Source of the DNA: an uncultured Maribacter sp.
Lineage (GTDB): Bacteria > Bacteroidota > Bacteroidia > Flavobacteriales > Flavobacteriaceae
NCBI RefSeq assembly: GCF_947495965.1
Contig: NZ_CANMBB010000001.1
Coordinates: 585,728 to 649,727, forward strand
DNA length: 64,000 nucleotides
Direction of reading: 5' to 3'
Below the pieces are notes generated by a model. The model was not told where the DNA came from. It worked only from the letters and a program-made list of their open reading frames with translations, and searched no databases. The translations under genes and the position numbers were made by a program. Shown here piece by piece: positions 1-64,000 of this stretch; position 1 is the stretch's first letter; each line of letters opens with the position of its first letter.

Positions 1-795
1 ATAAATAATTTCATCTAATTGGTGACTTGCCGTAATAGTTTCTACCAGTACTGTGGCTTTAAATGTGCCATTTGGAACCTCAAGGTACTCTTGTGCAAAT
101 TCAAAAACCTCATTCCACCAACGAGCTTCTAAATAATGCTCCAATTTTGGGAGATAAAAATATGGTGCCGTACCCTTATCTAGTAATATTCTAGTATTAT
201 GAAAAACATATAGACCAAAATCTAACAAACTAGCAGACATTTCTGAAGAACCAATTAAAATGTGACGTTCATTTAAATGAAGCCCTCTTGGCCTAATCAA
301 TAATACTGCTATTTCTTTATTTAAAGCATAAAATTTGTTTTTCGCTGGGTCAAAAAAATCTATAGTTCTACGATTAGCATCTAGCAAATTTTGCTGCCCT
401 TCTATACAATTAGACCAAGAAGGAGCATTACTATCTTCTAAATCTGCCATAAATGTCTTTGCTCCAGAATTAAGAGCATTTATAACCATTTTACGATCCA
501 CTGGCCCAGTAATCTCTACCCTACGGTCTTGTAAATCTGCAGGAATATCAGAAGCCTTCCAATCGGACTCTCTAATTTCCATAGTTTCTACAGGAAATTC
601 AGGAAAATTTCCTTTATCAAAGAAAGACTGTTGTAATTCTCTTTTCTCTAAAAGGTCTACCCTTTTTTCATTAAAACGTTCTTGCAAAGCAGTTAAAAAA
701 AGTATCGCATCATCTGTTAGAATTTCTGGATAATAATTCTGAACAGATGAACTGAACTGCATTTTCGCAAGCATTGTTGACGTGTTTTTTTCCAT
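1..795 (-). CDS. aceB: malate synthase, N-terminal half (gene runs off the window)
   Basis: Reading leftward from an ATG at 795, the frame stays open for 265 codons to the window edge. Malate synthase A is about 530 residues, so roughly half is present. The translation carries family-typical blocks: GPVDRKMVINALNSG, then FMADLEDSNAPSW, GQQNL, and RPRGLHLNERH. The enzyme condenses glyoxylate and acetyl-CoA to malate, the second glyoxylate-shunt step, in the cytoplasm. It is divergent from an XRE/RamB-like regulator, which fits control of acetate or fatty-acid growth genes. The partner isocitrate lyase would be expected just left of the window but cannot be seen. The identification is from sequence; the regulation is inferred. 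Confidence 0.93.
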   Translation of the reverse strand, partial: MEKNTSTMLAKMQFSSSVQNYYPEILTDDAILFLTALQERFNEKRVDLLEKRELQQSFFDKGNFPEFPVETMEIRESDWKASDIPADLQDRRVEITGPVDRKMVINALNSGAKTFMADLEDSNAPSWSNCIEGQQNLLDANRRTIDFFDPAKNKFYALNKEIAVLLIRPRGLHLNERHILIGSSEMSASLLDFGLYVFHNTRILLDKGTAPYFYLPKLEHYLEARWWNEVFEFAQEYLEVPNGTFKATVLVETITASHQLDEIIY

Positions 796-845
796 AACTG
801 ACTATTTTATACCTACAATAGTAAAAAAAAATATTCAATAAAAAA

Positions 846-859
846 AGCGAACGTTCGCT
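846..859. promoter_or_regulatory. perfect 14-base palindrome in the aceB/regulator divergent promoter
   Basis: AGCGAACGTTCGCT is a perfect palindrome lying 51 bases before the malate synthase ATG and 63 before the regulator ATG at 922. It is the only GC-rich element in a very AT-rich spacer. Its place between divergent genes makes it a likely operator for the adjacent regulator. I see no second copy in this spacer. Confidence 0.55.
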
Positions 860-903
860 AAATGTTAAAAAAAATTAAAATTACAACATCCGCAAAAAAG
901 TTT

Positions 904-911
904 TATATTTG
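904..911 (+). promoter_or_regulatory. -7 element TATATTTG before the XRE/RamB-like regulator
   Basis: TATATTTG matches the Bacteroidetes TAnnTTTG element. It lies only 11 bases before the ATG at 922, so the mRNA would have a leader of a few bases. It also lies inside any reading that starts at 862, which argues for 922 as the true start. No good TTG is seen at the expected -33 distance. Confidence 0.5.
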
Positions 912-921
912 TTTAAACACT

Positions 922-2397
922 ATGGAAGAAGAATATATTAAGTTAATTTTTGGACTAAAATTAAAGCAGATTCGTACCGATAAAAATTTATCGTTATTTG
1001 GACTGTCCAAAATTACAGGACTATCTAAATCTTATTTAAACGAAATTGAGAAAGGAAAAAAATATCCAAAAACAGATAAAATTATAACACTATCTAACAA
1101 ATTAGATATACCATATGATAAGTTAGTTTCCCTAAAATTAGATAAAAATCTAGCTCCAATTGGAGAAATTCTACAGTCTAAAATTTTAAAAGAAATACCT
1201 TTAGACCTTTTTGGAATAAAAGAAAGTAATCTTATAGATATAATTGCAAACGCTCCAGACAAGGTTAATGCCTTTATAACTACTATAATAGAAATAGCAA
1301 AGCATTACAATTTTGGAAAAGAAAGCTTTTACCTTTCTTCTTTACGTTCTTACCAACAAGCAAATTATAATTATTTTGAAGCGTTAGAACAAAAAGTTAT
1401 AGGTTTTTGTAAAGCATACCACATAAATTTACGCAAACCGGTATCTGCTCAAGAATTAGAAGAAATTCTCGTAGAAGAATATGACTATACCATAAATAAC
1501 GAAGATTTAAAAAAGCATGAAGAACTGCTAGATTTACGTTCTGTATTTGCCCCAAAAACAAAAACACTATTACTATCTAGCAATATAGACGAGGCGCAAC
1601 GGACTTTTATATACGCTAAAGAAATTGCGTATAACTATTTAAAATACGAATTACGCCTTTATACTTTTCCTTGGATTAAATTTGAAAATTTTGAAGAAGT
1701 ATTAAATAATTTTTATGCCTCCTATTTTGCTGGTGCTCTAGTTTTACCAAGAGATGTAATGACAGAACAATTAACTTCTTTATTTAATAAAGACACTTTT
1801 AATAAAGCTACTTTTATTAAAACCATTTCCTCTTACACAAATTCCCCGGAAACCTTCTATCAAAGACTAACAAACTTATTGCCAAAAGATTTTAATATTC
1901 AAAGTTTATTTTTTTTAAGATTTACTCATGAAGCCAGGAGCACCAATTATTACCTTACCAAAGAATTACACTTACCCAACCAACAATCTCCACATGCAAA
2001 TGAAACAAATGAACACTATTGCAGGAGATGGGTTTCTTTAAGGGTAATTGAAACTATTATTAAAACTAAAAAAAATCATGTCTTTGACCTTCAAATTTCC
2101 GAATACCCTAATGACGATTTATCCTATTTAGTACTTTCTTCCGCCACAAAAGACCCTTTTAAAGAAAAAAAATATAGAAGCATAAGTATTGGATTACTTA
2201 TTGATAAACAGTTAAAAAAGAAAATAAAGTTTTTAGGAGACAAAAAAATAAAAACGCAAGCCGTAGGAATAACTTGTGAACGCTGTGCTATTAAAGATTG
2301 TAACGAAAGAAAAGTTCCTCCAAAAATCTTAGAGAAAAAAAATCAAAATAAAACTATTGAAAATGTGGTTTCAGAGTTAACTAAACAGTTTAGTTAA
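922..2397 (+). CDS. XRE-family regulator with IrrE-like and short-chain acyl-regulator domains (RamB/ScfR type)
   Basis: A 491-residue cytoplasmic regulator from the ATG at 922. The frame is open from 862, but the 20 extra residues are unlike the family and contain the promoter. Residues about 5-65 form an XRE helix-turn-helix (LKQIRTDKNLSLFGLSKITG, SYLNEIEKGKKYP). The middle resembles the DUF955/IrrE region, but I see no intact HExxH there (AGALVLPR, TYRTF-like blocks only). The C-terminus has a cysteine pair (ITCERCAIKDCNER), as in the DUF2083 short-chain acyl-regulator domain. Proteins of this build, for example RamB, control acetate and glyoxylate genes in actinobacteria. Divergence from aceB supports the same job here; that part is inference. 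Confidence 0.82.
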   Translation: MEEEYIKLIFGLKLKQIRTDKNLSLFGLSKITGLSKSYLNEIEKGKKYPKTDKIITLSNKLDIPYDKLVSLKLDKNLAPIGEILQSKILKEIPLDLFGIKESNLIDIIANAPDKVNAFITTIIEIAKHYNFGKESFYLSSLRSYQQANYNYFEALEQKVIGFCKAYHINLRKPVSAQELEEILVEEYDYTINNEDLKKHEELLDLRSVFAPKTKTLLLSSNIDEAQRTFIYAKEIAYNYLKYELRLYTFPWIKFENFEEVLNNFYASYFAGALVLPRDVMTEQLTSLFNKDTFNKATFIKTISSYTNSPETFYQRLTNLLPKDFNIQSLFFLRFTHEARSTNYYLTKELHLPNQQSPHANETNEHYCRRWVSLRVIETIIKTKKNHVFDLQISEYPNDDLSYLVLSSATKDPFKEKKYRSISIGLLIDKQLKKKIKFLGDKKIKTQAVGITCERCAIKDCNERKVPPKILEKKNQNKTIENVVSELTKQFS

Positions 2398-2454
2398 TTA
2401 AAAAGATACATGTAGTAGCTCTTTTTTAAAAAAAGCAAAATAGTTCATACAAAA

Positions 2455-2480
2455 AAAGCTCTCAATTTCTTGAGAGCTTT
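2455..2480 (-). terminator. intrinsic terminator of tRNA-Asp
   Basis: An 11-base perfect stem (AAAGCTCTCAA with TTGAGAGCTTT) has a four-base loop. On the minus strand it is followed by a run of seven T, so it ends the tRNA-Asp transcript. On the plus strand there is no T-run, so it would be a weak stop for the upstream regulator. Confidence 0.85.
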
Positions 2481-2483
2481 CTG

Positions 2484-2557
2484 CGGTCTGGACGGGACTC
2501 GAACCCGCGACCCCCTGCGTGACAGGCAGGTATTCTAACCAGCTGAACTACCAGACC
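2484..2557 (-). tRNA. tRNA-Asp (anticodon GTC)
   Basis: A 74-base cloverleaf reads on the minus strand. The acceptor GGTCTGG pairs with CCAGACC, with discriminator G. The anticodon stem CCTGC/GCAGG encloses a loop with GTC. The T arm contains GGTTCGAGTCC. No CCA is encoded, as usual in this phylum. It lies between the regulator and the DUF58 gene and has its own terminator. Confidence 0.97.
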
Positions 2558-2632
2558 GTGGCTTTTAGCGGTTGCAAATATACGCCGCTAATTGAATTAC
2601 ACAAACAATTTCAATAAAAAATTTACATAAAT

Positions 2633-3559
2633 TTAAAATTTATGTTTCTCTACCAAAAAGGTATTTATGACTTTAGAGAAATCTGATGCTACATCTACAT
2701 TCACATATCTAATTTTATACTGAGAACATTTTAACTTAAGTTCCTCTATTGCAGTATGTAACTTACTTTCATAATTCTTTTTAACCGTATCTGCATATAA
2801 ATCTATATGCTCCCCTGTCTCTACATCTACAAAACGTTTTGGTGTATTTTCAAAATCAAAATTTAATTCTGTTTGCTTATCCAATACATGAAAAAGCACT
2901 ACTTGGTGCTTATTATGTTTTAAATGACGCAATGCATCAAACAAAGCTTTGTTATCTAGAGTAGATTGAAACATATCTGTAAATAAAAAAACAAGACTCC
3001 TACGTTTTATATTTTCTGCTATTTCATGTAAATAGGTGTAGGTTTTAGTTTCTTTACTAGGGTTGGCATCTTTGCATATTTCATTAAGCCTTGCCAATAA
3101 CATTTGATGGTGACGCTCACTACCTTTTTCTGTATAATAATTCTGATAAGAAGAAGCGTATACGCTTAAACCAACTGCATCTCTTTGCTTTTTTAAAACA
3201 TTCATTAAAGCAGCAATAGCAAGCACAGAAAATCCTATTTTATTTAAATTATCTATCCCTAATTTTTCTACTTCAGGATAGTACATAGATGCCGAATTAT
3301 CTAAAATCATATGGCATCTTAAATTAGTTTCTTCTTCGTATTTTTTAGTATACAGCTTATCTGTCTTTGCATACAGTTTCCAATCTATATGTTTTGTACT
3401 TTCTCCACTATTATAGATTTTATGTTCTGCAAATTCAGCAGAAAACCCATGAAAAGGACTTTTATGAATTCCACTAATAAACCCCTCTACCACTTGACTT
3501 GCAAGCAGCTCTAGATTTTGAAAAAGGGAGGCTTTATTTAATTCTGATTGTGTATTCAT
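2633..3559 (-). CDS. DUF58 domain protein (von Willebrand A-like fold)
   Basis: A 308-residue soluble protein. The DUF58 block is visible at about residues 45-95: a DWKLYAKTDKLYTKKYEEE-type stretch followed by ILDNSASM, which matches the DxSxS metal site of VWA-like domains. A second conserved strand, LVFLFTDMFQS, is near residue 190. Such proteins usually sit with a MoxR ATPase and VWA membrane proteins and are thought to act in assembly or chaperone-like systems. Here no MoxR gene is adjacent, so this is an orphan copy. It diverges from the marR gene, and the 38-base palindrome at 3605-3642 lies 46 bases before its ATG, so it may share that control. Role unknown. Confidence 0.85.
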   Translation of the reverse strand: MNTQSELNKASLFQNLELLASQVVEGFISGIHKSPFHGFSAEFAEHKIYNSGESTKHIDWKLYAKTDKLYTKKYEEETNLRCHMILDNSASMYYPEVEKLGIDNLNKIGFSVLAIAALMNVLKKQRDAVGLSVYASSYQNYYTEKGSERHHQMLLARLNEICKDANPSKETKTYTYLHEIAENIKRRSLVFLFTDMFQSTLDNKALFDALRHLKHNKHQVVLFHVLDKQTELNFDFENTPKRFVDVETGEHIDLYADTVKKNYESKLHTAIEELKLKCSQYKIRYVNVDVASDFSKVINTFLVEKHKF

Positions 3560-3604
3560 AATATTAAATCTTTTACTAAGATATAAAACCTATTCTTGCA
3601 TATT

Positions 3605-3642
3605 TATAAATTTATTATTGATATATCAATAATAAATTTATA
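3605..3642. promoter_or_regulatory. 38-base perfect palindrome holding the marR promoter
   Basis: Every base from 3605 to 3642 pairs with its mirror partner about the centre 3623/3624. Its core is ATTGATATATCAAT. A textbook promoter is built in: TTG at 3618-3620, 18 bases, then TATATTTG at 3639-3646. A protein bound here would cover the whole promoter. The same 14-base core recurs at 4128-4141. This is most simply the autoregulatory operator of the MarR protein encoded downstream. Confidence 0.8.
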
Positions 3643-3674
3643 TTTGCACTATTATTTAACTCATAAAGCTAATT

Positions 3675-4109
3675 ATGCCTGGAGGAAATATTGAAGATGT
3701 TATTCTTTTTCAGATTGATAAGACAAGTAAAATATCAAAAAAATATTCTCAAAAAGAATTTGATAGAATTAAACTTGGCATTACCATTGACCAATGGGTA
3801 CTTTTAAAAATTATTGAAGAAACGGCTCCCATCTCTCAAAAAGAACTTGCAGACAAATCTCTAAGAGACCCCGCATCTATTACTAGAACATTAGATATTT
3901 TAGAAACCAAAAATCTTTTACTAAGAGAACCCATTTTAAATAATAGAAGACAATACAATATTAAATTAACCAATGAAGGAACAAAGTTTGTAAAGAATAA
4001 TATAGAAATGATAAAGGAACATCGAAGAAAAAGTATGGAAGGCTTTTCCGAAAAAGAAGCCCAATTACTAAAGAACTTACTCTTAAAAATACAAAAGAAC
4101 ATGAGCTAG
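3675..4109 (+). CDS. MarR-family transcriptional regulator
   Basis: A 144-residue winged-helix regulator. The recognition region is seen at residues about 45-100: ISQKELADKSLRDPASITRT, then a wing with LLLREPILNNRRQYNIKLTN. The N- and C-terminal helices form the usual dimerisation part. Length is normal for MarR. The gene begins 29 bases after a strong promoter buried in a 38-base palindrome, so autorepression is likely. The operator core is repeated before the following lipoprotein gene, suggesting that gene is its main target. No ligand can be deduced; MarR proteins commonly respond to phenolics or oxidants. Confidence 0.9.
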   Translation: MPGGNIEDVILFQIDKTSKISKKYSQKEFDRIKLGITIDQWVLLKIIEETAPISQKELADKSLRDPASITRTLDILETKNLLLREPILNNRRQYNIKLTNEGTKFVKNNIEMIKEHRRKSMEGFSEKEAQLLKNLLLKIQKNMS

Positions 4110-4127
4110 TATTTTTTTATTATTAAA

Positions 4128-4141
4128 ATTGATATATCAAT
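4128..4141. promoter_or_regulatory. second copy of the MarR operator core
   Basis: ATTGATATATCAAT is identical to the 14-base centre of the 38-base palindrome before marR. It lies 108 bases before the NTF2-like lipoprotein gene. A weak promoter can be read across it (TTG 4129-4131, 19 bases, TATATAAA). Identity of the two sites supports one regulator controlling both genes. Confidence 0.65.
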
Positions 4142-4248
4142 AATTGATACTATATAAATTTAAAAACTATAAAAATGAATTATCCGTAAACAAAAGCAAA
4201 AACAAACCAGTAGAATTTTAAAACACATTATTAAACAAATTTAGCATT

Positions 4249-4674
4249 ATGAAAAAATTAAAAATTTTAGGACTATTATTTGCAATACTAACAATTGGCT
4301 GTAAAGCGCAAACAACAGAAAAAGAAGCTATAACAGAGGCTATAACAGCCTTTTCTAAAGCAGGAGACTCAAATGACGCTAATACATTGGACACACTTTT
4401 AGATACAAACTATAGGGTTGTAATGAATAGGCTTTTTGGAAGCAAAACCGTTAGCGTTGTTACCAAAGCAGAATATCTTAAAAAAATAAAAACAAAAGAA
4501 TGGGGAGGAGACTCTAGAGAACTTACAATTGAAAATATTGTAATTAACGGTACCGTTTCTAGTGCCAAAGTTACTTTTAAAGGAAAAAAAGCAACTATAG
4601 TTTCTATTCTAATTTTAGTTAAAAATGAAAAAGGAATTTGGAAACTTGTTAATGACACTCCTATTTTTAAATAA
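4249..4674 (+). CDS. NTF2-like lipoprotein
   Basis: A 141-residue exported protein. The N-terminus is a lipoprotein signal peptide ending ILTIGC, with the lipidated cysteine at residue 18. The rest resembles the NTF2/SnoaL-like fold with an N-terminal helix pair (EAITEAITAFSKAGDSNDAN, LDTLLDTNYRVV) and a C-terminal sheet ending GIWKLVNDTPIFK, typical of DUF4440-like or lumazine-binding-like proteins. It probably binds a small molecule at the outer membrane or in the periplasm; no catalytic residues can be assigned. An operator identical to that of the upstream marR gene lies before it. A bidirectional terminator follows. Confidence 0.75.
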   Translation: MKKLKILGLLFAILTIGCKAQTTEKEAITEAITAFSKAGDSNDANTLDTLLDTNYRVVMNRLFGSKTVSVVTKAEYLKKIKTKEWGGDSRELTIENIVINGTVSSAKVTFKGKKATIVSILILVKNEKGIWKLVNDTPIFK

Positions 4675-4687
4675 TAAATAAAAACAA

Positions 4688-4718
4688 AAAAAGGCTTGAT
4701 AAAAAATCAAGCCTTTTT
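4688..4718. terminator. bidirectional terminator between the NTF2-like gene and trxA
   Basis: The stem AAAAAGGCTTGA pairs with TCAAGCCTTTTT across a seven-base A-rich loop. There are T-runs on both strands, so it can end both convergent transcripts. Confidence 0.85.
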
Positions 4719-4740
4719 AATTATTCTAATTTATTACGTA

Positions 4741-5058
4741 TTACATTGCTGCATCAATAGCATCTGTGTACACTTTTTTAGGAGAAACCCCTACTTGTCT
4801 ACTTACTATCTCACCATCTTTAAATACTAATACAGTAGGTATATTACGAACACCGTATTTAGCCGCAAATTCTTGGTTAGCATCTACATCTACCTTACCA
4901 ACAACTGCTTTACCATCATACTCTGTACTTACCTCATCTATGATAGGACCTACCATTCTACAAGGACCACACCAAGCTGCCCAAAAATCTACTACTACTG
5001 GTTTATCACTTTTTAAAACTACTTCGTCAAAAGTAGCATCTGTTATTTCTAATGCCAT
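4741..5058 (-). CDS. trxA: thioredoxin
   Basis: A 105-residue cytoplasmic thioredoxin of standard length. The active site WCGPCR is at about residues 29-34, followed by the conserved VDVDAN and the cis-proline strand VRNIPTVLVFKDGE. It reduces protein disulfides using electrons from thioredoxin reductase. A TAAATTTG -7 element lies on the minus strand at 5085-5092, 27 bases before the ATG. The gene is downstream of dnaE on the same strand, with a 108-base gap, so it probably has its own promoter. Confidence 0.97.
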   Translation of the reverse strand: MALEITDATFDEVVLKSDKPVVVDFWAAWCGPCRMVGPIIDEVSTEYDGKAVVGKVDVDANQEFAAKYGVRNIPTVLVFKDGEIVSRQVGVSPKKVYTDAIDAAM

Positions 5059-5084
5059 GTTTTTTTATTTTTATAAATATTACA

Positions 5085-5092
5085 CAAATTTA
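5085..5092 (-). promoter_or_regulatory. -7 element of trxA
   Basis: Read leftward this is TAAATTTG, a match to TAnnTTTG, 27 bases before the trxA ATG. No perfect TTG is seen at the -33 distance. Confidence 0.5.
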
Positions 5093-5166
5093 GTCAATTT
5101 TTATTCCTTTTCCTTACTAACGTAATATACCTTTTTCCTATTGTGATATTAGTAAAGTTTATAGTT

Positions 5167-8100
5167 TTAATTAATTTTATATTTCACTTCTTGCTCTTCT
5201 AGTGCGGCTAATAACTCCGTTGTAATTTGCACTTTTTGTTTCCTTGGCGATAAATTAATCTTTATTTTCTCTTCCATTTCGTACACTATAAAATTTAAAG
5301 AATGTGTTCCTGAGAAAGAACTAATGGTGTCCTTTAATTGCACTACCTTTTCTTCCTTTAATTGCGCCACATCTAATTTTATAGTTAGTTTTTTAGCGTA
5401 GGTTTCCATAACTTCTTGCAATAACATAAAACTATTAAATTGCATTCTTGGATCTCCTTTTTTACCTGTTTCCCTATTCGTCCAGCCATCTTTTACAAAG
5501 ATTTTTACGTATGCAAAAGAGTTTACCATTAAAAAGTGCCTAAACTTTAAGTACTCTTCTCCAAAAACACGAAACTCAAAAGAATCCATATAGTCCTCCA
5601 TGGTGAACATTGCCCAACCTTTTCCATTTTTAGATACCCTATGTTGCACATCGGTAATAACCCCTGCAAAAGAAATTTCCCTATTCACATAGGATGGCAA
5701 ATCATTAAAACAAGCAATGGTCCCATTCGTAAAAGCTTTAATTTCAGACTTAAAATCGTCCAAAGGGTGTCCTGATATATATATACCAACTACTTCTTTT
5801 TCTCTACGAAGTTTTTCCATAGTACCCCATTCTTCACAAGGCGGTACTATAGGTTCTGGTATTTGCGCTTCACTTACTCCTCCAAACATATCCATCTGAG
5901 AAGAGTTCTGGTTTTCTTGATATTTAGAACCCGATTTTATTACCTTTTCTAAAAAGGTGCCTCCATCCCCTTCGGTATGAAAATATTGCGCTCTATGGGT
6001 TTCCCCAAAAGAATCAAAACCACCAGCTACTGCTAAACTTTCAAATGCTTTTTTGTTAGATGCTCTTAAGTCTATACGCTTTGCCATATCGAAAACCGAC
6101 TTATAAGGTCCGTCTTCTTTCCTATTCTCTACAATGGTTTCTACAGCACCACGCCCCACTCCTTTTACAGCCCCCATACCAAAACGTACCGCTCCAGCAT
6201 CATTCACCGCAAATTTATAATAGGATTCATTTACATCTGGTCCTAATACATCTAAGCCCATACGTTTACATTCTTCCATAAAGAAGGTAACCTGCTTAAT
6301 ATCATTCATATTATTAGACAGTACCGCTGCCATATATTCCGCAGGGTAATGTGCCTTACAATAAGCTGTTTGGTATGCTATCCACGCATAACAAGTAGAG
6401 TGACTTTTATTAAATGCATAAGCCGCAAATGCCTCCCAATCTTTCCAAATTTTCTCTAGCTTATCCTTTGCATGCCCTTTTTCTGAAGCTTGTTCTATAA
6501 ACTTAGGTTTCATTTTATCTAGAACATGCTTCTGCTTTTTACCCATTGCCTTACGCAAAACATCGGCTTCACCTTTGGTAAAATCTGCCAACTTTTGCGA
6601 AAGGAGCATTACTTGCTCTTGGTATACTGTAATCCCATAGGTCTCTGCTAAATATTCTTCACAAGCATCTAAATCATATATAATCTCCTCGGTACCGTGT
6701 TTACGAGCAATAAAACTTGGAATATATTCCATTGGCCCAGGACGGTACAAAGCATTCATAGCAATTAAATCTGCAAATACGGTAGGTTTTAAAGACCTCA
6801 TGTGTTTTTGCATTCCGGGAGATTCATATTGGAATACCCCTACGGTTTCTCCTCTTTGAAAAAGTTCGTAGGTTTTTTCATCATCAAGCGGAAAGTTTTC
6901 TGGATCTAGCTCAATACCATGCTTTGCTTTTACAATTTTAACAGTATCCTTAATTAGGGTTAATGTTTTTAACCCCAAAAAATCCATTTTTAGTAAACCT
7001 GCATCTTCCACAACCGAGTTGTCAAACTGAGTACAGTACATCTCGGAATCCTTAGCCAAAGCTACCGGAACAAATTTGGTAATATCATCTGGCGTAATAA
7101 TTACACCACAGGCGTGTATTCCTGTATTACGAACAGAACCCTCTAAAACGTAGGCCTGATTTAAAGTCTCGGACTCCAAACCATCTCCCTCAGAAATTGC
7201 TAAAAGCTCATTTACCTTTATAAGCTCCTCACTATTAAATTTCTTTTTAAGCGTAGCCTCATCTACCCCAATTATCTTCTTAAGCTTAGACATATTAGGA
7301 ATAAGCTTTGCCATACGGTCAGAATCCATCAAAGGCAAATCTAACGCACGAGCAGTATCACGAATAGAAGATTTTGCCGCCATGGTACCATAGGTAATAA
7401 TCTGCGCCACTTGGTTGGAGCCATATTTATCAATTACATAGTCCATTACACGCCCACGACCTTCATCATCAAAATCAATATCAATATCGGGCATAGACAC
7501 ACGATCCGGATTTAAGAAACGCTCAAAAAGAAGATCATACTTAATAGGATCTAAATTGGTAATCCATAAACAATAGGCAACTGCAGATCCAGCAGCAGAA
7601 CCACGGCCAGGCCCTACAGATACATCCATATCACGAGCGGCACGTATAAAATCTTCCACAATTAAGAAATAACCAGGATACCCTGTTTTTTCAATAACCT
7701 GAAGCTCAAAATCTAAACGCTCATCAATCTCTGGAGTAATTTGGCCATATCTTATTTTAGCACCTTCATAGGTTAAATGCCTTAAAAATTTATTTTCTCC
7801 TCGCTTACCACCATCTAACTTATCTTCTTTAAATTGAAATTCTGCTGGAATATCAAAAGCAGGCAATAATACATCTCGAGCAAGCGTATAGGCTTCTACT
7901 TTATCTATTACTTCCTGAATATTTATAATAGCTTCTGGAACATCTTTAAAGAGCTCCTTCATTTCCTCCGAAGACTTAAAATAATATTCCTGATTAGGTA
8001 AGCCGTATCTATACCCACGACCACGACCTATTGGCGTAGCTTGTTTTTCCCCATCTTTTACACAAAGTAAAATATCATGTGCATGGGCATTTTCTTTTTC

Positions 8101-9600
8101 TGCGTAATAGGTGTTGTTAGAGGCTATTAGTTTTACATTATGTTTTTTAGCAAACTTTATTAATACTTGGTTTACACGATCTTCATCTTCCTGACCATGA
8201 CGCATTAATTCTATATACAAGTCGTCTCCAAAAGTATCTTTCCACCAAATTAAAGCTTCTTCTGCTTGGTTCTCTCCTACATTAAGCACCTTACTTGGAA
8301 CTTCTCCGTACAAGTTTCCTGTAAGAACAATTATATCTTCCTTATACTGTTCTATTACTTTTTTATCTATTCTAGGCACATAATATTTCCCATCTACAAA
8401 GGCAATAGAAGACATTTTTGCTAAGTTGTGATACCCATTTTTGTTTTTGGCCAACATAACTATTTGGTAGCCGTTATCTTTTTGAGTTTTATCTTTATGA
8501 TCCTCACAAACCTGAAACTCACAACCTACAATAGGTATAATTTCTTTTTCGGGAACAAATTCATGCAAAGGTTCTTCGCCTTCCTCTAAACGATTTTCTT
8601 GTGTAGCTTCATACCGTATTTCATTAGCATCATTTCTAGATTTTACACCTTTATTATGATTAAGAACTCCATTTACAAAATGAAAAGCCCCCATCATATT
8701 CGCATGATCCGTCATTGCAACCGCTGGCATATTCATTTTTGCTGCTGCTTTTACTAAATCCGAAACACTAATGGTAGATTGTAATATAGAAAACTGAGTA
8801 TGGTTATGTAAATGTGCAAATTCTGCATTCTCAAGAGATGCTAAATTTTCTTTTATTTCTTCTTCAGAAACGCCGCCAGTATCTTTTTCCCAAAGTGCAT
8901 CTGCAATTTTTTTAGATGCTTTTTTTAGGTTAATGTGCTTAAGACCAATTAATTCAATTGGTTGCGGATTAGCTTCATTAAAATTCTTAAAATAATCTGG
9001 CGTAACATCTAATTGCTCAATGGTATATTGCTGCTTACGAATAAGCTCTAAAAAACAACGGGTAGTGGCCTCAACATCGGCAGTGGCATTATGTGCTTCT
9101 CCAAAAGGCTCTCCAAATAAAAACTGATGCAATTCTGTTAGCGTTGGCAACTTATACTTACCACCACGACCACCAGGAATTTGGCAAAGACTTGCTGTAT
9201 GCTCCGTACAAGTGTCTAAAACCGGAAGTTCTTGTAATGGATTTTCTACTCCTAGACGGTGAAATTCTGCTCCCATGATATTCACATCGAACCCAACATT
9301 TTGACCTACAATAAACTTGGTCTTAGACATTGCAATATTAAATTTCCCTAAAACCTCTGCTAAAGAAATACCATTTTGCGCTGCTAATTCTGTAGAAATA
9401 CCGTGTATTTTTTCGGCATCGTATGGTATATTAAACCCTTCTGGTTTTACCAAATAATCCTGACTCTCTACAAGCCTTCCCATTTCATCATGAATTTGCC
9501 AAGCTATTTGTATACAGCGAGGCCAGTTGTCGGTGTCCGTAATAGGAGCATTCCAACGTTTAGGTAATCCGGTAGTTTCCGTATCAAAAATAAGGTACAT
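5167..9600 (-). CDS. dnaE: DNA polymerase III alpha subunit with fused N-terminal proofreading exonuclease
   Basis: A 1477-residue replicative polymerase, about 300 residues longer than E. coli DnaE. Residues 1 to about 190 are a DEDDh exonuclease: FDTETTG (D6, E8), [10 protein letters not shown], and [15 protein letters not shown] domain starts near residue 262 (HLHNHTQFS). The polymerase active site is [19 protein letters not shown] at about 703. An OB-fold ([10 protein letters not shown]) is near 1307, followed by a C-terminal tail for clamp-loader contact. In the PHP domain the usual NDVHY metal-ligand strand reads NNTYY (about residue 494), so the PHP site looks partly degraded, consistent with proofreading by the fused exonuclease. 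It replicates the chromosome with the beta clamp. Upstream on the minus strand is TAACTTTG (9642-9649). Confidence 0.96.
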
Positions 9601-9992
9601 AGAGTGTCGGGTTTCAGAAAAAATAAGTAGCTAAAAATACGCAAAGTTAGGATTCTATTTATCACTATATCATTTAAGTTATCAACGAATGTTTAATCAT
9701 TTTAATGAAAATCTATAATTATAAAATCATAGCGAAACCGTTAGTTTATTTTTTTCTAAAGCCAAATCCCAACAAAACACAGTAATCGCAACAGCTCACT
9801 AAAAATAGAGGGAATTTCCCTCTTAAAATACTTTGTCTTATCAGTTTATTTTTTTGATTTTTACAGAAATAACTTACAGATAAATGTATAGTCACAATAA
9901 CGCATATTGAAATACCCAAATACTTACTAATCTTTCTATTAAAATATATATAATACAATAACCATTTTTACTAACTTCAAAACTTTAACGGA
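9601..9992. other. intergenic stretch between dnaE and the accessory lipoprotein gene
   Basis: This 392-base gap holds a leftward -7 element, TAACTTTG at 9642-9649, for dnaE. It also holds an inverted repeat, AGAGGGAA-T-TTCCCTCT at 9807-9823, whose one-base spacer makes it a binding site rather than a hairpin. A 70-codon leftward frame at 9746-9958 has no recognisable features and I do not call it. No clear promoter for the rightward gene was found. Confidence 0.5.
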
Positions 9993-11333
9993 ATGAAAAC
10001 AAAAAAACACTTTTTTAGAATTTTTGCCATCACAATTCTTACTCTATTCTCATATAATTGTAGCGATGATATTCAAGAAGACAATACTCTTATTGAAAAA
10101 ATCAATCTCCAAGAAGATGGCTTAAGTACTGTTCCTTTAAAAAATAGTATTGATTTTTTTAATTCATTAAATACTACTAATAGATTAAATAAAAGTGTTG
10201 ATGAAAATAGTATTGAGTTAGAAATTGATTTAAAATCATTAAAACAAGTTGATATAACCAATACTAAAGCTAAATTAAATATTGCAAATGCTACCACTAA
10301 ATTCGATAATGTAGAAACAGAAGTATTACAAATAGAAATAGATGGAAATATTCAAACTGTTCTTTACCATCATATACCAGAGAAAAACGCTACTAACAAA
10401 GGAAAGTCTAATAAAATAGCAACTTCATATTTTACTGGTTCAGTTTACACTACAAATCTGTATGGTATTGTTCTTAGTGGATTTAATATTGAAAATAGCA
10501 AAATAGTAGGTTCGTACTACAAACCAAATATTACTTCCTCAACCCCATGTGGTTACCCCAATCCTCCATGTCAGATTGACCTAGAAGAAGTAGTTGTAAC
10601 TAATAGACCTTCTTCTTGGCATAGTTATAATGATGGATTGTTAAATAACCATTATTCGTGGAGTAATTCTCTAAATAACTATTCTTCTATGGGGCATGCT
10701 TATGCAAATTATTATAGAAATAAAGCTATTAGAGAATTTGATGATAAAATAATAGATGAACTAAAAGATAAAGCCAAATGTGTATTTGATAAAATGAAAA
10801 ATGAGGACTGGGGACTTAAAAATGCTATCAAAAAATTTGACGGAGATTTCCCTGTGGCGCATTTAAAGTTTTCAATGTCATCAAACTTGGACAATTCAAC
10901 AAATGCTACTACAAACAACTCAGGAACAAATCATATTGAAATTAAAATTAATAGCAATACCCTTAATGATAGAACCGCACTAGGGCTAGCAAGAACATTA
11001 TCTCATGAAATAATACATGCGGAGTTATATAGAAAAGTTAGGTCCGTTGGCGGATTAATATCTCAAAATGATTTTCCTGGAATTTATGATTATTACAGAC
11101 GTCATGTCAAAAATTGGCAACATCAGCAAATGGCGCAACATTACAGACAAACCATAGCTGACATATTAAAAGCATATGATGATAACCAAAATACTAATCA
11201 ATTTTATAATGATTTAGCTTGGGAGGGTCTACAGGATACAATTGCATGGGAGAATTTATCTCCCTCTGAAAAAGAAAGAGTAAAAAAGACTATCAGATCA
11301 CATAAATCGAATGGAAACAAAGAATGTAAATAA
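9993..11333 (+). CDS. exported lipoprotein with HExxH motif, putative metalloprotease
   Basis: A 446-residue protein of no family I can name firmly. It has a signal peptide ending FSYNC, so it is probably lipidated at Cys23. Residues 30-190 are a low-complexity, Asn/Thr-rich leader part. A CGYPNPPCQIDLEEVVVTN segment follows; EVVVT motifs like this recur in Bacteroidota surface proteins. Near residue 337, LSHEIIHAELYRK supplies an HExxH zinc-binding motif, followed by AxHYRQ-type helices. The C-terminus, WEGLQDTIAWENLSPSEKER, resembles tails of secreted Bacteroidota proteins with such metalloprotease-like domains. It begins a three-gene accessory set between dnaE and rpsP. Protease activity is inference from the motif alone. 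Confidence 0.6.
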   Translation: MKTKKHFFRIFAITILTLFSYNCSDDIQEDNTLIEKINLQEDGLSTVPLKNSIDFFNSLNTTNRLNKSVDENSIELEIDLKSLKQVDITNTKAKLNIANATTKFDNVETEVLQIEIDGNIQTVLYHHIPEKNATNKGKSNKIATSYFTGSVYTTNLYGIVLSGFNIENSKIVGSYYKPNITSSTPCGYPNPPCQIDLEEVVVTNRPSSWHSYNDGLLNNHYSWSNSLNNYSSMGHAYANYYRNKAIREFDDKIIDELKDKAKCVFDKMKNEDWGLKNAIKKFDGDFPVAHLKFSMSSNLDNSTNATTNNSGTNHIEIKINSNTLNDRTALGLARTLSHEIIHAELYRKVRSVGGLISQNDFPGIYDYYRRHVKNWQHQQMAQHYRQTIADILKAYDDNQNTNQFYNDLAWEGLQDTIAWENLSPSEKERVKKTIRSHKSNGNKECK

Positions 11334-11339
11334 AAAACT

Positions 11340-11753
11340 ATGAAACTTATACTTTTAATTCCGCTATTATATTTTGGGTTTTATTCTCCAAATATTCAAA
11401 AAATAGAAGTTGCGCATTTAAAATTCTCAGCAGAAAATAATTTAAATAAAAAATATTATGATTCCCGAGGAAAAATAAATTTTATAATACAAAATGAACA
11501 CTTCATATCCATAGTAAAAGGAATAAAAATCTCTAGTTCTCAAATAAATGAAATAAACTTCCAATCAATAACTGATATTACAAACATAGAAAATGATATC
11601 CGACAGAAATATATTGACGAAGGAGAAAAAAAAGGTCGAATTAAAATAATTTCCAAAGACGATGTATTTAATCAAATTTATGTTTATGAAAAAGAAAACG
11701 CAACGGAATGGTGTAGATATACAGTTAAATGGGTAGACGAAATAAAAAATTAA
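11340..11753 (+). CDS. small exported protein of unknown function
   Basis: A 137-residue protein starting six bases after the HExxH lipoprotein gene, so the two are likely co-transcribed. It has a short hydrophobic N-terminus (MKLILLIPLLYFGFYS) fitting a signal peptide without a lipobox. The rest is mixed Lys/Ile/Asn-rich with a charged turn DEGEKKGRIK and an end with one cysteine (ATEWCRYTVKW). I recognise no family. Its position next to a putative protease would suit an inhibitor, immunity or accessory partner, but nothing in the sequence proves this. Confidence 0.6.
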   Translation: MKLILLIPLLYFGFYSPNIQKIEVAHLKFSAENNLNKKYYDSRGKINFIIQNEHFISIVKGIKISSSQINEINFQSITDITNIENDIRQKYIDEGEKKGRIKIISKDDVFNQIYVYEKENATEWCRYTVKWVDEIKN

Positions 11754-11857
11754 CACTAACCACAAAAAAGAACTGAGGTAAAAAACAATTAAAATTTTAT
11801 TAACTAAAGTGAGGTTACTTCTAAAATCTATATACGATAAAACTTTCAAAAATTTTA

Positions 11858-12250
11858 TTGACTTTTACATTATTATTCCTTTTTATAAGCTGTTCTACCA
11901 CTAAAAGAAAATTAATTCCAACAGCAAACAAAGGTGGGTATTTATTGAGCTTAAACACTAATTTTAACCTATCAGAGAAAAATATCACAGGAAGAGTATT
12001 TGATATTAAAACCAATGTGTTATTAGGAGGTATTGAATTAACCGTTGGGTGTAAAAAAACTCAAACTAACACGAATGGTGAATTCTCTTTTAAATTAAAA
12101 GATTTTAGCAATGGTGCTTTATTTATAAAAGCATCAGGTATTGGGTATAAAATTGTAGAAACTGATTTCATAAATATGAAAAACAAAAACATTCTAAACA
12201 TTGACTTCTATTTAGCTGAGGACGATAGACCCTTCATTAATTGTGAGTAA
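11858..12250 (+). CDS. lipoprotein with carboxypeptidase regulatory-like domain; start codon unclear
   Basis: A frame of 130 codons from TTG at 11858. A lipobox (LFISC) is followed by STTKRKL. Residues about 45-125 form a CarboxypepD_reg-like beta-sandwich: ITGRVFDIKTNVLLGGIELT, then NTNGEFSFKL and ASGIGYK. The TTG start gives a signal peptide without a positive charge. If the frame is taken seven codons further, to ATA at 11837, the N-terminus becomes a normal lipoprotein signal (KLSKILL before TFTLLF). So the original ATG may have mutated to ATA, lowering or abolishing expression, or TTG may be used. It is third in the accessory set; function unknown. Confidence 0.55.
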   Translation: MTFTLLFLFISCSTTKRKLIPTANKGGYLLSLNTNFNLSEKNITGRVFDIKTNVLLGGIELTVGCKKTQTNTNGEFSFKLKDFSNGALFIKASGIGYKIVETDFINMKNKNILNIDFYLAEDDRPFINCE

Positions 12251-12340
12251 AATAAAAACAAACCTTATTAACGAAATTGTATGAAACCATAACCTACCTA
12301 TCTAAAGCTAATAAATATTTTTTTATTAACTAGGAAGATG

Positions 12341-12421
12341 TATATTTGCACCCGCTTATAACTAAGCGAATTATAAAAGAATTAATAACCAAGGGTCGGG
12401 CACCCTACAAATTAATGTGAT
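12341..12421 (+). promoter_or_regulatory. rpsP promoter and structured leader
   Basis: TATATTTG at 12341-12348 is a good -7 element. The leader then contains two small hairpins: CGCTTA-taac-TAAGCG at 12353-12368 and AGGGT-cgggc-ACCCT at 12392-12406, the latter ending 15 bases before the S16 start codon. A roughly 70-base leader with hairpins before a ribosomal operon could be an autoregulatory site; this is inferred. Confidence 0.55.
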
Positions 12422-12979
12422 ATGCCAGTAAAAATTAGATTACAAAGACACGGTAAAAAAGGTAAACCATTCTATTGGGTTGTTGCTGCAGATGCAAGAG
12501 CAAAAAGAGATGGTAAATACTTAGAAAAATTAGGAACATACAATCCTAATACTAACCCAGCTACCATTGACCTTAATGTAGATGGTTCTGTAAAATGGTT
12601 ACAGAATGGAGCACAACCTACTGATACTGCTAGAGCAATTTTATCTTATAGAGGTGTACTATTAAAGCACCACCTTTTAGGAGGAGTTCGTAAAGGAGCT
12701 TTAACAGAAGAGCAAGCAGAAGAAAAATTTGCTGCGTGGTTATCTGAAAAAGAACAGTCTGTTGCTGCTAAAGTAAGCGGATTAGATAAAGTTAAAGCGG
12801 ACGAAAAAGCTAAAGCTTTAGCTGCTGAAAAAGAAGTAAATGAGAAGCGTGCTGCCGAAGCTGCTGCTGCTTTATTACCAGAAGTAGAAGAAGTTGCCGA
12901 AGAGGCTGCCGCAGAAGCTCCTGCAGAAACTACTGAAGAAGTAGAAGCTGCTCCTGCTGCATCTACAGAAGAAGAATAG
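12422..12979 (+). CDS. rpsP: 30S ribosomal protein S16 with acidic alanine-rich tail
   Basis: A 185-residue protein. The first 80 or so residues are S16 ([40 protein letters not shown]). The rest is an Ala/Glu/Lys extension with runs such as [19 protein letters not shown], which roughly doubles the E. coli length and is usual in Bacteroidota. S16 binds 16S rRNA early in 30S assembly. It is followed 16 bases later by rimM, the usual pairing, since RimM matures the 30S head. A strong -7 element and a structured leader precede it. Confidence 0.97.
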
Positions 12980-12995
12980 ATTAAATAAAGACGCT

Positions 12996-13523
12996 ATGCA
13001 GAAGGAAGAATGTTTCTACTTAGGCAAAATCGTCTCTAAATATAGTTTTAAGGGAGAAGTACTAGTTAAACTAGATACTGATGACCCTGAAACCTACGAA
13101 AACATGGAATCAGTGTTTGTTTCTTTAGGAAACAATCTGGTTCCATTTTTTATTGATAAATGTCGCTTACACAAATCTAACTTACTACGTATAGATTTTG
13201 AAGAGGTAAAAACAGAATCGGATGCAGACCGCATTATGGGGTCTAAATTGTATTTACCACTTACCATGCTTCCTAAATTATCTGGAAACAAATTTTATTT
13301 TCACGAAATAATAGGTTTTACTGTTCAGGATTCTGTTCACGGAGACATAGGAACAGTAACTGGAGTAAATGACACTACTTCGCAAGCTCTTTTTGAAATA
13401 GAAAAAGAAGACAAACAAATTCTTATTCCTGTACGTGATGAGATTATCACAAAACTAGATAGAGAAACCAAAACTATCTTTGTAACTACACCAGAAGGAC
13501 TTGTAGATTTATATCTCCAATAA
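12996..13523 (+). CDS. rimM: 16S rRNA processing protein RimM
   Basis: A 175-residue cytoplasmic assembly factor. The N-terminal RimM barrel starts YLGKIVSKYSFKGEVLVKLD, and the C-terminal PRC-barrel contains IGTVTGVNDTTSQALFEI and ILIPVRDEII. It binds S19 and helps mature the 3' domain of 16S rRNA. The gene is 16 bases after rpsP and is almost certainly in the same operon. Length is typical. Confidence 0.96.
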   Translation: MQKEECFYLGKIVSKYSFKGEVLVKLDTDDPETYENMESVFVSLGNNLVPFFIDKCRLHKSNLLRIDFEEVKTESDADRIMGSKLYLPLTMLPKLSGNKFYFHEIIGFTVQDSVHGDIGTVTGVNDTTSQALFEIEKEDKQILIPVRDEIITKLDRETKTIFVTTPEGLVDLYLQ

Positions 13524-13557
13524 CAAAATCCAAATAAAAAATTCCAAATTCCAAAAA

Positions 13558-13605
13558 ATGGAAACTAAAAAAGTTTATGATTTAGAAGAAAGGAATTTTA
13601 TATGA
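13558..13605 (+). pseudogene. 15-codon remnant of a four-helix-bundle (S23-type) gene
   Basis: A tiny frame reads METKKVYDLEERNFI and stops, the TGA overlapping the ATG of trmN6 (ATGA). The sequence looks like the first residues of the four-helix-bundle proteins related to the 23S rRNA intervening-sequence family, which often begin with a KVYDLEERT-like stretch. The low-complexity lead-in with repeated TTCCAAA units at about 13524-13556 also resembles what precedes such genes. I read it as the scar of a lost mobile gene; it may now serve translational coupling. Confidence 0.45.
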
Positions 13606-14336
13606 ATAAGCCATTCTCATTTAAGCAATTTACAATAGAGCAAGACCGCTGTGCTATGAAAATAGGAACTGATGGCGTTTTACTTGGCGCTTGGACAGCA
13701 ATCCAAGACAACACATATAACATCTTAGATATTGGATCTGGAACAGGTATAATTGCCTTAATGCTAGCACAACGCAGTATTGCCGATACTATTGAAGCTA
13801 TAGAATTAGATGGCGATGCATTTGAGCAATGCACAGAAAATTTTGAGAACTCGCCTTGGGGAGACCGTCTTTTTTGTTTTCATGCAGGGTTTGATGAGTT
13901 TGTAGATGAGTATACAGAAGAGGAACCAGATGAATACGAATTATACAATTTAATAGTTTCTAACCCTCCTTTTTATAGTGAAGAAGTTACAAGTGGCAAT
14001 AGCGCAAGAGATTCTGCCAGACAAAATACCTCTTTACCTTTTGATGAACTCTTAGAAGGAGTCTCCAAACTATTAACCAAAAAAGGATCTTTTTCTACTA
14101 TTATACCCTTTAAAGAAGAAGTTAATTTTATTGAAATTGCAAAAGAATTTAACTTATTCCCAAAAAGAATTACTAGAGTTAAAGGAAACCCAGAAACAGA
14201 AATAAAACGAAGTTTATTAGAACTTACCTTTACCCAAACAGAAACTGTAATAGATGTCTTAATAATTGAAAAAGAAAGGCATGTATACACTAATGCATAT
14301 AAAGAGTTGACTAAAGATTTTTATTTAAAAATGTAA
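13602..14336 (+). CDS. trmN6: tRNA1(Val) adenine-37 N6-methyltransferase
   Basis: A 244-residue class I methyltransferase of the YfiC/TrmN6 family. It starts FSFKQFTIEQDRCAMKIGTD, with the SAM-binding loop ILDIGSGTGIIALMLAQR at about residues 43-60 and the adenine-N6 signature SNPPFY near residue 122, followed by ARQ-containing catalytic helices. It methylates A37 next to the anticodon of tRNA-Val. The start overlaps the stop of a 15-codon remnant. It follows rimM by 78 bases. Confidence 0.92.
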   Translation: MNKPFSFKQFTIEQDRCAMKIGTDGVLLGAWTAIQDNTYNILDIGSGTGIIALMLAQRSIADTIEAIELDGDAFEQCTENFENSPWGDRLFCFHAGFDEFVDEYTEEEPDEYELYNLIVSNPPFYSEEVTSGNSARDSARQNTSLPFDELLEGVSKLLTKKGSFSTIIPFKEEVNFIEIAKEFNLFPKRITRVKGNPETEIKRSLLELTFTQTETVIDVLIIEKERHVYTNAYKELTKDFYLKM

Positions 14337-14346
14337 CTCAAGTCAA

Positions 14347-14377
14347 TTGTAATGTTATATTTCTTTATTTATCTTTG
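14347..14377 (+). promoter_or_regulatory. promoter of the glutaryl-CoA dehydrogenase gene
   Basis: TTG at 14347-14349, 20 bases, then TATCTTTG at 14370-14377 match the Bacteroidetes promoter. The predicted start of transcription is close to 14382, so the in-frame TTG at 14375 cannot be the start codon. This settles the ATG at 14396. Confidence 0.75.
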
Positions 14378-14395
14378 AGGGAAATCCTTGGCATT

Positions 14396-15574
14396 ATGAA
14401 ACCCGATTTATTTGAAGCTCCTGATTATTATAATTTAGACGATTTACTTTCCGAAGAACATATTTTAATTCGTGATGCTGCACGCCAATGGGTAAAAAGA
14501 GAAGTTTCTCCTATTATTGAAGATTATGCTCAAAAAGCCGAGTTTCCAAAACAAATTATAAATGGACTTGCAGAAATAGGTGCATTTGGCCCTTACATTC
14601 CTATGGAATATGGCGGCGCCGGATTAGACCAAATTAGTTACGGATTAATAATGCAAGAAATAGAGCGCGGAGATAGTGGTGTACGCTCTACCGCATCTGT
14701 ACAATCTTCTTTAGTAATGTATCCTATTTTCGCTTATGGAACTGAAGATCAGCGAAAAAAATACCTCCCAAAATTAGCTTCTGGAGAAATAATGGGTTGC
14801 TTTGGCTTAACAGAACCTAACCACGGATCTAACCCAAATGGTATGGAAACTAAATATAAAGATATGGGGGACCATTACCTTTTAAATGGCGCTAAACTTT
14901 GGATTTCTAATTCGCCCTTTGCAGATATTGCTGTAGTATGGGCAAAAAATGAAGAGGGTAGAATTCACGGTCTAATTGTGGAACGTGGCATGGAGGGTTT
15001 CTCTACCCCTACCACGCACAACAAATGGTCCTTACGAGCATCTGCTACCGGAGAGTTAATTTTTGATAACGTAAAGGTTCCCAAAGAAAATTTATTGCCA
15101 AACAAGTCTGGCTTAGGAGCACCACTAGGTTGCTTAGATTCTGCTCGTTATGGTATTTCTTGGGGAGCAATTGGCGCCGCAATGGATTGTTACAATACGG
15201 CTTTGCGCTACGCAAAAGAACGCATACAATTTGGAAAACCTATAGCTGCCACCCAATTGCAACAAAAGAAGTTAGCAGAGATGATTACCGAAATAACTAA
15301 AGCACAATTACTTGCTTTTAGACTTGGGCAATTAAAAAACGAAGGAAAAGCGACAACAGCACAAATATCTATGGCAAAGCGCAATAATGTAGATATGGCA
15401 TTAAAAATAGCAAGAGAAGCCAGGCAGGTTTTAGGTGCAATGGGTATTAGTGGAGAATATAGTTTAATGCGCCATATGATGAATCTAGAAAGCGTAATTA
15501 CCTATGAAGGCACCCATGATATACATTTACTAATTACTGGCGCGGACATTACAGGTTTATCTGCATTTAAGTAA
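14396..15574 (+). CDS. glutaryl-CoA dehydrogenase
   Basis: A 392-residue FAD acyl-CoA dehydrogenase from the ATG at 14396. Typical blocks are GCFGLTEPNHGSNPNGMETK (acyl and flavin contacts), KLWISNSPFADIAVVWAK, and ERIQFGKPIAATQLQQKKL. The C-terminal TYEGTHDIH carries the catalytic glutamate in the context seen in glutaryl-CoA dehydrogenase, which oxidises and decarboxylates glutaryl-CoA to crotonyl-CoA in lysine and tryptophan breakdown. The alternative, another short-chain acyl-CoA dehydrogenase, is less likely given this motif. It stands alone with its own promoter. The stop codon lies inside a dispersed repeat. Confidence 0.9.
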   Translation: MKPDLFEAPDYYNLDDLLSEEHILIRDAARQWVKREVSPIIEDYAQKAEFPKQIINGLAEIGAFGPYIPMEYGGAGLDQISYGLIMQEIERGDSGVRSTASVQSSLVMYPIFAYGTEDQRKKYLPKLASGEIMGCFGLTEPNHGSNPNGMETKYKDMGDHYLLNGAKLWISNSPFADIAVVWAKNEEGRIHGLIVERGMEGFSTPTTHNKWSLRASATGELIFDNVKVPKENLLPNKSGLGAPLGCLDSARYGISWGAIGAAMDCYNTALRYAKERIQFGKPIAATQLQQKKLAEMITEITKAQLLAFRLGQLKNEGKATTAQISMAKRNNVDMALKIAREARQVLGAMGISGEYSLMRHMMNLESVITYEGTHDIHLLITGADITGLSAFK

Positions 15575-15670
15575 ACTACCTCGGGGCAAGCACACGAGGC
15601 ATTAGAAGGAAAATTAGCATTGATTTCGACGCAAGCGTCGGAGCATTTAAATCTCGATTATCGAGTAAAG
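15571..15670 (+). repeat. dispersed two-hairpin repeat, copy A
   Basis: This 100-base element matches, in opposite orientation, the one at 19071-19173. Both open with GTAAACTACC and a degenerate palindrome ending CACGAGG, and close with ATTTAAATCT and GATTATCG. The second hairpin here is CGACGC-AA-GCGTCG (15627-15640). It begins at the last bases of the dehydrogenase gene. It also holds CTCGAT-T-ATCGAG (15653-15665). Confidence 0.7.
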
Positions 15671-15725
15671 ACTTATATAACCTAAGCCTCATATTAGCTT
15701 AACATAGTTTACATAGCACTACTAC

Positions 15726-15810
15726 TATCTTTGTAGTGTCCTTAATGGAAACGTTCATATGTTATTTTTTTGAGTTAGTTTAAACCGATGTCTCCATCGG
15801 TTTTTCTTTT
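15726..15810 (+). ncRNA. candidate small RNA unit: promoter -7 box to terminator
   Basis: TATCTTTG at 15726-15733 is followed by about 50 bases without a reading frame and then a terminator hairpin at 15782-15803 (AAACCGATG, loop TCTC, CATCGGTTT) with T-rich tail. The terminator overlaps the last codons of the convergent GH1 gene. It could simply end the dehydrogenase transcript; a separate short RNA starting near 15740 is the alternative. No good TTG is seen at -33. Confidence 0.35.
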
Positions 15811-17177
15811 TTTAAAGGTTTAATTAATTTACTGTACCAATGCCCAGACTTTTTAATAGTTCTTTTTTGCGTATCAAAATCTACGTGTACTAACCCAAAC
15901 CTAGGGTAATACCCTTCTGCCCATTCAAAATTATCTGTAAATGTCCATACAAAATAGCCATTTACATTTACCCCTTTTTCTTTAGCTCTTTTAATCTCTT
16001 TAATGTAATCTTGTAAATAGGTAGTACGTTCTTCATCATGAATACCATCTTTTACAACAACATCATTAAAAGCTGCTCCATTTTCGGTAACTATTACATT
16101 TTTAACTCCAGGATATGCGTCAAATTTTTTAAGCATTTTATAAATACTTGGCGGGTACACTTCCCAATCCATCTGTGTTATCTTAACATTACGCTTGGAT
16201 GCCTTAACAATTTTAGCCTTTAAATAAGGAACAAAATGGCTATGCTTTACTATCTCTCTTGTATAATTTTGCACCCCAATAAAATCGAACTCAAAAATAC
16301 TATTTTGCTTATCTTCTGGCTTACAATACTTTTCTATTCGTTTTAAAACCGAAACATCTTCTATAGGATATCCTAAACCCAAAGACGGTTCTATAAACAA
16401 TCTATTAAGCATTGCATCTGCCTTCTTTGCAGCAACTAAATCTCTCTTCTTAGAACTATGTGGTGTAATTTGGGAGCAAGAAAAAGTGGTTCCAATATTT
16501 GCATTTTCTACTAGTTCTCTTAGTATTCTACCCCCTTTTGCTTGACATAAAACCGCATGATGCACTGCCGGCAAAAAATATTTTAATCCTTTTTTACCAG
16601 GAGCATGCACTCCTAAAAAATAACCAGCACCTGTAAAAACCATAGGTTCATTTAAAACCATCCAATTTTTAACACGATCTCCAAAACTAGTTGCGCATAC
16701 TGTTGTAAATTCTGAAAACCAATCTAAGATTTCTCTATTTGCCCAACCTCCTTTATCTTCTAATATTTGCGGCAAATCCCAATGATATAGGGTAACCCAA
16801 GGAGTAATACCACATGCTAAACAAAAATCTATAACACTATTATAAAAATGAACCCCCTCTTTATTAACTTCCCCAACACCATTTGGTAATATTCTTGTCC
16901 ATGAAATAGAAAACCTAAAATTTGTAATATGCATAGATTTCATAAGGAGAATATCTTCTTTATACCTTTCATAAAAATCACAAGCAACTTTACCGTCTTG
17001 CTCTTGGTATATATTTCCTTTTTTAGAAGAAAAATCGTCCCAAATAGATGCACTTTTTCCACTTTTATTATGAGAACCCTCTATTTGATAAGCCGCCGTA
17101 GAAACACCCCAAATAAAATTATCTCCAAAATCCTTAGAAGTAAGATTTCTTGTTTTATTCTCTTCTGATTTACTCAT
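15780..17177 (-). CDS. glycoside hydrolase family 1 beta-glucosidase
   Basis: A 465-residue TIM-barrel enzyme of usual GH1 length. The N-terminus DFGDNFIWGVSTAAYQIEGS is the family start block. The acid/base glutamate is in VLNEPM (about residue 168) and the nucleophile in VTENGAAF (about residue 367). No signal peptide is seen, so it acts in the cytoplasm on short beta-glucosides or related disaccharides. It starts six bases after the stop of a glycosyltransferase gene and belongs to a three-gene leftward operon. Exact substrate cannot be told from sequence. Confidence 0.93.
   Translation of the reverse strand: MSKSEENKTRNLTSKDFGDNFIWGVSTAAYQIEGSHNKSGKSASIWDDFSSKKGNIYQEQDGKVACDFYERYKEDILLMKSMHITNFRFSISWTRILPNGVGEVNKEGVHFYNSVIDFCLACGITPWVTLYHWDLPQILEDKGGWANREILDWFSEFTTVCATSFGDRVKNWMVLNEPMVFTGAGYFLGVHAPGKKGLKYFLPAVHHAVLCQAKGGRILRELVENANIGTTFSCSQITPHSSKKRDLVAAKKADAMLNRLFIEPSLGLGYPIEDVSVLKRIEKYCKPEDKQNSIFEFDFIGVQNYTREIVKHSHFVPYLKAKIVKASKRNVKITQMDWEVYPPSIYKMLKKFDAYPGVKNVIVTENGAAFNDVVVKDGIHDEERTTYLQDYIKEIKRAKEKGVNVNGYFVWTFTDNFEWAEGYYPRFGLVHVDFDTQKRTIKKSGHWYSKLIKPLKKEKPMETSV
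15782..15803 (+). terminator. rightward intrinsic terminator inside the 3' end of the GH1 gene
   Basis: A nine-base perfect stem with a four-base loop is followed on the plus strand by TTTTTCTTTTTTT-type sequence from 15801. On the minus strand no T-run follows. It overlaps the final codons of the leftward glucosidase gene. Confidence 0.75.
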
Positions 17178-17182
17178 AAAAT

Positions 17183-18181
17183 TTATAACGCTGTAGCTTC
17201 TTGAAGTAGCCTATTTACAATAAGTTCTGTAATTTCTGGGTAATCTACCTCTACAACAGAATCTGAATTTATCCACTTTTTTATTTTTTCTACATGTTTT
17301 ACTTTTAAAGTCTTTAGAACAGGAACGCCCATTTCTTTTAAGGCTGCAGAATTACACTGTTGCTCATATTGCCCTTTCATAGGGATAACCAGCAATTTCT
17401 TTTTAAGAAAAAGAGCTTCTGCAGGGGTCTCAAATCCACCACCACAAAGAACGCCTTTACTACTAGCCATACTTTGTATAAAAGCCTCATTAGTAATAGG
17501 AGATATAGCAATATTATTTGTAAAATAAGCCTGCTTACTATGCTTAGAAAAAACTTGCCATTGTACTTTCTTAATCTTAGAAAGTACTTTTATAATTTTA
17601 TCATCACTATAAGAGGGCAAGTATACTGTATAGTGATTCTCATTTGTACTTTTTAGCTCTCTTATATCTTTTCTAATAATTGGCGTATACATATTATCCC
17701 CATACTCTTTAAAATGCAAGCCGTATTGATGGGTTGTTGGAGCATAATTTTTTAAAATCATTTTACCTAATAAATCATTTTTTTTAGGCTTTGGAGCACT
17801 AGGAGAAAGAACTGCTGCCTGATGGCTAAAGCTAAAACATGGTTTGTTTTTAAGTTTACAAGCCCAAGCAGTTACTGGTTCAAAATCGTTTATAACAATA
17901 TCGTAATCTTCTATAGGAATACTCTTAATTTCTTTTTGCAGGCGCTTTGTGTTTGCTTTTAAATAAGTGCGCCACATGTTTACACCACCTTTTTTTCCAA
18001 ATATGAAACTTAATCCTTTTAATTGGTATTTTATATCATACGGAATTTCAATATCTGCTTGGGTACCGCTTACAAGAATATCTAAGTCCACTTTTTTTTG
18101 TAATACAGGAATAACATCTCTAGCTCTACTTAAATGTCCATTACCTGTACCTTGAATAGCATACAATACTTTCATTGACAA
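17183..18181 (-). CDS. glycosyltransferase of the MJ1255/VC2487 type
   Basis: A 332-residue GT-B-like protein. The N-terminus YAIQGTGNGHLSRARDVIPV is characteristic of the MJ1255/VC2487 family, related to MurG and UGT enzymes, and the nucleotide-sugar region is CGGGFETPAEALFLKKKLLV near residue 240. No signal peptide or membrane segment is present, so it acts at the inner face of the membrane. It lies between a GH1 gene and a Zn/Mn phosphoesterase gene on the same strand (16-base gap), a pair often found together in flavobacteria. A role in making a glycolipid is plausible but inferred. Confidence 0.8.
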   Translation of the reverse strand: MSMKVLYAIQGTGNGHLSRARDVIPVLQKKVDLDILVSGTQADIEIPYDIKYQLKGLSFIFGKKGGVNMWRTYLKANTKRLQKEIKSIPIEDYDIVINDFEPVTAWACKLKNKPCFSFSHQAAVLSPSAPKPKKNDLLGKMILKNYAPTTHQYGLHFKEYGDNMYTPIIRKDIRELKSTNENHYTVYLPSYSDDKIIKVLSKIKKVQWQVFSKHSKQAYFTNNIAISPITNEAFIQSMASSKGVLCGGGFETPAEALFLKKKLLVIPMKGQYEQQCNSAALKEMGVPVLKTLKVKHVEKIKKWINSDSVVEVDYPEITELIVNRLLQEATAL

Positions 18182-18197
18182 GTTATCTTTATAAAAC

Positions 18198-19052
18198 TTA
18201 ATTAGTTTTCTTAGGTGCCCTTAAGATTTGAAATTCTTTAACCAAGCTTTCAAACAATTCATTCTTCTCCAAAACCTCAGTTTCTTCCTCTTCATAATTG
18301 GTATCTAAAAGCTCTTCTTGATAATTGTAAAGCGACCATTTGGAGTTATTATATTCTAAAGCGGTAAGATTTTCTATCCAATCTCCAGAATTTAAATATA
18401 GCACACTGCCCTTGTCATTTTTAATTTCTCTCATTTCTGGCTGATGAATATGACCACAAACTACATAATCGTACTCATTTTCAATAGCTATATCAGCCGC
18501 AATTTGCTCAAAATTATTTATGAATTTTACTGCAGATTTTACACTATTTTTTATTTTTTTAGACATGGAAACAGGGCCTTTACCCATTTTTTTACTGATA
18601 AAATTTACTGCTCTATTTAAAATAATCAATAAATCATACCCTTGTGCGCCAAGTTTTGCTATCCATTTAGAGTGTTGCATGGTGACATCAAAAACATCGC
18701 CATGAAAAAACCACATTTTTTTAGCATCTACAGTAAGTAACACTTTATTTACTATTGTAAATGACCCCAATTTAAAGCCTACAAATTTTCTAAGCATTTC
18801 ATCATGGTTGCCTGTAATATAATGCACTTTTACCCCTTTAGATATCCATTCCATAATTAGTTTTACAACCTTCATATGCGCCTTTGGCCAATACCGTTTT
18901 TTAAATTGCCAGATGTCTATAATATCTCCATTTAAAATTACCTCTTTGGGTTTTATCGATTTTAAATATTTAAGAAGTTCCTTAGCATGACAACCATACG
19001 TACCTAAATGCACATCTGATATAACCACAATATCTACGGGCCTTTTTTTCAT
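18198..19052 (-). CDS. UDP-2,3-diacylglucosamine diphosphatase-like metallophosphoesterase
   Basis: A 284-residue calcineurin-like phosphoesterase. Metal ligands are visible in order: ISDVHLG, LNGDIIDIW, GNHDEM, FHGDVFD and CGHIHQP. The arrangement is that of LpxH/YbbF-type UDP-2,3-diacylglucosamine hydrolases, though it has a longer acidic C-terminus (about 40 residues). It may cleave a nucleotide-lipid or other phosphodiester at the inner membrane. It overlaps a doubtful upstream frame by four bases and precedes the glycosyltransferase gene by 16 bases, suggesting joint work in envelope lipid metabolism. Confidence 0.82.
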   Translation of the reverse strand: MKKRPVDIVVISDVHLGTYGCHAKELLKYLKSIKPKEVILNGDIIDIWQFKKRYWPKAHMKVVKLIMEWISKGVKVHYITGNHDEMLRKFVGFKLGSFTIVNKVLLTVDAKKMWFFHGDVFDVTMQHSKWIAKLGAQGYDLLIILNRAVNFISKKMGKGPVSMSKKIKNSVKSAVKFINNFEQIAADIAIENEYDYVVCGHIHQPEMREIKNDKGSVLYLNSGDWIENLTALEYNNSKWSLYNYQEELLDTNYEEEETEVLEKNELFESLVKEFQILRAPKKTN

Positions 19053-19273
19053 AAAATTGTTTTGGAAGAATTTTTACGCGATAATCCAGATTTAAATACT
19101 TCGAGGCAAGCCTCAAAGTTTTTATATTTTTTTTGGTAGAAATACCTCGTGGGCATGCCTTGTGGTAGTTTACTAACTCTCTTAAATTTTAACGGAGAAT
19201 AATAAGTACTTAATTGCGTAATTAAAACATTTACAATGCAAGTAGAGATAGCAATTAAAATTATTTTCATCAC
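19049..19273 (-). CDS. 74-codon frame largely made of the dispersed repeat; doubtful gene
   Basis: The N-terminal half is signal-like (MKIILIAISTCIVNVLI). From about residue 34 to the end, the coding DNA is copy B of the dispersed repeat, giving LPQGMPTRYFYQKKYKNFEA. Its TGA overlaps the phosphoesterase ATG. It may be a short exported protein whose end was replaced by repeat insertion, or no gene at all. I recognise no family. Confidence 0.3.
   Translation of the reverse strand: MMKIILIAISTCIVNVLITQLSTYYSPLKFKRVSKLPQGMPTRYFYQKKYKNFEACLEVFKSGLSRKNSSKTIL
19071..19173 (-). repeat. dispersed two-hairpin repeat, copy B
   Basis: Read leftward from 19173 it starts GTAAACTACC, then a degenerate palindrome ending CCCACGAGG, then the second hairpin GAGGC-TT-GCCTC, then ATTTAAATCT and GATTATCG. 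It aligns along its length with 15571-15670. Stem bases differ on both arms together (GACGC/GCGTC in copy A, GAGGC/GCCTC here), so pairing is kept while sequence changes. Confidence 0.7.
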
Positions 19274-19590
19274 ATAAAAATAGATATTGCAAAATTCTAT
19301 ATTTATTCTCTAGCTACGGTAAGGATAGGTTTATTATTAAGTTATTACATTGTTAATGTATGTGTCCAAATGTTATTTTAAAGACACAAAAAAGGTTTAA
19401 AAACAAAACTGCAGGGCTACACAACAACTATTGCTTATTACGCAACAATACTTTTTTAAAAATAAAGACTACCAGTATATTTACCCTGTAATAAAAACGA
19501 AATAATAATTTTTCATTTTCATATAGTGTTCTCGTAAAAGAGCTTTGTCTTCATGGATAGAGCTCTTTTTAGTTTTACAAATGTCTGTTC
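19274..19590. other. gene-free stretch downstream of the molybdoenzyme
   Basis: It holds an RNA-like unit (19474-19579), its diverged upstream part from GCAGGG at 19411, and two weak inverted repeats: TACATT-gtt-AATGTA near 19345 and TGTGTC/GACACA around 19370-19390. No gene is visible. Confidence 0.5.
19474..19579 (+). ncRNA. candidate small RNA, unit 1 of a duplicated pair
   Basis: This 106-base unit matches 22018-22123 at all but four positions. It opens with TATATTTA (19476-19483), close to the -7 consensus, and ends just after a terminator-like hairpin AAAAGAGCT/AGCTCTTTT (19535-19567) with T-run. The predicted RNA is about 85-90 bases with no reading frame. Upstream DNA is only loosely similar to that of unit 2, so the conserved block coincides with the predicted transcript. 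Orientation is deduced from the T-run. Confidence 0.55.
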
Positions 19591-21897
19591 TTAATTTATA
19601 ACAGCTTTACTAATTTTTACTTTTACAGATTTACTAATAGGAGTTCTACTCTTATCTGCATATTGGTTATAAGGCACCACAATATTAGTTTCTGGATAAT
19701 ACGCTGCTATATTTCCTCTTGGAATTTTATAGGAAATTACTTTAAAGTTATTTGCAGTACGCTCCTTACCGTCATAATAGCTACTAATATTTACCACTTG
19801 TAGTTGAGATAATCCATGCTCTTTCATATCTTCTGGATTCATAAAAACAACTCTTCTTGCATTGTAAACCCCTCTATACCTATCATCTAAGCCATATATT
19901 GTAGTATTAAATTGGTCATGTGAACGTATGGTCATTAATAAAAATTCATCTTTTTCTAAATTATGGTCTGGCAATTTATTAATAGAAATTTGCGCTTTAC
20001 CATTAGGCAACATACTAAAATCTAATTCTCTTGCATTATGGGGTAAGTAATACCCTTTCCCTTTAGACCTTTCTTTAGTATTCTTATACCCTTTAATTAC
20101 TTGATCTATCTTGGTTCTTATAAGCTCATAATCGCTTGCCATTTTACGCCAAGGCACAGAGTGCGAATCTGTAAAATGAGTTGCAGCAATTTCTGCAATA
20201 ATTTCTGGCTCACTTTTAATGGTCCCTGAAGTAGGTTTTAAAATTCCCATAGATTGGCGAACTCTTCCCATACTATTCTCTACTGTAACATAACGTTGCA
20301 CACCATCTTTTATATCTTTTTCTGAACGACCAAAAGTTGGTAACAAAAGAGCTGTTTTACCAGTAACTAAATGCGTTCTATTTAACTTAGTACTTACTTG
20401 TACTGTTAAACTACATTGTTCTATTGCCTCTGCTGTATATTCTGTGTCTGATGCTGCCATTAAAAAGTTGCCTCCTAAACACATAAAAAACTTTGCTTTA
20501 CCCTCATGCATAGCATGAATAGCCTCTACCGTATCTAGCCCTTCTTCTGTAGGCGCATTAAATCCTAAATGCTCTTTAATACGCTTGTTTAACTCTAAGT
20601 CTACAAAGTGCATAATACCCACACTACGGTCTCCCTGCACATTACTATGGCCACGAACAGGGCATGTTCCTGTATTTGGTTTTCCTATTGCTCCTTTTAA
20701 CAACAGAATATTTACAAATTCTTTAATATTCTCTACGCCATTTTTATGTTGTGTAAGCCCCATTGCCCAGCAAATAATAATTTTAGAGTTGCTTGCTAGT
20801 AATTTTACTGTTTCTTCAATTTTTTCTTTGCTTATACCACTTAAGGTAAGTAACTCTTCTTCATTATAATTTTTTACATCAGCCAATAACGCATCATACC
20901 CTTGAGTATATTTTTCTATAAAAGCATGATCAAAAACACCTTTATTCAACTCATCTAAAATGGCTAATCTTTTAATCAACAACTTAGCAATAGCAATATC
21001 TTGATTAATTCTTACTTGTAAATGTATGTCTGCAATATCTTCTCCAGGCCCAAGAATACCTTTTAAATTTTGTGGATTTTTAAAGTTTACTAATCCCGCT
21101 TCTTCTAAAGGGTTTATACTAATAACCTTACCTCCGTTTTGTTTACATTTTTCTAATGCAGAAAGCATACGAGGATGGTTAGTACCTGGATTTTGTCCTA
21201 CAACCATAACTACCTCAGCTTCATAAAAATCTTCTAAAGTAGCCGAACCTTTTCCCATACCAAGTGTTTCTCCTAAAGCCACACCGCTAGATTCATGACA
21301 CATATTAGAACAGTCTGGCATATTATTAGTTCCTAGAGCTCTTGCAAACATGCCGTATAAGAAGGCAGCCTCATTACTAGAACGCCCTGAGGTATAAAAA
21401 ACAGCTTCGTCTGGAGAGTTTAATTTTTTTAATTCTTCTGAGATTAAAGCATAAGATTCTTCCCAAGTTATTGGTTCGTAATGCACACTGTTTGGTCTAA
21501 GAACCATTGGCTCTGTAATTCTTCCAAATTTATTTAATTGATAATCCGTAAGTTCTGAAAGTTTTTCTACAGAGTTTTCTTTAAAAAAAGAAGCATCTAT
21601 TTGTGATGAGGTAGCTTCATCAGCCAAAGCTTTTACACCATTCTCACAATACTCTGCAAAGCTAGACTGTTTTTCTGGTACTGGCCATGCACAGCTAGGG
21701 CACTCAAAACCTTTATCCTGATTCATTTGCAATAAAGCACCCATAGATTTAACTACACCCATTTCTTTAAAGCCATGCTTAAGAGCTTCTTTTACCCCTA
21801 ACATTCCTGCTGCTTTTTTCATAGGCTCTCCCAATTTTATATCTAAAAAATCTTGAGAACCTCTTATAGAAACCTTTCTTTTAAAACTTGATGCCAT
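19591..21897 (-). CDS. FdhF/YdeP-family molybdopterin oxidoreductase
   Basis: A 768-residue cytoplasmic protein of the YdeP branch of formate-dehydrogenase-like enzymes. The N-terminal cysteines CPSC...YC (about residues 67-86) are too few for a classic CxxCxxxC 4Fe-4S site. The molybdenum ligand position reads SNMCHESSGVALGETLGMG, cysteine replacing selenocysteine. Cofactor blocks include VVGQNPGTNHPRM and GTCPVRGHSNVQGDRS, and a C-terminal molydopterin-binding barrel begins LLMTIRSHDQFNTTIYG. E. coli YdeP is linked to acid resistance; the natural substrate is unknown. No fdhD or electron-transfer subunit is adjacent. It is bracketed by two copies of a 106-base RNA-like unit. Confidence 0.88.
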   Translation of the reverse strand: MASSFKRKVSIRGSQDFLDIKLGEPMKKAAGMLGVKEALKHGFKEMGVVKSMGALLQMNQDKGFECPSCAWPVPEKQSSFAEYCENGVKALADEATSSQIDASFFKENSVEKLSELTDYQLNKFGRITEPMVLRPNSVHYEPITWEESYALISEELKKLNSPDEAVFYTSGRSSNEAAFLYGMFARALGTNNMPDCSNMCHESSGVALGETLGMGKGSATLEDFYEAEVVMVVGQNPGTNHPRMLSALEKCKQNGGKVISINPLEEAGLVNFKNPQNLKGILGPGEDIADIHLQVRINQDIAIAKLLIKRLAILDELNKGVFDHAFIEKYTQGYDALLADVKNYNEEELLTLSGISKEKIEETVKLLASNSKIIICWAMGLTQHKNGVENIKEFVNILLLKGAIGKPNTGTCPVRGHSNVQGDRSVGIMHFVDLELNKRIKEHLGFNAPTEEGLDTVEAIHAMHEGKAKFFMCLGGNFLMAASDTEYTAEAIEQCSLTVQVSTKLNRTHLVTGKTALLLPTFGRSEKDIKDGVQRYVTVENSMGRVRQSMGILKPTSGTIKSEPEIIAEIAATHFTDSHSVPWRKMASDYELIRTKIDQVIKGYKNTKERSKGKGYYLPHNARELDFSMLPNGKAQISINKLPDHNLEKDEFLLMTIRSHDQFNTTIYGLDDRYRGVYNARRVVFMNPEDMKEHGLSQLQVVNISSYYDGKERTANNFKVISYKIPRGNIAAYYPETNIVVPYNQYADKSRTPISKSVKVKISKAVIN

Positions 21898-22017
21898 AAA
21901 ACCGTATAATTTATCCGCTTAAAATTGCTGCTTTTATTCACAAAAATCAAAAATAGCAGGGTTTACAACAAATTACTAGTCATACACATCATTTCTTTTA
22001 AAAAACAACACCTCTCT

Positions 22018-22123
22018 AGTATATTTACAGTGTAATAAAAACGAAATAATAATTTTTCATTTTCATATAGTGTTCTCGTAAAAGAGCTTTGTCTTATTGG
22101 ATAGAGCTCTTTTTAGTTTTACA
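22018..22123 (+). ncRNA. candidate small RNA, unit 2 of a duplicated pair
   Basis: Nearly identical to 19474-19579 (two neighbouring substitutions near the 5' end, two in the terminator loop). It has TATATTTA at 22020-22027 and hairpin AAAAGAGCT/AGCTCTTTT with T-run ending near 22115. It lies 121 bases upstream of the molybdoenzyme ATG, transcribed away from it. The diverged upstream part starts at GCAGGG 21956, as in unit 1. Confidence 0.55.
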
Positions 22124-22234
22124 TATATCTTATACAAACAAGACCTATTTTTAAATTTACAAAGGCAACATTAAATTGAACTTAAAATAACTTTAAGTTA
22201 AATATAGATTAACCTTTTCTTTTGGAATATACTA

Positions 22235-22320
22235 TAGTTTTGAAATGTTCTATTAGGTTAATTATTATATAATTAACGCATTTTAAAACCGGTATTCGTA
22301 TCGGTTTTATTTTTTTTATA
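22235..22320 (+). ncRNA. candidate small RNA with UUCG-loop terminator
   Basis: TAGTTTTG at 22235-22242 fits TAnnTTTG. An AT hairpin follows (TTAATTAT-TAT-ATAATTAA, 22258-22276), then a strong terminator at 22285-22308: a ten-pair stem with one G-U pair and a UUCG tetraloop, then eight T. No gene lies upstream on this strand that it could serve, so an independent short transcript is likely. It resembles in layout the unit at 15726-15810 (TTTGnAnTGT start, AAACCG terminator). Comparison with the Rfam Flavo-1 model would be apt. Confidence 0.5.
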
Positions 22321-22338
22321 AAGAACAAATGATACTCC

Positions 22339-22370
22339 TTCTTTTAATCGTAATATTACGATTAAAAGAA
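22339..22370. repeat. 32-base perfect palindrome
   Basis: All 32 bases pair about the centre 22354/22355; the centre reads TCGTAATATTACGA. It sits between the rightward UUCG terminator and the leftward terminator of the TM2 gene, so it does not precede any gene. It may be an operator left from a lost gene, or a protein site or cruciform. Confidence 0.6.
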
Positions 22371-22377
22371 CTTAAAA

Positions 22378-22404
22378 AAAGTCGAACCTATAAAGTTCGA
22401 CTTT
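22378..22404 (-). terminator. terminator of the TM2 gene
   Basis: Stem AAAGTCGAAC / GTTCGACTTT with a seven-base loop. On the minus strand a run of seven T follows. It lies just after the TM2 stop codon. Confidence 0.85.
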
Positions 22405-22412
22405 ATAATGTA

Positions 22413-22910
22413 TTAGAACCAAGGTTTTTTACCAACTTGGTAAGTGTTGTAAAACTCCTCATCAGATTTGGTTAAGTAAATAATACCTTCTATTAAAGGA
22501 ATTATCCCTGCAAAACCAAATGTAATAAATGTAGCCACTAATTGTATAATACCCTCTTTAGGGTACCCTAATATAAATTTATGTATTCCGAGTGACCCAA
22601 TAAATATTGCCAACAAACCAGCTAGCACTTTTTTATTTTCCCCTCCTGCGCTACCAAAAGCTTCTTTTGCACTATCTGCAAATTCATTTGCTGTTTTCTT
22701 AGCTTCATCCGCAAAATCTCCTGCAGCTTCTTTTGCTTCTTCTGCAAACTCGCTTGCTTTTTCTTTTGCATCCTCTGCAAACTCTTTAGCAGATTCTTTT
22801 GCTTCTTCAAATTTTTCTGAAGCATTTTCCCCTATGTCTTTTGCTTTATCCTTTGCCGAATCTAAAGCATCTTCTGCTTTATCCCCTAAATTTTTGTTTT
22901 CTTCTGACAT
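22413..22910 (-). CDS. TM2-domain membrane protein with amphipathic 11-residue repeats
   Basis: A 165-residue protein. Residues about 8-90 are a charged helix of imperfect 11-residue repeats (units like EKFEEAKESAK, EFAEDAKEKAS), of the apolipoprotein or LEA kind. Residues 95-165 are a TM2 domain: VLAGLLAIFIGSLGIHKFIL, then GIIQLVATFITFGFAGIIPL, ending in the DEEFYNTYQV block. It lies in the inner membrane with the helix probably along a surface. Function unknown; LEA-like helices suggest envelope or desiccation-type stress. It has its own terminator. Confidence 0.85.
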   Translation of the reverse strand: MSEENKNLGDKAEDALDSAKDKAKDIGENASEKFEEAKESAKEFAEDAKEKASEFAEEAKEAAGDFADEAKKTANEFADSAKEAFGSAGGENKKVLAGLLAIFIGSLGIHKFILGYPKEGIIQLVATFITFGFAGIIPLIEGIIYLTKSDEEFYNTYQVGKKPWF

Positions 22911-23159
22911 TCTTATTTTAGTTTTTGGTGGTTAATACTTTTTTATAAAAGTACCAATAATTTTGAATATTGAGGAAGCTCTTTTTTTATAGTAAAATAT
23001 AACACTATTAAACTTTATACAAAATCCCTTTTTTTCGTAAAAAATAAACACTTAAAAAAGGATAATTTTAAATACTGATAGGTTTTTTATACCAATTAGA
23101 ATATTAATAACAACCTAAATACCAAAACATTACACTGCATTTTAAATCACCAAAAAATA

Positions 23160-23615
23160 TTACTTCTTTAAGTTTTTCTCATACAAGTATATCCAATTTT
23201 CTGGAGTCATTTTTCCTGCCAACTCCTCAATTAAACCATACGGTATATCGTCTACATACTTAAAACGAATACAACTTTTACCCATATCTAATTTTCTTTT
23301 ACAATGCTTTGGATACTCCTCTACAAACCAATTATAAAGATTAGAATCTGCATATATCCCATTATGATATAAAGCAATAAAGTTTTTTTGAGAGGCTAAA
23401 TTTATAAATGGCAAAGGTAATTTTGGATTACAATGATAGCCATCTGGATAGATCGTGTGTGGTACAACATAGCCTAACATTTTATAACTAATACATTCTA
23501 AAAACCCTTTTGGTAAAGTGCTTTTTAGAATGGTACGAATTTTAGAAATTGCTTCTTTTCTATCTTCTGGCAGTTGGTTTATATACGCTTCTGGTGTAGT
23601 GGCATTAGAGGTCAT
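23160..23615 (-). CDS. DUF1801 domain protein
   Basis: A 151-residue cytoplasmic protein. The YdhG-like DUF1801 fold is recognised from AYINQLPEDRKEAISKIRTI, then ECISYKMLGYVVPH and FINLASQKNFIALYHNGIY. Proteins of this family have no proven enzymatic role; one related family shows iron or frataxin-like folds. It is the last gene of a leftward run and follows another, diverged DUF1801 gene by 51 bases. Confidence 0.8.
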   Translation of the reverse strand: MTSNATTPEAYINQLPEDRKEAISKIRTILKSTLPKGFLECISYKMLGYVVPHTIYPDGYHCNPKLPLPFINLASQKNFIALYHNGIYADSNLYNWFVEEYPKHCKRKLDMGKSCIRFKYVDDIPYGLIEELAGKMTPENWIYLYEKNLKK

Positions 23616-23666
23616 TTAGAGTAAATTAAAAGTTACTCTTTAAAGTTACTAAATTTAGAATTTAGT

Positions 23667-24020
23667 TTATTTTTCTTTTTTACGAATATCTATTGCTGCT
23701 TGGAGTAAAAAAGAAAGCTTTTCTATTGCAATATCTTTGGTAGGATTTACTCTAAAAATTTTCATTTTTGCTCGTTTTCCTTTTTCCAAATCTGAATCTG
23801 TAATTTTATCCCCATCTACAAAAAGAATATACGGTTCTTTTGTCTTTTTATCTACCCAGAGATAAACAAACATTTTATTATTATAGCAAAAACACGGCAT
23901 TCCATATTTTGTAGTCTCCGTTATATTTTTGCTTTGCTTAAGAATAATATCTCTTAAAGCAAGTAGACAACTCTTATTGGGCTCTTGTTTACTAAAATAA
24001 AAATCTTCGCTTTTGTTCAT
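23667..24020 (-). CDS. second DUF1801-type protein
   Basis: A 117-residue protein with the shorter DUF1801 form: LLALRDIILKQSKNITETTK, YGMPCFCYNNKMFVYLWVDK, then PYILFVDGDKI. It differs markedly from its neighbour at 23160-23615, so the pair is not a recent duplication. It begins nine bases after the hydroxyacid dehydrogenase stop. Role unknown. Confidence 0.75.
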   Translation of the reverse strand: MNKSEDFYFSKQEPNKSCLLALRDIILKQSKNITETTKYGMPCFCYNNKMFVYLWVDKKTKEPYILFVDGDKITDSDLEKGKRAKMKIFRVNPTKDIAIEKLSFLLQAAIDIRKKEK

Positions 24021-24029
24021 GAGATTAAA

Positions 24030-24968
24030 TTAACAAAACTGTGTTTGCACCTTATCTACAACTGTTTGAGCTAATTTTATTTTGCTCTCTACGGTCCAGC
24101 CAGCTACATGAGGACTTAATAAGACTTTATTAGACTTTATTAGATATTGAAAAGCTTTGGGCATATTTGTTTCCGTGAACATATTTTCGAACGAACTCTT
24201 TTCGTATTCCAGAACATCTAAGCCTGCTCCTAATATTTTTTCAGATTCTATAGCTTGTACTAAATCTTCTGTTTTAATACACTTTCCACGTGCCGTATTT
24301 AGTATCCAAAATGGTTTATGAAATTGAGATATAAATTCTTCATTTATCATCCCAATAGTTAATTCAGTTTGCGGAACATGTAAACTAAGAACATCTGTTC
24401 TTTGGTGCAATTCTAATATTCCCACCTGCCTAGCGTCTTCATTTCCTACTCCACCTTGAATATCATAACATATTACTTCTACATCAAAACCTCTTAGTTT
24501 TTTAGCAAATGCTTTTCCCATATTACCATACCCGATAATCCCAACCGTTTTCCCATCTAACTCTATTCCTCTATTACCTTCACGATCCCATATTCCAGAA
24601 CGCACTTCTTTATCTGCACTATTAAGCTTATTAAATAAAGACAATAACATTCCTAAAGTGTGCTCCCCAACTGCATTTCTATTCCCTTCTGGTGCAGATG
24701 CTAAAAAAATTCCTTTTTGTTTTGCATAAACAGTGTCTATATTTTCTAAGCCAGCACCTAACCTTCCTATAAATTTTAGGTTAGTTGCTTTATCTAAAAA
24801 TGTTTTATCTATCGTGAATCGGCTTCTAATAATAAGCCCATCATACAAATGTAATTTTGCTTCTACTTGCTCTTTAGAAGAGGTATAATCCTCTTCATTC
24901 TGAAAGCCTAAAGCAGTAAATTGTTCTATTATTAATGGGTGATTTATATCTAAATGTAATACTCTCAT
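24030..24968 (-). CDS. D-2-hydroxyacid dehydrogenase family protein (SerA/PdxB-like)
   Basis: A 312-residue NAD-dependent dehydrogenase. The Rossmann motif GIIGYGNMGKAFAKKLRGF is at about residues 143-162. Catalytic residues appear in NTARG (Arg), E in the VLEYE block, and the histidine in LSPHVAGWT. The start LHLDINHPLIIEQF and lack of an ACT domain resemble the phosphoglycerate dehydrogenase-like proteins of flavobacteria. It may serve serine or pyridoxal phosphate synthesis, or reduce another 2-ketoacid. It is separated by four bases from the cupin gene upstream. Confidence 0.85.
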   Translation of the reverse strand: MRVLHLDINHPLIIEQFTALGFQNEEDYTSSKEQVEAKLHLYDGLIIRSRFTIDKTFLDKATNLKFIGRLGAGLENIDTVYAKQKGIFLASAPEGNRNAVGEHTLGMLLSLFNKLNSADKEVRSGIWDREGNRGIELDGKTVGIIGYGNMGKAFAKKLRGFDVEVICYDIQGGVGNEDARQVGILELHQRTDVLSLHVPQTELTIGMINEEFISQFHKPFWILNTARGKCIKTEDLVQAIESEKILGAGLDVLEYEKSSFENMFTETNMPKAFQYLIKSNKVLLSPHVAGWTVESKIKLAQTVVDKVQTQFC

Positions 24969-24971
24969 AAA

Positions 24972-25337
24972 TTAAATTTTAGGGTAGGAAGTTTGGGTTT
25001 TTGCATGTTTTACTTTTCCAGTATGTGCTGTAGAAAGTTTTTCAAAAAGAAGTACATGCACCACTTCTCCATTTTTTGTCATGGGATTATGCTCAACCCC
25101 TTTAGGAACCACAATAATCTCTCCTTCTTTTACCACTTCTGTACGGTCTCTAAACTGCATATATAAAGTACCTTTTATAACCTGAAACAACTCATCTTCA
25201 TTCTCGTGTGCATGCCAAACAAACTCCCCTTTAAGTTTTGCTAATAAAACTTGCATATTATCTACAATAGCAATTTGGTGCGGATGCCAATTTTTGGTAA
25301 ACTCAGCATGCTTTGCTACAATGTTTATTGATTTCAT
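24972..25337 (-). CDS. cupin-domain protein
   Basis: A 121-residue single cupin. Metal ligands are seen in WHAHENEDELFQVIKGTLYM and in VPKGVEHNPM. No signal peptide. Small cupins of this kind bind a metal and a small ligand and may be isomerases, dioxygenases or sensors; nothing decides which. It lies between mgtE and the hydroxyacid dehydrogenase in a leftward operon. Confidence 0.85.
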   Translation of the reverse strand: MKSINIVAKHAEFTKNWHPHQIAIVDNMQVLLAKLKGEFVWHAHENEDELFQVIKGTLYMQFRDRTEVVKEGEIIVVPKGVEHNPMTKNGEVVHVLLFEKLSTAHTGKVKHAKTQTSYPKI

Positions 25338-25373
25338 AAAAATAAATTATACAGTAAGGTATTGTAAAAAGGA

Positions 25374-26732
25374 TTAAATTCCTAATACCATTTTGGCAAT
25401 CCAGAAGTAAATTAGGATTCCAAAAATATCATTACTAGTTGTAATAAAAGGTCCTGTTGCTATTGCAGGATCTATTCCTTGTTTATTTAAAAACAATGGC
25501 ACAAAAGTTCCTATAAGTCCTGCTACAATAATAACCACAACTAAGGATGCCGATATAGCAAATGCTGTATTTAATTCGCCTTTAGTTACCCAAACAAAAA
25601 GAAATAGAAAAAGTGCTAATATAAAACCATTTAAAGCCGCTAAAAGCATCTCTTTTATAAGTCTACTATTTATACTTCCTTTCACATCGTCATTTGCTAA
25701 ACCTTGTACTATAATTGCACTAGATTGTACACCAACATTCCCTGCCATAGCAGCTATTAATGGTGTAAAAAAGAATAATACTGCGTATTTGTTAAAAGCT
25801 TCCTGAAAACCTTCCATAATTAAAAAAGCACCAATACCACCTACAAGTCCTAAAAAAAGCCAAGGCAAACGTGCTCTTGTAAGTTCTAAAATACTATCAT
25901 TTGCCTCTACATCTTGCGTAATACCTGCTGCTAATTGGTAATCTTTATCGGCTTCTTCTTTTAAAACGTCTACAATATCATCAATAGTAATTCTTCCTAA
26001 TAAAGTTTTATTTTCATCTACAACAGGAATGGCTTCTAAATCATATTTAGACATTACTTTTGCAACATCTTCTACATTATCTTCTACATTTACATAATCT
26101 ACATTAGATATGTATATATCGGCAATTTTTTGTTCGTTTTTAGCTACGATAAGGTCTTTTAAAGACAATCTACCCACTAACATTTCTTGCTTATTTACCA
26201 CATAAACAGAATGCACACGTGTTACTTCTTCTGCTTGGCCTCTTATACGACGTAAACACCCTGCAACTGTCCAAGTATCATAAACTTTTACTAACTCTTT
26301 TGCCATTAACCCCCCTGCGGTATCTTCTGCATATTTAAGAAGCTCTTTGATCTCTTCTTTATGCTCCTCATCTTCTATATTAGAGATTACTTCTTGCTGA
26401 CGTTCTTCGGATAATTCTGCAATAATATCTACAGCATCATCTGTATCTAACTCTTCTAATTCTTCTGCAATTTCTTTTGAAGATAAATTACCTAAAATGG
26501 CTTCTCTTAAGTCATCATCAACCTCTGTTAAAACATCTGAAGTTTTATCGCTTTCTAATAACTTTATTAAATAAGTAGCCTCTTCTGCGGCTAGCTCATT
26601 TATTATTTCAGCAACATCGGCATAATGCACCTCATCCAAAAGAGCCACTAATTGCACATCCTCTTGGCTGCCAATTAACTGTTCTATTTCCTCTACAAGT
26701 TCTTTTGTAAGTTTAAACGGTGTCATTTTCAA
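25374..26732 (-). CDS. mgtE: magnesium transporter MgtE
   Basis: A 452-residue protein with the three MgtE parts: an acidic N domain (residues 1-130), two CBS domains (about 130-260, including [14 protein letters not shown] and [14 protein letters not shown]), and a five-helix channel from about 285 ([48 protein letters not shown]). It imports Mg2+ with gating by the cytoplasmic domains. Its ATG lies 20 bases inside the rsmA gene, so the two are translationally coupled. Confidence 0.96.
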
Positions 26733-27585
26733 TCTTCTTAGTCAGGGCAATAAAATCTGCCACTGTTAATTGCTCTGGTCGCTTGCCAAAGATAACATCT
26801 TCTTTTAGATTATCGGAAAGCCCAAATGGTTTTAAACTATTTCTTAACGTTTTCCTACGTAACCCAAAAGCAGCTTTTACCACTTTAAAAAGCATAGGAA
26901 CATTACAATCTAATTTTAAGTTCTCTTTACGTGTTAAACGTAAAACTCCAGATTGTACTTTTGGCGGCGGATTAAATACATTTGGTTCTACCGTAAATAA
27001 ATATTCTGCAGTATAAAAAGCTTGTGTTAATACGGATAATATACCATAGGTTTTATTCCCCTCTTTAGCACATATACGCTCTGCCACTTCTTTCTGAAAC
27101 ATTCCTGAAAACTCTGGCACTTGCTCCCGCATTTCTAACATCTTAAAAACAATTTGCGTAGAAATGTTGTAAGGAAAGTTTCCTGTTATTGCAAATTGTT
27201 CTTTTCCAAAGAGTTCTTCTATATTGTATTTTAAAAAATCGGCTTCAATTACTTTAAACGTTCCTTTTCTTTGTTGTAATTCTGGATGTTCTAATGGAAA
27301 ATTAGTTTTTAAATACGCTATAGACTCTGTATCTAAATCTAAGGCCACCAAATCCATTTCTTGTTTTAGTAAGTGTTTGGTTAAAACTCCTGTACCAGGC
27401 CCTATTTCTATAACATTTTTATACCCTTGTAAAGACAACGTATTGCCTATATCATATGCAACACCTTCATCTGTTAAAAAATGTTGTCCTAAATGCTTTT
27501 TAGCTTTTACTGGGCTTTCTTCTTGCCAGTTTTTTTTAAACTTAGGCTTGCCTCCAACATACTTTCCTTTTCCCTTTTTTGCCAT
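26713..27585 (-). CDS. rsmA: 16S rRNA dimethyladenosine transferase
   Basis: A 290-residue KsgA/RsmA. After a basic leader, [18 protein letters not shown] begins the domain; the SAM site is [16 protein letters not shown], and the target-adenine motif is [26 protein letters not shown] and the basic C-terminal helices follow. It dimethylates A1518 and A1519 of 16S rRNA. It begins three bases after the DUF4286 stop and overlaps mgtE by 20 bases. Confidence 0.97.
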
Positions 27586-27588
27586 AGT

Positions 27589-27900
27589 TTAATGTTCGCT
27601 TACTATTTCTAACTCTGTTCTAAATGCTACAAATTTACCAGCAAAACGTTTACTACCATCTGATCGCATCTTTTCTGCATCTTCTTCATAATATTTTTGC
27701 AAAGTTGCTTTACTGTCTGTTGTGTATTGTACCGAATAGGTAATACCTCCCATTTCCTCTTCTACCAAAACCTTTGTCATTAATGCTTTACTAAACTTTC
27801 CTGTTGCAAGCATTTCTGGAATGTGTGTTTCTTTCATCCACACCAACCAATTACTAACAATGGTTTCTTCTACATTAATTGTAACGTTATATATATACAT
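27589..27900 (-). CDS. DUF4286 family protein
   Basis: A 103-residue cytoplasmic protein: YIYNVTINVEETIVSNWLVW, then a HIPEMLATGKF turn and SYSVQYTTD, as in the DUF4286 family, which has a ferredoxin-like fold. It sits between a TPR gene and rsmA, the usual flavobacterial place. Function unknown. Confidence 0.85.
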   Translation of the reverse strand: MYIYNVTINVEETIVSNWLVWMKETHIPEMLATGKFSKALMTKVLVEEEMGGITYSVQYTTDSKATLQKYYEEDAEKMRSDGSKRFAGKFVAFRTELEIVSEH

Positions 27901-27906
27901 ATTTTT

Positions 27907-29724
27907 TTAATTTATAGCGTCTCCACGCAATCTTCTAAAATGTTTTCTTGCAGTAGGAGCGTAATAACTATCTTGATAGTTATAAATTATTTTTTCGAAC
28001 TGTTCTTTTGCTTTCTGCGGCTTATTTAATTTATTCTCATATAACATACCCAATGCATAATACGCATCATCTGCTAAGATTCCTTGCGCATAAAATTCTA
28101 TTATCTTCTGATAATTAAACTCTGCTTGTTCATATTGTTTTAATTGTTCTAAAAATTGCCCTTGTTTAAGCAAGGCCTCATCTTCTATTTTTTCTCCTTT
28201 ATGATTTTCTAAAATATCATTTAAAATTGTAACCGCTTCTTTTGTTTTGTTTTGATATGCTAACAAATCTGCCCTTGCATATTTTTTTAACGCTATTTGC
28301 GTAGAATCTTCCAAAACATTATCTGAAATTAATAAGCTAAGTTGCATTGCATCATTTGCAATAAGTTGTGAAGCCGAACTTCGCAAAACTTTTAATTGGG
28401 TTAAAGCCCAATCAAAATCTCCTTTATAAAAACTTGTTTGTGCAACTTTGAATCTGGCATTTTGGCCAATAACATCGTTCTTAAATTTTCTCTGAATTTG
28501 AGAAAAATAAATAAGCGCTTCATTAAACTTTTTGTTATAAACTAAGATTTCTCCAAGTGCAAATTTTACGTAAGCAACAGCCTCTCGGTTTAAAGGTATT
28601 TCTAAATAATCTTTTAATATTTTTATTGCAGGGTCAGGAGTATTTTTTTTAAAAGTTAAAAACTTTGCATATGCTATTTGCAATCTAAGTGTTGTATTCT
28701 TAATGCCATGAATTTGCAATAGCTCTTTATACTTTTTTTCTATAGTATCTAAAGTACTAGCATCTTCTTGCTGTAATTGAATGTTTATTAATTGCAACTC
28801 AGAGTCTAACCTTGTTGTAGTATCTTCAGTTTCGTCTAAAATAAAATAATAAATTTCTCTTGCTACGTCTAATTCTCCAACATTATATGCAATATCCGAC
28901 AGATCTATTAATCTATTTGTATTTGTACCCTCTGTTCTTTTAAAAATAGCTTTTTCTTGTCTAAAAGCACTTTCATATTGTTTTTGTTTTACAAACAACC
29001 AACTTAACAAATCGTTCCAAAGAATATCTGGATTTCTTTGCGCATTTTTTAAAAGCACTTTTTTTAAAATTAAATTATTGGCATTAGTAGGTTCTTCTGT
29101 TATAAAAGCATCTATATTACGCAAAACATTAGACTTAGAAGTTTTTCCTTCTAAGAGCAGTGTTAAATAGGCAACATACATTTTCTCTATATTACCTTGC
29201 TCCCCATAAATTCTTGCAAGTTGGTAATTATAATTTAAAGAAGGATTTAGTGTCATTGCCTTCTCATAAGCTATAATTGCTTTTGTAAGTAAGGAATATT
29301 TTAGAAACTTAGCTCCTATTCTAGAACCGTAATTAGGATTTTTACTTAAGAATTTTATTGCTTTATTATACTGGGCTTCTGCTTTCTCGTTTTTATTTTG
29401 AAGGGAATAGGTATATCCCAAATCTATTATAAAATTTGGAGCTCCGTTATTCTCTTTTATTTTTTTCTCTAAAAAAGCTTCTGCATCTTCATACCTTTCT
29501 AATTGCTGATAACATGCAACTAAACCCTCTATATAATCTAATCTTCTTGGGTTAGAGTTCGAAAGTTTTTCATAGAAAACAACTGCCTTATTAAACTCCC
29601 CATCATTAAAATATTGCAATGCCAAAAAATCTTCTTGGCCAGATGTCCAGAAAAAACAGCAAGTAAATAAAAATGTAATAAATACGCGCAAGCTAGGATT
29701 TTTATCAAAGATAGATAATATCAA
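27907..29724 (-). CDS. exported tetratricopeptide-repeat protein
   Basis: A 605-residue protein with a signal peptide (FITFLFTCCFFWTSGQ) and many TPR units along its length, for example YFNDGEFNKAVVFYEKLS, YTYSLQNKNEKAEAQYNKAI, and YYALGMLYENKLNKPQKAKE near the C-terminus. It is likely a periplasmic scaffold for an envelope complex; the C-terminal repeats resemble those of outer-membrane assembly TPR proteins. It heads the DUF4286-rsmA-mgtE run with a six-base gap. Partner unknown. Confidence 0.88.
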   Translation of the reverse strand: MILSIFDKNPSLRVFITFLFTCCFFWTSGQEDFLALQYFNDGEFNKAVVFYEKLSNSNPRRLDYIEGLVACYQQLERYEDAEAFLEKKIKENNGAPNFIIDLGYTYSLQNKNEKAEAQYNKAIKFLSKNPNYGSRIGAKFLKYSLLTKAIIAYEKAMTLNPSLNYNYQLARIYGEQGNIEKMYVAYLTLLLEGKTSKSNVLRNIDAFITEEPTNANNLILKKVLLKNAQRNPDILWNDLLSWLFVKQKQYESAFRQEKAIFKRTEGTNTNRLIDLSDIAYNVGELDVAREIYYFILDETEDTTTRLDSELQLINIQLQQEDASTLDTIEKKYKELLQIHGIKNTTLRLQIAYAKFLTFKKNTPDPAIKILKDYLEIPLNREAVAYVKFALGEILVYNKKFNEALIYFSQIQRKFKNDVIGQNARFKVAQTSFYKGDFDWALTQLKVLRSSASQLIANDAMQLSLLISDNVLEDSTQIALKKYARADLLAYQNKTKEAVTILNDILENHKGEKIEDEALLKQGQFLEQLKQYEQAEFNYQKIIEFYAQGILADDAYYALGMLYENKLNKPQKAKEQFEKIIYNYQDSYYAPTARKHFRRLRGDAIN

Positions 29725-29759
29725 AAGATCTTAGATGCTATTTAACTGTAGCTTATATT

Positions 29760-30500
29760 TTAAAGTTCATTTTTAAGCTTTGAGGTAGCCACAGGGAGTA
29801 TTCTTTCTACAAATTTTGAATAAGCTAACTCAGAAGGATGCAAACCGTCTGAAGCAACTAGATCTTTATTCTTTAGCCCCTCTCTTGTTATGTCTGTTAT
29901 ATTTATAAATGAAATATTATTCTTAATACAATAATTTTCTGCAAAAGCATTGTATTTATCTATGGCATTAGATATTTTAATATCTCCTCCTCCAAAAGGG
30001 GTAAAGGCATAATCTGGAATAGACACAACAATAACTTTACTGCTATCAGATTTAGCCTTTTTAATTGCAGTAGCAACAAGGGTGGGAAACTCTAGCTCAT
30101 ATAAAGAAAAGGGTTTATTTTGATATTGATTATTTACACCAATTAAAAGGGTTACTAAATTATAGCTATTGTCTATATTTTCTGAACCTATGGCGCTAAT
30201 TAGATTTGTAGTTATCCAACCTGTTCTAGCAATTACTTTTAAATCTATGGAAGTGTCCGATTCAATATTGCTTAACAATCTTTCTTTTAGTTGCTCTGGA
30301 AATTTACAAGATGTGCACACACTTTCCCCTATAGTATAACTATCTCCTAAAGAAAGAATGGAAATAGTTCTACTTTTAAGGGTATCAACTTTTTCTTCTT
30401 CTTTTTCCTCTTTAGCAACCACACCAATTTCTTCATCATTATTTGAACACCCAAATGACAGAAACACACTTAAGCTAAAAAACAGCAGAAAAGATTTCAT
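29760..30500 (-). CDS. SGNH/GDSL hydrolase lipoprotein
   Basis: A 246-residue lipoprotein with lipobox LSFGC (Cys18) and an acidic linker (KEEKEEEK). The SGNH blocks are ILSLGDSYTIGES (Ser), G in ARTGW, LLIGVNNQYQ (Asn), and SDGLHPSELAY (Asp and His). It probably removes ester groups from a sugar, lipid or peptidoglycan substrate outside the cytoplasm. It begins the accessory block that separates the TPR gene from serS; all genes in the block run leftward. Confidence 0.88.
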   Translation of the reverse strand: MKSFLLFFSLSVFLSFGCSNNDEEIGVVAKEEKEEEKVDTLKSRTISILSLGDSYTIGESVCTSCKFPEQLKERLLSNIESDTSIDLKVIARTGWITTNLISAIGSENIDNSYNLVTLLIGVNNQYQNKPFSLYELEFPTLVATAIKKAKSDSSKVIVVSIPDYAFTPFGGGDIKISNAIDKYNAFAENYCIKNNISFINITDITREGLKNKDLVASDGLHPSELAYSKFVERILPVATSKLKNEL

Positions 30501-30560
30501 TTTTATTTTAAAGATACGCTTTTAGCTACAAAACACTATTTAATTATAAAAGCGCTCTAT

Positions 30561-31280
30561 TTAAGGATTTGTAGACCATAAAGCAGCACTTTTAAGCATT
30601 GCTCTTCTTGGAAGTTTTAGACCCGCTACTATTAGTTCGGCAAAATCTTCTGGCTGTAGCACATTCTCTTCAGAACCTTCGGATGCAATACCTAATTCTA
30701 TAGTCATATCCGTTTCAATAGTACTCGGTGTTAAAGTAATAACTCTAATGTTATTTTTTCTAACTTCTTTCATTAAAGATTCGGACATACCAATAACCGC
30801 AAATTTAGATGCTGAATATGCAGATACATTAGGATTACCGTTTAACCCCGCTGTTGACGCAACATTAAAAATATCTCCTTCATTTTTTTCTAGTAAATAA
30901 GGCAGCACTTCTTTAGTTACATAATACATCCCCATTACATTGGTCTGTATTGTTTGCGTCCATTGTTCTACTGGCATTTCTACAAATGAACCAATAGCAG
31001 CAATTCCTGCATTGTTAACTAAAATATCTACACCACCTAAGGTGTCTATAATTGTTTTAATACTGCTTTTTACAGCTTTATAATCTCCAACATCAAAAAC
31101 CGAATAAATAGCGGTTACTCCTAAAGATTTTATTTCTGCAACGGTTTCTTTTAAAACAGTTTCGTTTCTACCTGTTATTGCTACATTAATACCCTCTTTA
31201 GCAAACGCTAAGGCAGTTGCTTTTCCTAGTCCTCTGCCACCACCAGTAATAATTGCTTTTTTATTTTTTAGATTGCTCAT
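30561..31280 (-). CDS. short-chain dehydrogenase/reductase (FabG-like)
   Basis: A 239-residue SDR. The cofactor loop is ITGGGRGLGKATALAFA, the structural motif NNAG, and the catalytic set Ser (NVASTAGLNG), Tyr and Lys in YSASKFAV. It most resembles 3-oxoacyl-ACP reductase or related clan members, but a single copy away from fatty-acid genes suggests another carbonyl substrate. It follows the porin gene by 40 bases on the same strand. Confidence 0.87.
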   Translation of the reverse strand: MSNLKNKKAIITGGGRGLGKATALAFAKEGINVAITGRNETVLKETVAEIKSLGVTAIYSVFDVGDYKAVKSSIKTIIDTLGGVDILVNNAGIAAIGSFVEMPVEQWTQTIQTNVMGMYYVTKEVLPYLLEKNEGDIFNVASTAGLNGNPNVSAYSASKFAVIGMSESLMKEVRKNNIRVITLTPSTIETDMTIELGIASEGSEENVLQPEDFAELIVAGLKLPRRAMLKSAALWSTNP

Positions 31281-31320
31281 TTTTTTGTGTTTTAAATTAC
31301 ATTATTATGCCTGAACCTTG

Positions 31321-32484
31321 TTAAAAATTAGCTTCCATCCAAACCCCTGGAATAATAGCATTATCAATTGTTCCCGAACCACCTGGTCTAATATCATATT
31401 GTACTGCAGGCTGTAGTACAAAATAGTCCGTTATTTGAAAACGATAGCCTAACTCTAATACTATCTCTGGAAACAAATTGCTGTTTTGTTCTGCAGCCCA
31501 CTCCTTACTAAAAGCCCCTACAGTAGCAAAAAACAATATTCTATCCTCTATCCTAGAATTTACAAAACCTTTCCAATTAAGGCCTAAACTACTTTGAAAA
31601 GGCAATTTAGCAACTTCCCCATGAGGAGAATATGACATGGTTAGAAAGGAATTTAATCCTTCTGTTAAATCTACATCAATATGCCCATAAAAACGTAAAA
31701 AATAGTCCGATGTATTGTTTGTATTAAAATTAGAGAAATTCCCAAAAACTTGATTTGCTCCCATATAAACTCTAGTCTTACTATTTCCAATTTTCCCAAA
31801 CCAATCATACTGAAAAAACACAGATAAGTCGTCTGAACTTCTAAAAGAAAAGTCTAAACCATGTTTTGTATCATCAAAGATATTTTGTCCAAATTGGTAT
31901 GCCCCCAATTGAAATTGATGTTTAGAATTTGGCTTGTATTTAAACCTAGTACCCCATGTAGCAAAAGGGAATGTACTTGCTAGACCATCTAGTAACAAAG
32001 CTCTTATGACTCCATTTACCGTATTATTAAGTGAATAAAAATAGAGATTAGAACCAAAAAAATCATCTACAGATGTAGTACGCCCTAGTTTTAAGGAGAA
32101 CTTCTTTCCAAAATCTTTTTCTATACTTAAATCATATAAAAATGTGTTTTGACCACCAACAAGATTCAATGGTTCAAAAACAGAACCCACTTCTTTTTCT
32201 AGCCCACTACCATGGCGGTTTATCATAGAGATTTTTGCGCGAGTACCTTTCCAACCTAACATTTCCTCAAAATTAAATTTAAGTCCTGTATAAAGTTGTC
32301 CAGCGTATCTACTACCATGCTCTAGCCCTCCCGAAACATTAGCCGCTGCAATAGAAGCATAAGATACAAAGGGGTCAATAGAATTGTTTAACCAATTTCC
32401 GCTCTGGATACTATCCTTTTCCTGTTCTTGCCCCACTAAAATATATGAGAAAAGAACAAAGAAGAGTAAAATTAATTTCTTCAT
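31321..32484 (-). CDS. OprB-type carbohydrate porin
   Basis: A 387-residue outer-membrane barrel from the ATG at 32484 (nine codons after the longest frame start), giving the signal peptide MKKLILLFFVLFSYILVGQ. Strands alternate with aromatic girdles, and blocks such as FSLKLGRTTSVDDFFGSNLY and a C-terminal YDIRPGG-type strand fit the OprB carbohydrate-selective porins. It should let small solutes across the outer membrane. It lies in the Crp-linked accessory block. A long hairpin stands upstream at 32577-32615. Confidence 0.8.
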   Translation of the reverse strand: MKKLILLFFVLFSYILVGQEQEKDSIQSGNWLNNSIDPFVSYASIAAANVSGGLEHGSRYAGQLYTGLKFNFEEMLGWKGTRAKISMINRHGSGLEKEVGSVFEPLNLVGGQNTFLYDLSIEKDFGKKFSLKLGRTTSVDDFFGSNLYFYSLNNTVNGVIRALLLDGLASTFPFATWGTRFKYKPNSKHQFQLGAYQFGQNIFDDTKHGLDFSFRSSDDLSVFFQYDWFGKIGNSKTRVYMGANQVFGNFSNFNTNNTSDYFLRFYGHIDVDLTEGLNSFLTMSYSPHGEVAKLPFQSSLGLNWKGFVNSRIEDRILFFATVGAFSKEWAAEQNSNLFPEIVLELGYRFQITDYFVLQPAVQYDIRPGGSGTIDNAIIPGVWMEANF

Positions 32485-32576
32485 TTTGTTTTTAATTAGG
32501 AGGTATTCCAAAGTTTTTAGAGATTAACTTATTAATCCCTAAAAAAATTAGCGGTATTATGCTGCTATTAGATACT

Positions 32577-32615
32577 GTAACCTAATAAATAATTATAGGT
32601 TATTTATTAGGCTAC
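32577..32615. repeat. 16-base inverted repeat between the propeller and porin genes
   Basis: GTAACCTAATAAATAA and its partner TTATTTATTAGGCTAC pair with one mismatch across a seven-base loop. No T-run follows on either strand, so it is not a classic terminator. It might stabilise or process the mRNA or bind a protein before the porin gene. Confidence 0.6.
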
Positions 32616-32645
32616 AGATTTAAAGTATAAATCGTTCTATTTATT

Positions 32646-34166
32646 TTACTCTCCTGTCCAATAATCCATCACCACAGCATCTGCAAAAAACTGCCCGTAT
32701 TTTTCTAAAAGATCAAGATGCGCCTTATGAAATAAGTAAACTTCTCTTGCGTGTTCATCATTAAATGTAATTACAAAAGTATGTGTAAGTCCTTTAGTAT
32801 GGCCTTCAGAGCTATCATTTAAACCCCATTCAAAACCAGCAACCGTTGGTATTTTATTTTTAAGATCCACAAAAGCATTAACCGCTTCGTTAACTTGTTC
32901 TTCTGTAGCATCTTCTTTGTATTTAAGATGTACTATATGTTTTAACACTTTACCTTCTCTATTAGTTTCTGGAGCAATCTTATAGCTTACTACTTTTCCA
33001 AAATCGAACCTATTAGACCCTGCCAGCAAAAAGTTATCCCCATCAATTTCATGAGATCGCAATCCATAATAAATAGAGAACCCTGTTTCTAAATAATTTA
33101 TAGGGCTTAAAATACCTTCTTCATTTAATTTTAAAAGCTGAATAGCCGCATCATCTCTAGTACCAACTGCTAAAACAGCTTCTTTTTCATCACTAGAAAC
33201 AACTTCAATTCTTGTTTGGCCTTGTAGTTTTGTGGTTTTGTCATCTTTTAAAACAAAGTGAGGAACTAAAGCTCCTTTTCTATTTATTTTAAAAACACTT
33301 ACCCCATCTCCATGATATTTAAAGTCTTTATTTTTAATAAAATTCGGAGCATAATCATAATATTTATGATGCCTATGTCCCACAACAACATAATAATTAT
33401 CTCCTAGTTTTGCTCCTGTTACAGGATACGCTCCTGTTAAATACCTATCGGTTGTATTATCACCAATATTATTAATATTTTTAAACTCACCATTTTCATA
33501 AACCCTAAAACTACTTACCCCATTATCTTGAAATCCGCCAGTATATAAAAAGGTTTTTCCTTTTATTTTATGTGTAAACATGCCTATAATACCATCTGTA
33601 TAGATTTTATTAGTATCCTTCATGGATTGTACATGGGTAAGCTTTCCGTCATCATGGATTTTGAAACATGTTAAACCTGGATCTTTTCTTTCTAAGCCAC
33701 CAACAAAAAGATAGGATGCTTTTTTCATGTGAACAACTTGCAACGTAATTACCGTTTGTAAATGAACAGTATCACTGTCTTTTACCATGAACACTTGCTT
33801 TAAAGACCCATTATCTTGAATTTTAAATACCTCAACAGCATCTCCGTGTTTATTACCTGCAAATAAGAAATCTGTACCATTAATATTATCTGCAACTAAA
33901 CCTCTTGCTGGCCCTTTTTCTTTATATAGTTTATGACTACTAACTGGTTTTAAAGCCCCCTCTTTGTCTAGGTTAAACACATCTATATCTCCTGCGCCAC
34001 CAGTATATACATAATGTTTTCCATTTTTTGCGTAACTAGTAACGCTTACAGTGTTTTTTGCTGTTAAATTCTTAAAATCTTTTCTGTAAAGCATTAAATC
34101 ATCTGAAACTTGAGCCAAACAAATTTGGGACACTATTAATGTTATAAATAGAATTATATTTTTCAT
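32646..34166 (-). CDS. exported beta-propeller protein with C-terminal Dabb domain
   Basis: A 506-residue protein with signal peptide (IILFITLIVSQICLAQ). Residues about 45-390 are a propeller-like series of blades, e.g. HYVYTGGAGDIDVFNLDKEG, FLFAGNKHGDAVEVFKIQ, and FLYTGGFQDNGVSSFRV. The last 100 residues are a stress-responsive alpha/beta barrel (Dabb) domain: HIVHLKYKEDATEEQVNEAV through DAVVMDYW. The fusion is uncommon to my knowledge. The next gene downstream in transcription order is the porin, and the one upstream encodes a GlcG/HbpS-like protein. Some Dabb proteins bind or degrade small hydrophobic compounds. Function unknown. Confidence 0.75.
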   Translation of the reverse strand: MKNIILFITLIVSQICLAQVSDDLMLYRKDFKNLTAKNTVSVTSYAKNGKHYVYTGGAGDIDVFNLDKEGALKPVSSHKLYKEKGPARGLVADNINGTDFLFAGNKHGDAVEVFKIQDNGSLKQVFMVKDSDTVHLQTVITLQVVHMKKASYLFVGGLERKDPGLTCFKIHDDGKLTHVQSMKDTNKIYTDGIIGMFTHKIKGKTFLYTGGFQDNGVSSFRVYENGEFKNINNIGDNTTDRYLTGAYPVTGAKLGDNYYVVVGHRHHKYYDYAPNFIKNKDFKYHGDGVSVFKINRKGALVPHFVLKDDKTTKLQGQTRIEVVSSDEKEAVLAVGTRDDAAIQLLKLNEEGILSPINYLETGFSIYYGLRSHEIDGDNFLLAGSNRFDFGKVVSYKIAPETNREGKVLKHIVHLKYKEDATEEQVNEAVNAFVDLKNKIPTVAGFEWGLNDSSEGHTKGLTHTFVITFNDEHAREVYLFHKAHLDLLEKYGQFFADAVVMDYWTGE

Positions 34167-34192
34167 GATTTTATTTTTTAAAATTTAATAGA

Positions 34193-34681
34193 TTACTCTA
34201 AAATAGATTTAGCTCCTACTGTAGCAATAGCTCTGTCTTGCTCTATAGTACCACCACTCACACCTATAGCTCCAATAATTTTACCGTCTTTATTTTTTAT
34301 TGGTAGTCCTCCTGGAAAAGACACCAATCCATTATTAGTTAATTCTATATTATAAATTATACCTCCTGGCTGGGTTAATTCTCCTAATTTTCCCGTATCC
34401 ATATTAAAATAACGTGCTGTTTTAGCCTTTTTAATAGCTACATCTATACTTCCTAAGTAAGATTCATCCATTCTAATAAATGCCTTTAAATTTGCCCCCG
34501 CATCTACTACAGCAATATTTACTAAAACATTAGAATCTTCAGCATTTTTCTTAGCCGCTAAAAGAGCGGTTAAGGCTTCTTCATGAGTAATGTCATTGGT
34601 TATCTGTGCATTAGCAGCAGAAACAACAAATAATAAGGCAAATGTAAAAACACCAATTTTTAAGTACTTAACTACGTTCAT
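34193..34681 (-). CDS. exported GlcG/HbpS-like protein
   Basis: A GlcG/HbpS (DUF336) domain of about 130 residues follows a signal peptide (VFTFALLFVVSAANAQ). Family blocks seen are EEALTALLAAKKNAEDSNV, VAVVDAG-like VVDAGANLKAFIRMD, and PGGLPIKNKDGKIIGAIGVSGG. Starts at 34681, 34690 and 34708 are all possible; I use the ATG at 34681 since it gives a normal signal peptide. HbpS of Streptomyces binds heme; GlcG is linked to glycolate use. It is the first gene after the Crp/Fnr regulator, with an inverted repeat in the gap. Confidence 0.82.
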   Translation of the reverse strand: MNVVKYLKIGVFTFALLFVVSAANAQITNDITHEEALTALLAAKKNAEDSNVLVNIAVVDAGANLKAFIRMDESYLGSIDVAIKKAKTARYFNMDTGKLGELTQPGGIIYNIELTNNGLVSFPGGLPIKNKDGKIIGAIGVSGGTIEQDRAIATVGAKSILE

Positions 34682-34733
34682 AATTATCATTTTATTTTTA
34701 TTCCACAAAAATTATAAACTAATCTGATAAAAA

Positions 34734-34751
34734 AGTTGAACAAGTTCAACT
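34734..34751. promoter_or_regulatory. 18-base inverted repeat before the GlcG-like gene
   Basis: AGTTGAAC-AA-GTTCAACT lies in the 64-base gap between the Crp/Fnr stop codon and the GlcG-like start. Its two perfect eight-base arms with a two-base centre are the right size for a Crp/Fnr dimer. It stands 53-70 bases before the ATG, in line with activator binding. No second perfect copy was seen in the block. Confidence 0.6.
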
Positions 34752-34772
34752 CCATAAAAATTTAGTTAAAAT

Positions 34773-35348
34773 TTAAGACTGTTTTTTAATTTTACTTAAA
34801 AACTCATGTGTAATACCTAAATAACTTGATGCTTGCCTGTCTGTAAGTTTAGACGCAATTTTAGGATATTTTTCTATAAAATGATTGTAACGTTCTTTTG
34901 CAGTTAAGCTATGGTTTCTTATGATTCTTCGTTGCCATGCAACTATGGATTTTTGAAACATAATACGGAACAGTTTTTCTGCAGATGGAATTTTAGTGTA
35001 AAGTGTTTCTTTATCTTTTTGAGATATTATTAGAACCTCACTGTCTTCTAAAGCTTGTATATTTAAATCCGATGGTTTATGGTTCATAAAACTATCAATA
35101 TCCATTAACCACCAGTCTTTTGCTGCAAAATACAGGGTATTTTCATTCCCTTTTTTATCTATGGTAAAGGTTCTAAAGCACCCCTTTACTACAAACCCCT
35201 CAAACTTACAAATAGTTCCTTGTGTTAATAAAAACTCTTTTTTCTTAATTGTTTTCAGCTTAAAAAACTCACAAATACTGTTTGCTTCTGAATCAGACAG
35301 ATTTATGTGTTTCTTTATATTTTCAATTAATAAATTATAAGCCACCAT
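34773..35348 (-). CDS. Crp/Fnr-family transcriptional regulator
   Basis: A 191-residue regulator. An N-terminal cyclic-nucleotide-binding-like barrel (LLTQGTICKFEGFVVKGCFR, FAAKDWWLMDIDSFM) is followed by a dimer helix and a C-terminal helix-turn-helix (LTDRQASSYLGITHEFLSKI). Cysteine arrangements for an iron-sulfur cluster are absent, so it is not an Fnr oxygen sensor of the E. coli type. It heads the accessory block on its strand. Likely target: the genes below, through the repeat at 34734-34751. Confidence 0.87.
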   Translation of the reverse strand: MVAYNLLIENIKKHINLSDSEANSICEFFKLKTIKKKEFLLTQGTICKFEGFVVKGCFRTFTIDKKGNENTLYFAAKDWWLMDIDSFMNHKPSDLNIQALEDSEVLIISQKDKETLYTKIPSAEKLFRIMFQKSIVAWQRRIIRNHSLTAKERYNHFIEKYPKIASKLTDRQASSYLGITHEFLSKIKKQS

Positions 35349-35413
35349 TAAAAAATTTACATCCTTAATAAGGGTGTATTCTTTGTTATTTTATTATTAA
35401 GTGACTAAGTTAA

Positions 35414-36685
35414 TTAATCTATCTTACTAAAACCACAATAAGGGATTAACACTTCTGGAATTTCTATACCATCTTCTACTTGGTAATTTTCTAAAATACC
35501 AGCAAGAACTCTTGGTAAGGCTAAAGAACTACCATTTAAAGTATGTGCAAACTGGCTTTTTCCATTTTCGTCTTTAAAACGCAATTTTAATCTGTTAGAT
35601 TGATAGGCTTCAAAATTAGATACCGAACTTATTTCTAACCAACGGTCTTGTGCTGTAGAAAATACTTCAAAATCATACGTAAGAACAGATGTAAAACCTA
35701 AATCGCCACCACACAATCTTAATACTCTATATGGTAATTTTAATTCTCTAAGAATATTTTTTACATGTTCTACCATACCATCTAAAGCTTCAAAAGATTT
35801 TGATGGATGTTCTACTCGTACTATTTCTACTTTATCAAACTGATGTAAACGATTTAAACCGCGAACATGCGCGCCATAACTCCCTGCTTCTCTTCTAAAA
35901 CAAGGTGTATAGGCTGTATAACAAATAGGAAATTGTTCTTCTTTTATTATTTCTCCTCTAAATAAATTGGTAACAGGAACTTCTGCTGTTGGTATTAAAT
36001 ACAGGTCATCTTCTCCTACATGATACATTTGCCCTTCTTTATCTGGTAATTGACCAGTACCATACCCAGATGCTTCATTTACTAGGTGTGGCACTTGTAT
36101 TTCTGTGTACCCAGCTTCTGCATTTTTGTCTAAAAAATAAGAAATTAATGCACGTTGTAAACGAGCCCCTTTTCCTTTATAAACAGGAAAGCCTGCTCCA
36201 GTAACTTTTACTCCAAGTTCAAAATCTATAATATCATATTTTTTTGCCAACTCCCAATGTGGCAAAGCACTAGAAACCAACTCAGGTACATCTCCTTCTG
36301 CAAAAACCTCTTCATTATCTTCCTCCGTGTTTCCTGCAGGAACACTATCATGAGGTATATTAGGTATTTGATACAATAACGTTTGTAATTCTTCTGCAAC
36401 GCTAGTTAATGTATCGCTCAACACCTTAGACTCTTCTTTTAATACTCCAGTTTTTTCTTTTAAAACTGTTGCTTCTTGCGCTTTTCCCGTTTTAAAAAGC
36501 ATTCCAATTTCTTTAGACAGACTGTTAGATTCTGCTAAAGTTTTATCTAATTTCGTTTGCGTTTCACGCCTTTTATCATCTAATGCTATTGCTTTATCCA
36601 ATAAAGGTGCAGCATCTATATTTCGCTTTTTTAATGCGGTAATAAATTCGTTTTTAGACTCTCTAATTGCCTGTAATTGTAGCAT
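35414..36685 (-). CDS. serS: seryl-tRNA synthetase
   Basis: A 423-residue class II synthetase of normal length. The N-terminal coiled-coil arm covers residues about 30-110. Motif 2 is FRREAGSYGAHVRGLNRLHQF, motif 3 is NGSSLALPRVLAGILEN, and LIPTAEVPVTNLF precedes. It charges tRNA-Ser. A -7 element (TAAATTTG, minus strand, 36704-36711) lies 19 bases before the ATG, so it has its own promoter despite following the HTTM gene. Confidence 0.97.
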   Translation of the reverse strand: MLQLQAIRESKNEFITALKKRNIDAAPLLDKAIALDDKRRETQTKLDKTLAESNSLSKEIGMLFKTGKAQEATVLKEKTGVLKEESKVLSDTLTSVAEELQTLLYQIPNIPHDSVPAGNTEEDNEEVFAEGDVPELVSSALPHWELAKKYDIIDFELGVKVTGAGFPVYKGKGARLQRALISYFLDKNAEAGYTEIQVPHLVNEASGYGTGQLPDKEGQMYHVGEDDLYLIPTAEVPVTNLFRGEIIKEEQFPICYTAYTPCFRREAGSYGAHVRGLNRLHQFDKVEIVRVEHPSKSFEALDGMVEHVKNILRELKLPYRVLRLCGGDLGFTSVLTYDFEVFSTAQDRWLEISSVSNFEAYQSNRLKLRFKDENGKSQFAHTLNGSSLALPRVLAGILENYQVEDGIEIPEVLIPYCGFSKID

Positions 36686-36703
36686 TGGTTATATTTTGAG
36701 TTG

Positions 36704-36711
36704 CAAATTTA
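36704..36711 (-). promoter_or_regulatory. -7 element of serS
   Basis: Read leftward, TAAATTTG fits TAnnTTTG and is followed 19 bases later by the serS ATG. No clear TTG at -33 was found. Confidence 0.5.
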
Positions 36712-36745
36712 GGTTTATTTACGTCTAATGCCAACAGAAAAACGT

Positions 36746-38071
36746 TCACTCTTCTTTTAATTTAGACGGAAGAATCCAATCATGATGCCTAAAGTGACTC
36801 CAAGACTCATTTGCTAAATCTATCTTAGGATCTATAAAAGGCTGCATATTCCTCCCATTAATACTAATTTTAGAATTTATAGCATAGACTGCTACGTCTT
36901 CTCCTTTTTCTTTGTATTCCTTCTTTAAACGCTGTGCAAATTGCCACATAAAATCTGGATAAGATGCAACTCTTGCTCTTTGCTTTTTGGTTAGATACTT
37001 ATCTTGCTTTACATATATTTCTTTGTTCGTATCCTTATTTTTTACTTTAAAAAGAACACTTCCTCTACGACTACGCAACATCATTCGCCAACTTAGTCTA
37101 TGTCCTTCTTCGGTCCAAAGTACATTGTCTGTAATAAAGTGATGTCGTATAGGCAAGAACAATTGAAAAATAAAATAAGTAGCAAAAAAAGCTATTAAAA
37201 TATTTTTATTTTTTGGATTACTAACCAGGGTAGGCTTATGTACCTCTTTTGTCTTAAAAAATATATTTCTAATAGTTTCTGGTTCAAAAAAGAAGACTGT
37301 AAAAGCTAAAGATAAAAATGGAAAAATACCTATTTGAAAAACTACAGCATTAAATAAATGAAAAAAGATAGATAAGATAAAAGCTATTTTACGTGTAGGT
37401 TTATAAAGTAATGCAGGAATAACTAGCAAATCGAACAAGATACCAAAGCTTCCCATAATAACATGCACCCAATGTTGTTGTAAAAAATCGCCAATTACAT
37501 AATAGTCTGCCTTTCCTTTCATTAAAAGCTCTACCATACCAAAATCTAGCCAATCTCCATATAATTTAGCAACTGAAGCGTAGGTATAAACAATAAGTAG
37601 CTGTAATACTATTACCCATTTTACATAAGCGTACATAGTTTTAGATTGCAGGCCTAAATTTTTCTTTGCATCTAAAGAGGCACCCTTATTTGCGGGCAAA
37701 AAACACATTAAAAAAGAAATTAATGCTAATAAATAATAGTGATTGTTATAAGAGGTTTTTTGCATTAAATAAACTGCGGACCATAAAATAAAAAAAGCAA
37801 TAATACTTACGCGATATTTATACCCTAAGGCTATACAAACTCCTAAAGTTCCCATTAAAAAAAAATAGAAATACATACCATTTCCTGGCAAAGGTTGCAA
37901 CCACTCAAAACCAATAAAATTAAAAGTAAAACTAGGTTCTATTAGGGTTCTTTTAATCCACCCTGTGACTATTGCACCATAACATTCTAAAGAAACTAAG
38001 ATTCCAAAAAAGACTCTAAATAATAGTAAAGAGCTATTATCTATTCTTTGAAAAAGGAACCGATGTAACAT
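36746..38071 (-). CDS. HTTM-domain membrane protein (gamma-carboxylase-like)
   Basis: A 441-residue protein with about six to eight transmembrane helices in residues 20-290 (YFYFFLMGTLGVCIALGY, YAYVKWVIVLQLLIVYTYA). The first helices and the ASVAKLYGDWL block match the HTTM domain, shared with vitamin K-dependent gamma-glutamyl carboxylase. The soluble C-terminus (RLSWRMMLRSRRGSVLFKV, YPDFMWQFAQRL) is typical of the bacterial members, whose substrate is unknown. It starts one base after ribF, indicating one operon. Confidence 0.85.
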   Translation of the reverse strand: MLHRFLFQRIDNSSLLLFRVFFGILVSLECYGAIVTGWIKRTLIEPSFTFNFIGFEWLQPLPGNGMYFYFFLMGTLGVCIALGYKYRVSIIAFFILWSAVYLMQKTSYNNHYYLLALISFLMCFLPANKGASLDAKKNLGLQSKTMYAYVKWVIVLQLLIVYTYASVAKLYGDWLDFGMVELLMKGKADYYVIGDFLQQHWVHVIMGSFGILFDLLVIPALLYKPTRKIAFILSIFFHLFNAVVFQIGIFPFLSLAFTVFFFEPETIRNIFFKTKEVHKPTLVSNPKNKNILIAFFATYFIFQLFLPIRHHFITDNVLWTEEGHRLSWRMMLRSRRGSVLFKVKNKDTNKEIYVKQDKYLTKKQRARVASYPDFMWQFAQRLKKEYKEKGEDVAVYAINSKISINGRNMQPFIDPKIDLANESWSHFRHHDWILPSKLKEE

Positions 38072-38072
38072 C

Positions 38073-38999
38073 TTAGTTTGCTATTAATTTTAATGAAGTT
38101 TCTTTATCTAATATTAATTGAGCTTTTAGGGCTTCAATAGATTCAAATTTTTGTTCATCTCTTATTCGCTCTAAAATATCAACTCGTATTTTTTGTCCAT
38201 ATAAATCCTGATTAAAATCAAAAAAATGAACTTCTATAGTTTGCTTTTTTCCTTCAACAGTAGGATTAAAACCAATATTCATCATACCATAAACAGTACT
38301 ATTGTTTAGCACACTTTGCACAACATAAACCCCATTTTTTGGAATAAGTTTATACTTTTCTTCTATCGTAATATTTGCCGTGGGAAAACTTAATTTTCTG
38401 CCTAACTCTTTTCCTTTAGTGACTACGCCACTAAGCATATATTTATATCCTAAATACTTATTAGCAGTTTGTACATCTCCACTATCTAAAGCTTTTCTAA
38501 TTTTAGTAGAACTAACAGATACTTCGCTTATTTCTTGCACTGGAATTTCTTCAACACTAAAATTATAAGTTGCTCCAAAAGCGATTAAATCTTTAATATT
38601 TGCATTTCTATTACGCCCAAATCTATGGTCGTACCCAATAATTATTTTTTTAGTATCTAACTTGTTTACTAATAAATCTCTAACAAATTCAGTAGCAGAA
38701 AGTCTTGAAAAATCTATTGTAAACGGGTGTATTATTAATTGCTCTAAACCTAGTTTTTCTAAAATTACACCCCTTTCTTCTATAGTATTTAAAAGTTTAA
38801 TCTCTGCATCTTTTTGTAAAACCATTCTCGGATGAGGAAAAAAGGTAAGCACAGTAGGTACTAAACCCAGTTCTTTTGCATTGTTTATAAGGCGTTTTAT
38901 TATTTTTTTATGCCCTATATGAACTCCATCAAAAGTTCCAATAGTAATAGCTATAGGTTTTTTTTTATCGTATTTAGAAATGCTTTGGACAATATTCAC
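38073..38999 (-). CDS. ribF: bifunctional riboflavin kinase/FAD synthetase
   Basis: A 308-residue enzyme. The nucleotidyltransferase half has ITIGTFDGVHIGHKKII and IIGYDHRFGRNR; the kinase half has GKELGRKLSFPTANI and YGMMNIGFNPTVEG. It converts riboflavin to FMN and FAD in the cytoplasm. It is transcribed before the HTTM gene with a one-base gap and diverges from the metalloprotease gene. Confidence 0.97.
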   Translation of the reverse strand: MNIVQSISKYDKKKPIAITIGTFDGVHIGHKKIIKRLINNAKELGLVPTVLTFFPHPRMVLQKDAEIKLLNTIEERGVILEKLGLEQLIIHPFTIDFSRLSATEFVRDLLVNKLDTKKIIIGYDHRFGRNRNANIKDLIAFGATYNFSVEEIPVQEISEVSVSSTKIRKALDSGDVQTANKYLGYKYMLSGVVTKGKELGRKLSFPTANITIEEKYKLIPKNGVYVVQSVLNNSTVYGMMNIGFNPTVEGKKQTIEVHFFDFNQDLYGQKIRVDILERIRDEQKFESIEALKAQLILDKETSLKLIAN

Positions 39000-39021
39000 T
39001 TTTAATAAATAATAAAAGGCT

Positions 39022-39029
39022 TATCTTTG
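39022..39029 (+). promoter_or_regulatory. -7 element of the metalloprotease gene
   Basis: TATCTTTG matches TAnnTTTG and lies 22 bases before the ATG at 39052. TTA at 39002-39004 is a poor -33 candidate at 17 bases. Confidence 0.55.
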
Positions 39030-39051
39030 ATTTAGAGATAAAAGACCATTA

Positions 39052-42000
39052 ATGCTTACAAAATTACGTCTACTTTTTTCAATTACCATAGTATTTCTTT
39101 CCTTTTACGGATCTGCACAGAGTAATTACTGGAAACAAGAGGTTTCTAGTAACTCCATAAAAAAAGCTTATGCCAAACAATACAAGGTAAAAAAAGGAAA
39201 AACATTTACATTTAACGCAAGTAATTTTAAATCTCAATTAAAGTCTGGTGTACATTCTAAAAACAACGGAATCTCTATATATCTACCTAATGAAAATGGA
39301 GTACAAGAAGCTTTTCTGGTAAAAGAGTCTTCGGTTTTATCTCCAATTCTTGCAACTAAATACCCTAATATAAAGTCTTACACAGGGTACTCTATTAACA
39401 ACCCGCAAGACAAAGTTCGTTTTAGTATTTCTCATAAAGGAATACAAAGCATGGTTGTTCATGGTAATAAATCCGGAAATACATACATAGAACATGTTAA
39501 GGGTAACACCTATGTTTCTTATAAGAGAGATAAAGAAAATAAAACCGAAAAAGATTTTATTTGCAAAACAAAAGCCTCTATTACAAACAAGAGTTCTTCG
39601 CAAGCTCTTAGACCTGTAGATGATCAGAAATTAAGAAAATACCGTCTAGCGGTTTCTACCACAGGAGAATACACCACTTTTCATGGCGGTACTGTTACAG
39701 ATGCTTTAGCTGCAATAAATGCAACTGTAACAAGACTTAACCAGGTTTTTGAAACAGATTTAGCAATTACCTTAGAACTAGTTTCAAATACCGATGAAGT
39801 AATTTATACGGATCCAGAAACAGATCCTTATGATGGTAATTTAAACACACAAACACAAAGTACCTTATCTAGTATTATAGAAGAAGAAAATTATGACATA
39901 GGGCATCTTTTTCATTTAGATGCTGCAAATGGTAATGCTGGTTCTATAGGTTCTGTGTGCCAAGATGGTAAAAAAGGAAGTGCTTTTTCATCGCACCCAA
40001 ACCCTACAGGAGATTTATTTGATTTAGATTATGTAGCGCATGAAATGGGGCATCAATTTGGAGCAAACCATACATGGTCTCATGAATCTGAAGGAACTTT
40101 AGTACAAGTAGAACCCGGAAGTGGAACCACAATAATGGGGTATGCTGGTATTGTAGGCGACAATAATGTAGCCTCTAACGGAGATGGTTATTTTCATTAC
40201 TGGAGTATTGTACAAATTGTAAATTATGTAAAAACTACCAATTGCGCTGTAGAAACAGATTTAACAAATTTGCCTCCCACAATTACTTTAACAGGTAATT
40301 TTACTATTCCAAAATCTACCCCTTTTGTTTTAACAGGTAATGCCACAGATACAGACCCCACAGATGTACTAACCTATACTTGGGAACAAATTGATAATGG
40401 TGTTATTACACAAGCTACATTTGGTCCAACCAGTGTAAGTGGCGCTAATTTTAGATCCCAAATTCCTTCTACAAGTCCAGAACGTTATTTCCCAAAACTT
40501 TCTAGCATTTTAACTGGGCAACTAACCCAAACTATGCCAACCATAAATTCTGCATGGGAAACCTTATCTGAGGTAGAAAGAGAGTTAAATTTTGCACTCA
40601 CCGTAAGAGATAATGCTTCTGGAGGCGGACAAGTGGTTACAGACCTTGTTGAAGTTTCTGTTAGTGGTAATGCAGGGCCTTTTAAAGTTACCTCACAAAC
40701 CACAAATGAAGTTTTAAAAGCAGGTTCCACCCAAACTATTCTTTGGGATGTAGCAAATACTGATAAAGCCCCAATAAATACAACAAAAGTAGATATATTA
40801 TTATCTACAGATGGAGGGCTAACATACCCTATTACATTAAGTGATGATGTTGTAAATGACGGAGAACATAAAATAATTATTCCAGGCGTTGCTACAACAC
40901 AAGCTAGAGTTATGGTTAAAGCTAGTAACTCTATTTACTTTGCAATAAATGATACTAACTTTACTATTGAAGAAAGTGAAGTTGTTCTAAACTTTACAAA
41001 CTTAGAATATGAAGTTTGCTCTCCAGGTGATGTTACCACAACTTTTAACTATGAAACTTATTTAGGTTTTTCTGAAGAAAGCACTTTTAGTGTCACGTCT
41101 CCTCCTCCTGGTTTAGGCATAACTTTCTCTCCGGAAACTGCAACACTAAATGATACTGAAGTTACAATATCATTTACAAATATTGGTTCTTTAACTCCTG
41201 GCACCTATCCTATAGAAATAGTATCTACGGCAACAACACAAACAAAAACAGTTGTGTTAGAGTTAAATATATTTGACAACTCTTTTAACCCAGTAATTCT
41301 ACAAAGTCCCATAAATGGTATAGAAGACACCTCAAAAAATATTACACTAGAGTGGGAAAGCAACCCCGAATACACCTCTTACGATATAGAAATAGCCACC
41401 GATGATTTATTTACGACTATTATAGATAGCAAAACCCTAATTTCTAATACATATAGTCCACTTTCTCTATCCTATGAGACTACTTATTATTGGCGTGTAA
41501 AACCAAAAAACGTATGTGGCGAAGGAACTTTTAGCGAACCTTTTAGTTTTTCTACCATAAAATTCAGTTGTAAAACAAAAAGCGCTGTAGGTCTTCCATT
41601 AGAGATTTCTGCAGAAGGGACTCCAACAGTAAATTCTAAAATTTCTTTTTTTGAAGACATAAACTTATCCGATATAAATGTAAGTTTAGAAATAGACCAT
41701 AACTATTTATCCGATATTGTTGTTAATTTAATTTCCCCTCAAGGAACTAAAGTAGCACTAGTTTCTAGTTCTTGTGGAGATTTAAAAAACATTAATGCCA
41801 CTTTTGATGATGATGCTAACAGTTTTACTTGTGGAGGAAACCCTGCCATAAATGGAACTGTAAAACCTTTAGGCTCTTTAAGTTCCTTAATTGGTGAATC
41901 TATAAAAGGAGATTGGACACTACAAATAAATGATAACGCCAGTGATGATGGCGGTTTTCTTAAAGCTTTTTATATAGAAGTTTGTGTTGAAGGTGAATTT

Positions 42001-42825
42001 AGACCCGATGAAGATAATGACGGTGTTTTTGATGATGGAGACGATTTATGCCTTGGTACCCCAGAAGGTTTAGAAGTAGATGAAAATGGATGCACTGTTT
42101 ATCTTTTTCCAAATACAAATTTTGCGGTTTCTACGCAAAGTGAAGCCTGTAGAAATAGTAATGATGGGCAAATTAGTATTGATGCTACGCTTCCCTTAGA
42201 ATATACCATAGTAATAACTGGTGATACTCTAAATTCTACGGATAATTTTAATACAAATAATTACACCTTAAATAATTTAAGTGCTGGAGAGTATACTATC
42301 TGCATTACAGGAACAGATGGTAACATAACATACAATGAACATTGTTTTACTGTAAGTATTACAGAACCCGAAGCACTTAATGTAAGTTCTAAAGCCGCTA
42401 TTACTAAAAATACGACAACACTATTTTTATCTGGGTCTAATTTATATAACATTGAGCTTAATGGCATAGTTACCCAAACCACTAAAAGCGAAATTGACAT
42501 AACATTAAAAGAAGGTACCAACACCCTAAAAGTATATACTAACATACCATGCCAGGGTGTTCATGAAGAAAACATATTTATTTCTAGTACAGCTATAATG
42601 TATCCTAACCCTATGACCTCTATAGCCAATTTATATATTGGGACTAACCTAGAAGAAGTAGCGGTAAAAATATTTTCTAATACTGGACAATTAATTAAAA
42701 GTAAAACATACAACTATATTTCTAATGAAATAGAATTAGACCTTAGTAGTTTACCAATAGGAATTTATTTTGTTTCTTATAGTAGCAAAGATTTAAAAGG
42801 GACTTTAAAAGTAATTAAGCAATGA
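39052..42825 (+). CDS. secreted reprolysin-type zinc metalloprotease with type IX secretion tail
   Basis: A 1257-residue protein. A signal peptide (LFSITIVFLSFYGSAQ) is followed by a propeptide. The catalytic domain spans about 200-400, with VAHEMGHQFGANHTWS near residue 333 as the HExxHxxGxxH zinc site and later GTTIMGYAG as the Met-turn. Immunoglobulin or Fn3-like modules follow, then a proprotein-convertase P domain at about 860-985, a calcium-type DEDNDGVFDDGDD repeat at about 985, and a C-terminal sorting domain (MYPNPMTSIANLYIG to GTLKVIKQ) for type IX secretion. It likely digests external protein. It overlaps the next gene by four bases. Confidence 0.92.
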   Translation: MLTKLRLLFSITIVFLSFYGSAQSNYWKQEVSSNSIKKAYAKQYKVKKGKTFTFNASNFKSQLKSGVHSKNNGISIYLPNENGVQEAFLVKESSVLSPILATKYPNIKSYTGYSINNPQDKVRFSISHKGIQSMVVHGNKSGNTYIEHVKGNTYVSYKRDKENKTEKDFICKTKASITNKSSSQALRPVDDQKLRKYRLAVSTTGEYTTFHGGTVTDALAAINATVTRLNQVFETDLAITLELVSNTDEVIYTDPETDPYDGNLNTQTQSTLSSIIEEENYDIGHLFHLDAANGNAGSIGSVCQDGKKGSAFSSHPNPTGDLFDLDYVAHEMGHQFGANHTWSHESEGTLVQVEPGSGTTIMGYAGIVGDNNVASNGDGYFHYWSIVQIVNYVKTTNCAVETDLTNLPPTITLTGNFTIPKSTPFVLTGNATDTDPTDVLTYTWEQIDNGVITQATFGPTSVSGANFRSQIPSTSPERYFPKLSSILTGQLTQTMPTINSAWETLSEVERELNFALTVRDNASGGGQVVTDLVEVSVSGNAGPFKVTSQTTNEVLKAGSTQTILWDVANTDKAPINTTKVDILLSTDGGLTYPITLSDDVVNDGEHKIIIPGVATTQARVMVKASNSIYFAINDTNFTIEESEVVLNFTNLEYEVCSPGDVTTTFNYETYLGFSEESTFSVTSPPPGLGITFSPETATLNDTEVTISFTNIGSLTPGTYPIEIVSTATTQTKTVVLELNIFDNSFNPVILQSPINGIEDTSKNITLEWESNPEYTSYDIEIATDDLFTTIIDSKTLISNTYSPLSLSYETTYYWRVKPKNVCGEGTFSEPFSFSTIKFSCKTKSAVGLPLEISAEGTPTVNSKISFFEDINLSDINVSLEIDHNYLSDIVVNLISPQGTKVALVSSSCGDLKNINATFDDDANSFTCGGNPAINGTVKPLGSLSSLIGESIKGDWTLQINDNASDDGGFLKAFYIEVCVEGEFRPDEDNDGVFDDGDDLCLGTPEGLEVDENGCTVYLFPNTNFAVSTQSEACRNSNDGQISIDATLPLEYTIVITGDTLNSTDNFNTNNYTLNNLSAGEYTICITGTDGNITYNEHCFTVSITEPEALNVSSKAAITKNTTTLFLSGSNLYNIELNGIVTQTTKSEIDITLKEGTNTLKVYTNIPCQGVHEENIFISSTAIMYPNPMTSIANLYIGTNLEEVAVKIFSNTGQLIKSKTYNYISNEIELDLSSLPIGIYFVSYSSKDLKGTLKVIKQ

Positions 42826-43508
42826 GAATTTTAGCCGCACTTATATTTAGTTTTTTTGTTTGTGCATGCAGCAAAAAATCTGACTCGCCACCAAATCCTC
42901 CGCAAAGTACGCAACTAACGTATCCTGATAAAAACTCAGAATGTACTACAGGTATATCAATTAGTGATGATGTTAGCGAAGTAGAATTTAGATGGCAATC
43001 GTCTGCAGATACCGAAGTATATGAACTACAAGTAACAAACTTAACATCAGGTACCTCACAATCTATTAACACCCCCAATACAACCGCTAGAGTGCCTTTA
43101 GATAAAGGAGCTCCATATACATGGAAAGTACTTTCTAAAAACTCTAAAACTAGTGGCTCTGCTTCTAGTGAAACTTGGGCTTTTTACAATGCTGGTTTTA
43201 TTACTGCATTTGCGCCTTTCCCCGCAGAGATACTTACTCCTAAAATAGGAGATAATGCCTTTGTAGATATAAATAATGAAGTTACACTAGAATGGGCTGG
43301 CTCCGATTTAGATAATGATATTGATAGTTTTCAACTTTACTACGGAACAGAAAATCCGCCAACAACACTATTAGAAACCACTACTTCTGGAATAACAGAA
43401 TATAAAGTAACCGCAGTTGCAGATACGGTATATTACTGGAAAATAATTACTACAGATAAAGAAGGAAACACTTCAGATTCTGGTATTTTTAGCTTTAAAG
43501 CACTTTAA
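42822..43508 (+). CDS. lipoprotein with fibronectin-like modules, coupled to the metalloprotease gene
   Basis: A 228-residue lipoprotein: lipobox FVCAC, then a Pro-rich linker (SPPNPPQS). Two beta-sandwich units follow, about 35-115 (VEFRWQSSADTEVYELQVTN, YTWKVLS) and about 130-228 (VTLEWAGSDLDNDIDSFQLY, VYYWKIITTDKEGN), both like Fn3 domains, and like the module at about 770-830 of the protease. It starts at ATGA overlapping the protease stop, so translation is coupled. It may hold or protect the protease at the surface; inferred from the gene pair only. Confidence 0.78.
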   Translation: MRILAALIFSFFVCACSKKSDSPPNPPQSTQLTYPDKNSECTTGISISDDVSEVEFRWQSSADTEVYELQVTNLTSGTSQSINTPNTTARVPLDKGAPYTWKVLSKNSKTSGSASSETWAFYNAGFITAFAPFPAEILTPKIGDNAFVDINNEVTLEWAGSDLDNDIDSFQLYYGTENPPTTLLETTTSGITEYKVTAVADTVYYWKIITTDKEGNTSDSGIFSFKAL

Positions 43509-44138
43509 TTACTTTCCGTTAAACTGGTTCATTGTATTTTTTACTCCAGATAACACAAAAGATGTTATAAGGTTTGATGCTTTTTCTAAACGCTCTTTTA
43601 ATGCTTTATTTTCTTCTGCATTCCATTCTCCAAGGACGTAATCTACTTGCTTTCCTTTTCCAAAATCGGCTCCTACACCAAACCTAAACCTATTATAAGA
43701 AGCAGTTTGTAAAACTTCCTGCGTACTTTTTAATCCGTTATGACCACCGTCACTGCCTTTAGTTTTTAGCCTAAAGGTTCCAAATTCTAGGTTTATATCA
43801 TCAGTAATTATCAATATATTTTCTAATGGAATTTTCTCTTTGTCCATCCAATATTTAATAGCCTTTCCACTTAAATTCATATAGGTAGAAGGTTTTAAAC
43901 ATAGAATGCTTCTTCCTTTTACTTTAGCTATTGCTATGTCTCCCAATTTTTGAGTTTCAAAAGAAGCTTCTTTATCTGCAACAAAAGTGTCTAATACTTT
44001 AAAGCCTATATTATGCCTTGTTTCTGCATATTCATTTCCAATATTCCCTAAACCAACGACTAAAAATTTCTTCATTATATCTAATTCTTCTAAATAGGTA
44101 GTATTCTTACCAAACAGTAATTTTATTATAGATAGCAT
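43509..44138 (-). CDS. pth: peptidyl-tRNA hydrolase, with possible N-terminal extension
   Basis: A 209-residue frame. The enzyme proper starts at the ATG at 44075 (KKFLVVGLGNIGNEYAETRH) and is 188 residues, the family length. Key residues N and H are in ETRHNIGF and D in IITDDINLEFG; GSDGGHNGLKS is also typical. The 21 residues before (LSIIKLLFGKNTTYLEELDI) may be a real extension, as similar ones are annotated in flavobacteria, or untranslated. It rescues stalled peptidyl-tRNA. It is downstream of rplY beyond a strong terminator. Confidence 0.93.
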   Translation of the reverse strand: MLSIIKLLFGKNTTYLEELDIMKKFLVVGLGNIGNEYAETRHNIGFKVLDTFVADKEASFETQKLGDIAIAKVKGRSILCLKPSTYMNLSGKAIKYWMDKEKIPLENILIITDDINLEFGTFRLKTKGSDGGHNGLKSTQEVLQTASYNRFRFGVGADFGKGKQVDYVLGEWNAEENKALKERLEKASNLITSFVLSGVKNTMNQFNGK

Positions 44139-44161
44139 ACGTTAAAATGTGATGCTATAAA

Positions 44162-44199
44162 AATACAAAAGCATCCTATAAAAATAGGATGCTTTTGTA
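44162..44199. terminator. strong terminator between rplY and pth
   Basis: A 17-base perfect stem (44162-44178 with 44183-44199) and four-A loop follow the rplY stop by 19 bases. On the minus strand the stem is followed by A/T-rich sequence with T-runs. It should separate rplY from pth. Confidence 0.8.
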
Positions 44200-44217
44200 T
44201 ACTTATAAGAATTTTGC

Positions 44218-44835
44218 TTATTCTGCAGCAGCTTCTGCTGGCGCTTCTGCTCCTTCTTCTCCTTCTTCTTCATCGTCTTCTACTACTGTATTACGAGAAG
44301 TCTTAACCTGTACAACTACAGTGTTATCTGGGTGAAGTAATGTAAAATCATCGCTCTTTAAGGATGCAACTTTTATATTTCCACCAATTTTAAGTTCAGA
44401 AATATCTACATCAAAGAAATCTACCAAGTTTGCTGGTAAAGCTTTAACAGTAAGTTTTCTATTTCTAAACAATAAACGCCCACCATTTTTAACCCCTGGA
44501 GAGTTACCTAACAATCTTACAGGTATAGACATTGTAACTTCTTTGTCTGCAAATAATTGGTAAAAATCTATGTGGATAATTTTATCGGTTACAGGGTGAA
44601 ACTGTATATCTTGCATGATAGCATCTACCTTAGTTCCGTTTTCCAACTCAATCACAACAGTGTGTGCGTTTGGAGTGTAAACCAAATCTCTAAATGATAA
44701 TTCATCTGCTGAAAAATGTAATGGTTTTTCCCCTCCGTATACTACGCAAGGAACCTTTCCAGCATTACGTAAGGCTTTTGTTGCTTTTTTGCCTACGCTT
44801 TCTCTTTCTGATCCTTTAATTGTAATTGACTTCAT
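44218..44835 (-). CDS. rplY: 50S ribosomal protein L25 (CTC form)
   Basis: A 205-residue protein with the long TL5/CTC architecture. The N-terminal L25 part ([36 protein letters not shown]) binds 5S rRNA; the C-terminal beta domain ([20 protein letters not shown]) and an acidic Ala/Glu tail ([16 protein letters not shown]) follow. It lies 47 bases after prs, the usual pairing, and ends at a strong terminator. Confidence 0.96.
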
Positions 44836-44882
44836 TATATATATTAAAAATTAATAATTCTTTTTTTAAGTTCTAATTTATA

Positions 44883-45824
44883 CTACATTAAAAACTTAGA
44901 ACTTATAGAAGTATTGCTCTGTACTCTATTCATAACATCTGCAAATAGTGCAGCACAGCTTAATACTTTTACTTTTTTACTATCTTTTCTTGTTGGTATA
45001 GAATCGGTAATTATTAGTTCTGATAATTTAGATTTTTCTATTTTATCATAAGCATCACCCGATAATAAACCATGCGTTGTAATTGCTCTTACACTCAAAG
45101 CTCCTCTTTCCATCATTAAATCTGCTGCTTTGGCCAATGTCCCTGCTGTATCTACCATATCATCTACTAAAACAACATTCTTTCCTTGCACATCACCAAT
45201 TAACTCCATATGCGAAATTACATTGGCTTTTGCTCGCTGTTTGTAGCAAATAACCACATCACTCTTTAAAGCCTTAGAATAAGCATATGCTCTTTTAGAG
45301 CCTCCCATATCTGGAGATGCAATTGTTAAATTCTCTAGATTTAAATTTCTTAGGTATGGTAAAAATAAGGTCGATGCAAATAAATGGTCTACTGGCTTTT
45401 CAAAGAAACCTTGTATTTGATCTGCATGCAAATCCATTGTAATAATACGAGTTGCACCAGCAGTCTCTAACATTTTAGCAACAAGTTTTGCTGCAATAGG
45501 AACTCTAGGCTTGTCTTTACGATCTTGCCTTGCCCATCCAAAATATGGCATAACAGCAGTAATATGCCTTGCAGATGCACGTTTAGCAGCATCTAACATT
45601 AACAACATTTCCATTAAGTTTTCTGAACTTGGATTTGTGGATCCAATTATGAAGACTCTAGCTCCACGAACAGATTCTTCAAAAGAAGGTTGAAATTCAC
45701 CATCACTATATCTTGAAAATTTAACTTTCCCCAAAGCAGCCCCAAATTTTTTAGCAATCTTCTGTGCTAATTCGGTACTTTGTGTGCAAGCAAAAATCTT
45801 AGGTTCTGGTACTTGGTAAGGCAT
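44883..45824 (-). CDS. prs: ribose-phosphate pyrophosphokinase
   Basis: A 313-residue enzyme. Recognised blocks are KFSRYSDGEFQPSFEESVRG, MPYFGWARQDRKDKPRVPI (ATP loop), TMDLHADQIQGFF, and the PRPP site VVLVDDMVDTAGTL. It makes PRPP from ribose-5-phosphate and ATP for nucleotide, histidine and tryptophan synthesis. A -7 element (TAAATTTG, minus strand, 45877-45884) precedes it by 53 bases. Followed by rplY. Confidence 0.97.
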   Translation of the reverse strand: MPYQVPEPKIFACTQSTELAQKIAKKFGAALGKVKFSRYSDGEFQPSFEESVRGARVFIIGSTNPSSENLMEMLLMLDAAKRASARHITAVMPYFGWARQDRKDKPRVPIAAKLVAKMLETAGATRIITMDLHADQIQGFFEKPVDHLFASTLFLPYLRNLNLENLTIASPDMGGSKRAYAYSKALKSDVVICYKQRAKANVISHMELIGDVQGKNVVLVDDMVDTAGTLAKAADLMMERGALSVRAITTHGLLSGDAYDKIEKSKLSELIITDSIPTRKDSKKVKVLSCAALFADVMNRVQSNTSISSKFLM

Positions 45825-45876
45825 AGCTAATGTATTGTTCCCTAGTTTATTAAACTTCCTTTTAATTAAAGAGGTG

Positions 45877-45884
45877 CAAATTTA
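45877..45884 (-). promoter_or_regulatory. -7 element of prs
   Basis: Read leftward this is TAAATTTG, 53 bases before the prs ATG. The -33 box is not evident. Confidence 0.45.
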
Positions 45885-45949
45885 GAAATTTATTTGTGTA
45901 ACCGCATTATAATTGTGTCTTTTTTTAACCTTAAAACAAATTTATTTTA

Positions 45950-45957
45950 TAATTTTG
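45950..45957 (+). promoter_or_regulatory. -7 element of tRNA-Leu
   Basis: TAATTTTG matches TAnnTTTG and lies 20 bases before the first base of the tRNA, a normal distance. Confidence 0.55.
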
Positions 45958-45976
45958 CAATCCTCTTACAGATAAT

Positions 45977-46056
45977 GCTCGAGTGGCGGAACTGGTAGAC
46001 GCGCTGGATTCAAAATCCAGTTCTTCGGAGTGTGGGTTCGATTCCCACCTCGAGTA
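45977..46056 (+). tRNA. tRNA-Leu (anticodon CAA)
   Basis: An 80-base class II tRNA. Acceptor GCTCGAG pairs with CTCGAGT (one G-U), discriminator A. The anticodon stem CTGGA/TCCAG encloses TTCAAAA, so the anticodon is CAA, reading UUG. A short variable arm (TTCTTCGGAGTG region) and T-loop GGTTCGATTCC follow. No encoded CCA. Confidence 0.97.
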
Positions 46057-46060
46057 CAAC

Positions 46061-46091
46061 AAAACCCTAACAATTAACTTGTTAGGGTTTT
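46061..46091 (+). terminator. terminator of tRNA-Leu
   Basis: Stem AAAACCCTAACAA / TTGTTAGGGTTTT with a five-base loop and a T-rich tail, starting five bases after the tRNA. Confidence 0.9.
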
Positions 46092-46113
46092 CTTTTTTCT
46101 TTTACAAAAAATA

Positions 46114-47100
46114 CTATTTATTTACACTAATACTTACCGCCTCGCAACTCTTTAAATCGGAATTTAAAATAATATCTTCAGAGGTAGTGGTTCCGTCTGA
46201 AATTTTTAAAGAAACTGTATTGGGAGGTGCGCTACCTAAATTATGAGCATATAAAAACAAATCGTTAGGTTTATTTGGATCTACTTTAATTTTAATTTCT
46301 TTTTTCCAATAGGTTAAATAATATTTAGATAATACTGGTTCTCCGTTTAAATATATAGAAACAATATCACCATCTTGCCTTCCGTGATCCCAGATATATA
46401 CACTAATTTCTGTGCCATCAAAAGATAAATCATTTACATAAGTAATATTTCTACCTACAAACTCTTCTCTAAGCTTAGGTTTTTCTGGAATTACATTTTC
46501 TTTTACAGCAACAGTTGTTTCCTTTTCTTTTGCAGCAACCTTTTCTACTCTCTTAGCCTCTTCTTTCTTTTTAGCATCTGCTAACTTTTTGGCTTTACGT
46601 TCTTTTTTTTCTAATCTTCTTAATTCATTTTTAGATAAACTTTCTGGTTTAGCTTGCTTTGGTTGTGCTACCACAACCGCTCGTTCTGAAACTACAGGAG
46701 AATTCTTAACTTCTTTTTGTATAGAAAAAAATGGTGTCGCAAATTTTGCTATCTTAAATTTATCATCCGGAAATAGTTCAATACCCATTACTTTGTAATG
46801 ATTACCAGCTCCTATATTTTTTGCAAATTTTATATTGGTAGCAGTTCCCGTATTTGGAAAAATACCTAGCTCTTGCACTACCATCTCATCTCTAATAAGA
46901 AAAAAACGAATATTTTTTTCTTCTCCAATATGTTGCGTAGACCATTCTAAAGTAGCACCATCAGACAGTTTCCAAACAGTAGTAGCATTTGGACTTGCAA
47001 TATTTAAAACAGACCGTTCTTGTGCATGTAACGTACCTAAAAACACAGTAGTTAACATAAATAACAAGAAACTATAAAGGGGGAATATTTTAGTCTTCAT
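46114..47100 (-). CDS. exported protein with lysine/glutamate-rich linker, function unknown
   Basis: A 328-residue protein with a signal peptide (SFLLFMLTTVFLGTLHAQ). Residues about 30-125 form a beta-sandwich (LNIASPNATTVWKLSDGATL, YKVMGIELFPDDKF) resembling surface anchoring domains with Ig-like folds. A charged linker (RLEKKERKAKKLADAKKKEE) covers about 155-200. A C-terminal beta domain (ISVYIWDHGRQDGDIVSIYL, NDLFLYAHNLGSAPPNTVSL) follows; I have seen this last kind of domain in several Bacteroidota secreted proteins, without a known role. No type IX tail or lipobox. It ends convergent with the tRNA-Leu gene. Confidence 0.75.
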   Translation of the reverse strand: MKTKIFPLYSFLLFMLTTVFLGTLHAQERSVLNIASPNATTVWKLSDGATLEWSTQHIGEEKNIRFFLIRDEMVVQELGIFPNTGTATNIKFAKNIGAGNHYKVMGIELFPDDKFKIAKFATPFFSIQKEVKNSPVVSERAVVVAQPKQAKPESLSKNELRRLEKKERKAKKLADAKKKEEAKRVEKVAAKEKETTVAVKENVIPEKPKLREEFVGRNITYVNDLSFDGTEISVYIWDHGRQDGDIVSIYLNGEPVLSKYYLTYWKKEIKIKVDPNKPNDLFLYAHNLGSAPPNTVSLKISDGTTTSEDIILNSDLKSCEAVSISVNK

Positions 47101-47450
47101 TAGAAAATGGTTATAGGTAATCTTTAATGTTTAGAATAAATAAACGTTTTTAACTTCTAAATGTTTGATTATTGGTTAATTATTTAATAAAAAAATAAAA
47201 ATTTATCCTAAGTATTTGGTAACCTCTATACTTTAATTAGCAAAGGTGATTAAAATATTAGGCTATCTATATTTATACCAGCAAAAAGCAAAACTCCTCG
47301 GTAAAATGCAGGCTTTAGTAAAAAAATTAATTTGATTTAATGTAGAAAATATTTTTAGACTATTCTATTCTTTAAACAAAACAGATGAATTACATAATTT
47401 TTGAAAATGCAACAGAAGAAAATTGCTTTTACTAAGATTACACGTTACAA
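47101..47450. other. gene-free 350-base stretch
   Basis: Between the exported protein gene start and the ECF sigma stop. I see no reading frame of note, no repeat and no clear hairpin. It should hold the leftward promoter of the gene at 46114, but no convincing TAnnTTTG on the minus strand was found. Confidence 0.4.
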
Positions 47451-48044
47451 TTAATCTACTTTTTGGGTAAAACTAATTCCAAATAATAGAAAAAGAGAAA
47501 TTTCAACCTTACCGTCTAATTTATTTTTGAGTATTGTAAAAGCCTTTGTAATATGAGCTTCTACCGTTTTAATAGATATATTTAAATATTCTGATATTTC
47601 CATATTGGTAAGCCCCTCTTTTTTGCTAAGCGAAAATATTTGCTTGCATTTGGGAGGTAATTTCTCAACTTCCTTAGTTACTAGTTGTATTAATTCTTCA
47701 AGGCTTTTTTCATCTATTTTTTCAATTTCTTGGTGCAAGGCTTCATAATATTTCATTTGTAAAAGCATCATAGCTTTATCCTTCTTATAAGTATTTACAA
47801 ATTCATTATAAACAGATTTATATAGGAAACTTTGAATTGTATATTCATGATTTAACTTTTTGCGATACTGCCAAGTTTTTAAAAATACATTTTGAACAAT
47901 ATCTTGAGCCAAGCTATGGTCATCTAATAAAGTTAAAGCATAAGCGTGCAATCTTCTATGGTATTTGTCTAGTAAAAACATGTATGCTTTTTCATCGCCT
48001 TTTTTTAAAAAATATATAAGTGACTTGTTATCGTTTAAATCCAT
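47451..48044 (-). CDS. ECF sigma-70 factor (FecI-like, Bacteroidetes PUL type)
   Basis: A 197-residue sigma factor. Region 2 is DEKAYMFLLDKYHRRLHAYA with AQDIVQNVFLKTWQYR; region 4 is LPPKCKQIFSLSKKEGLTNM followed by EISEYLNISIKTVEAHITKA. A hydrophobic tail (EISLFLLFGISFTQ) is unusual. It should direct polymerase to the SusC/SusD operon and be held by the FecR encoded divergently 121 bases away. The divergent placement differs from the more common co-directional order. Confidence 0.92.
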   Translation of the reverse strand: MDLNDNKSLIYFLKKGDEKAYMFLLDKYHRRLHAYALTLLDDHSLAQDIVQNVFLKTWQYRKKLNHEYTIQSFLYKSVYNEFVNTYKKDKAMMLLQMKYYEALHQEIEKIDEKSLEELIQLVTKEVEKLPPKCKQIFSLSKKEGLTNMEISEYLNISIKTVEAHITKAFTILKNKLDGKVEISLFLLFGISFTQKVD

Positions 48045-48165
48045 AATTTAAAACACTTTTAAAATGACAATAATAACTGTGAATAAATACGAATTTAAAA
48101 AAAAAAATAACAAAACATTAGGGTATTGCTATTTAGACTTGTAATACAAATAACAAATTAGTTTA

Positions 48166-49332
48166 ATGAGTACTCCTGAAATTAAGAATTTTCTTACTAA
48201 ATTTATTAACAAATTTGCAAAAAGCAAAGAGTTAGATGCGCTTAATACATGGGTTTCGAATTCTTCTAACACACCTATTTTTGAAAAATATATAAAGGCC
48301 CATTACGCCATTACTATTAGTATGAACAACCCAGATTCTAGTAAAATTAGAGAGCGCTTACTTAAAGAAATTAGGAAAGATAAAAAACTTGTACATAAAA
48401 AAAGAGTACAGTCAATATTTAAATACGCAGCAATATCTATTGTTTTTATTGGTGTTGGTTATTTTTTTCAAAATGTTTTTTTACAAAAAGAAACAAATAA
48501 TATAGTTATTCCGAAGGAAGAATTTATAACCTTAGAACTTGAAAATGGAAATATTCAAGTAATCTCCGAAGACGGTTCCTCAACTGTTGTAGATAATAAT
48601 GGAAAAGTAGTTGGGGCGCAACAAGGAGATAAATTAGTCTATAAAAATGATAAAGATGTTCAAAAATTAGTGTACAATAAATTGACGGTACCCTATGGGA
48701 AAAAATTTGATTTAATTTTATCTGATGGCACAACAGTATTTTTAAATTCTGGCAGTTCTATAAAATACCCTGTTAAATTTATTCAAGGTCATAATAGACA
48801 AGTTTTTTTAAATGGTGAAGCTTTTTTTGATGTTGCAAAAGATAAAAATCATCCTTTCGTTGTAGACACTAAAGAGTTAAACGTACAAGTTTTAGGAACC
48901 AAATTTAATATACAATCCTACGAAGAGGATTCTAAAGTTGATGTTATTTTAGTGGAAGGTAGTGTTGGTTTAGATGCTCAAAAAAAACTTAATTACAAAG
49001 AAAATGACCTTGTTTTAGAGCCTGGATTTAAAGGGTCTTTTAACAAAAGACAAAAAAACATTACATCTAAAAAGGTTAACACATCTATCTATACATCTTG
49101 GATGACAGGAACAGTAGTTTTTAGAAATACTCCATTTAGAGAAATTGTAAAAAAATTAGAACGGTTATACAATGTTACTATTATCCTAAACAATAAAGAC
49201 CTTATTGATAATGAAAATTTTAATGCAAGTATTGAAGTAGAAAATGAAACTATAGAACAAGTTTTAAACTACTTTAATAAAGTGTATGAGATTGAATATA
49301 AGATTATTAACAATGAAATTTTAATTAACTAA
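48166..49332 (+). CDS. FecR-family anti-sigma factor
   Basis: A 388-residue inner-membrane protein. The N-terminal cytoplasmic part (DALNTWVSNSSNTPIFEKYI) should bind the sigma factor. One membrane helix (YAAISIVFIGVGYFFQNVFL) is at about residues 86-105. The periplasmic FecR domain has LTVPYGKKFDLILSDGTTVF, FLNGEAFFDVAKDKNHPFVV and LGTKFNIQSY; the C-terminal DUF4974 part carries TPFREIVKKLERLYNV. It transmits a signal from the SusC N-terminal domain. It is 143 bases before susC. Confidence 0.95.
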   Translation: MSTPEIKNFLTKFINKFAKSKELDALNTWVSNSSNTPIFEKYIKAHYAITISMNNPDSSKIRERLLKEIRKDKKLVHKKRVQSIFKYAAISIVFIGVGYFFQNVFLQKETNNIVIPKEEFITLELENGNIQVISEDGSSTVVDNNGKVVGAQQGDKLVYKNDKDVQKLVYNKLTVPYGKKFDLILSDGTTVFLNSGSSIKYPVKFIQGHNRQVFLNGEAFFDVAKDKNHPFVVDTKELNVQVLGTKFNIQSYEEDSKVDVILVEGSVGLDAQKKLNYKENDLVLEPGFKGSFNKRQKNITSKKVNTSIYTSWMTGTVVFRNTPFREIVKKLERLYNVTIILNNKDLIDNENFNASIEVENETIEQVLNYFNKVYEIEYKIINNEILIN

Positions 49333-49391
49333 TAACTAAACTATATGAATTAACTAACTCTTTTTTATTACCAATTGTCTTAAACTAAAAA

Positions 49392-49419
49392 ATTGAGGAA
49401 TGCTGGAACATCCCTCAAT
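49392..49419 (+). promoter_or_regulatory. hairpin between fecR and susC
   Basis: ATTGAGG pairs with CCTCAAT, continued after one mismatch by ATG/CAT, with a six-base loop. No T-run follows. It stands 57 bases before the susC ATG and could be an attenuation, processing or RNA-binding site separating the regulator from the transport genes. Confidence 0.45.
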
Positions 49420-49475
49420 CTAACTAAGGCAATTTATTTACAAAAAACAAACTACCAAAAAAACACTCTTAAAGT

Positions 49476-52400
49476 ATGAAAAAACAACTCAATCCCAATG
49501 GTATTATGCCGTGGGGAATCAAACTGAATTTAAAAATGAAGTTATCACTTCTTTTTCTTTTAACAACTGCACTATCCTTACAGGCAAATTCTGCATACTC
49601 TCAAAAAAATAAAATTACCTTAAATTTAAACAATGTTAGCGTTTCATCAGTAATTGACGAAATAGAAGCTAACTCAAAATTTAAGTTTATTTTTAAAACA
49701 AATGTAGTAAACTTAGATAGAAAAGTATCTATTAATGCTAATAAGGAAGACATTGGTAATGTTCTTAATAGGGTCTTTAAGAACACTAAGACCTCCTTTG
49801 AAATAGATAGTAGGAAAATATTACTTTATAAATCTAATAAAGTGCCTACAAAAGAATCAGATATTTCATTTATTAGCACGCAGAATAGTATTAGTGGTGT
49901 TATTATAGACGAATTAGGGCAACCTTTACCAGGAGCTAGTATTATTGAAAAAGGTACTACGAATGGAGTAACTACAGATTTTGATGGAATCTTCTCTTTA
50001 ACCTTAACAGGTGATAATCCTGTTATAGTAGTATCCTACATAGGCTACTCTATTCAAGAAATTGTAGTAGCTAATAAAACGCAATTAAATATTAAAATGC
50101 AGCCAGATTCTGCGGCTTTAGAAGAAGTTGTTGTAGTTGGGTACGGTACGCAAAAAAAAGAAACAATAACGGGTGCTGTTGCTTCCGTAAAAGGAGTAGA
50201 ACTTACCAAGTCACCTGCAGTGAACCTTACGAATAGTCTTGCAGGTAGAGTTCCTGGTTTATTTATTACGCAACAAAGTGCAGAGCCAGGACAGGATAAT
50301 GCAGACATTAGAATTAGAGGTATAAATACCTATAATAATTCCAATGCATTAGTGGTTATTGATGGTATTCCAGATAGAGCTGGAGGTTTGGCACGTATAA
50401 ACCCCGCCGATATTGATAATATTTCTGTTTTAAAAGATGCATCTGCTGCTATATATGGTGCAAGAGCTGCAAACGGAGTAATTCTAGTTACTACCAAAAA
50501 AGGGAAGCAAGGCAGAACAGAAATTAGTTATTCTTTTAACCAGGGTTGGTCAAAACCAACTGTACTGCCAGATATGGCTGATGCCCCTCAATATGCGGAA
50601 TTACTTAACGAGTTAAGAGTTTATCAACTCCCAACAAATCAGTGGCAAGGGGCTACGGATGGGTTTGCATCTTCTGGTACTTTTACGCAACCAGATGGCA
50701 CTGTAGTTAATGCTCCATTTTCTCCGCAGGAGATAGAGTTATTTAGAAATGGTCAAGACCCTTGGAGGTACCCAAATACGAATTGGTTCGATGAAACATT
50801 TAAAACATCAGCGCCTCAGCAAAGACATAATTTTCAAGTTTCTGGAGGAGGAGAGAAAGTACAGTATATGTCTTCTTTAGGCTACTTAAGTCAAGATGCT
50901 ATATATAAAAATTCAGCAACAGGATATGAGCAATATGATGCTAGATTGAATGTGAATATGAACATAAATGAGCATGTTACATTTAACATGGGAATTATGC
51001 TACGAGAGGAAATACGTAAAGCACCAACACAAGATGTGGGCGCTATTTTTAGAATGCTAACCAGAGGTAGACCCACAGAAATTGCTACCTATCCTAATGG
51101 GCTCCCTGGGCCAGACATTGAAAACGGCCAACAGCCTGTTGTAATAACTACCAATGCAACTGGTTATGATAGAGGAAAAAGTGATTTTTTACAGACGAAT
51201 GGAGTTTTAGATATAGATATTCCGTGGGTAGAAGGTTTGTCTTTACAAGGTACCGCTGCAATTGACAAAAGTTTTCATAACCAAAAAACATGGGTTACGC
51301 CATGGACCTTATATAGCTGGGATGGAACAACTTTAGGAGAAGATGGTTTGCCAGCATTGGAAGCTGGTCAAAAAGGACCACCAGAGCCCAACTTAACGCA
51401 AGTATCTTCCAATAGATTAAATATTTTTCTGGGAGCAAACATAAAGTATAAGAAAAGTATAGGTGATCATAATGTAGTGTTTCTTGCTGGATTAAATAAA
51501 GAGACAATACAAGACGAGAATATGTTTGCTTACAGAAGATTTTTTATATCGTCTGCGCTTGATAATTTAGATCAAGGAGGAGCTCTTGAGCAAAATAATG
51601 GTGGTCTTTCAAATAGCGCAGCTAGATTAAATTATTTTGGACGTGTTAATTACGATTTTAAAGAGAAGTATTTACTAGAATTTCTTTGGAGATATGATGG
51701 TTCTTACGCTTTTCCAGAAAGTAGTAGATACGGATTTTTCCCAGGTGTTTCTGCTGGTTGGGTTGTATCTGAAGAAAATTTCTTAAAAGATAGTTCGTTT
51801 ATAAATTTCTTAAAATTAAAAGGTTCTTGGGGACAATTAGGAAATGATAGATACGATAATGAAGATTTTCCAACAAATCAGTTTTTACCTACCTATGCCT
51901 TTGGTACATATACTATTAACGGAGGTCAAACCACCACTTTGGCAGAAGCAGTAGTTCCTAATCCAGGAATAACTTGGGAGAAAGCTAATAACATTAATAT
52001 TGGTCTAGAGGCTAAATTTTTAGAAAGACATTTAACTTTAGAATTTGATGTATTTAAAAATGTAAGAACAGATATTTTAACGCAACCAAACGCTTCATTG
52101 CCTTCTTATACAGGAATATTCCCTCCTAGACAAAATATTGGAGAGGTAGAGAATAAAGGGTTTGATTTTACTGCAGCTTATTTTAATAGCAAGGGAGATT
52201 TTACTTATAATATTGCTATTAATGGGGGCTTAGCTAAGAATAAAATAGTAAATATTGATGAGCCAGATGGTGTACTTGATCGTCAAAAAATAACAGGACA
52301 TGCTATAGGTGCTCCATTAGTTTATGCTTATGATGGTGTTTTTGCTACGCAGGCAGATATTGATGCAGAAACATTAGATTATTCTGCAATTTCAAATAAT

Positions 52401-52958
52401 TTAAGACCAGGTGATATGAAATTTAAAGATCTCTCTGGTGATGGTGCAATAACACCAGATGATCAATTTAGAACAGATAAGAGTGCATTTAATATCCCAA
52501 CTTTTATGGGAGGGGTAAACATTAAATTAGGGTATAAGAATTTTGATGCTACTATCTTTATGCAAGGAGCAACTGGCTCAAGTGTACAGTTATTCTTTAA
52601 TGAAGCAGGTGAAATTGGAAATTATACAGCGGATACTTATAGAAACAGATGGTCAGTAAATAACCCAAGTTCGGTACATCCAAGAATTACCAATAGAGCC
52701 GATCAATACTATAGTAGTGGCAATACGTATTGGTTAGAAGATACAGACTATTTAAGACTTAAAACTTTAGAACTAGGTTATACATTCCCAGAAGAAATTG
52801 TTGGTAAAGTAGGGCTTAGTAACATTAGGTTTTATGTAAGTGCATCTAATTTGTTTACAATATCAGATACTACATTTGATCCTGAAGGACTTCAGGCAGC
52901 TGGTAGAGATTATCCTAACCAAAAAATAATTAACACAGGATTTAAAGTCTCATTTTAA
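49476..52958 (+). CDS. SusC/RagA-type TonB-dependent transporter with STN signalling domain
   Basis: A 1160-residue outer-membrane protein. After the signal peptide (LFLLTTALSLQANSAYSQ) there is an STN domain at about 45-120 (ITLNLNNVSVSSVIDEIEAN), which talks to FecR, then a CarboxypepD_reg-like domain (ISGVIIDELGQPLPGASIIE), the SusC signature EEVVVVGYGTQKKETITGAV, a plug (RIRGINTYNNSNALVVIDGI), and a 22-strand barrel ending in NTGFKVSF. It imports oligosaccharides or similar ligands using TonB energy. SusD follows 24 bases later. Confidence 0.97.
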   Translation: MKKQLNPNGIMPWGIKLNLKMKLSLLFLLTTALSLQANSAYSQKNKITLNLNNVSVSSVIDEIEANSKFKFIFKTNVVNLDRKVSINANKEDIGNVLNRVFKNTKTSFEIDSRKILLYKSNKVPTKESDISFISTQNSISGVIIDELGQPLPGASIIEKGTTNGVTTDFDGIFSLTLTGDNPVIVVSYIGYSIQEIVVANKTQLNIKMQPDSAALEEVVVVGYGTQKKETITGAVASVKGVELTKSPAVNLTNSLAGRVPGLFITQQSAEPGQDNADIRIRGINTYNNSNALVVIDGIPDRAGGLARINPADIDNISVLKDASAAIYGARAANGVILVTTKKGKQGRTEISYSFNQGWSKPTVLPDMADAPQYAELLNELRVYQLPTNQWQGATDGFASSGTFTQPDGTVVNAPFSPQEIELFRNGQDPWRYPNTNWFDETFKTSAPQQRHNFQVSGGGEKVQYMSSLGYLSQDAIYKNSATGYEQYDARLNVNMNINEHVTFNMGIMLREEIRKAPTQDVGAIFRMLTRGRPTEIATYPNGLPGPDIENGQQPVVITTNATGYDRGKSDFLQTNGVLDIDIPWVEGLSLQGTAAIDKSFHNQKTWVTPWTLYSWDGTTLGEDGLPALEAGQKGPPEPNLTQVSSNRLNIFLGANIKYKKSIGDHNVVFLAGLNKETIQDENMFAYRRFFISSALDNLDQGGALEQNNGGLSNSAARLNYFGRVNYDFKEKYLLEFLWRYDGSYAFPESSRYGFFPGVSAGWVVSEENFLKDSSFINFLKLKGSWGQLGNDRYDNEDFPTNQFLPTYAFGTYTINGGQTTTLAEAVVPNPGITWEKANNINIGLEAKFLERHLTLEFDVFKNVRTDILTQPNASLPSYTGIFPPRQNIGEVENKGFDFTAAYFNSKGDFTYNIAINGGLAKNKIVNIDEPDGVLDRQKITGHAIGAPLVYAYDGVFATQADIDAETLDYSAISNNLRPGDMKFKDLSGDGAITPDDQFRTDKSAFNIPTFMGGVNIKLGYKNFDATIFMQGATGSSVQLFFNEAGEIGNYTADTYRNRWSVNNPSSVHPRITNRADQYYSSGNTYWLEDTDYLRLKTLELGYTFPEEIVGKVGLSNIRFYVSASNLFTISDTTFDPEGLQAAGRDYPNQKIINTGFKVSF

Positions 52959-52982
52959 ATTTATTACTAAAAAAACATACAT

Positions 52983-54818
52983 ATGAAAAATAATAATTTT
53001 ATATGCATACTGGCTTTACTAATTATAACAGTCAGTTGCAACGATGATTTTACGAATGTAACACCTACAGATGGTGCTCCAGAGTCAGCTATATGGAATG
53101 ACCCTGGTCTAGCAGCAGCAGCAGTTACCAATGTATACGAGAATTTGTTAACTGGAGGATTTGGACCAGAAATGTTATCTTCTTTAACCGATGAATCTGT
53201 ATATATACATACAGGAGCTAGAGTTAATACAACCACAGAAGGAAGAGCTAATTCTAGTAATACTGGATTTATAGCTCAGGAAAATCAATGGGATTATATT
53301 TATGTTGGTGTAAGGAATGCTAACTTGGCTATAAAAGGCCTACAAGAAGGAGATATAGGGGATGACGCTTTAAGAGATAGGTTATTAGGAGAAGCTACGT
53401 TTTTAAGAGCTTTTTATTACCATAAATTAGTACGATTTTATGGAGGAGTACCACTAATAGATACTCCTTTTGACTTAGATTCTGATTTTAATAATCCAAG
53501 AAATACCTACGAAGAATGTATAGAGTTCATTGTAAAAGATTGTGACGCTGCATTTAGTTTATTAGACGGAGAAAGTATGGATGGAGGTAGAGCAACTGCA
53601 GATGCCGCTTTAGCTCTAAAAGCAAGAATGTTATTAGATGCTGCAAGTGATTTGCACGATGCATCTATAGCAACTGCAAACTCTTCTTTACTTGGAGGTG
53701 CTAATTTTGAACTTTTTGGGTACACTTCTGGTGACCAGCAAGCTCGTTGGGTAAGAGCAAAAAATGCAGCACAAGCTGTTTTAGATTATGCTGGAGGTTA
53801 TAAAACAGGTTTGTCTGCTCCTGAATCTTTGGAAGATGCAAAAGAGAATTACATAAGTGTTTCCCTTGCTCAAAATGGAGGAGAAGAAGATATATTATGG
53901 GAAAGACAATTTAATACAGAAGGTGATGAATGGGGAGGTAAACGAATAGGCCTTTTCAATGGTCCCAATGGATACCATAACTGGGCAGGTAATGTGCCTA
54001 TTCAGAACCTTATAGACGCTTATGCTATGGAGGATGGTTCAGATTTTGATTGGGATAACCCAGCTCATGCTGCTGCACCATACGAAAACAGAGAACCTAG
54101 ATTTTATGCAAGTATATTGTATGATGGTGCAGATTGGAAACCAAGAACAGACGATGTTGCATCTAGAGACCCTGCTAACCAAATACAAACGGGATCGTAT
54201 GAAATTAATAGTGGAATATGGCCAGGGTTAGATACAAGAGAAGGTCCTGTAGAAGATTGGAATGGAACAAGAACAGGGTATTACGTAAGAAAGTTTATAA
54301 ATAATGATCCAAGTATAGTAGATTTTCAACAATTTCAAACCATACCATGGCCATTTTTTAGATATACCGAGGCTATGCTTAATTTTGTAGAAACGTGTAT
54401 AGAAACAGGAGATGAAGCAAATGCAATTGCATGGTTAAACAAAGTTCGTTATAGAGCTGGCTTACCTGCTATTACAGGAGCTAGCGGTGCCGATTTAGTT
54501 ACAGCGTATAGAAAAGAGCGAAGAGTAGAATTGGCATATGAAGAGTCCAGATATTTTGATATTAGAAGATGGATGATTCCTTCTGAAACACATGGAGCAC
54601 CTGTAAAAATAATTAATGTTTCAGGAGCCTTAAAACCTGGAGCAAGTGTGGACACTTATGCTTATGATAAGGATAACTACGATTACACCTATACAGTGCA
54701 AGATATAGACCCAGGTTTTGAAAATAGAGTATGGTTAGATAAAATGTATTATTTGCCAATTCATATTTCCCAAATACAAGCTGACCCAAGTTTGGTTCAG
54801 AATCCTGGTTACGAGTAA
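52983..54818 (+). CDS. SusD/RagB-type surface substrate-binding lipoprotein
   Basis: A 611-residue lipoprotein: lipobox IITVSC. The N-terminal TPR-like region has NLAIKGLQEG and a helix LLGEATFLRAFYYHKLVRFYGGVPL, the best-known SusD signature; the C-terminus carries LNKVRYRAGLPAI and RKERRVELAYEESRYFDIRR. It lids the SusC barrel and binds glycan at the cell surface. It is transcribed with susC; a terminator follows at 54838-54875. Confidence 0.96.
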   Translation: MKNNNFICILALLIITVSCNDDFTNVTPTDGAPESAIWNDPGLAAAAVTNVYENLLTGGFGPEMLSSLTDESVYIHTGARVNTTTEGRANSSNTGFIAQENQWDYIYVGVRNANLAIKGLQEGDIGDDALRDRLLGEATFLRAFYYHKLVRFYGGVPLIDTPFDLDSDFNNPRNTYEECIEFIVKDCDAAFSLLDGESMDGGRATADAALALKARMLLDAASDLHDASIATANSSLLGGANFELFGYTSGDQQARWVRAKNAAQAVLDYAGGYKTGLSAPESLEDAKENYISVSLAQNGGEEDILWERQFNTEGDEWGGKRIGLFNGPNGYHNWAGNVPIQNLIDAYAMEDGSDFDWDNPAHAAAPYENREPRFYASILYDGADWKPRTDDVASRDPANQIQTGSYEINSGIWPGLDTREGPVEDWNGTRTGYYVRKFINNDPSIVDFQQFQTIPWPFFRYTEAMLNFVETCIETGDEANAIAWLNKVRYRAGLPAITGASGADLVTAYRKERRVELAYEESRYFDIRRWMIPSETHGAPVKIINVSGALKPGASVDTYAYDKDNYDYTYTVQDIDPGFENRVWLDKMYYLPIHISQIQADPSLVQNPGYE

Positions 54819-54837
54819 GTTGAGAGTTAGTTTTGAG

Positions 54838-54875
54838 AACGGCTCAATATCATTTTACAATGAGGTTGGGTCGTT
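54838..54875 (+). terminator. terminator after susD
   Basis: AACGGCTCAA pairs with TTGGGTCGTT (two G-U pairs) across an 18-base loop, followed by five T. It can limit read-through into the VCBS gene that begins 74 bases later. Confidence 0.65.
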
Positions 54876-54948
54876 TTTGTTTATAACATTTTTAAATCCA
54901 TAATATTACAAGTGCATTTTATAGGAAAAATTTGAAAATGAATTTAGG

Positions 54949-57900
54949 ATGAAGAAAAACGGTTGGATATGTATTCTTATAGTATTAGTTCTATGGAGCT
55001 GTAACAAAGAAATTAAGTTATCTGGATTAAATTCAGTTAATGAAGCCATATTTACAAAACTCTCTAAAGAAGAAACTGGAATAAACTTTTCTAATGAGCT
55101 TTATGAGAATATGAAATTTAATGGTGTGCAATATGAGTACTATTATAATGGTAGTGGCTTGGCAGTTGCCGATTTTAATAACGATGGGTTAAAAGATGTG
55201 TTTTTTGTATCAACTTTAAAAAAACATCAAATTTTCTTAAACCAAGGGGATTTAAAATTCAAAGATGTAACACGATTTACAGGTATAGTATATCAGCAAA
55301 AATTTTCTGGAGGAGTTACCATTGTGGATATAAATAATGATGGGTGGATGGATGTTTATATTTCTAACTCTGGAAAATTTAAGGATAAAGAAAAAAGAAG
55401 AAATAAGCTTTATATTAATATGGGCACCAAGGGAGAACATAAAATCCCCACTTTTTCGGAACAAGGAAAAAAATACGGTTTAGATATAGCAGATTGTTCC
55501 ACGCAAGCAACTTTTTTTGACTATGATAAAGATGGCGATTTAGATATGTATTTATTAAATCATTTTCCATCAACATACCCTGATAATACAACTATTGAAG
55601 AATTATTAAATGTAGACGGTGGTGTTTCTAACGATAGGTTGCTACGAAATGATACTAATTATTTTACAGATATAAGTAAGGAAGCAGGCATCATACATAA
55701 TCGTTTAGAGTACGGATTGGGTGTGGCAATAGGAGACGTAAATAACGATTCTTGGCCAGATATTTATGTATCTAATGATTACTCCGGGAAAGACCATCTA
55801 TATATGAATAATGCAGATGGCACTTTTACAGATAGAATTTTAGAAGCTACAAATAACATTTCTTTTTTTGCCATGGGAAATGACATGTCTGATATAAATA
55901 ACGATGGTTGGTTAGATATTATGACGGTAGACATGATGGGAGAAAGCAATTACGATATTAAAACAAGTATGAGTGGAATGAATCCTAAAAAATTCCAGAA
56001 TACAGTGGATATAGGATTACACCATCAATATATGTATAATGCATTACAAATAAATTCTGGCTTTTTAAATGAGAATAATGTACCAATATTTTCTAACCTT
56101 GCACAGTTAGCAGGAGTATCAAGAACGGATTGGAGTTGGGCACCATTATTTTTTGATATGGATAATGATGGCTTTAAAGACCTTTTTGTTTCTAACGGAA
56201 TTAAAAGAGATTTTAGAAATAATGACTTTGTAAATTACATGAATAAAAAGCAAGACACTATTCTTGCAAGTAAAAAATTTATACCTAAAGATTATATTTC
56301 TGATCTCTTAGATAAGATGCCAACAAGAAAAAAAGAGAACTTTTTCTTTAAAAATAACGATGGACTTAATTTTTCAAAAATGAATAAGGTTTGGGGAGAC
56401 CAAACATTAACAAGTTCTAACGGTGCTGTCTATGCAGATATGGATAATGATGGCGATTTAGATATTATTGTTAATAATACAGATGACCCTGCATTTATTT
56501 TAAAAAACAATTCAAAAGAATTAGGCTTAGGCCATAGCGTAACTATTACACTAAAAGGGCCACAAAAAAATATAGATGGTATAGGTGCTCGTGTTATGGT
56601 TACCACAGAAGAAAACAAGCAAACACAAGAATTATATTTTTCAAGAGGTTTTATGTCTGCCATGTCTAGAGAACTACATTTTGGACTTGGCACCTCATCA
56701 AAAGCAACAGTAGAAGTTATATGGCCAGACAATAAACAGCAACTTATAAAAAATGTAGATGCCAATCAATTAATTACTATAGATTATGCCGATGCAATAG
56801 CGGTATCTAAAAATGAAAATAAGGAGACTGCTAAGCATCTCTTTTCAAAAAGTAATATTCAAGGATTAGACTACAAGCATATAGAAAATAATTTTGATGA
56901 TTTTTCTAGAGAAAGCCTCCTACCCCATAAAATGTCTACCGAAGGCCCATCATTAGCTGTTGGCGATATAAACGGAGATGGTTTAGACGATATTCATGTT
57001 GGAGGGGCCTTATCTAGGAAAGGAGTTGTATATATTCAAAATAAAGACGGTACTTTTTTAGAAACAAATATACCACTCATGAATAGTGAAGCTGCTTATG
57101 AAGATGTTGCATCAGAATTTATGGATGTTGATAACGACGGCGATTTAGATTTGTATGTAGTAAGTGGTGGTAATGAATATGCACAAGGATTCTCTTTTTT
57201 AGAAGATAGATTGTATGTAAATGATGGTAAAGGCAACTTTATAAAAACATCTAATGCACTACCAAAAATTGCAATAAGCGGTTCCTGCATAAAAGCAGTA
57301 GATTATGACAAAGATGGTGATACAGATTTATTTATAGGTGGCCGCCAAGTACCAGGAAAATACCCCACACCTGCAAAAAGCTATATACTCCAAAACAATA
57401 GTGCTAATGGAAAAATAGCATTTAAAGAAATAGAAGGTAATGCTACGTGGAAAAAACTAGGAATGGTTACCGATGCCGTTTGGGTAGATCTTAATAACGA
57501 TTATTATTTAGATTTAGTAGTTACAGGAGAATGGATGCCTATACGAGTATTTGAAAATAATAAAGGAAAAGATTTTATAGAAAAGACAAATGACTACGGC
57601 TTTAAAAACACAAACGGGTGGTGGTATAGCCTTGCTGTGCATGACATAGACAATGACGGAGACAAAGATATTATCGCAGGAAATTTAGGCCTTAACTATA
57701 AATATAGAGCTAGTAAAGACGCTCCATTTGAAGTTTATGCTAGCGATTTTGATGCCTCTGGCAGTAATGATATTGTATTAAGTTATTACGATAATGAAAA
57801 ATTGGTACCAGTTCGTGGGCGCGAATGTTCTTCTAGACAAATGCCATTTTTAAAGGAAAAATTCCCTACCTATGATGCCTTTGGAAAAGCATCAGTAAAT

Positions 57901-58323
57901 GATATTTTTAATGAGGACCAACTAAAAAAATCTACCCATTTAAAAGCAAATATTTTTGCTACCACATTTTTTGAAAATAAGAGTGGTCATTTTATAGCAC
58001 AACCCATGCAAACCGAAATTCAGTTTTCTTCGGTAAATGCTATTTTAATAGAGGATTTAGATGCAGATAGAAATATTGATATTCTAATGGCAGGAAACCT
58101 CTATGGTTCCGAAGTAGAAACACCAAGAAATGATGCTTCGCACGGCCTATTTTTAAAGGGTAAATCCAAAGGTGATTTTGACCTTATAAAAACCAACAAA
58201 AGCGGATTAATGCTCCAAGGGGAAGTAAAACACATTAAAACTATTACCATTAATAAACGTAAAAACATTATTGCAGTAAAAAATAGTGGGGCTCTAGAAA
58301 TAATAGCTATCAACCCACATTAA
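54949..58323 (+). CDS. VCBS-repeat/UnbV (CRTAC1-like) surface lipoprotein
   Basis: A 1124-residue lipoprotein with lipobox VLWSC. It is made of FG-GAP/VCBS propeller blades with calcium loops (ADFNNDGLKDVFFVS, VDINNDGWMDVYISN, DYDKDGDLDMYLLN), an ASPIC/UnbV domain at about 530-620 (GIGARVMV, SRELHFGLGTSSKATVEVIW), then a second propeller (VGDINGDGLDDIHVGGAL, DNDGDLDLYVVSGG). Such proteins lie in SusCD loci of flavobacteria and are thought to bind ligand at the surface; the role is not proven. A full-length paralogue lies at 60183-63512 in opposite orientation. Confidence 0.9.
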   Translation: MKKNGWICILIVLVLWSCNKEIKLSGLNSVNEAIFTKLSKEETGINFSNELYENMKFNGVQYEYYYNGSGLAVADFNNDGLKDVFFVSTLKKHQIFLNQGDLKFKDVTRFTGIVYQQKFSGGVTIVDINNDGWMDVYISNSGKFKDKEKRRNKLYINMGTKGEHKIPTFSEQGKKYGLDIADCSTQATFFDYDKDGDLDMYLLNHFPSTYPDNTTIEELLNVDGGVSNDRLLRNDTNYFTDISKEAGIIHNRLEYGLGVAIGDVNNDSWPDIYVSNDYSGKDHLYMNNADGTFTDRILEATNNISFFAMGNDMSDINNDGWLDIMTVDMMGESNYDIKTSMSGMNPKKFQNTVDIGLHHQYMYNALQINSGFLNENNVPIFSNLAQLAGVSRTDWSWAPLFFDMDNDGFKDLFVSNGIKRDFRNNDFVNYMNKKQDTILASKKFIPKDYISDLLDKMPTRKKENFFFKNNDGLNFSKMNKVWGDQTLTSSNGAVYADMDNDGDLDIIVNNTDDPAFILKNNSKELGLGHSVTITLKGPQKNIDGIGARVMVTTEENKQTQELYFSRGFMSAMSRELHFGLGTSSKATVEVIWPDNKQQLIKNVDANQLITIDYADAIAVSKNENKETAKHLFSKSNIQGLDYKHIENNFDDFSRESLLPHKMSTEGPSLAVGDINGDGLDDIHVGGALSRKGVVYIQNKDGTFLETNIPLMNSEAAYEDVASEFMDVDNDGDLDLYVVSGGNEYAQGFSFLEDRLYVNDGKGNFIKTSNALPKIAISGSCIKAVDYDKDGDTDLFIGGRQVPGKYPTPAKSYILQNNSANGKIAFKEIEGNATWKKLGMVTDAVWVDLNNDYYLDLVVTGEWMPIRVFENNKGKDFIEKTNDYGFKNTNGWWYSLAVHDIDNDGDKDIIAGNLGLNYKYRASKDAPFEVYASDFDASGSNDIVLSYYDNEKLVPVRGRECSSRQMPFLKEKFPTYDAFGKASVNDIFNEDQLKKSTHLKANIFATTFFENKSGHFIAQPMQTEIQFSSVNAILIEDLDADRNIDILMAGNLYGSEVETPRNDASHGLFLKGKSKGDFDLIKTNKSGLMLQGEVKHIKTITINKRKNIIAVKNSGALEIIAINPH

Positions 58324-58339
58324 TAAAATTTAAAAAATT

Positions 58340-60072
58340 ATGCTCTCTAATTCTAACAACACTATAAAATTCTCTTTACTCAAAACAATAGTTACTATTG
58401 TTATAGTTTCTTTTTGTATAAGTACTACAGCCCAAGATATTCCGTACCTCAAAAAAGAAAAAAATAAAACACAACTTATAGTAAATAACAAGCCATTTCT
58501 TATGCTTGCTGGGGAACTATCCAATTCTATTAGTGGTAGTATAGAACATATGCTTCCTAGCGGAAAACCATTACCAAGAAAAGAATATTCCATGGTGGGT
58601 GGTACTTTAGGAAATGACACCAGTAAAAATATGGATTATGATGGTTCCGTTTGGGATCAAATGGTAGATCTAAATGTAAATACCGTATTAGTTGCTATAA
58701 GCTGGGAAATGATTGAACCAGAAGAAGGTAAGTTTAATTTTACCGTGGTAGATGCTATACTTAAAGGAGCCCGCAAAAAAAACTTAAAAGTAATACCGCT
58801 ATGGTTTGGCACCTGGAAAAACGGAATGTCTAGTTATGCGCCACTTTGGGTAAAAAAAGACTATAAAAGATTCCCTAGATCAAAAAAAAAAAAAATTCGG
58901 GCAGTGTAGAGGTTGTTTCTACCTTAAGCTTAGAAGCTCGTAATGCAGATGCCAAAGCTTTTTCAGAACTAATGAAGCATATTAAAAAAGTGGATAGCGA
59001 GCATAGAACTGTTATTATGGTACAAGTAGAAAATGAGGTTGGTCTTATGGAGGATTCTAGAGACCGTTCTGCAATTGCCGAGAAAGAATTTAAAAAGGAT
59101 GTTCCTAAAGCATTAATAGAATATCTAATTAAAAATAAAAAAACACTAATGCCGCAATTAAAAGAGTTATGGGCTTCTAGTGGTTATAAAAAATCAGGCA
59201 GTTGGGAAGAAGTTTTTGGTTCAAGTGTTTGGACAGACTTGGCTTTTATGTCATGGCAATATGCTACTTACATGAATTATGTTACAAAATTGGGCAAAGA
59301 GGAATACAATTTACCAATGTTTGTTAATGCTTGGTTAGAATATGAAGGCAGTCCACTTCCTGGAGGTTTCCCAACTGGCGGACCATTACCAAGAGTAAAA
59401 GATATTTGGAAAGCTGGCGCACCAGATATAGATTTTATGAGTCCAGATATTTATGGCGGAGACTTTGTAGAATGGTGTAACCAATATACCACGCAAGGAG
59501 ACCCTCTTTTTATTCCAGAAACCTGGTGGACAAAACCAGAATATGTAGGCTATATGTTATATGCTATTGGAAATTATAATACTTTGGGTGTTGCACCCTT
59601 TGGTATAGACAGGGTAAACCCTAAAGACGAACCATTACTTAGAGAAATGTATAGTGCTGTTAACTATTTATCCCCATCTATTTTAGAAAGTCAAGGAAAT
59701 AAAAATAAAATAAGCGCTTTCTTATTAAACAAAGACAAACCATTTATAGAAGTTAGCATGGGAGATTATATAGTTAGAGCAGAACTGTATAAAAGAAAAG
59801 GCAGTTACAGAGTAGAAGATGCTTATGGCGTAATACTTAAAACAGGAGAGAACCATTTTACCATAACGGGAAGCAAAGCTGTTATTACCTTTATATCAAA
59901 AGATAAGAGTGTAAAAGCTGGTATTGGCACTGTAGACGAATATATAGAGGTTAATAACAAATGGATTAAAGGCCGAAGACTTGGAGGCGATGAAACTAAT
60001 AGAGGGAAGGGCGTATTTCTTCCTGTGGAGGGTATAGGAATCCAGAAAGCGGAAATTTACACGTATAAATAA
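58340..60072 (+). pseudogene. GH35 beta-galactosidase, split by a frameshift at a 14-A tract
   Basis: Two frames make one protein. The first (58340-58909) has a signal peptide (ISTTAQ) and the GH35 barrel start (FLMLAGELSNSISGSIEHML, VNTVLVAISWEMIEPEEGKF). After A14 at 58882-58895 it ends (SKKKKIRAV). A -1 shift at the tract gives SGSVEVVSTLSLEARNADAK and joins a frame that is open to 60072. The catalytic glutamates lie downstream: MVQVENEVGLMED and LFIPETWWTKPEY. The C-terminus is DUF5597-like. The enzyme would release galactose from oligosaccharides in the periplasm. The break may be an error, a true mutation, phase variation or programmed slippage; I cannot tell which. Confidence 0.85.
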
Positions 60073-60100
60073 TAGGCTATTTTTGAGTTACACCAAATAA

Positions 60101-60138
60101 AAAAGAGATAAGCTTTCGTAGTAATGCTTATCTCTTTT
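60101..60138. terminator. bidirectional terminator between the GH35 and the second VCBS gene
   Basis: AAAAGAGATAAGC pairs with GCTTATCTCTTTT, 12-base loop, T-runs on both strands. It stands between the convergent genes. Confidence 0.85.
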
Positions 60139-60182
60139 TTTATTCCTGATGTATTAGGGTTTTATTGGTTTTAAATACTCCT

Positions 60183-63100
60183 CTACTTTAAGTTTTTTAC
60201 CCTAAATAATTGATGTTTATTGTTATTGTTTCCTATAAAAATATTCTTTCCTTCTTTAGAGTTTAAGAGCAACATTTTCCGAACATCGTTATCTGCAAAA
60301 AAACCAGTAGTAGTATTCTCTATATAATTAAAAATTCCAGTAGCATCTCCCTTATAAAATATTCCTTTTCCTGCATCTGCTCTTGTAGTTTCTACTTCAG
60401 GCATATAATTGTTACCAGCCATAAGCAAGTCTTTTTTCTGGTCTCCATCAAAATCTTCGAATAGAATAGAATTTATAGGAGCAATTTGCGCCTCATGGGA
60501 AAAAGGTTGAAACGAATAGTTATTGTTTCCTTGATTTATAAAAATACCGGATCTAAATTCTGTAGCTTTAAAATGTAAAGAGGTATTTAAACCCTCTCCA
60601 AATATATCTTTAAGATCCGCATTGGCAAAAGCATCATAGGTGGTAAATTTTTCTTTGAGAGATGGTATTTGCTCTGCGGTACAAGACTTACCACGTATAG
60701 GAACCTGATTGTCTCTGTAATATTTAGCTAAAATAATATCTTCAATACCATTGTTATCATAATCGTTGGTGTAAACATGAAAAGGCTCTTCTTTAGATGC
60801 ATGAAAATTGTAATTAAGACCTAAATTTCCTGCGATAATATCTTTATCTCCGTCTTCATCTATATCTACAATCATTAATTTATTCCACCAACCAACGGTA
60901 GAAGAAAGATCCGAATAGGAATTGTTTTTAGTTAATTTTCCATTGTTATTAGTGAATACTTCAAGACCCATCCATTCCCCAGTAACTATTAAATCTAAAT
61001 CTTTATCGTTATCTATATCGTTCCAAATGGCATCGGTTACCATACCAACTTTCTCTAATGACGGAGCAAGTTCTTTGGTTTGTATCTTAAATTTACCTTT
61101 TTCATTTATTAGCAAATAGCTATTAGGCGTATACGGGTATTTTCCAGGAATTACTCTACCGCCAACAAACAAATCTTGGTCCCCATCATTATCATAGTCT
61201 GCAGCAGTAACTATAGATCCCGCCGATTTTATGGATGGAATACTATTCCTAGAACGTTCAAAAATTCCGTTTCCATTGTTAATATATAATCTATCTTCTA
61301 GCATTTCTGAGTTTTCATTAAACTCATAACTACCACTAACCACATACAAGTCTAAATCATTGTCATTATCGGCATCAAAAAAAGTGGCACTAACATCTTC
61401 AAATTTTTTATCTTTTATAAAATCTGGTATGGTAACTTCTTTAAAAGTATTGTTTGGTTGTGCAAGTACTAATTTCCCTGGAGAATTATGCGCCCCACCA
61501 ATATAAATATCATCTAAAGAATCGTTGTTAATATCTACTTTTACAATAGCAGGCCCAGTTTGCGACAGTTTGTGTGGTAGTAGTAATTGTTTTTTATAAT
61601 CATCAAAAACTGGCTCCTCATGAGAATAGTCTATTCTTTGTTCTTTAAAAAGTACGGCTTTAGGTGTTTTTTCTTGTGCTATATTTTTTTGTGGATTGTA
61701 AGTAATAGTTACGGTTTGGTTTGCTGCAACATCTTTTAGAACTTGCGTTTTTCCATTGGGCCATAGCACCTCAACCATAGGAATTGTTTTGTTTTCCTTT
61801 AATCCAAAATGTAATTTGTTAGATACTGAAGATAAAAAACCTCTGGAACCTATGACTTGTCTTGTTTGTGTCTCTCCATTCCCCAGATGCAATTTTATAA
61901 TAGTACCAATGCCTTGCTTATTTTTTTTAGGGCCATTTATATTAAATTGAACATACTTATTTGGAGAAACACTTCTAGAATTGTTTCTTAAAATGGTAGC
62001 ATTATCATCAATATTATTTACAACAATATCTAAATCTCCATCATTATCTAAATCGCTATAAATAGCGCCGTTAGAAAAACTTTCTTTCTCGTTTGTCCAA
62101 TCTGCAGTTTTATTTTCAAACGTTAAATCTCCCTTATTTCTAAAAATATAATTGGTTAATTTTTGTTGCGGTAATTTTTGGGTTAGTTCTAAAATCTTTT
62201 TAGCATCTAAATTATCTTTGTTTTTAGAAGCGTATGCATCTAGAGACCTAATAACATCTTTATTTACAACATCTCGGTAAATTCCATTAGTAACATAAAT
62301 ATCATTAAAGCCATCTAAATCAAAATCTGCAAAGAGGGTTGACCAACTCCAATCTGTTTTGGCAATTCCGCTCATATGACCAATATCACTATAGGTGCCA
62401 TTACCATTATTTAATTGCAGGGTATTGTGCATGTATTGGTAATAGTAGCCTTTGTCTATCATTTTCTTAAACTTAGCAATAGAGGTCATTGCCATTGTTG
62501 TTTTAGATCTAATATAATCTTCGGGTGCCATATCTAAAACCATTACATCTTGTAATCCGTCATTATTTATATCTGCAATATCGCTACCCATACTAAAGTA
62601 AGATATGTGTTTAAATGTCTCATCTCTACCATCTTTAAAGGTGCCATCTTGGTTATTAATAAATACAAAGTCTGAGCCAACAAAATCATTAGAAACATAA
62701 ATATCTGGCCAACTATCATTATTAAAGTCTCCTATTTGGGCATTTAGTCCAAATCCTAAATCTGGTAATATTCCTGCAGTAATAGATACATCGTTAAAAT
62801 GACCATTTCCGTCATTATTATAAAGTTTATCACTCCCTTTAAAGGTTTTAGTTAATGGATGATTTTGAATATTTTTTTTATCTAAAACCACACCAGAAAC
62901 ATCAAACCTAGAAGGGGCATTGGCAATGAATAAATCTAAATCGCCATCTTTATCATAATCAAAAAAGGTAGAAGTTATAGATCTATTAGTATCTGCTATG
63001 CCATAAGATTTTGCTTGCTCTGTAAAAGTTACATCGCCATTATTAATATAAAGTAGGTTGGCTAGTTTTTTTTCATCTTCATACCACCCGGCTCTATTAA

Positions 63101-63512
63101 TATATACATCTAAAAAACCATCATTATTAATATCTACAATAGAAATGCCTGTGTTAAATCCGTCTGTTTTTTTTATACCAGATGTAGAGGTAACATCTTC
63201 AAATTTTAAATCTCCTTTATTTAAGAAAATTTTGTTTTGATATAGGTTAGACACAAAAAAAAGGTCCTCTAACCCATCATTATTAAAATCTGCCGCTGCA
63301 ACACCACTACCAATGTACATATACAAGTATTTATAATAGTATAGCTCTTCGGATTCTAAAACCTTATTTTCAAATGTAACCCCAGTAACATCTACTGGCA
63401 TACTAGTAAAAAGGCTTGTAGGTGGTATGTTGTCTTCTTTCTCTTCACAAGACAAAAAGCATAAAACAACCCATAAGAAAAGGCTATGGAAATAAAATTT
63501 ATTAGTGCGCAT
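60183..63512 (-). CDS. second VCBS-repeat/UnbV (CRTAC1-like) surface lipoprotein
   Basis: A 1109-residue lipoprotein from the ATG at 63512; the frame is open for 20 further codons but the signal peptide (LFLWVVLCFLSC) fits this start. The layout is that of the protein at 54949: blades (ADFNNDGLEDLFFVS, VDINNDGFLDVYINR, DYDKDGDLDLFIAN), an UnbV domain (GIGTIIKLHLGN, NKLHFGLKENKTIPMVEVLW), and a second propeller (VDINNDSLDDIYIGGAH, DADNDNDLDLYVVSG). The two are paralogues, diverged over their length. The start overlaps the upstream small gene by 11 bases. Likely a surface ligand-binding protein. Confidence 0.88.
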   Translation of the reverse strand: MRTNKFYFHSLFLWVVLCFLSCEEKEDNIPPTSLFTSMPVDVTGVTFENKVLESEELYYYKYLYMYIGSGVAAADFNNDGLEDLFFVSNLYQNKIFLNKGDLKFEDVTSTSGIKKTDGFNTGISIVDINNDGFLDVYINRAGWYEDEKKLANLLYINNGDVTFTEQAKSYGIADTNRSITSTFFDYDKDGDLDLFIANAPSRFDVSGVVLDKKNIQNHPLTKTFKGSDKLYNNDGNGHFNDVSITAGILPDLGFGLNAQIGDFNNDSWPDIYVSNDFVGSDFVFINNQDGTFKDGRDETFKHISYFSMGSDIADINNDGLQDVMVLDMAPEDYIRSKTTMAMTSIAKFKKMIDKGYYYQYMHNTLQLNNGNGTYSDIGHMSGIAKTDWSWSTLFADFDLDGFNDIYVTNGIYRDVVNKDVIRSLDAYASKNKDNLDAKKILELTQKLPQQKLTNYIFRNKGDLTFENKTADWTNEKESFSNGAIYSDLDNDGDLDIVVNNIDDNATILRNNSRSVSPNKYVQFNINGPKKNKQGIGTIIKLHLGNGETQTRQVIGSRGFLSSVSNKLHFGLKENKTIPMVEVLWPNGKTQVLKDVAANQTVTITYNPQKNIAQEKTPKAVLFKEQRIDYSHEEPVFDDYKKQLLLPHKLSQTGPAIVKVDINNDSLDDIYIGGAHNSPGKLVLAQPNNTFKEVTIPDFIKDKKFEDVSATFFDADNDNDLDLYVVSGSYEFNENSEMLEDRLYINNGNGIFERSRNSIPSIKSAGSIVTAADYDNDGDQDLFVGGRVIPGKYPYTPNSYLLINEKGKFKIQTKELAPSLEKVGMVTDAIWNDIDNDKDLDLIVTGEWMGLEVFTNNNGKLTKNNSYSDLSSTVGWWNKLMIVDIDEDGDKDIIAGNLGLNYNFHASKEEPFHVYTNDYDNNGIEDIILAKYYRDNQVPIRGKSCTAEQIPSLKEKFTTYDAFANADLKDIFGEGLNTSLHFKATEFRSGIFINQGNNNYSFQPFSHEAQIAPINSILFEDFDGDQKKDLLMAGNNYMPEVETTRADAGKGIFYKGDATGIFNYIENTTTGFFADNDVRKMLLLNSKEGKNIFIGNNNNKHQLFRVKNLK

Positions 63513-63912
63513 ATAGTTCTGGAGTAAAAGAGATTTTGGTAACATACGATCCATATTTATCATAAAAAACATAGTCTAAAATAATGTCGTGTTTTTTAAA
63601 AGCCTCGTAATTTGGATTCTCTTTAATTTCTTCTAATAAGTAAGGGCGTATTAATGCGGTAGAAGAATCTATCTTCATATATTTTTTATCCATTCCGTAA
63701 AGCGTTTTGTAGTAGATAAAATTTGTATTGGAGATTGTACTAACACTATCTAGCCTAGAACTTTTTTTTAAATAAATGGGGCATTTTTTATTTATACTTT
63801 GAGCCACAGACGCCATTTGTTTTTCTACAGATTTTGGTTGTATAAAAAAGAGATTAATTACATATATACCAATAGAAAGTAAAGCTGCACTTACTATTAT
63901 TTTCTTTTTCAT
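63502..63912 (-). CDS. small membrane-anchored protein, function unknown
   Basis: A 136-residue protein with one N-terminal helix (IIVSAALLSIGIYVINLFFI) and no lipobox, so probably an inner-membrane anchor or uncleaved signal. The rest is soluble and Lys/Tyr-rich, with INKKCPIYLKKSSRLDSVST as the most distinct stretch. It overlaps the VCBS lipoprotein start by 11 bases, so they are translationally coupled. I recognise no named family. Confidence 0.7.
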   Translation of the reverse strand: MKKKIIVSAALLSIGIYVINLFFIQPKSVEKQMASVAQSINKKCPIYLKKSSRLDSVSTISNTNFIYYKTLYGMDKKYMKIDSSTALIRPYLLEEIKENPNYEAFKKHDIILDYVFYDKYGSYVTKISFTPELYAH

Positions 63913-64000
63913 TTACGAGAATTTTAACTGTAAAAACGGTTTAAACTTAGTATTCTAAAATACAAAAAATAGGGCACATTAAATTTATAGACCCTACATT

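Follow-up and report, generated by a model that had tools for sequence, protein, structure and literature searches.

The window analysed here, a stretch of 64,000 nt from the genome of an uncultured Maribacter sp. (G000), contains a gene for an FdhF/YdeP family oxidoreductase, which lies between two 106-base units on the plus strand, at 19474-19579 and 22018-22123. Direct comparison of the two units confirmed the claim of an earlier sequence-only reading of this DNA that they show only four differences, with mismatches at exactly 19485, 19486, 19552 and 19553. In a repeat search of the window the pair was detected as a 148-nt direct repeat (86%), 2544 nt apart. The plus strand of each unit contains a 15-bp hairpin followed by a T-run (z of -5.07 and -4.78), and none of 200 shuffles was as good for either unit. 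Both units are copies of one multicopy gene for a predicted small RNA. The features of the locus are given below, where the RNA ends are inferred, with the +1 position of unit 1 derived from the sigma-A box position (-12 to -5) given in an excerpt of PMC9723704.

19418..19427, plus strand: unit 1 distal box repeat TACACAACAA (R2 match 19418-19483; PWM 46.3 at 19416)
19439..19448, plus strand: unit 1 proximal box repeat TACGCAACAA, 21 bp past the distal repeat (R2 and PWM)
19476..19483, plus strand: unit 1 -7 box TATATTTA (TAnnTTT[AG] at the fixed spacing of the family)
19488..19570, plus strand: unit 1 predicted small RNA, 83 nt (model R1 match G000:C1:605212-605298)
19509..19533, plus strand: unit 1 conserved unpaired core TTTTTCATTTTCATATAGTGTTCTC, antisense to GAGAACACTATATGAAAATGAAAAA (invariant in alignment A1, 81 rows)
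19536..19570, plus strand: unit 1 terminator hairpin and T-run (fold, covariation)
19591..21897, minus strand: gene of an FdhF/YdeP family oxidoreductase, a neighbour flanked by units 1 and 2 (TIGR01701, 846.5 bits, cut-off 582)
21962..21971, plus strand: unit 2 distal box repeat TTTACAACAA (R2 match 21961-22027; PWM 39.7 at 21960)
21983..21992, plus strand: unit 2 proximal box repeat TACACATCAT, 21 bp past the distal repeat (R2 and PWM)
22020..22027, plus strand: unit 2 -7 box TATATTTA (read from the sequence; R2 match)
22032..22114, plus strand: unit 2 predicted small RNA, 83 nt (model R1 match G000:C1:607756-607842)
22053..22077, plus strand: unit 2 conserved unpaired core, identical to that of unit 1 (sequence, alignment A1)
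22080..22114, plus strand: unit 2 terminator hairpin and T-run (fold, covariation)

Ungapped comparison of the regions around the two units showed identity at 32 of the 62 preceding bases and at 19 of the 61 following bases. The preceding bases had been described as similar but much diverged; they are not a neutral flank but form a putative promoter, in which two repeats resembling TTCACAACAA, set 21 bp apart, are located at a fixed distance from a -7 box. The -7 box has the consensus TAnnTTT[AG] and keeps its spacing across the RNA family, a CAWCA motif is found exactly 33 nt upstream of it in 115 cases among the 140 copies compared, and the proximal repeat of the tandem box lies just upstream of this -33 region. 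The box profile scored above 18 at just these two places on both strands of the whole window, and at no place in 4 Mb of order-3 random sequence. The first and the second of the box profiles used are ungapped and miss boxes with a spacer one base longer, for example that at L325.

The predicted RNA contains a core of 25 unpaired nucleotides, UUUUUCAUUUUCAUAUAGUGUUCUC, which is the antisense of AUGAAAAUGAAAAA, followed by a terminator. The invariance of the core in alignment A1 is partly a selection effect, because most rows were gathered by an exact 35-mer; altered cores turned up in freer searches (L215-L218, L221, L222 and L224), and the core was retained in seven units with unrelated terminators, including those at the loci named L212, L220, L223, L226 and L227. 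In the terminator hairpin 81 cells were changed on both sides, compared to 13.1 in shuffles, with none of 500 shuffles reaching 81 and slid controls giving at most 25 cells. G-U pairs were present at four pairs, in 21-23 of the 81 rows, and are compatible with the plus strand only. Thus, the family has what is expected of an intrinsically terminated trans-acting sRNA gene: its own promoter, with the -7 box and the upstream box at a fixed distance, and a terminator, whose hairpin is maintained by covariation and precedes a T-run. The proposal that the units are two selected small-RNA genes is borne out by their relatives in many genomes, which have the promoter, the unpaired core and the covarying terminator.

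A third copy of the unit is located elsewhere in the source genome, and exact 22-mer sites number exactly three in each of eight congeners. The flavobacteria-wide search that had been suggested for the 106-base unit found relatives, with the exact 35-mer of the unit in 107 stretches of the genome contig collection and matches of covariance model R1 (E<1e-5) in 49 of the 299 genomes of the family; among the order genomes 5 of 196 matched at E<=1e-4, all of them in the same family. There were up to five copies per genome among the matches listed. Weak R1 matches (E 5e-5 to 0.009) were found in 12 genomes, 11 of them without the LytTR regulator described below, and the two that were inspected, L213 and L214, had no tandem box. 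In an Rfam search neither unit matched any family at the gathering score, and in the whole window only three other families did so. The suggested comparison with Flavo-1 and 6S, which are flavobacterial or general non-coding RNAs, gave no match in the window at these scores, and both families were also absent among the eight sub-threshold matches at E<=10. The best of the latter was PyrR, whose 24.9 bits fell short of the threshold of 54, and it was rejected. Searches of the open-licence PubMed Central literature found no account of this RNA, which does not prove its absence in print.

The unit pair brackets FdhF in six of eight genomes of the genus. Of the 116 unit loci, 22 show this context, with 12 of these coming from this genus, and units were found at several other loci, so that FdhF was rejected as the general reason for the units; the small RNA is not tied to FdhF, which is one context among several. 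Comparison over six congeners showed that the regions flanking the units within a genome were less alike (60% before, 52% after) than orthologous flanks between genomes (75-78% before, 63-70% after), while the unit itself was alike throughout, at 92% inside one genome and 89-91% for orthologues. This bears out the claim that the pair is not a recent DNA duplication, and indicates that the duplication predates the six species and that the unit was held by selection. Gene conversion perhaps helped to keep the units alike. It had further been proposed that the repeats make the enclosed gene prone to deletion by recombination, leaving one unit. This is partly supported: a single unit without an adjacent FdhF gene does exist in G002 and G004, where it adjoins the syntenic phosphoesterase gene. 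Deletion by recombination between the repeats is not demonstrated by these genomes, because an FdhF of 65% identity is encoded elsewhere in them and other genes lie on the far side of the unit.

A gene for a REC-LytTR response regulator (Response_reg and LytTR domains in the source genome) occurs once per genome, behind menA, and just behind it lies a gene for a TPR-HisKA_2 kinase (HisKA_2 and TPR domains). The profile trained on sRNA promoters only found the tandem box before the kinase gene in 8/8 congeners, and of 23 additional loci that were parsed, 20 also had the box there. With a second profile, trained in part on about 10 of the 51 regulator loci, a box within 1.5 kb was found in 46 of these 51 loci and in 2 of 406 control segments, with 80 boxes on the strand of the regulator and none on the opposite strand. 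Among the five loci without a box by this profile, three have 86-93% identical regulators (L239, L257 and L355). The regulator was present in all 49 RNA-bearing genomes, and the RNA (E<1e-5) in none of 239 regulator-less genomes, in counts not corrected for descent; 11 regulator-bearing genomes had no R1 match below 1e-5, and their regulators were 43-77% identical. LytTR sites are described as pairs of 9-11-nt repeats that lack a common consensus, are separated by 11-13 nt and lie upstream of the -35 region (PMC4847170, in excerpt), placed near -35 and autoregulated (PMC6193735, in excerpt). The unit box, with 10-nt repeats, 11 nt between them and 21 nt from start to start, fits the geometry in the excerpted text of PMC4847170. 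Reading the repeats as a Pho box was dropped because of the 21-bp phase and the co-occurrence of the LytTR genes. Hence, the tandem box is a strongly supported candidate binding site of the REC-LytTR regulator.

These observations can be combined into one explanation, which we consider probable as a whole: a multicopy trans-acting sRNA with its own promoter, under LytTR two-component control, which pairs with start codons. The regulator and the kinase very probably form a two-component system, in which the active kinase would lead to binding of phosphorylated regulator dimers to the two repeats and all RNA copies would be turned on together, and the same box at the kinase gene would provide positive feedback. 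The setting among men genes hints that the signal may be the quinone or respiratory state. The core UUUUUCAUUUUCAUAUAGUGUUCUC would pair with AUGAAAAUGAAAAA-like mRNA starts, which encode MKMKK..., typical of exported proteins, and would mask the start codon. To our knowledge Shine-Dalgarno pairing is absent in Bacteroidota, so that the usual anti-Shine-Dalgarno mode cannot apply, and start-codon masking would stand in for it.

The pairing of the core was compared over 522 first-ATG starts. The mean duplex energy was best at -10 to +14 (-6.51, compared to -5.42 +/- 0.43 for 12 shuffles), and outside this region it was no better than in shuffles. This preference is small; the mean at starts was reached by 0 of 60 shuffles and the start-minus-internal difference by 2 of 60, and the fraction of strong duplexes (0.072) was inside the shuffle range (mean 0.059, maximum 0.108). 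The class B sequence showed no preference for starts. A search of 8 congeners for the 22-nt complement, allowing 1 or 2 mismatches, found no site, and a full-length antisense target was therefore rejected. Three perfect 15-nt sites lie outside the RNAs in G000, of which two are gene starts and one is without a long frame. A conserved target bearing the 15-mer TATGAAAATGAAAAA was not found, and among the loci inspected only the start of a 45-aa lipoprotein recurred (G005). This start and that of a DUF2911 gene are candidate targets. That no conserved target emerged, together with the long U-rich unpaired core and its divergence in class B relatives and distant units, would fit an RNA that binds a protein or titrates other RNAs and leaves start codons unmasked. 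We regard this as a real possibility, although we lean against it, since the 25 nt of the core are fixed and form the complement of a typical start region, with a pairing peak at start codons.

It is also conceivable that the small-RNA genes are as proposed, but the box serves another activator and the LytTR genes are merely in the same regulon. Other boxes in the genome, located before a PAS histidine kinase gene, an ECF sigma factor gene and a small frame beside an RpoD gene, are in line with this; the co-occurrence of regulator and RNA (49/49 versus 0/239), the location of the boxes between the regulator and kinase genes and the resemblance of the repeat geometry to that of LytTR sites make it unlikely. 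A product of the minus strand, in the form of a leader with a short peptide MKMK..., is highly improbable. Although ATGAAAATG opens 139 of 140 copies on that strand, the frame varies from 6 to 41 aa and the sequence after MKMK is not conserved, for which the short peptide was rejected, and the promoter, the T-run and the G-U pairs all indicate the plus strand. Almost no weight can be given to a functionless mobile repeat or a recent duplication, which the several and often paired copies per genome might suggest, as the flanks diverged before the six species split and the unit stayed alike, with conservation over many genera and covariation.

Among known systems, the explanation by a LytTR-controlled sRNA has its closest counterparts in RgaS-RgaR/SpoZ of Clostridioides difficile, VirS-VirR with VR-RNA, and AgrC-AgrA with RNAIII. 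According to an excerpt of PMC10602386, a VirR-type regulator directly activates the SpoZ small RNA via two direct repeats, and the critical G residues of spoZ are at -51 and -72, that is 21 bp apart. That system differs in belonging to Firmicutes and in its half-site, its kinase type and its single RNA, compared to 1-5 sibling copies here, and no sequence relation to the Maribacter RNA was tested or seen. The LisR regulator of Listeria is not known to be of the LytTR type, and the LhrC RNAs pair with Shine-Dalgarno regions, whereas the Maribacter core is antisense to the start codon. The likeness to the LhrC family lies in several sibling sRNAs under one two-component system, LisRK (PMC4132741, in excerpt). 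Rfp18 of Flavobacterium psychrophilum, compared by description only, is likewise a flavobacterial trans-acting sRNA, which affects secreted proteases, but it pairs via its third stem-loop and is conserved in the genus Flavobacterium (PMC9723704, in excerpt).

Few regulatory RNAs of Bacteroidota are understood. For this family an activator can be named as a candidate, the promoter code is clear, and targets can be predicted from the short fixed core; with up to five copies per genome among the matches listed, the circuit is testable by ordinary knock-outs. It also provides a candidate DNA target for a LytTR regulator located in a menaquinone gene cluster. A more far-reaching suggestion, which we put forward tentatively and hold to be rather doubtful, is that the LytTR two-component system drives diversified sibling RNAs, arranged next to the regulator in arrays with up to four boxes, which silence mRNAs of exported proteins by masking the start codon itself, in an "anti-start" mode that would suit bacteria without Shine-Dalgarno sequences. 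The sibling RNAs in this suggestion are class A, with the core UUUUUCAUUUUCAU, class B, with CCCAAAUCUUAYCAUUU, and hybrids.

The two 106-base units of the window, on recount, differ at 4 of 106 positions as first reported, and the FdhF/YdeP molybdoenzyme gene that they were said to bracket indeed lies between them on the minus strand, with one unit on each side. Folding predicted a 15-bp terminator hairpin on the plus strand in both units. The elements located in the window are:

2484-2557, minus strand, tRNA
12381-12416, S16-Flavobacteria ribosomal protein leader (RF03138), above the gathering score
19474-19579, plus strand, first unit, predicted small RNA gene
19591-21897, minus strand, FdhF/YdeP gene
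22018-22123, plus strand, second unit, predicted small RNA gene
45977-46056, plus strand, tRNA

Across six congeners, the within-genome likeness of the two units' flanks was 60% upstream (75-78% between orthologues) and 52% downstream (63-70% between orthologues). The unit itself reached 92% within a genome, 91% and 89% between orthologues, and 90% when both genome and position differed. Because the flanks differ more within a genome than between orthologues while the unit stayed alike, the alignments place the unit duplication before these six species and indicate that the unit was kept by selection, which agrees with the sequence-only reading that this is not a recent DNA duplication. The variable 5′ part of the unit was 89% alike within genomes versus 85% otherwise; this slightly higher within-genome likeness, in only six genomes, hints at gene conversion between the units.

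A third copy, 80% identical, is located elsewhere in the same genome (C2:210327-210428), and the exact 22-nt complement of the core, the conserved unpaired 25-nt segment of class A units, occurs three times in each of the 8 genomes of the genus sample. The flavobacteria-wide search proposed by the sequence-only reading found the unit well beyond this genus. An exact 35-mer matched 107 stretches in the genome_contigs search, and the 80 listed were titled as flavobacterial genera, including Maribacter, Arenibacter, Zobellia, Cellulophaga, Euzebyella, Kriegella, Pricia, and Muriicola, or as uncultured Flavobacteriaceae, the exceptions being three stretches under the title Cytophaga sp. FL35 and one under Bacteroidia bacterium. 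The collection comprised 140 distinct units from 116 loci in the set L001 to L151, with the core exact in 127 and carrying 1 to 6 mismatches in 13. A covariance model built from 81 of these units matched 61 of 299 Flavobacteriaceae genomes at E<=0.01, of which 49 were firm (best E<1e-5) and the remaining 12 weak; firm genomes had 1 to 5 matches each, among the matches listed. In the order-wide search of 196 genomes five were matched at E<=1e-4, every one from the same family.

The FdhF gene is not a constant companion of the unit. An FdhF gene of 87-100% identity lies between two units in 6 of 8 congeners; in the other two (G002 and G004) a single unit neighbors the syntenic phosphoesterase gene and has different genes on its far side (loci L027 and L028). 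The suggestion that the molybdoenzyme might be lost with one unit left is thus borne out in part, as FdhF is missing at this site, but the best FdhF of both genomes, 65% identical, is located elsewhere, and the far-side genes differ. Among the 116 loci, which are redundant, so that neighbor counts are not independent, FdhF adjoins the unit in 22 (12 from this genus), a MenB gene in 26, a serine hydrolase-like gene in 24, and a PEP-carboxylase-like gene, below its NCBIfam cut-off, in 22.

Alignment of the units on the -7 box revealed the common sequences TWCACMACAA and TTCACAWCAATAATTT, with equivalent positions 21 bp apart. CAWCA lies exactly 33 nt upstream of the -7 box (115 cases, 140 copies), and the proximal repeat continues into TTT, at the customary spacing of a -33 region. 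The predicted RNA starts near TGTAAT and continues through an A-rich variable stretch and the core to the terminator. In the 81-row alignment 98.0% of terminator cells were paired, and both sides were changed in 81 cells versus 13.1 in shuffles (0 of 500 shuffles reached 81; slid controls gave at most 25). The G-U pairs at four terminator positions, in 21 to 23 of the 81 rows, would be mismatches if read on the opposite strand, which argues for a plus-strand terminator. The invariance of the core in this alignment is partly built in, because most rows were gathered by an exact pattern. In a less biased sample, 16 stretches fetched from weaker model matches, the exact CATTTTCATATAGTGTTCTC was kept in 7 units, of which 5 had clearly different terminator sequences (L212 twice, L220, L223, L227), and altered cores were found in L215, L216, L217, L218, L221, L222, and L224. 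The covarying terminator and the occurrence in many genera support the reading of the units as real, selected small RNA genes, present in multiple copies.

A gene for a 252-aa response regulator is located 127-157 nt upstream of the unit on the same strand in 10 of the 116 loci, and a TPR histidine kinase gene follows the unit in 9. Pfam domains were Response_reg with LytTR and HisKA_2 with TPR, both in a relative's proteins and in those of this genome, where menA (TIGR00751 above cut-off) is followed by the regulator, the tandem box, the kinase, and a MenC-like gene (TIGR01927 125 bits, slightly below the cut-off of 130.55). Because the two-component system is flanked by menA and the MenC-like gene (L233:560-2516 and L331), there is a hint that its signal could be respiratory or quinone-linked. 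A first box profile, built solely from class A promoters, detected the box between the regulator and kinase genes in all 8 congeners and in 20 of the 23 parsable among 26 further loci. A second profile was built from 59 boxes, some of them drawn from about ten of the loci under test. It placed one or more boxes in 46 of 51 regulator loci versus 2 of 406 control segments, and none at the other five (L239, L257, L262, L263, L355). At the regulator loci 80 boxes were on the regulator's strand and 0 on the opposite strand, and 4 Mb of random sequence gave 0. LytTR regulator sites are described as two 9-11-nt repeats that are separated by 11-13 nt and share no consensus (PMC4847170), placed just upstream of -35 and with a role in autoregulation (PMC6193735), and Clostridioides difficile RgaR is described to activate SpoZ sRNA via repeats with critical bases 21 bp apart (PMC10602386). 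The repeat geometry of the box is the same.

The regulator was present in 60 of 299 family genomes (E<=1e-50), including 49 of 49 with a firm RNA match, and 0 of the 239 family genomes without it had a firm match (Fisher p 6.6e-46, ignoring common descent). One of the 12 weak-match genomes (G283) has the regulator, and no box was found at the two weak-match loci examined (L213, L214). The regulators of the 11 regulator-bearing genomes without a firm match share 43-77% identity with the query. In two of these genomes, G084 and G103, a more distant LytTR regulator is followed by four tandem boxes (L258, L261) and then by diverged small terminator-bearing units, in which the class A core is absent. 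The REC-LytTR protein is a well-supported candidate for the activator of the small RNA genes.

The small RNA could pair with mRNA translation starts through its core. This is favored because the complement of the core is AUGAAAAUGAAAAA, Shine-Dalgarno sequences are described as absent in flavobacteria (PMC9723704), and the pairing energy of the core peaks at the start codon (-6.51 versus -5.42 +/- 0.43 in 12 shuffles, for 522 first-ATG starts). In the first start-pairing test none of 60 shuffles equalled the core's mean at starts, and 2 of 60 equalled its start-minus-internal difference; strong duplexes at starts, however, were no more frequent than is ordinary for shuffles, and the class B sequence had no start preference. 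Neither the congener search with the 22-nt core complement nor the 15-mer site search gave a conserved target. Action on mRNA starts is thus weakly suggested, and is offered as a testable proposal.

Class B units have the same tandem box, CCCAAATCTTAYCATTT, and their own terminator (AAAGGCTATGCA...GTATAGCCTTT-like), and often follow boxes beside the regulator. They were located in the regulator-kinase gap (L246, L250, L251, L252, L254, L256) and at L078:6112-6179; A/B hybrids were seen in L216, L219, and L226, and L249-L252 likewise carry class B or hybrid units. In this genome boxes also precede the kinase gene and other frames:

L327:1673-1740, box before a PAS histidine kinase gene, which is boxed in L063 as well
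L326:2062-2129, box before an ECF sigma factor gene
L329:1731-1798, box before a short frame beside an RpoD gene
L328:1734-1801, box before a secreted-protein frame
L325:2186-2253, box before a 35-aa frame

Because boxes precede these genes, the box is not RNA-specific and marks a regulon that extends beyond the small RNAs. A near-identical pair of boxes, 2433 bp apart, lies at L324:2175-2241 and 4608-4674 of this genome, and both are followed by ATATAGTGTTTTCCCGATAG-like sequence, which is reminiscent of the class A core's tail.
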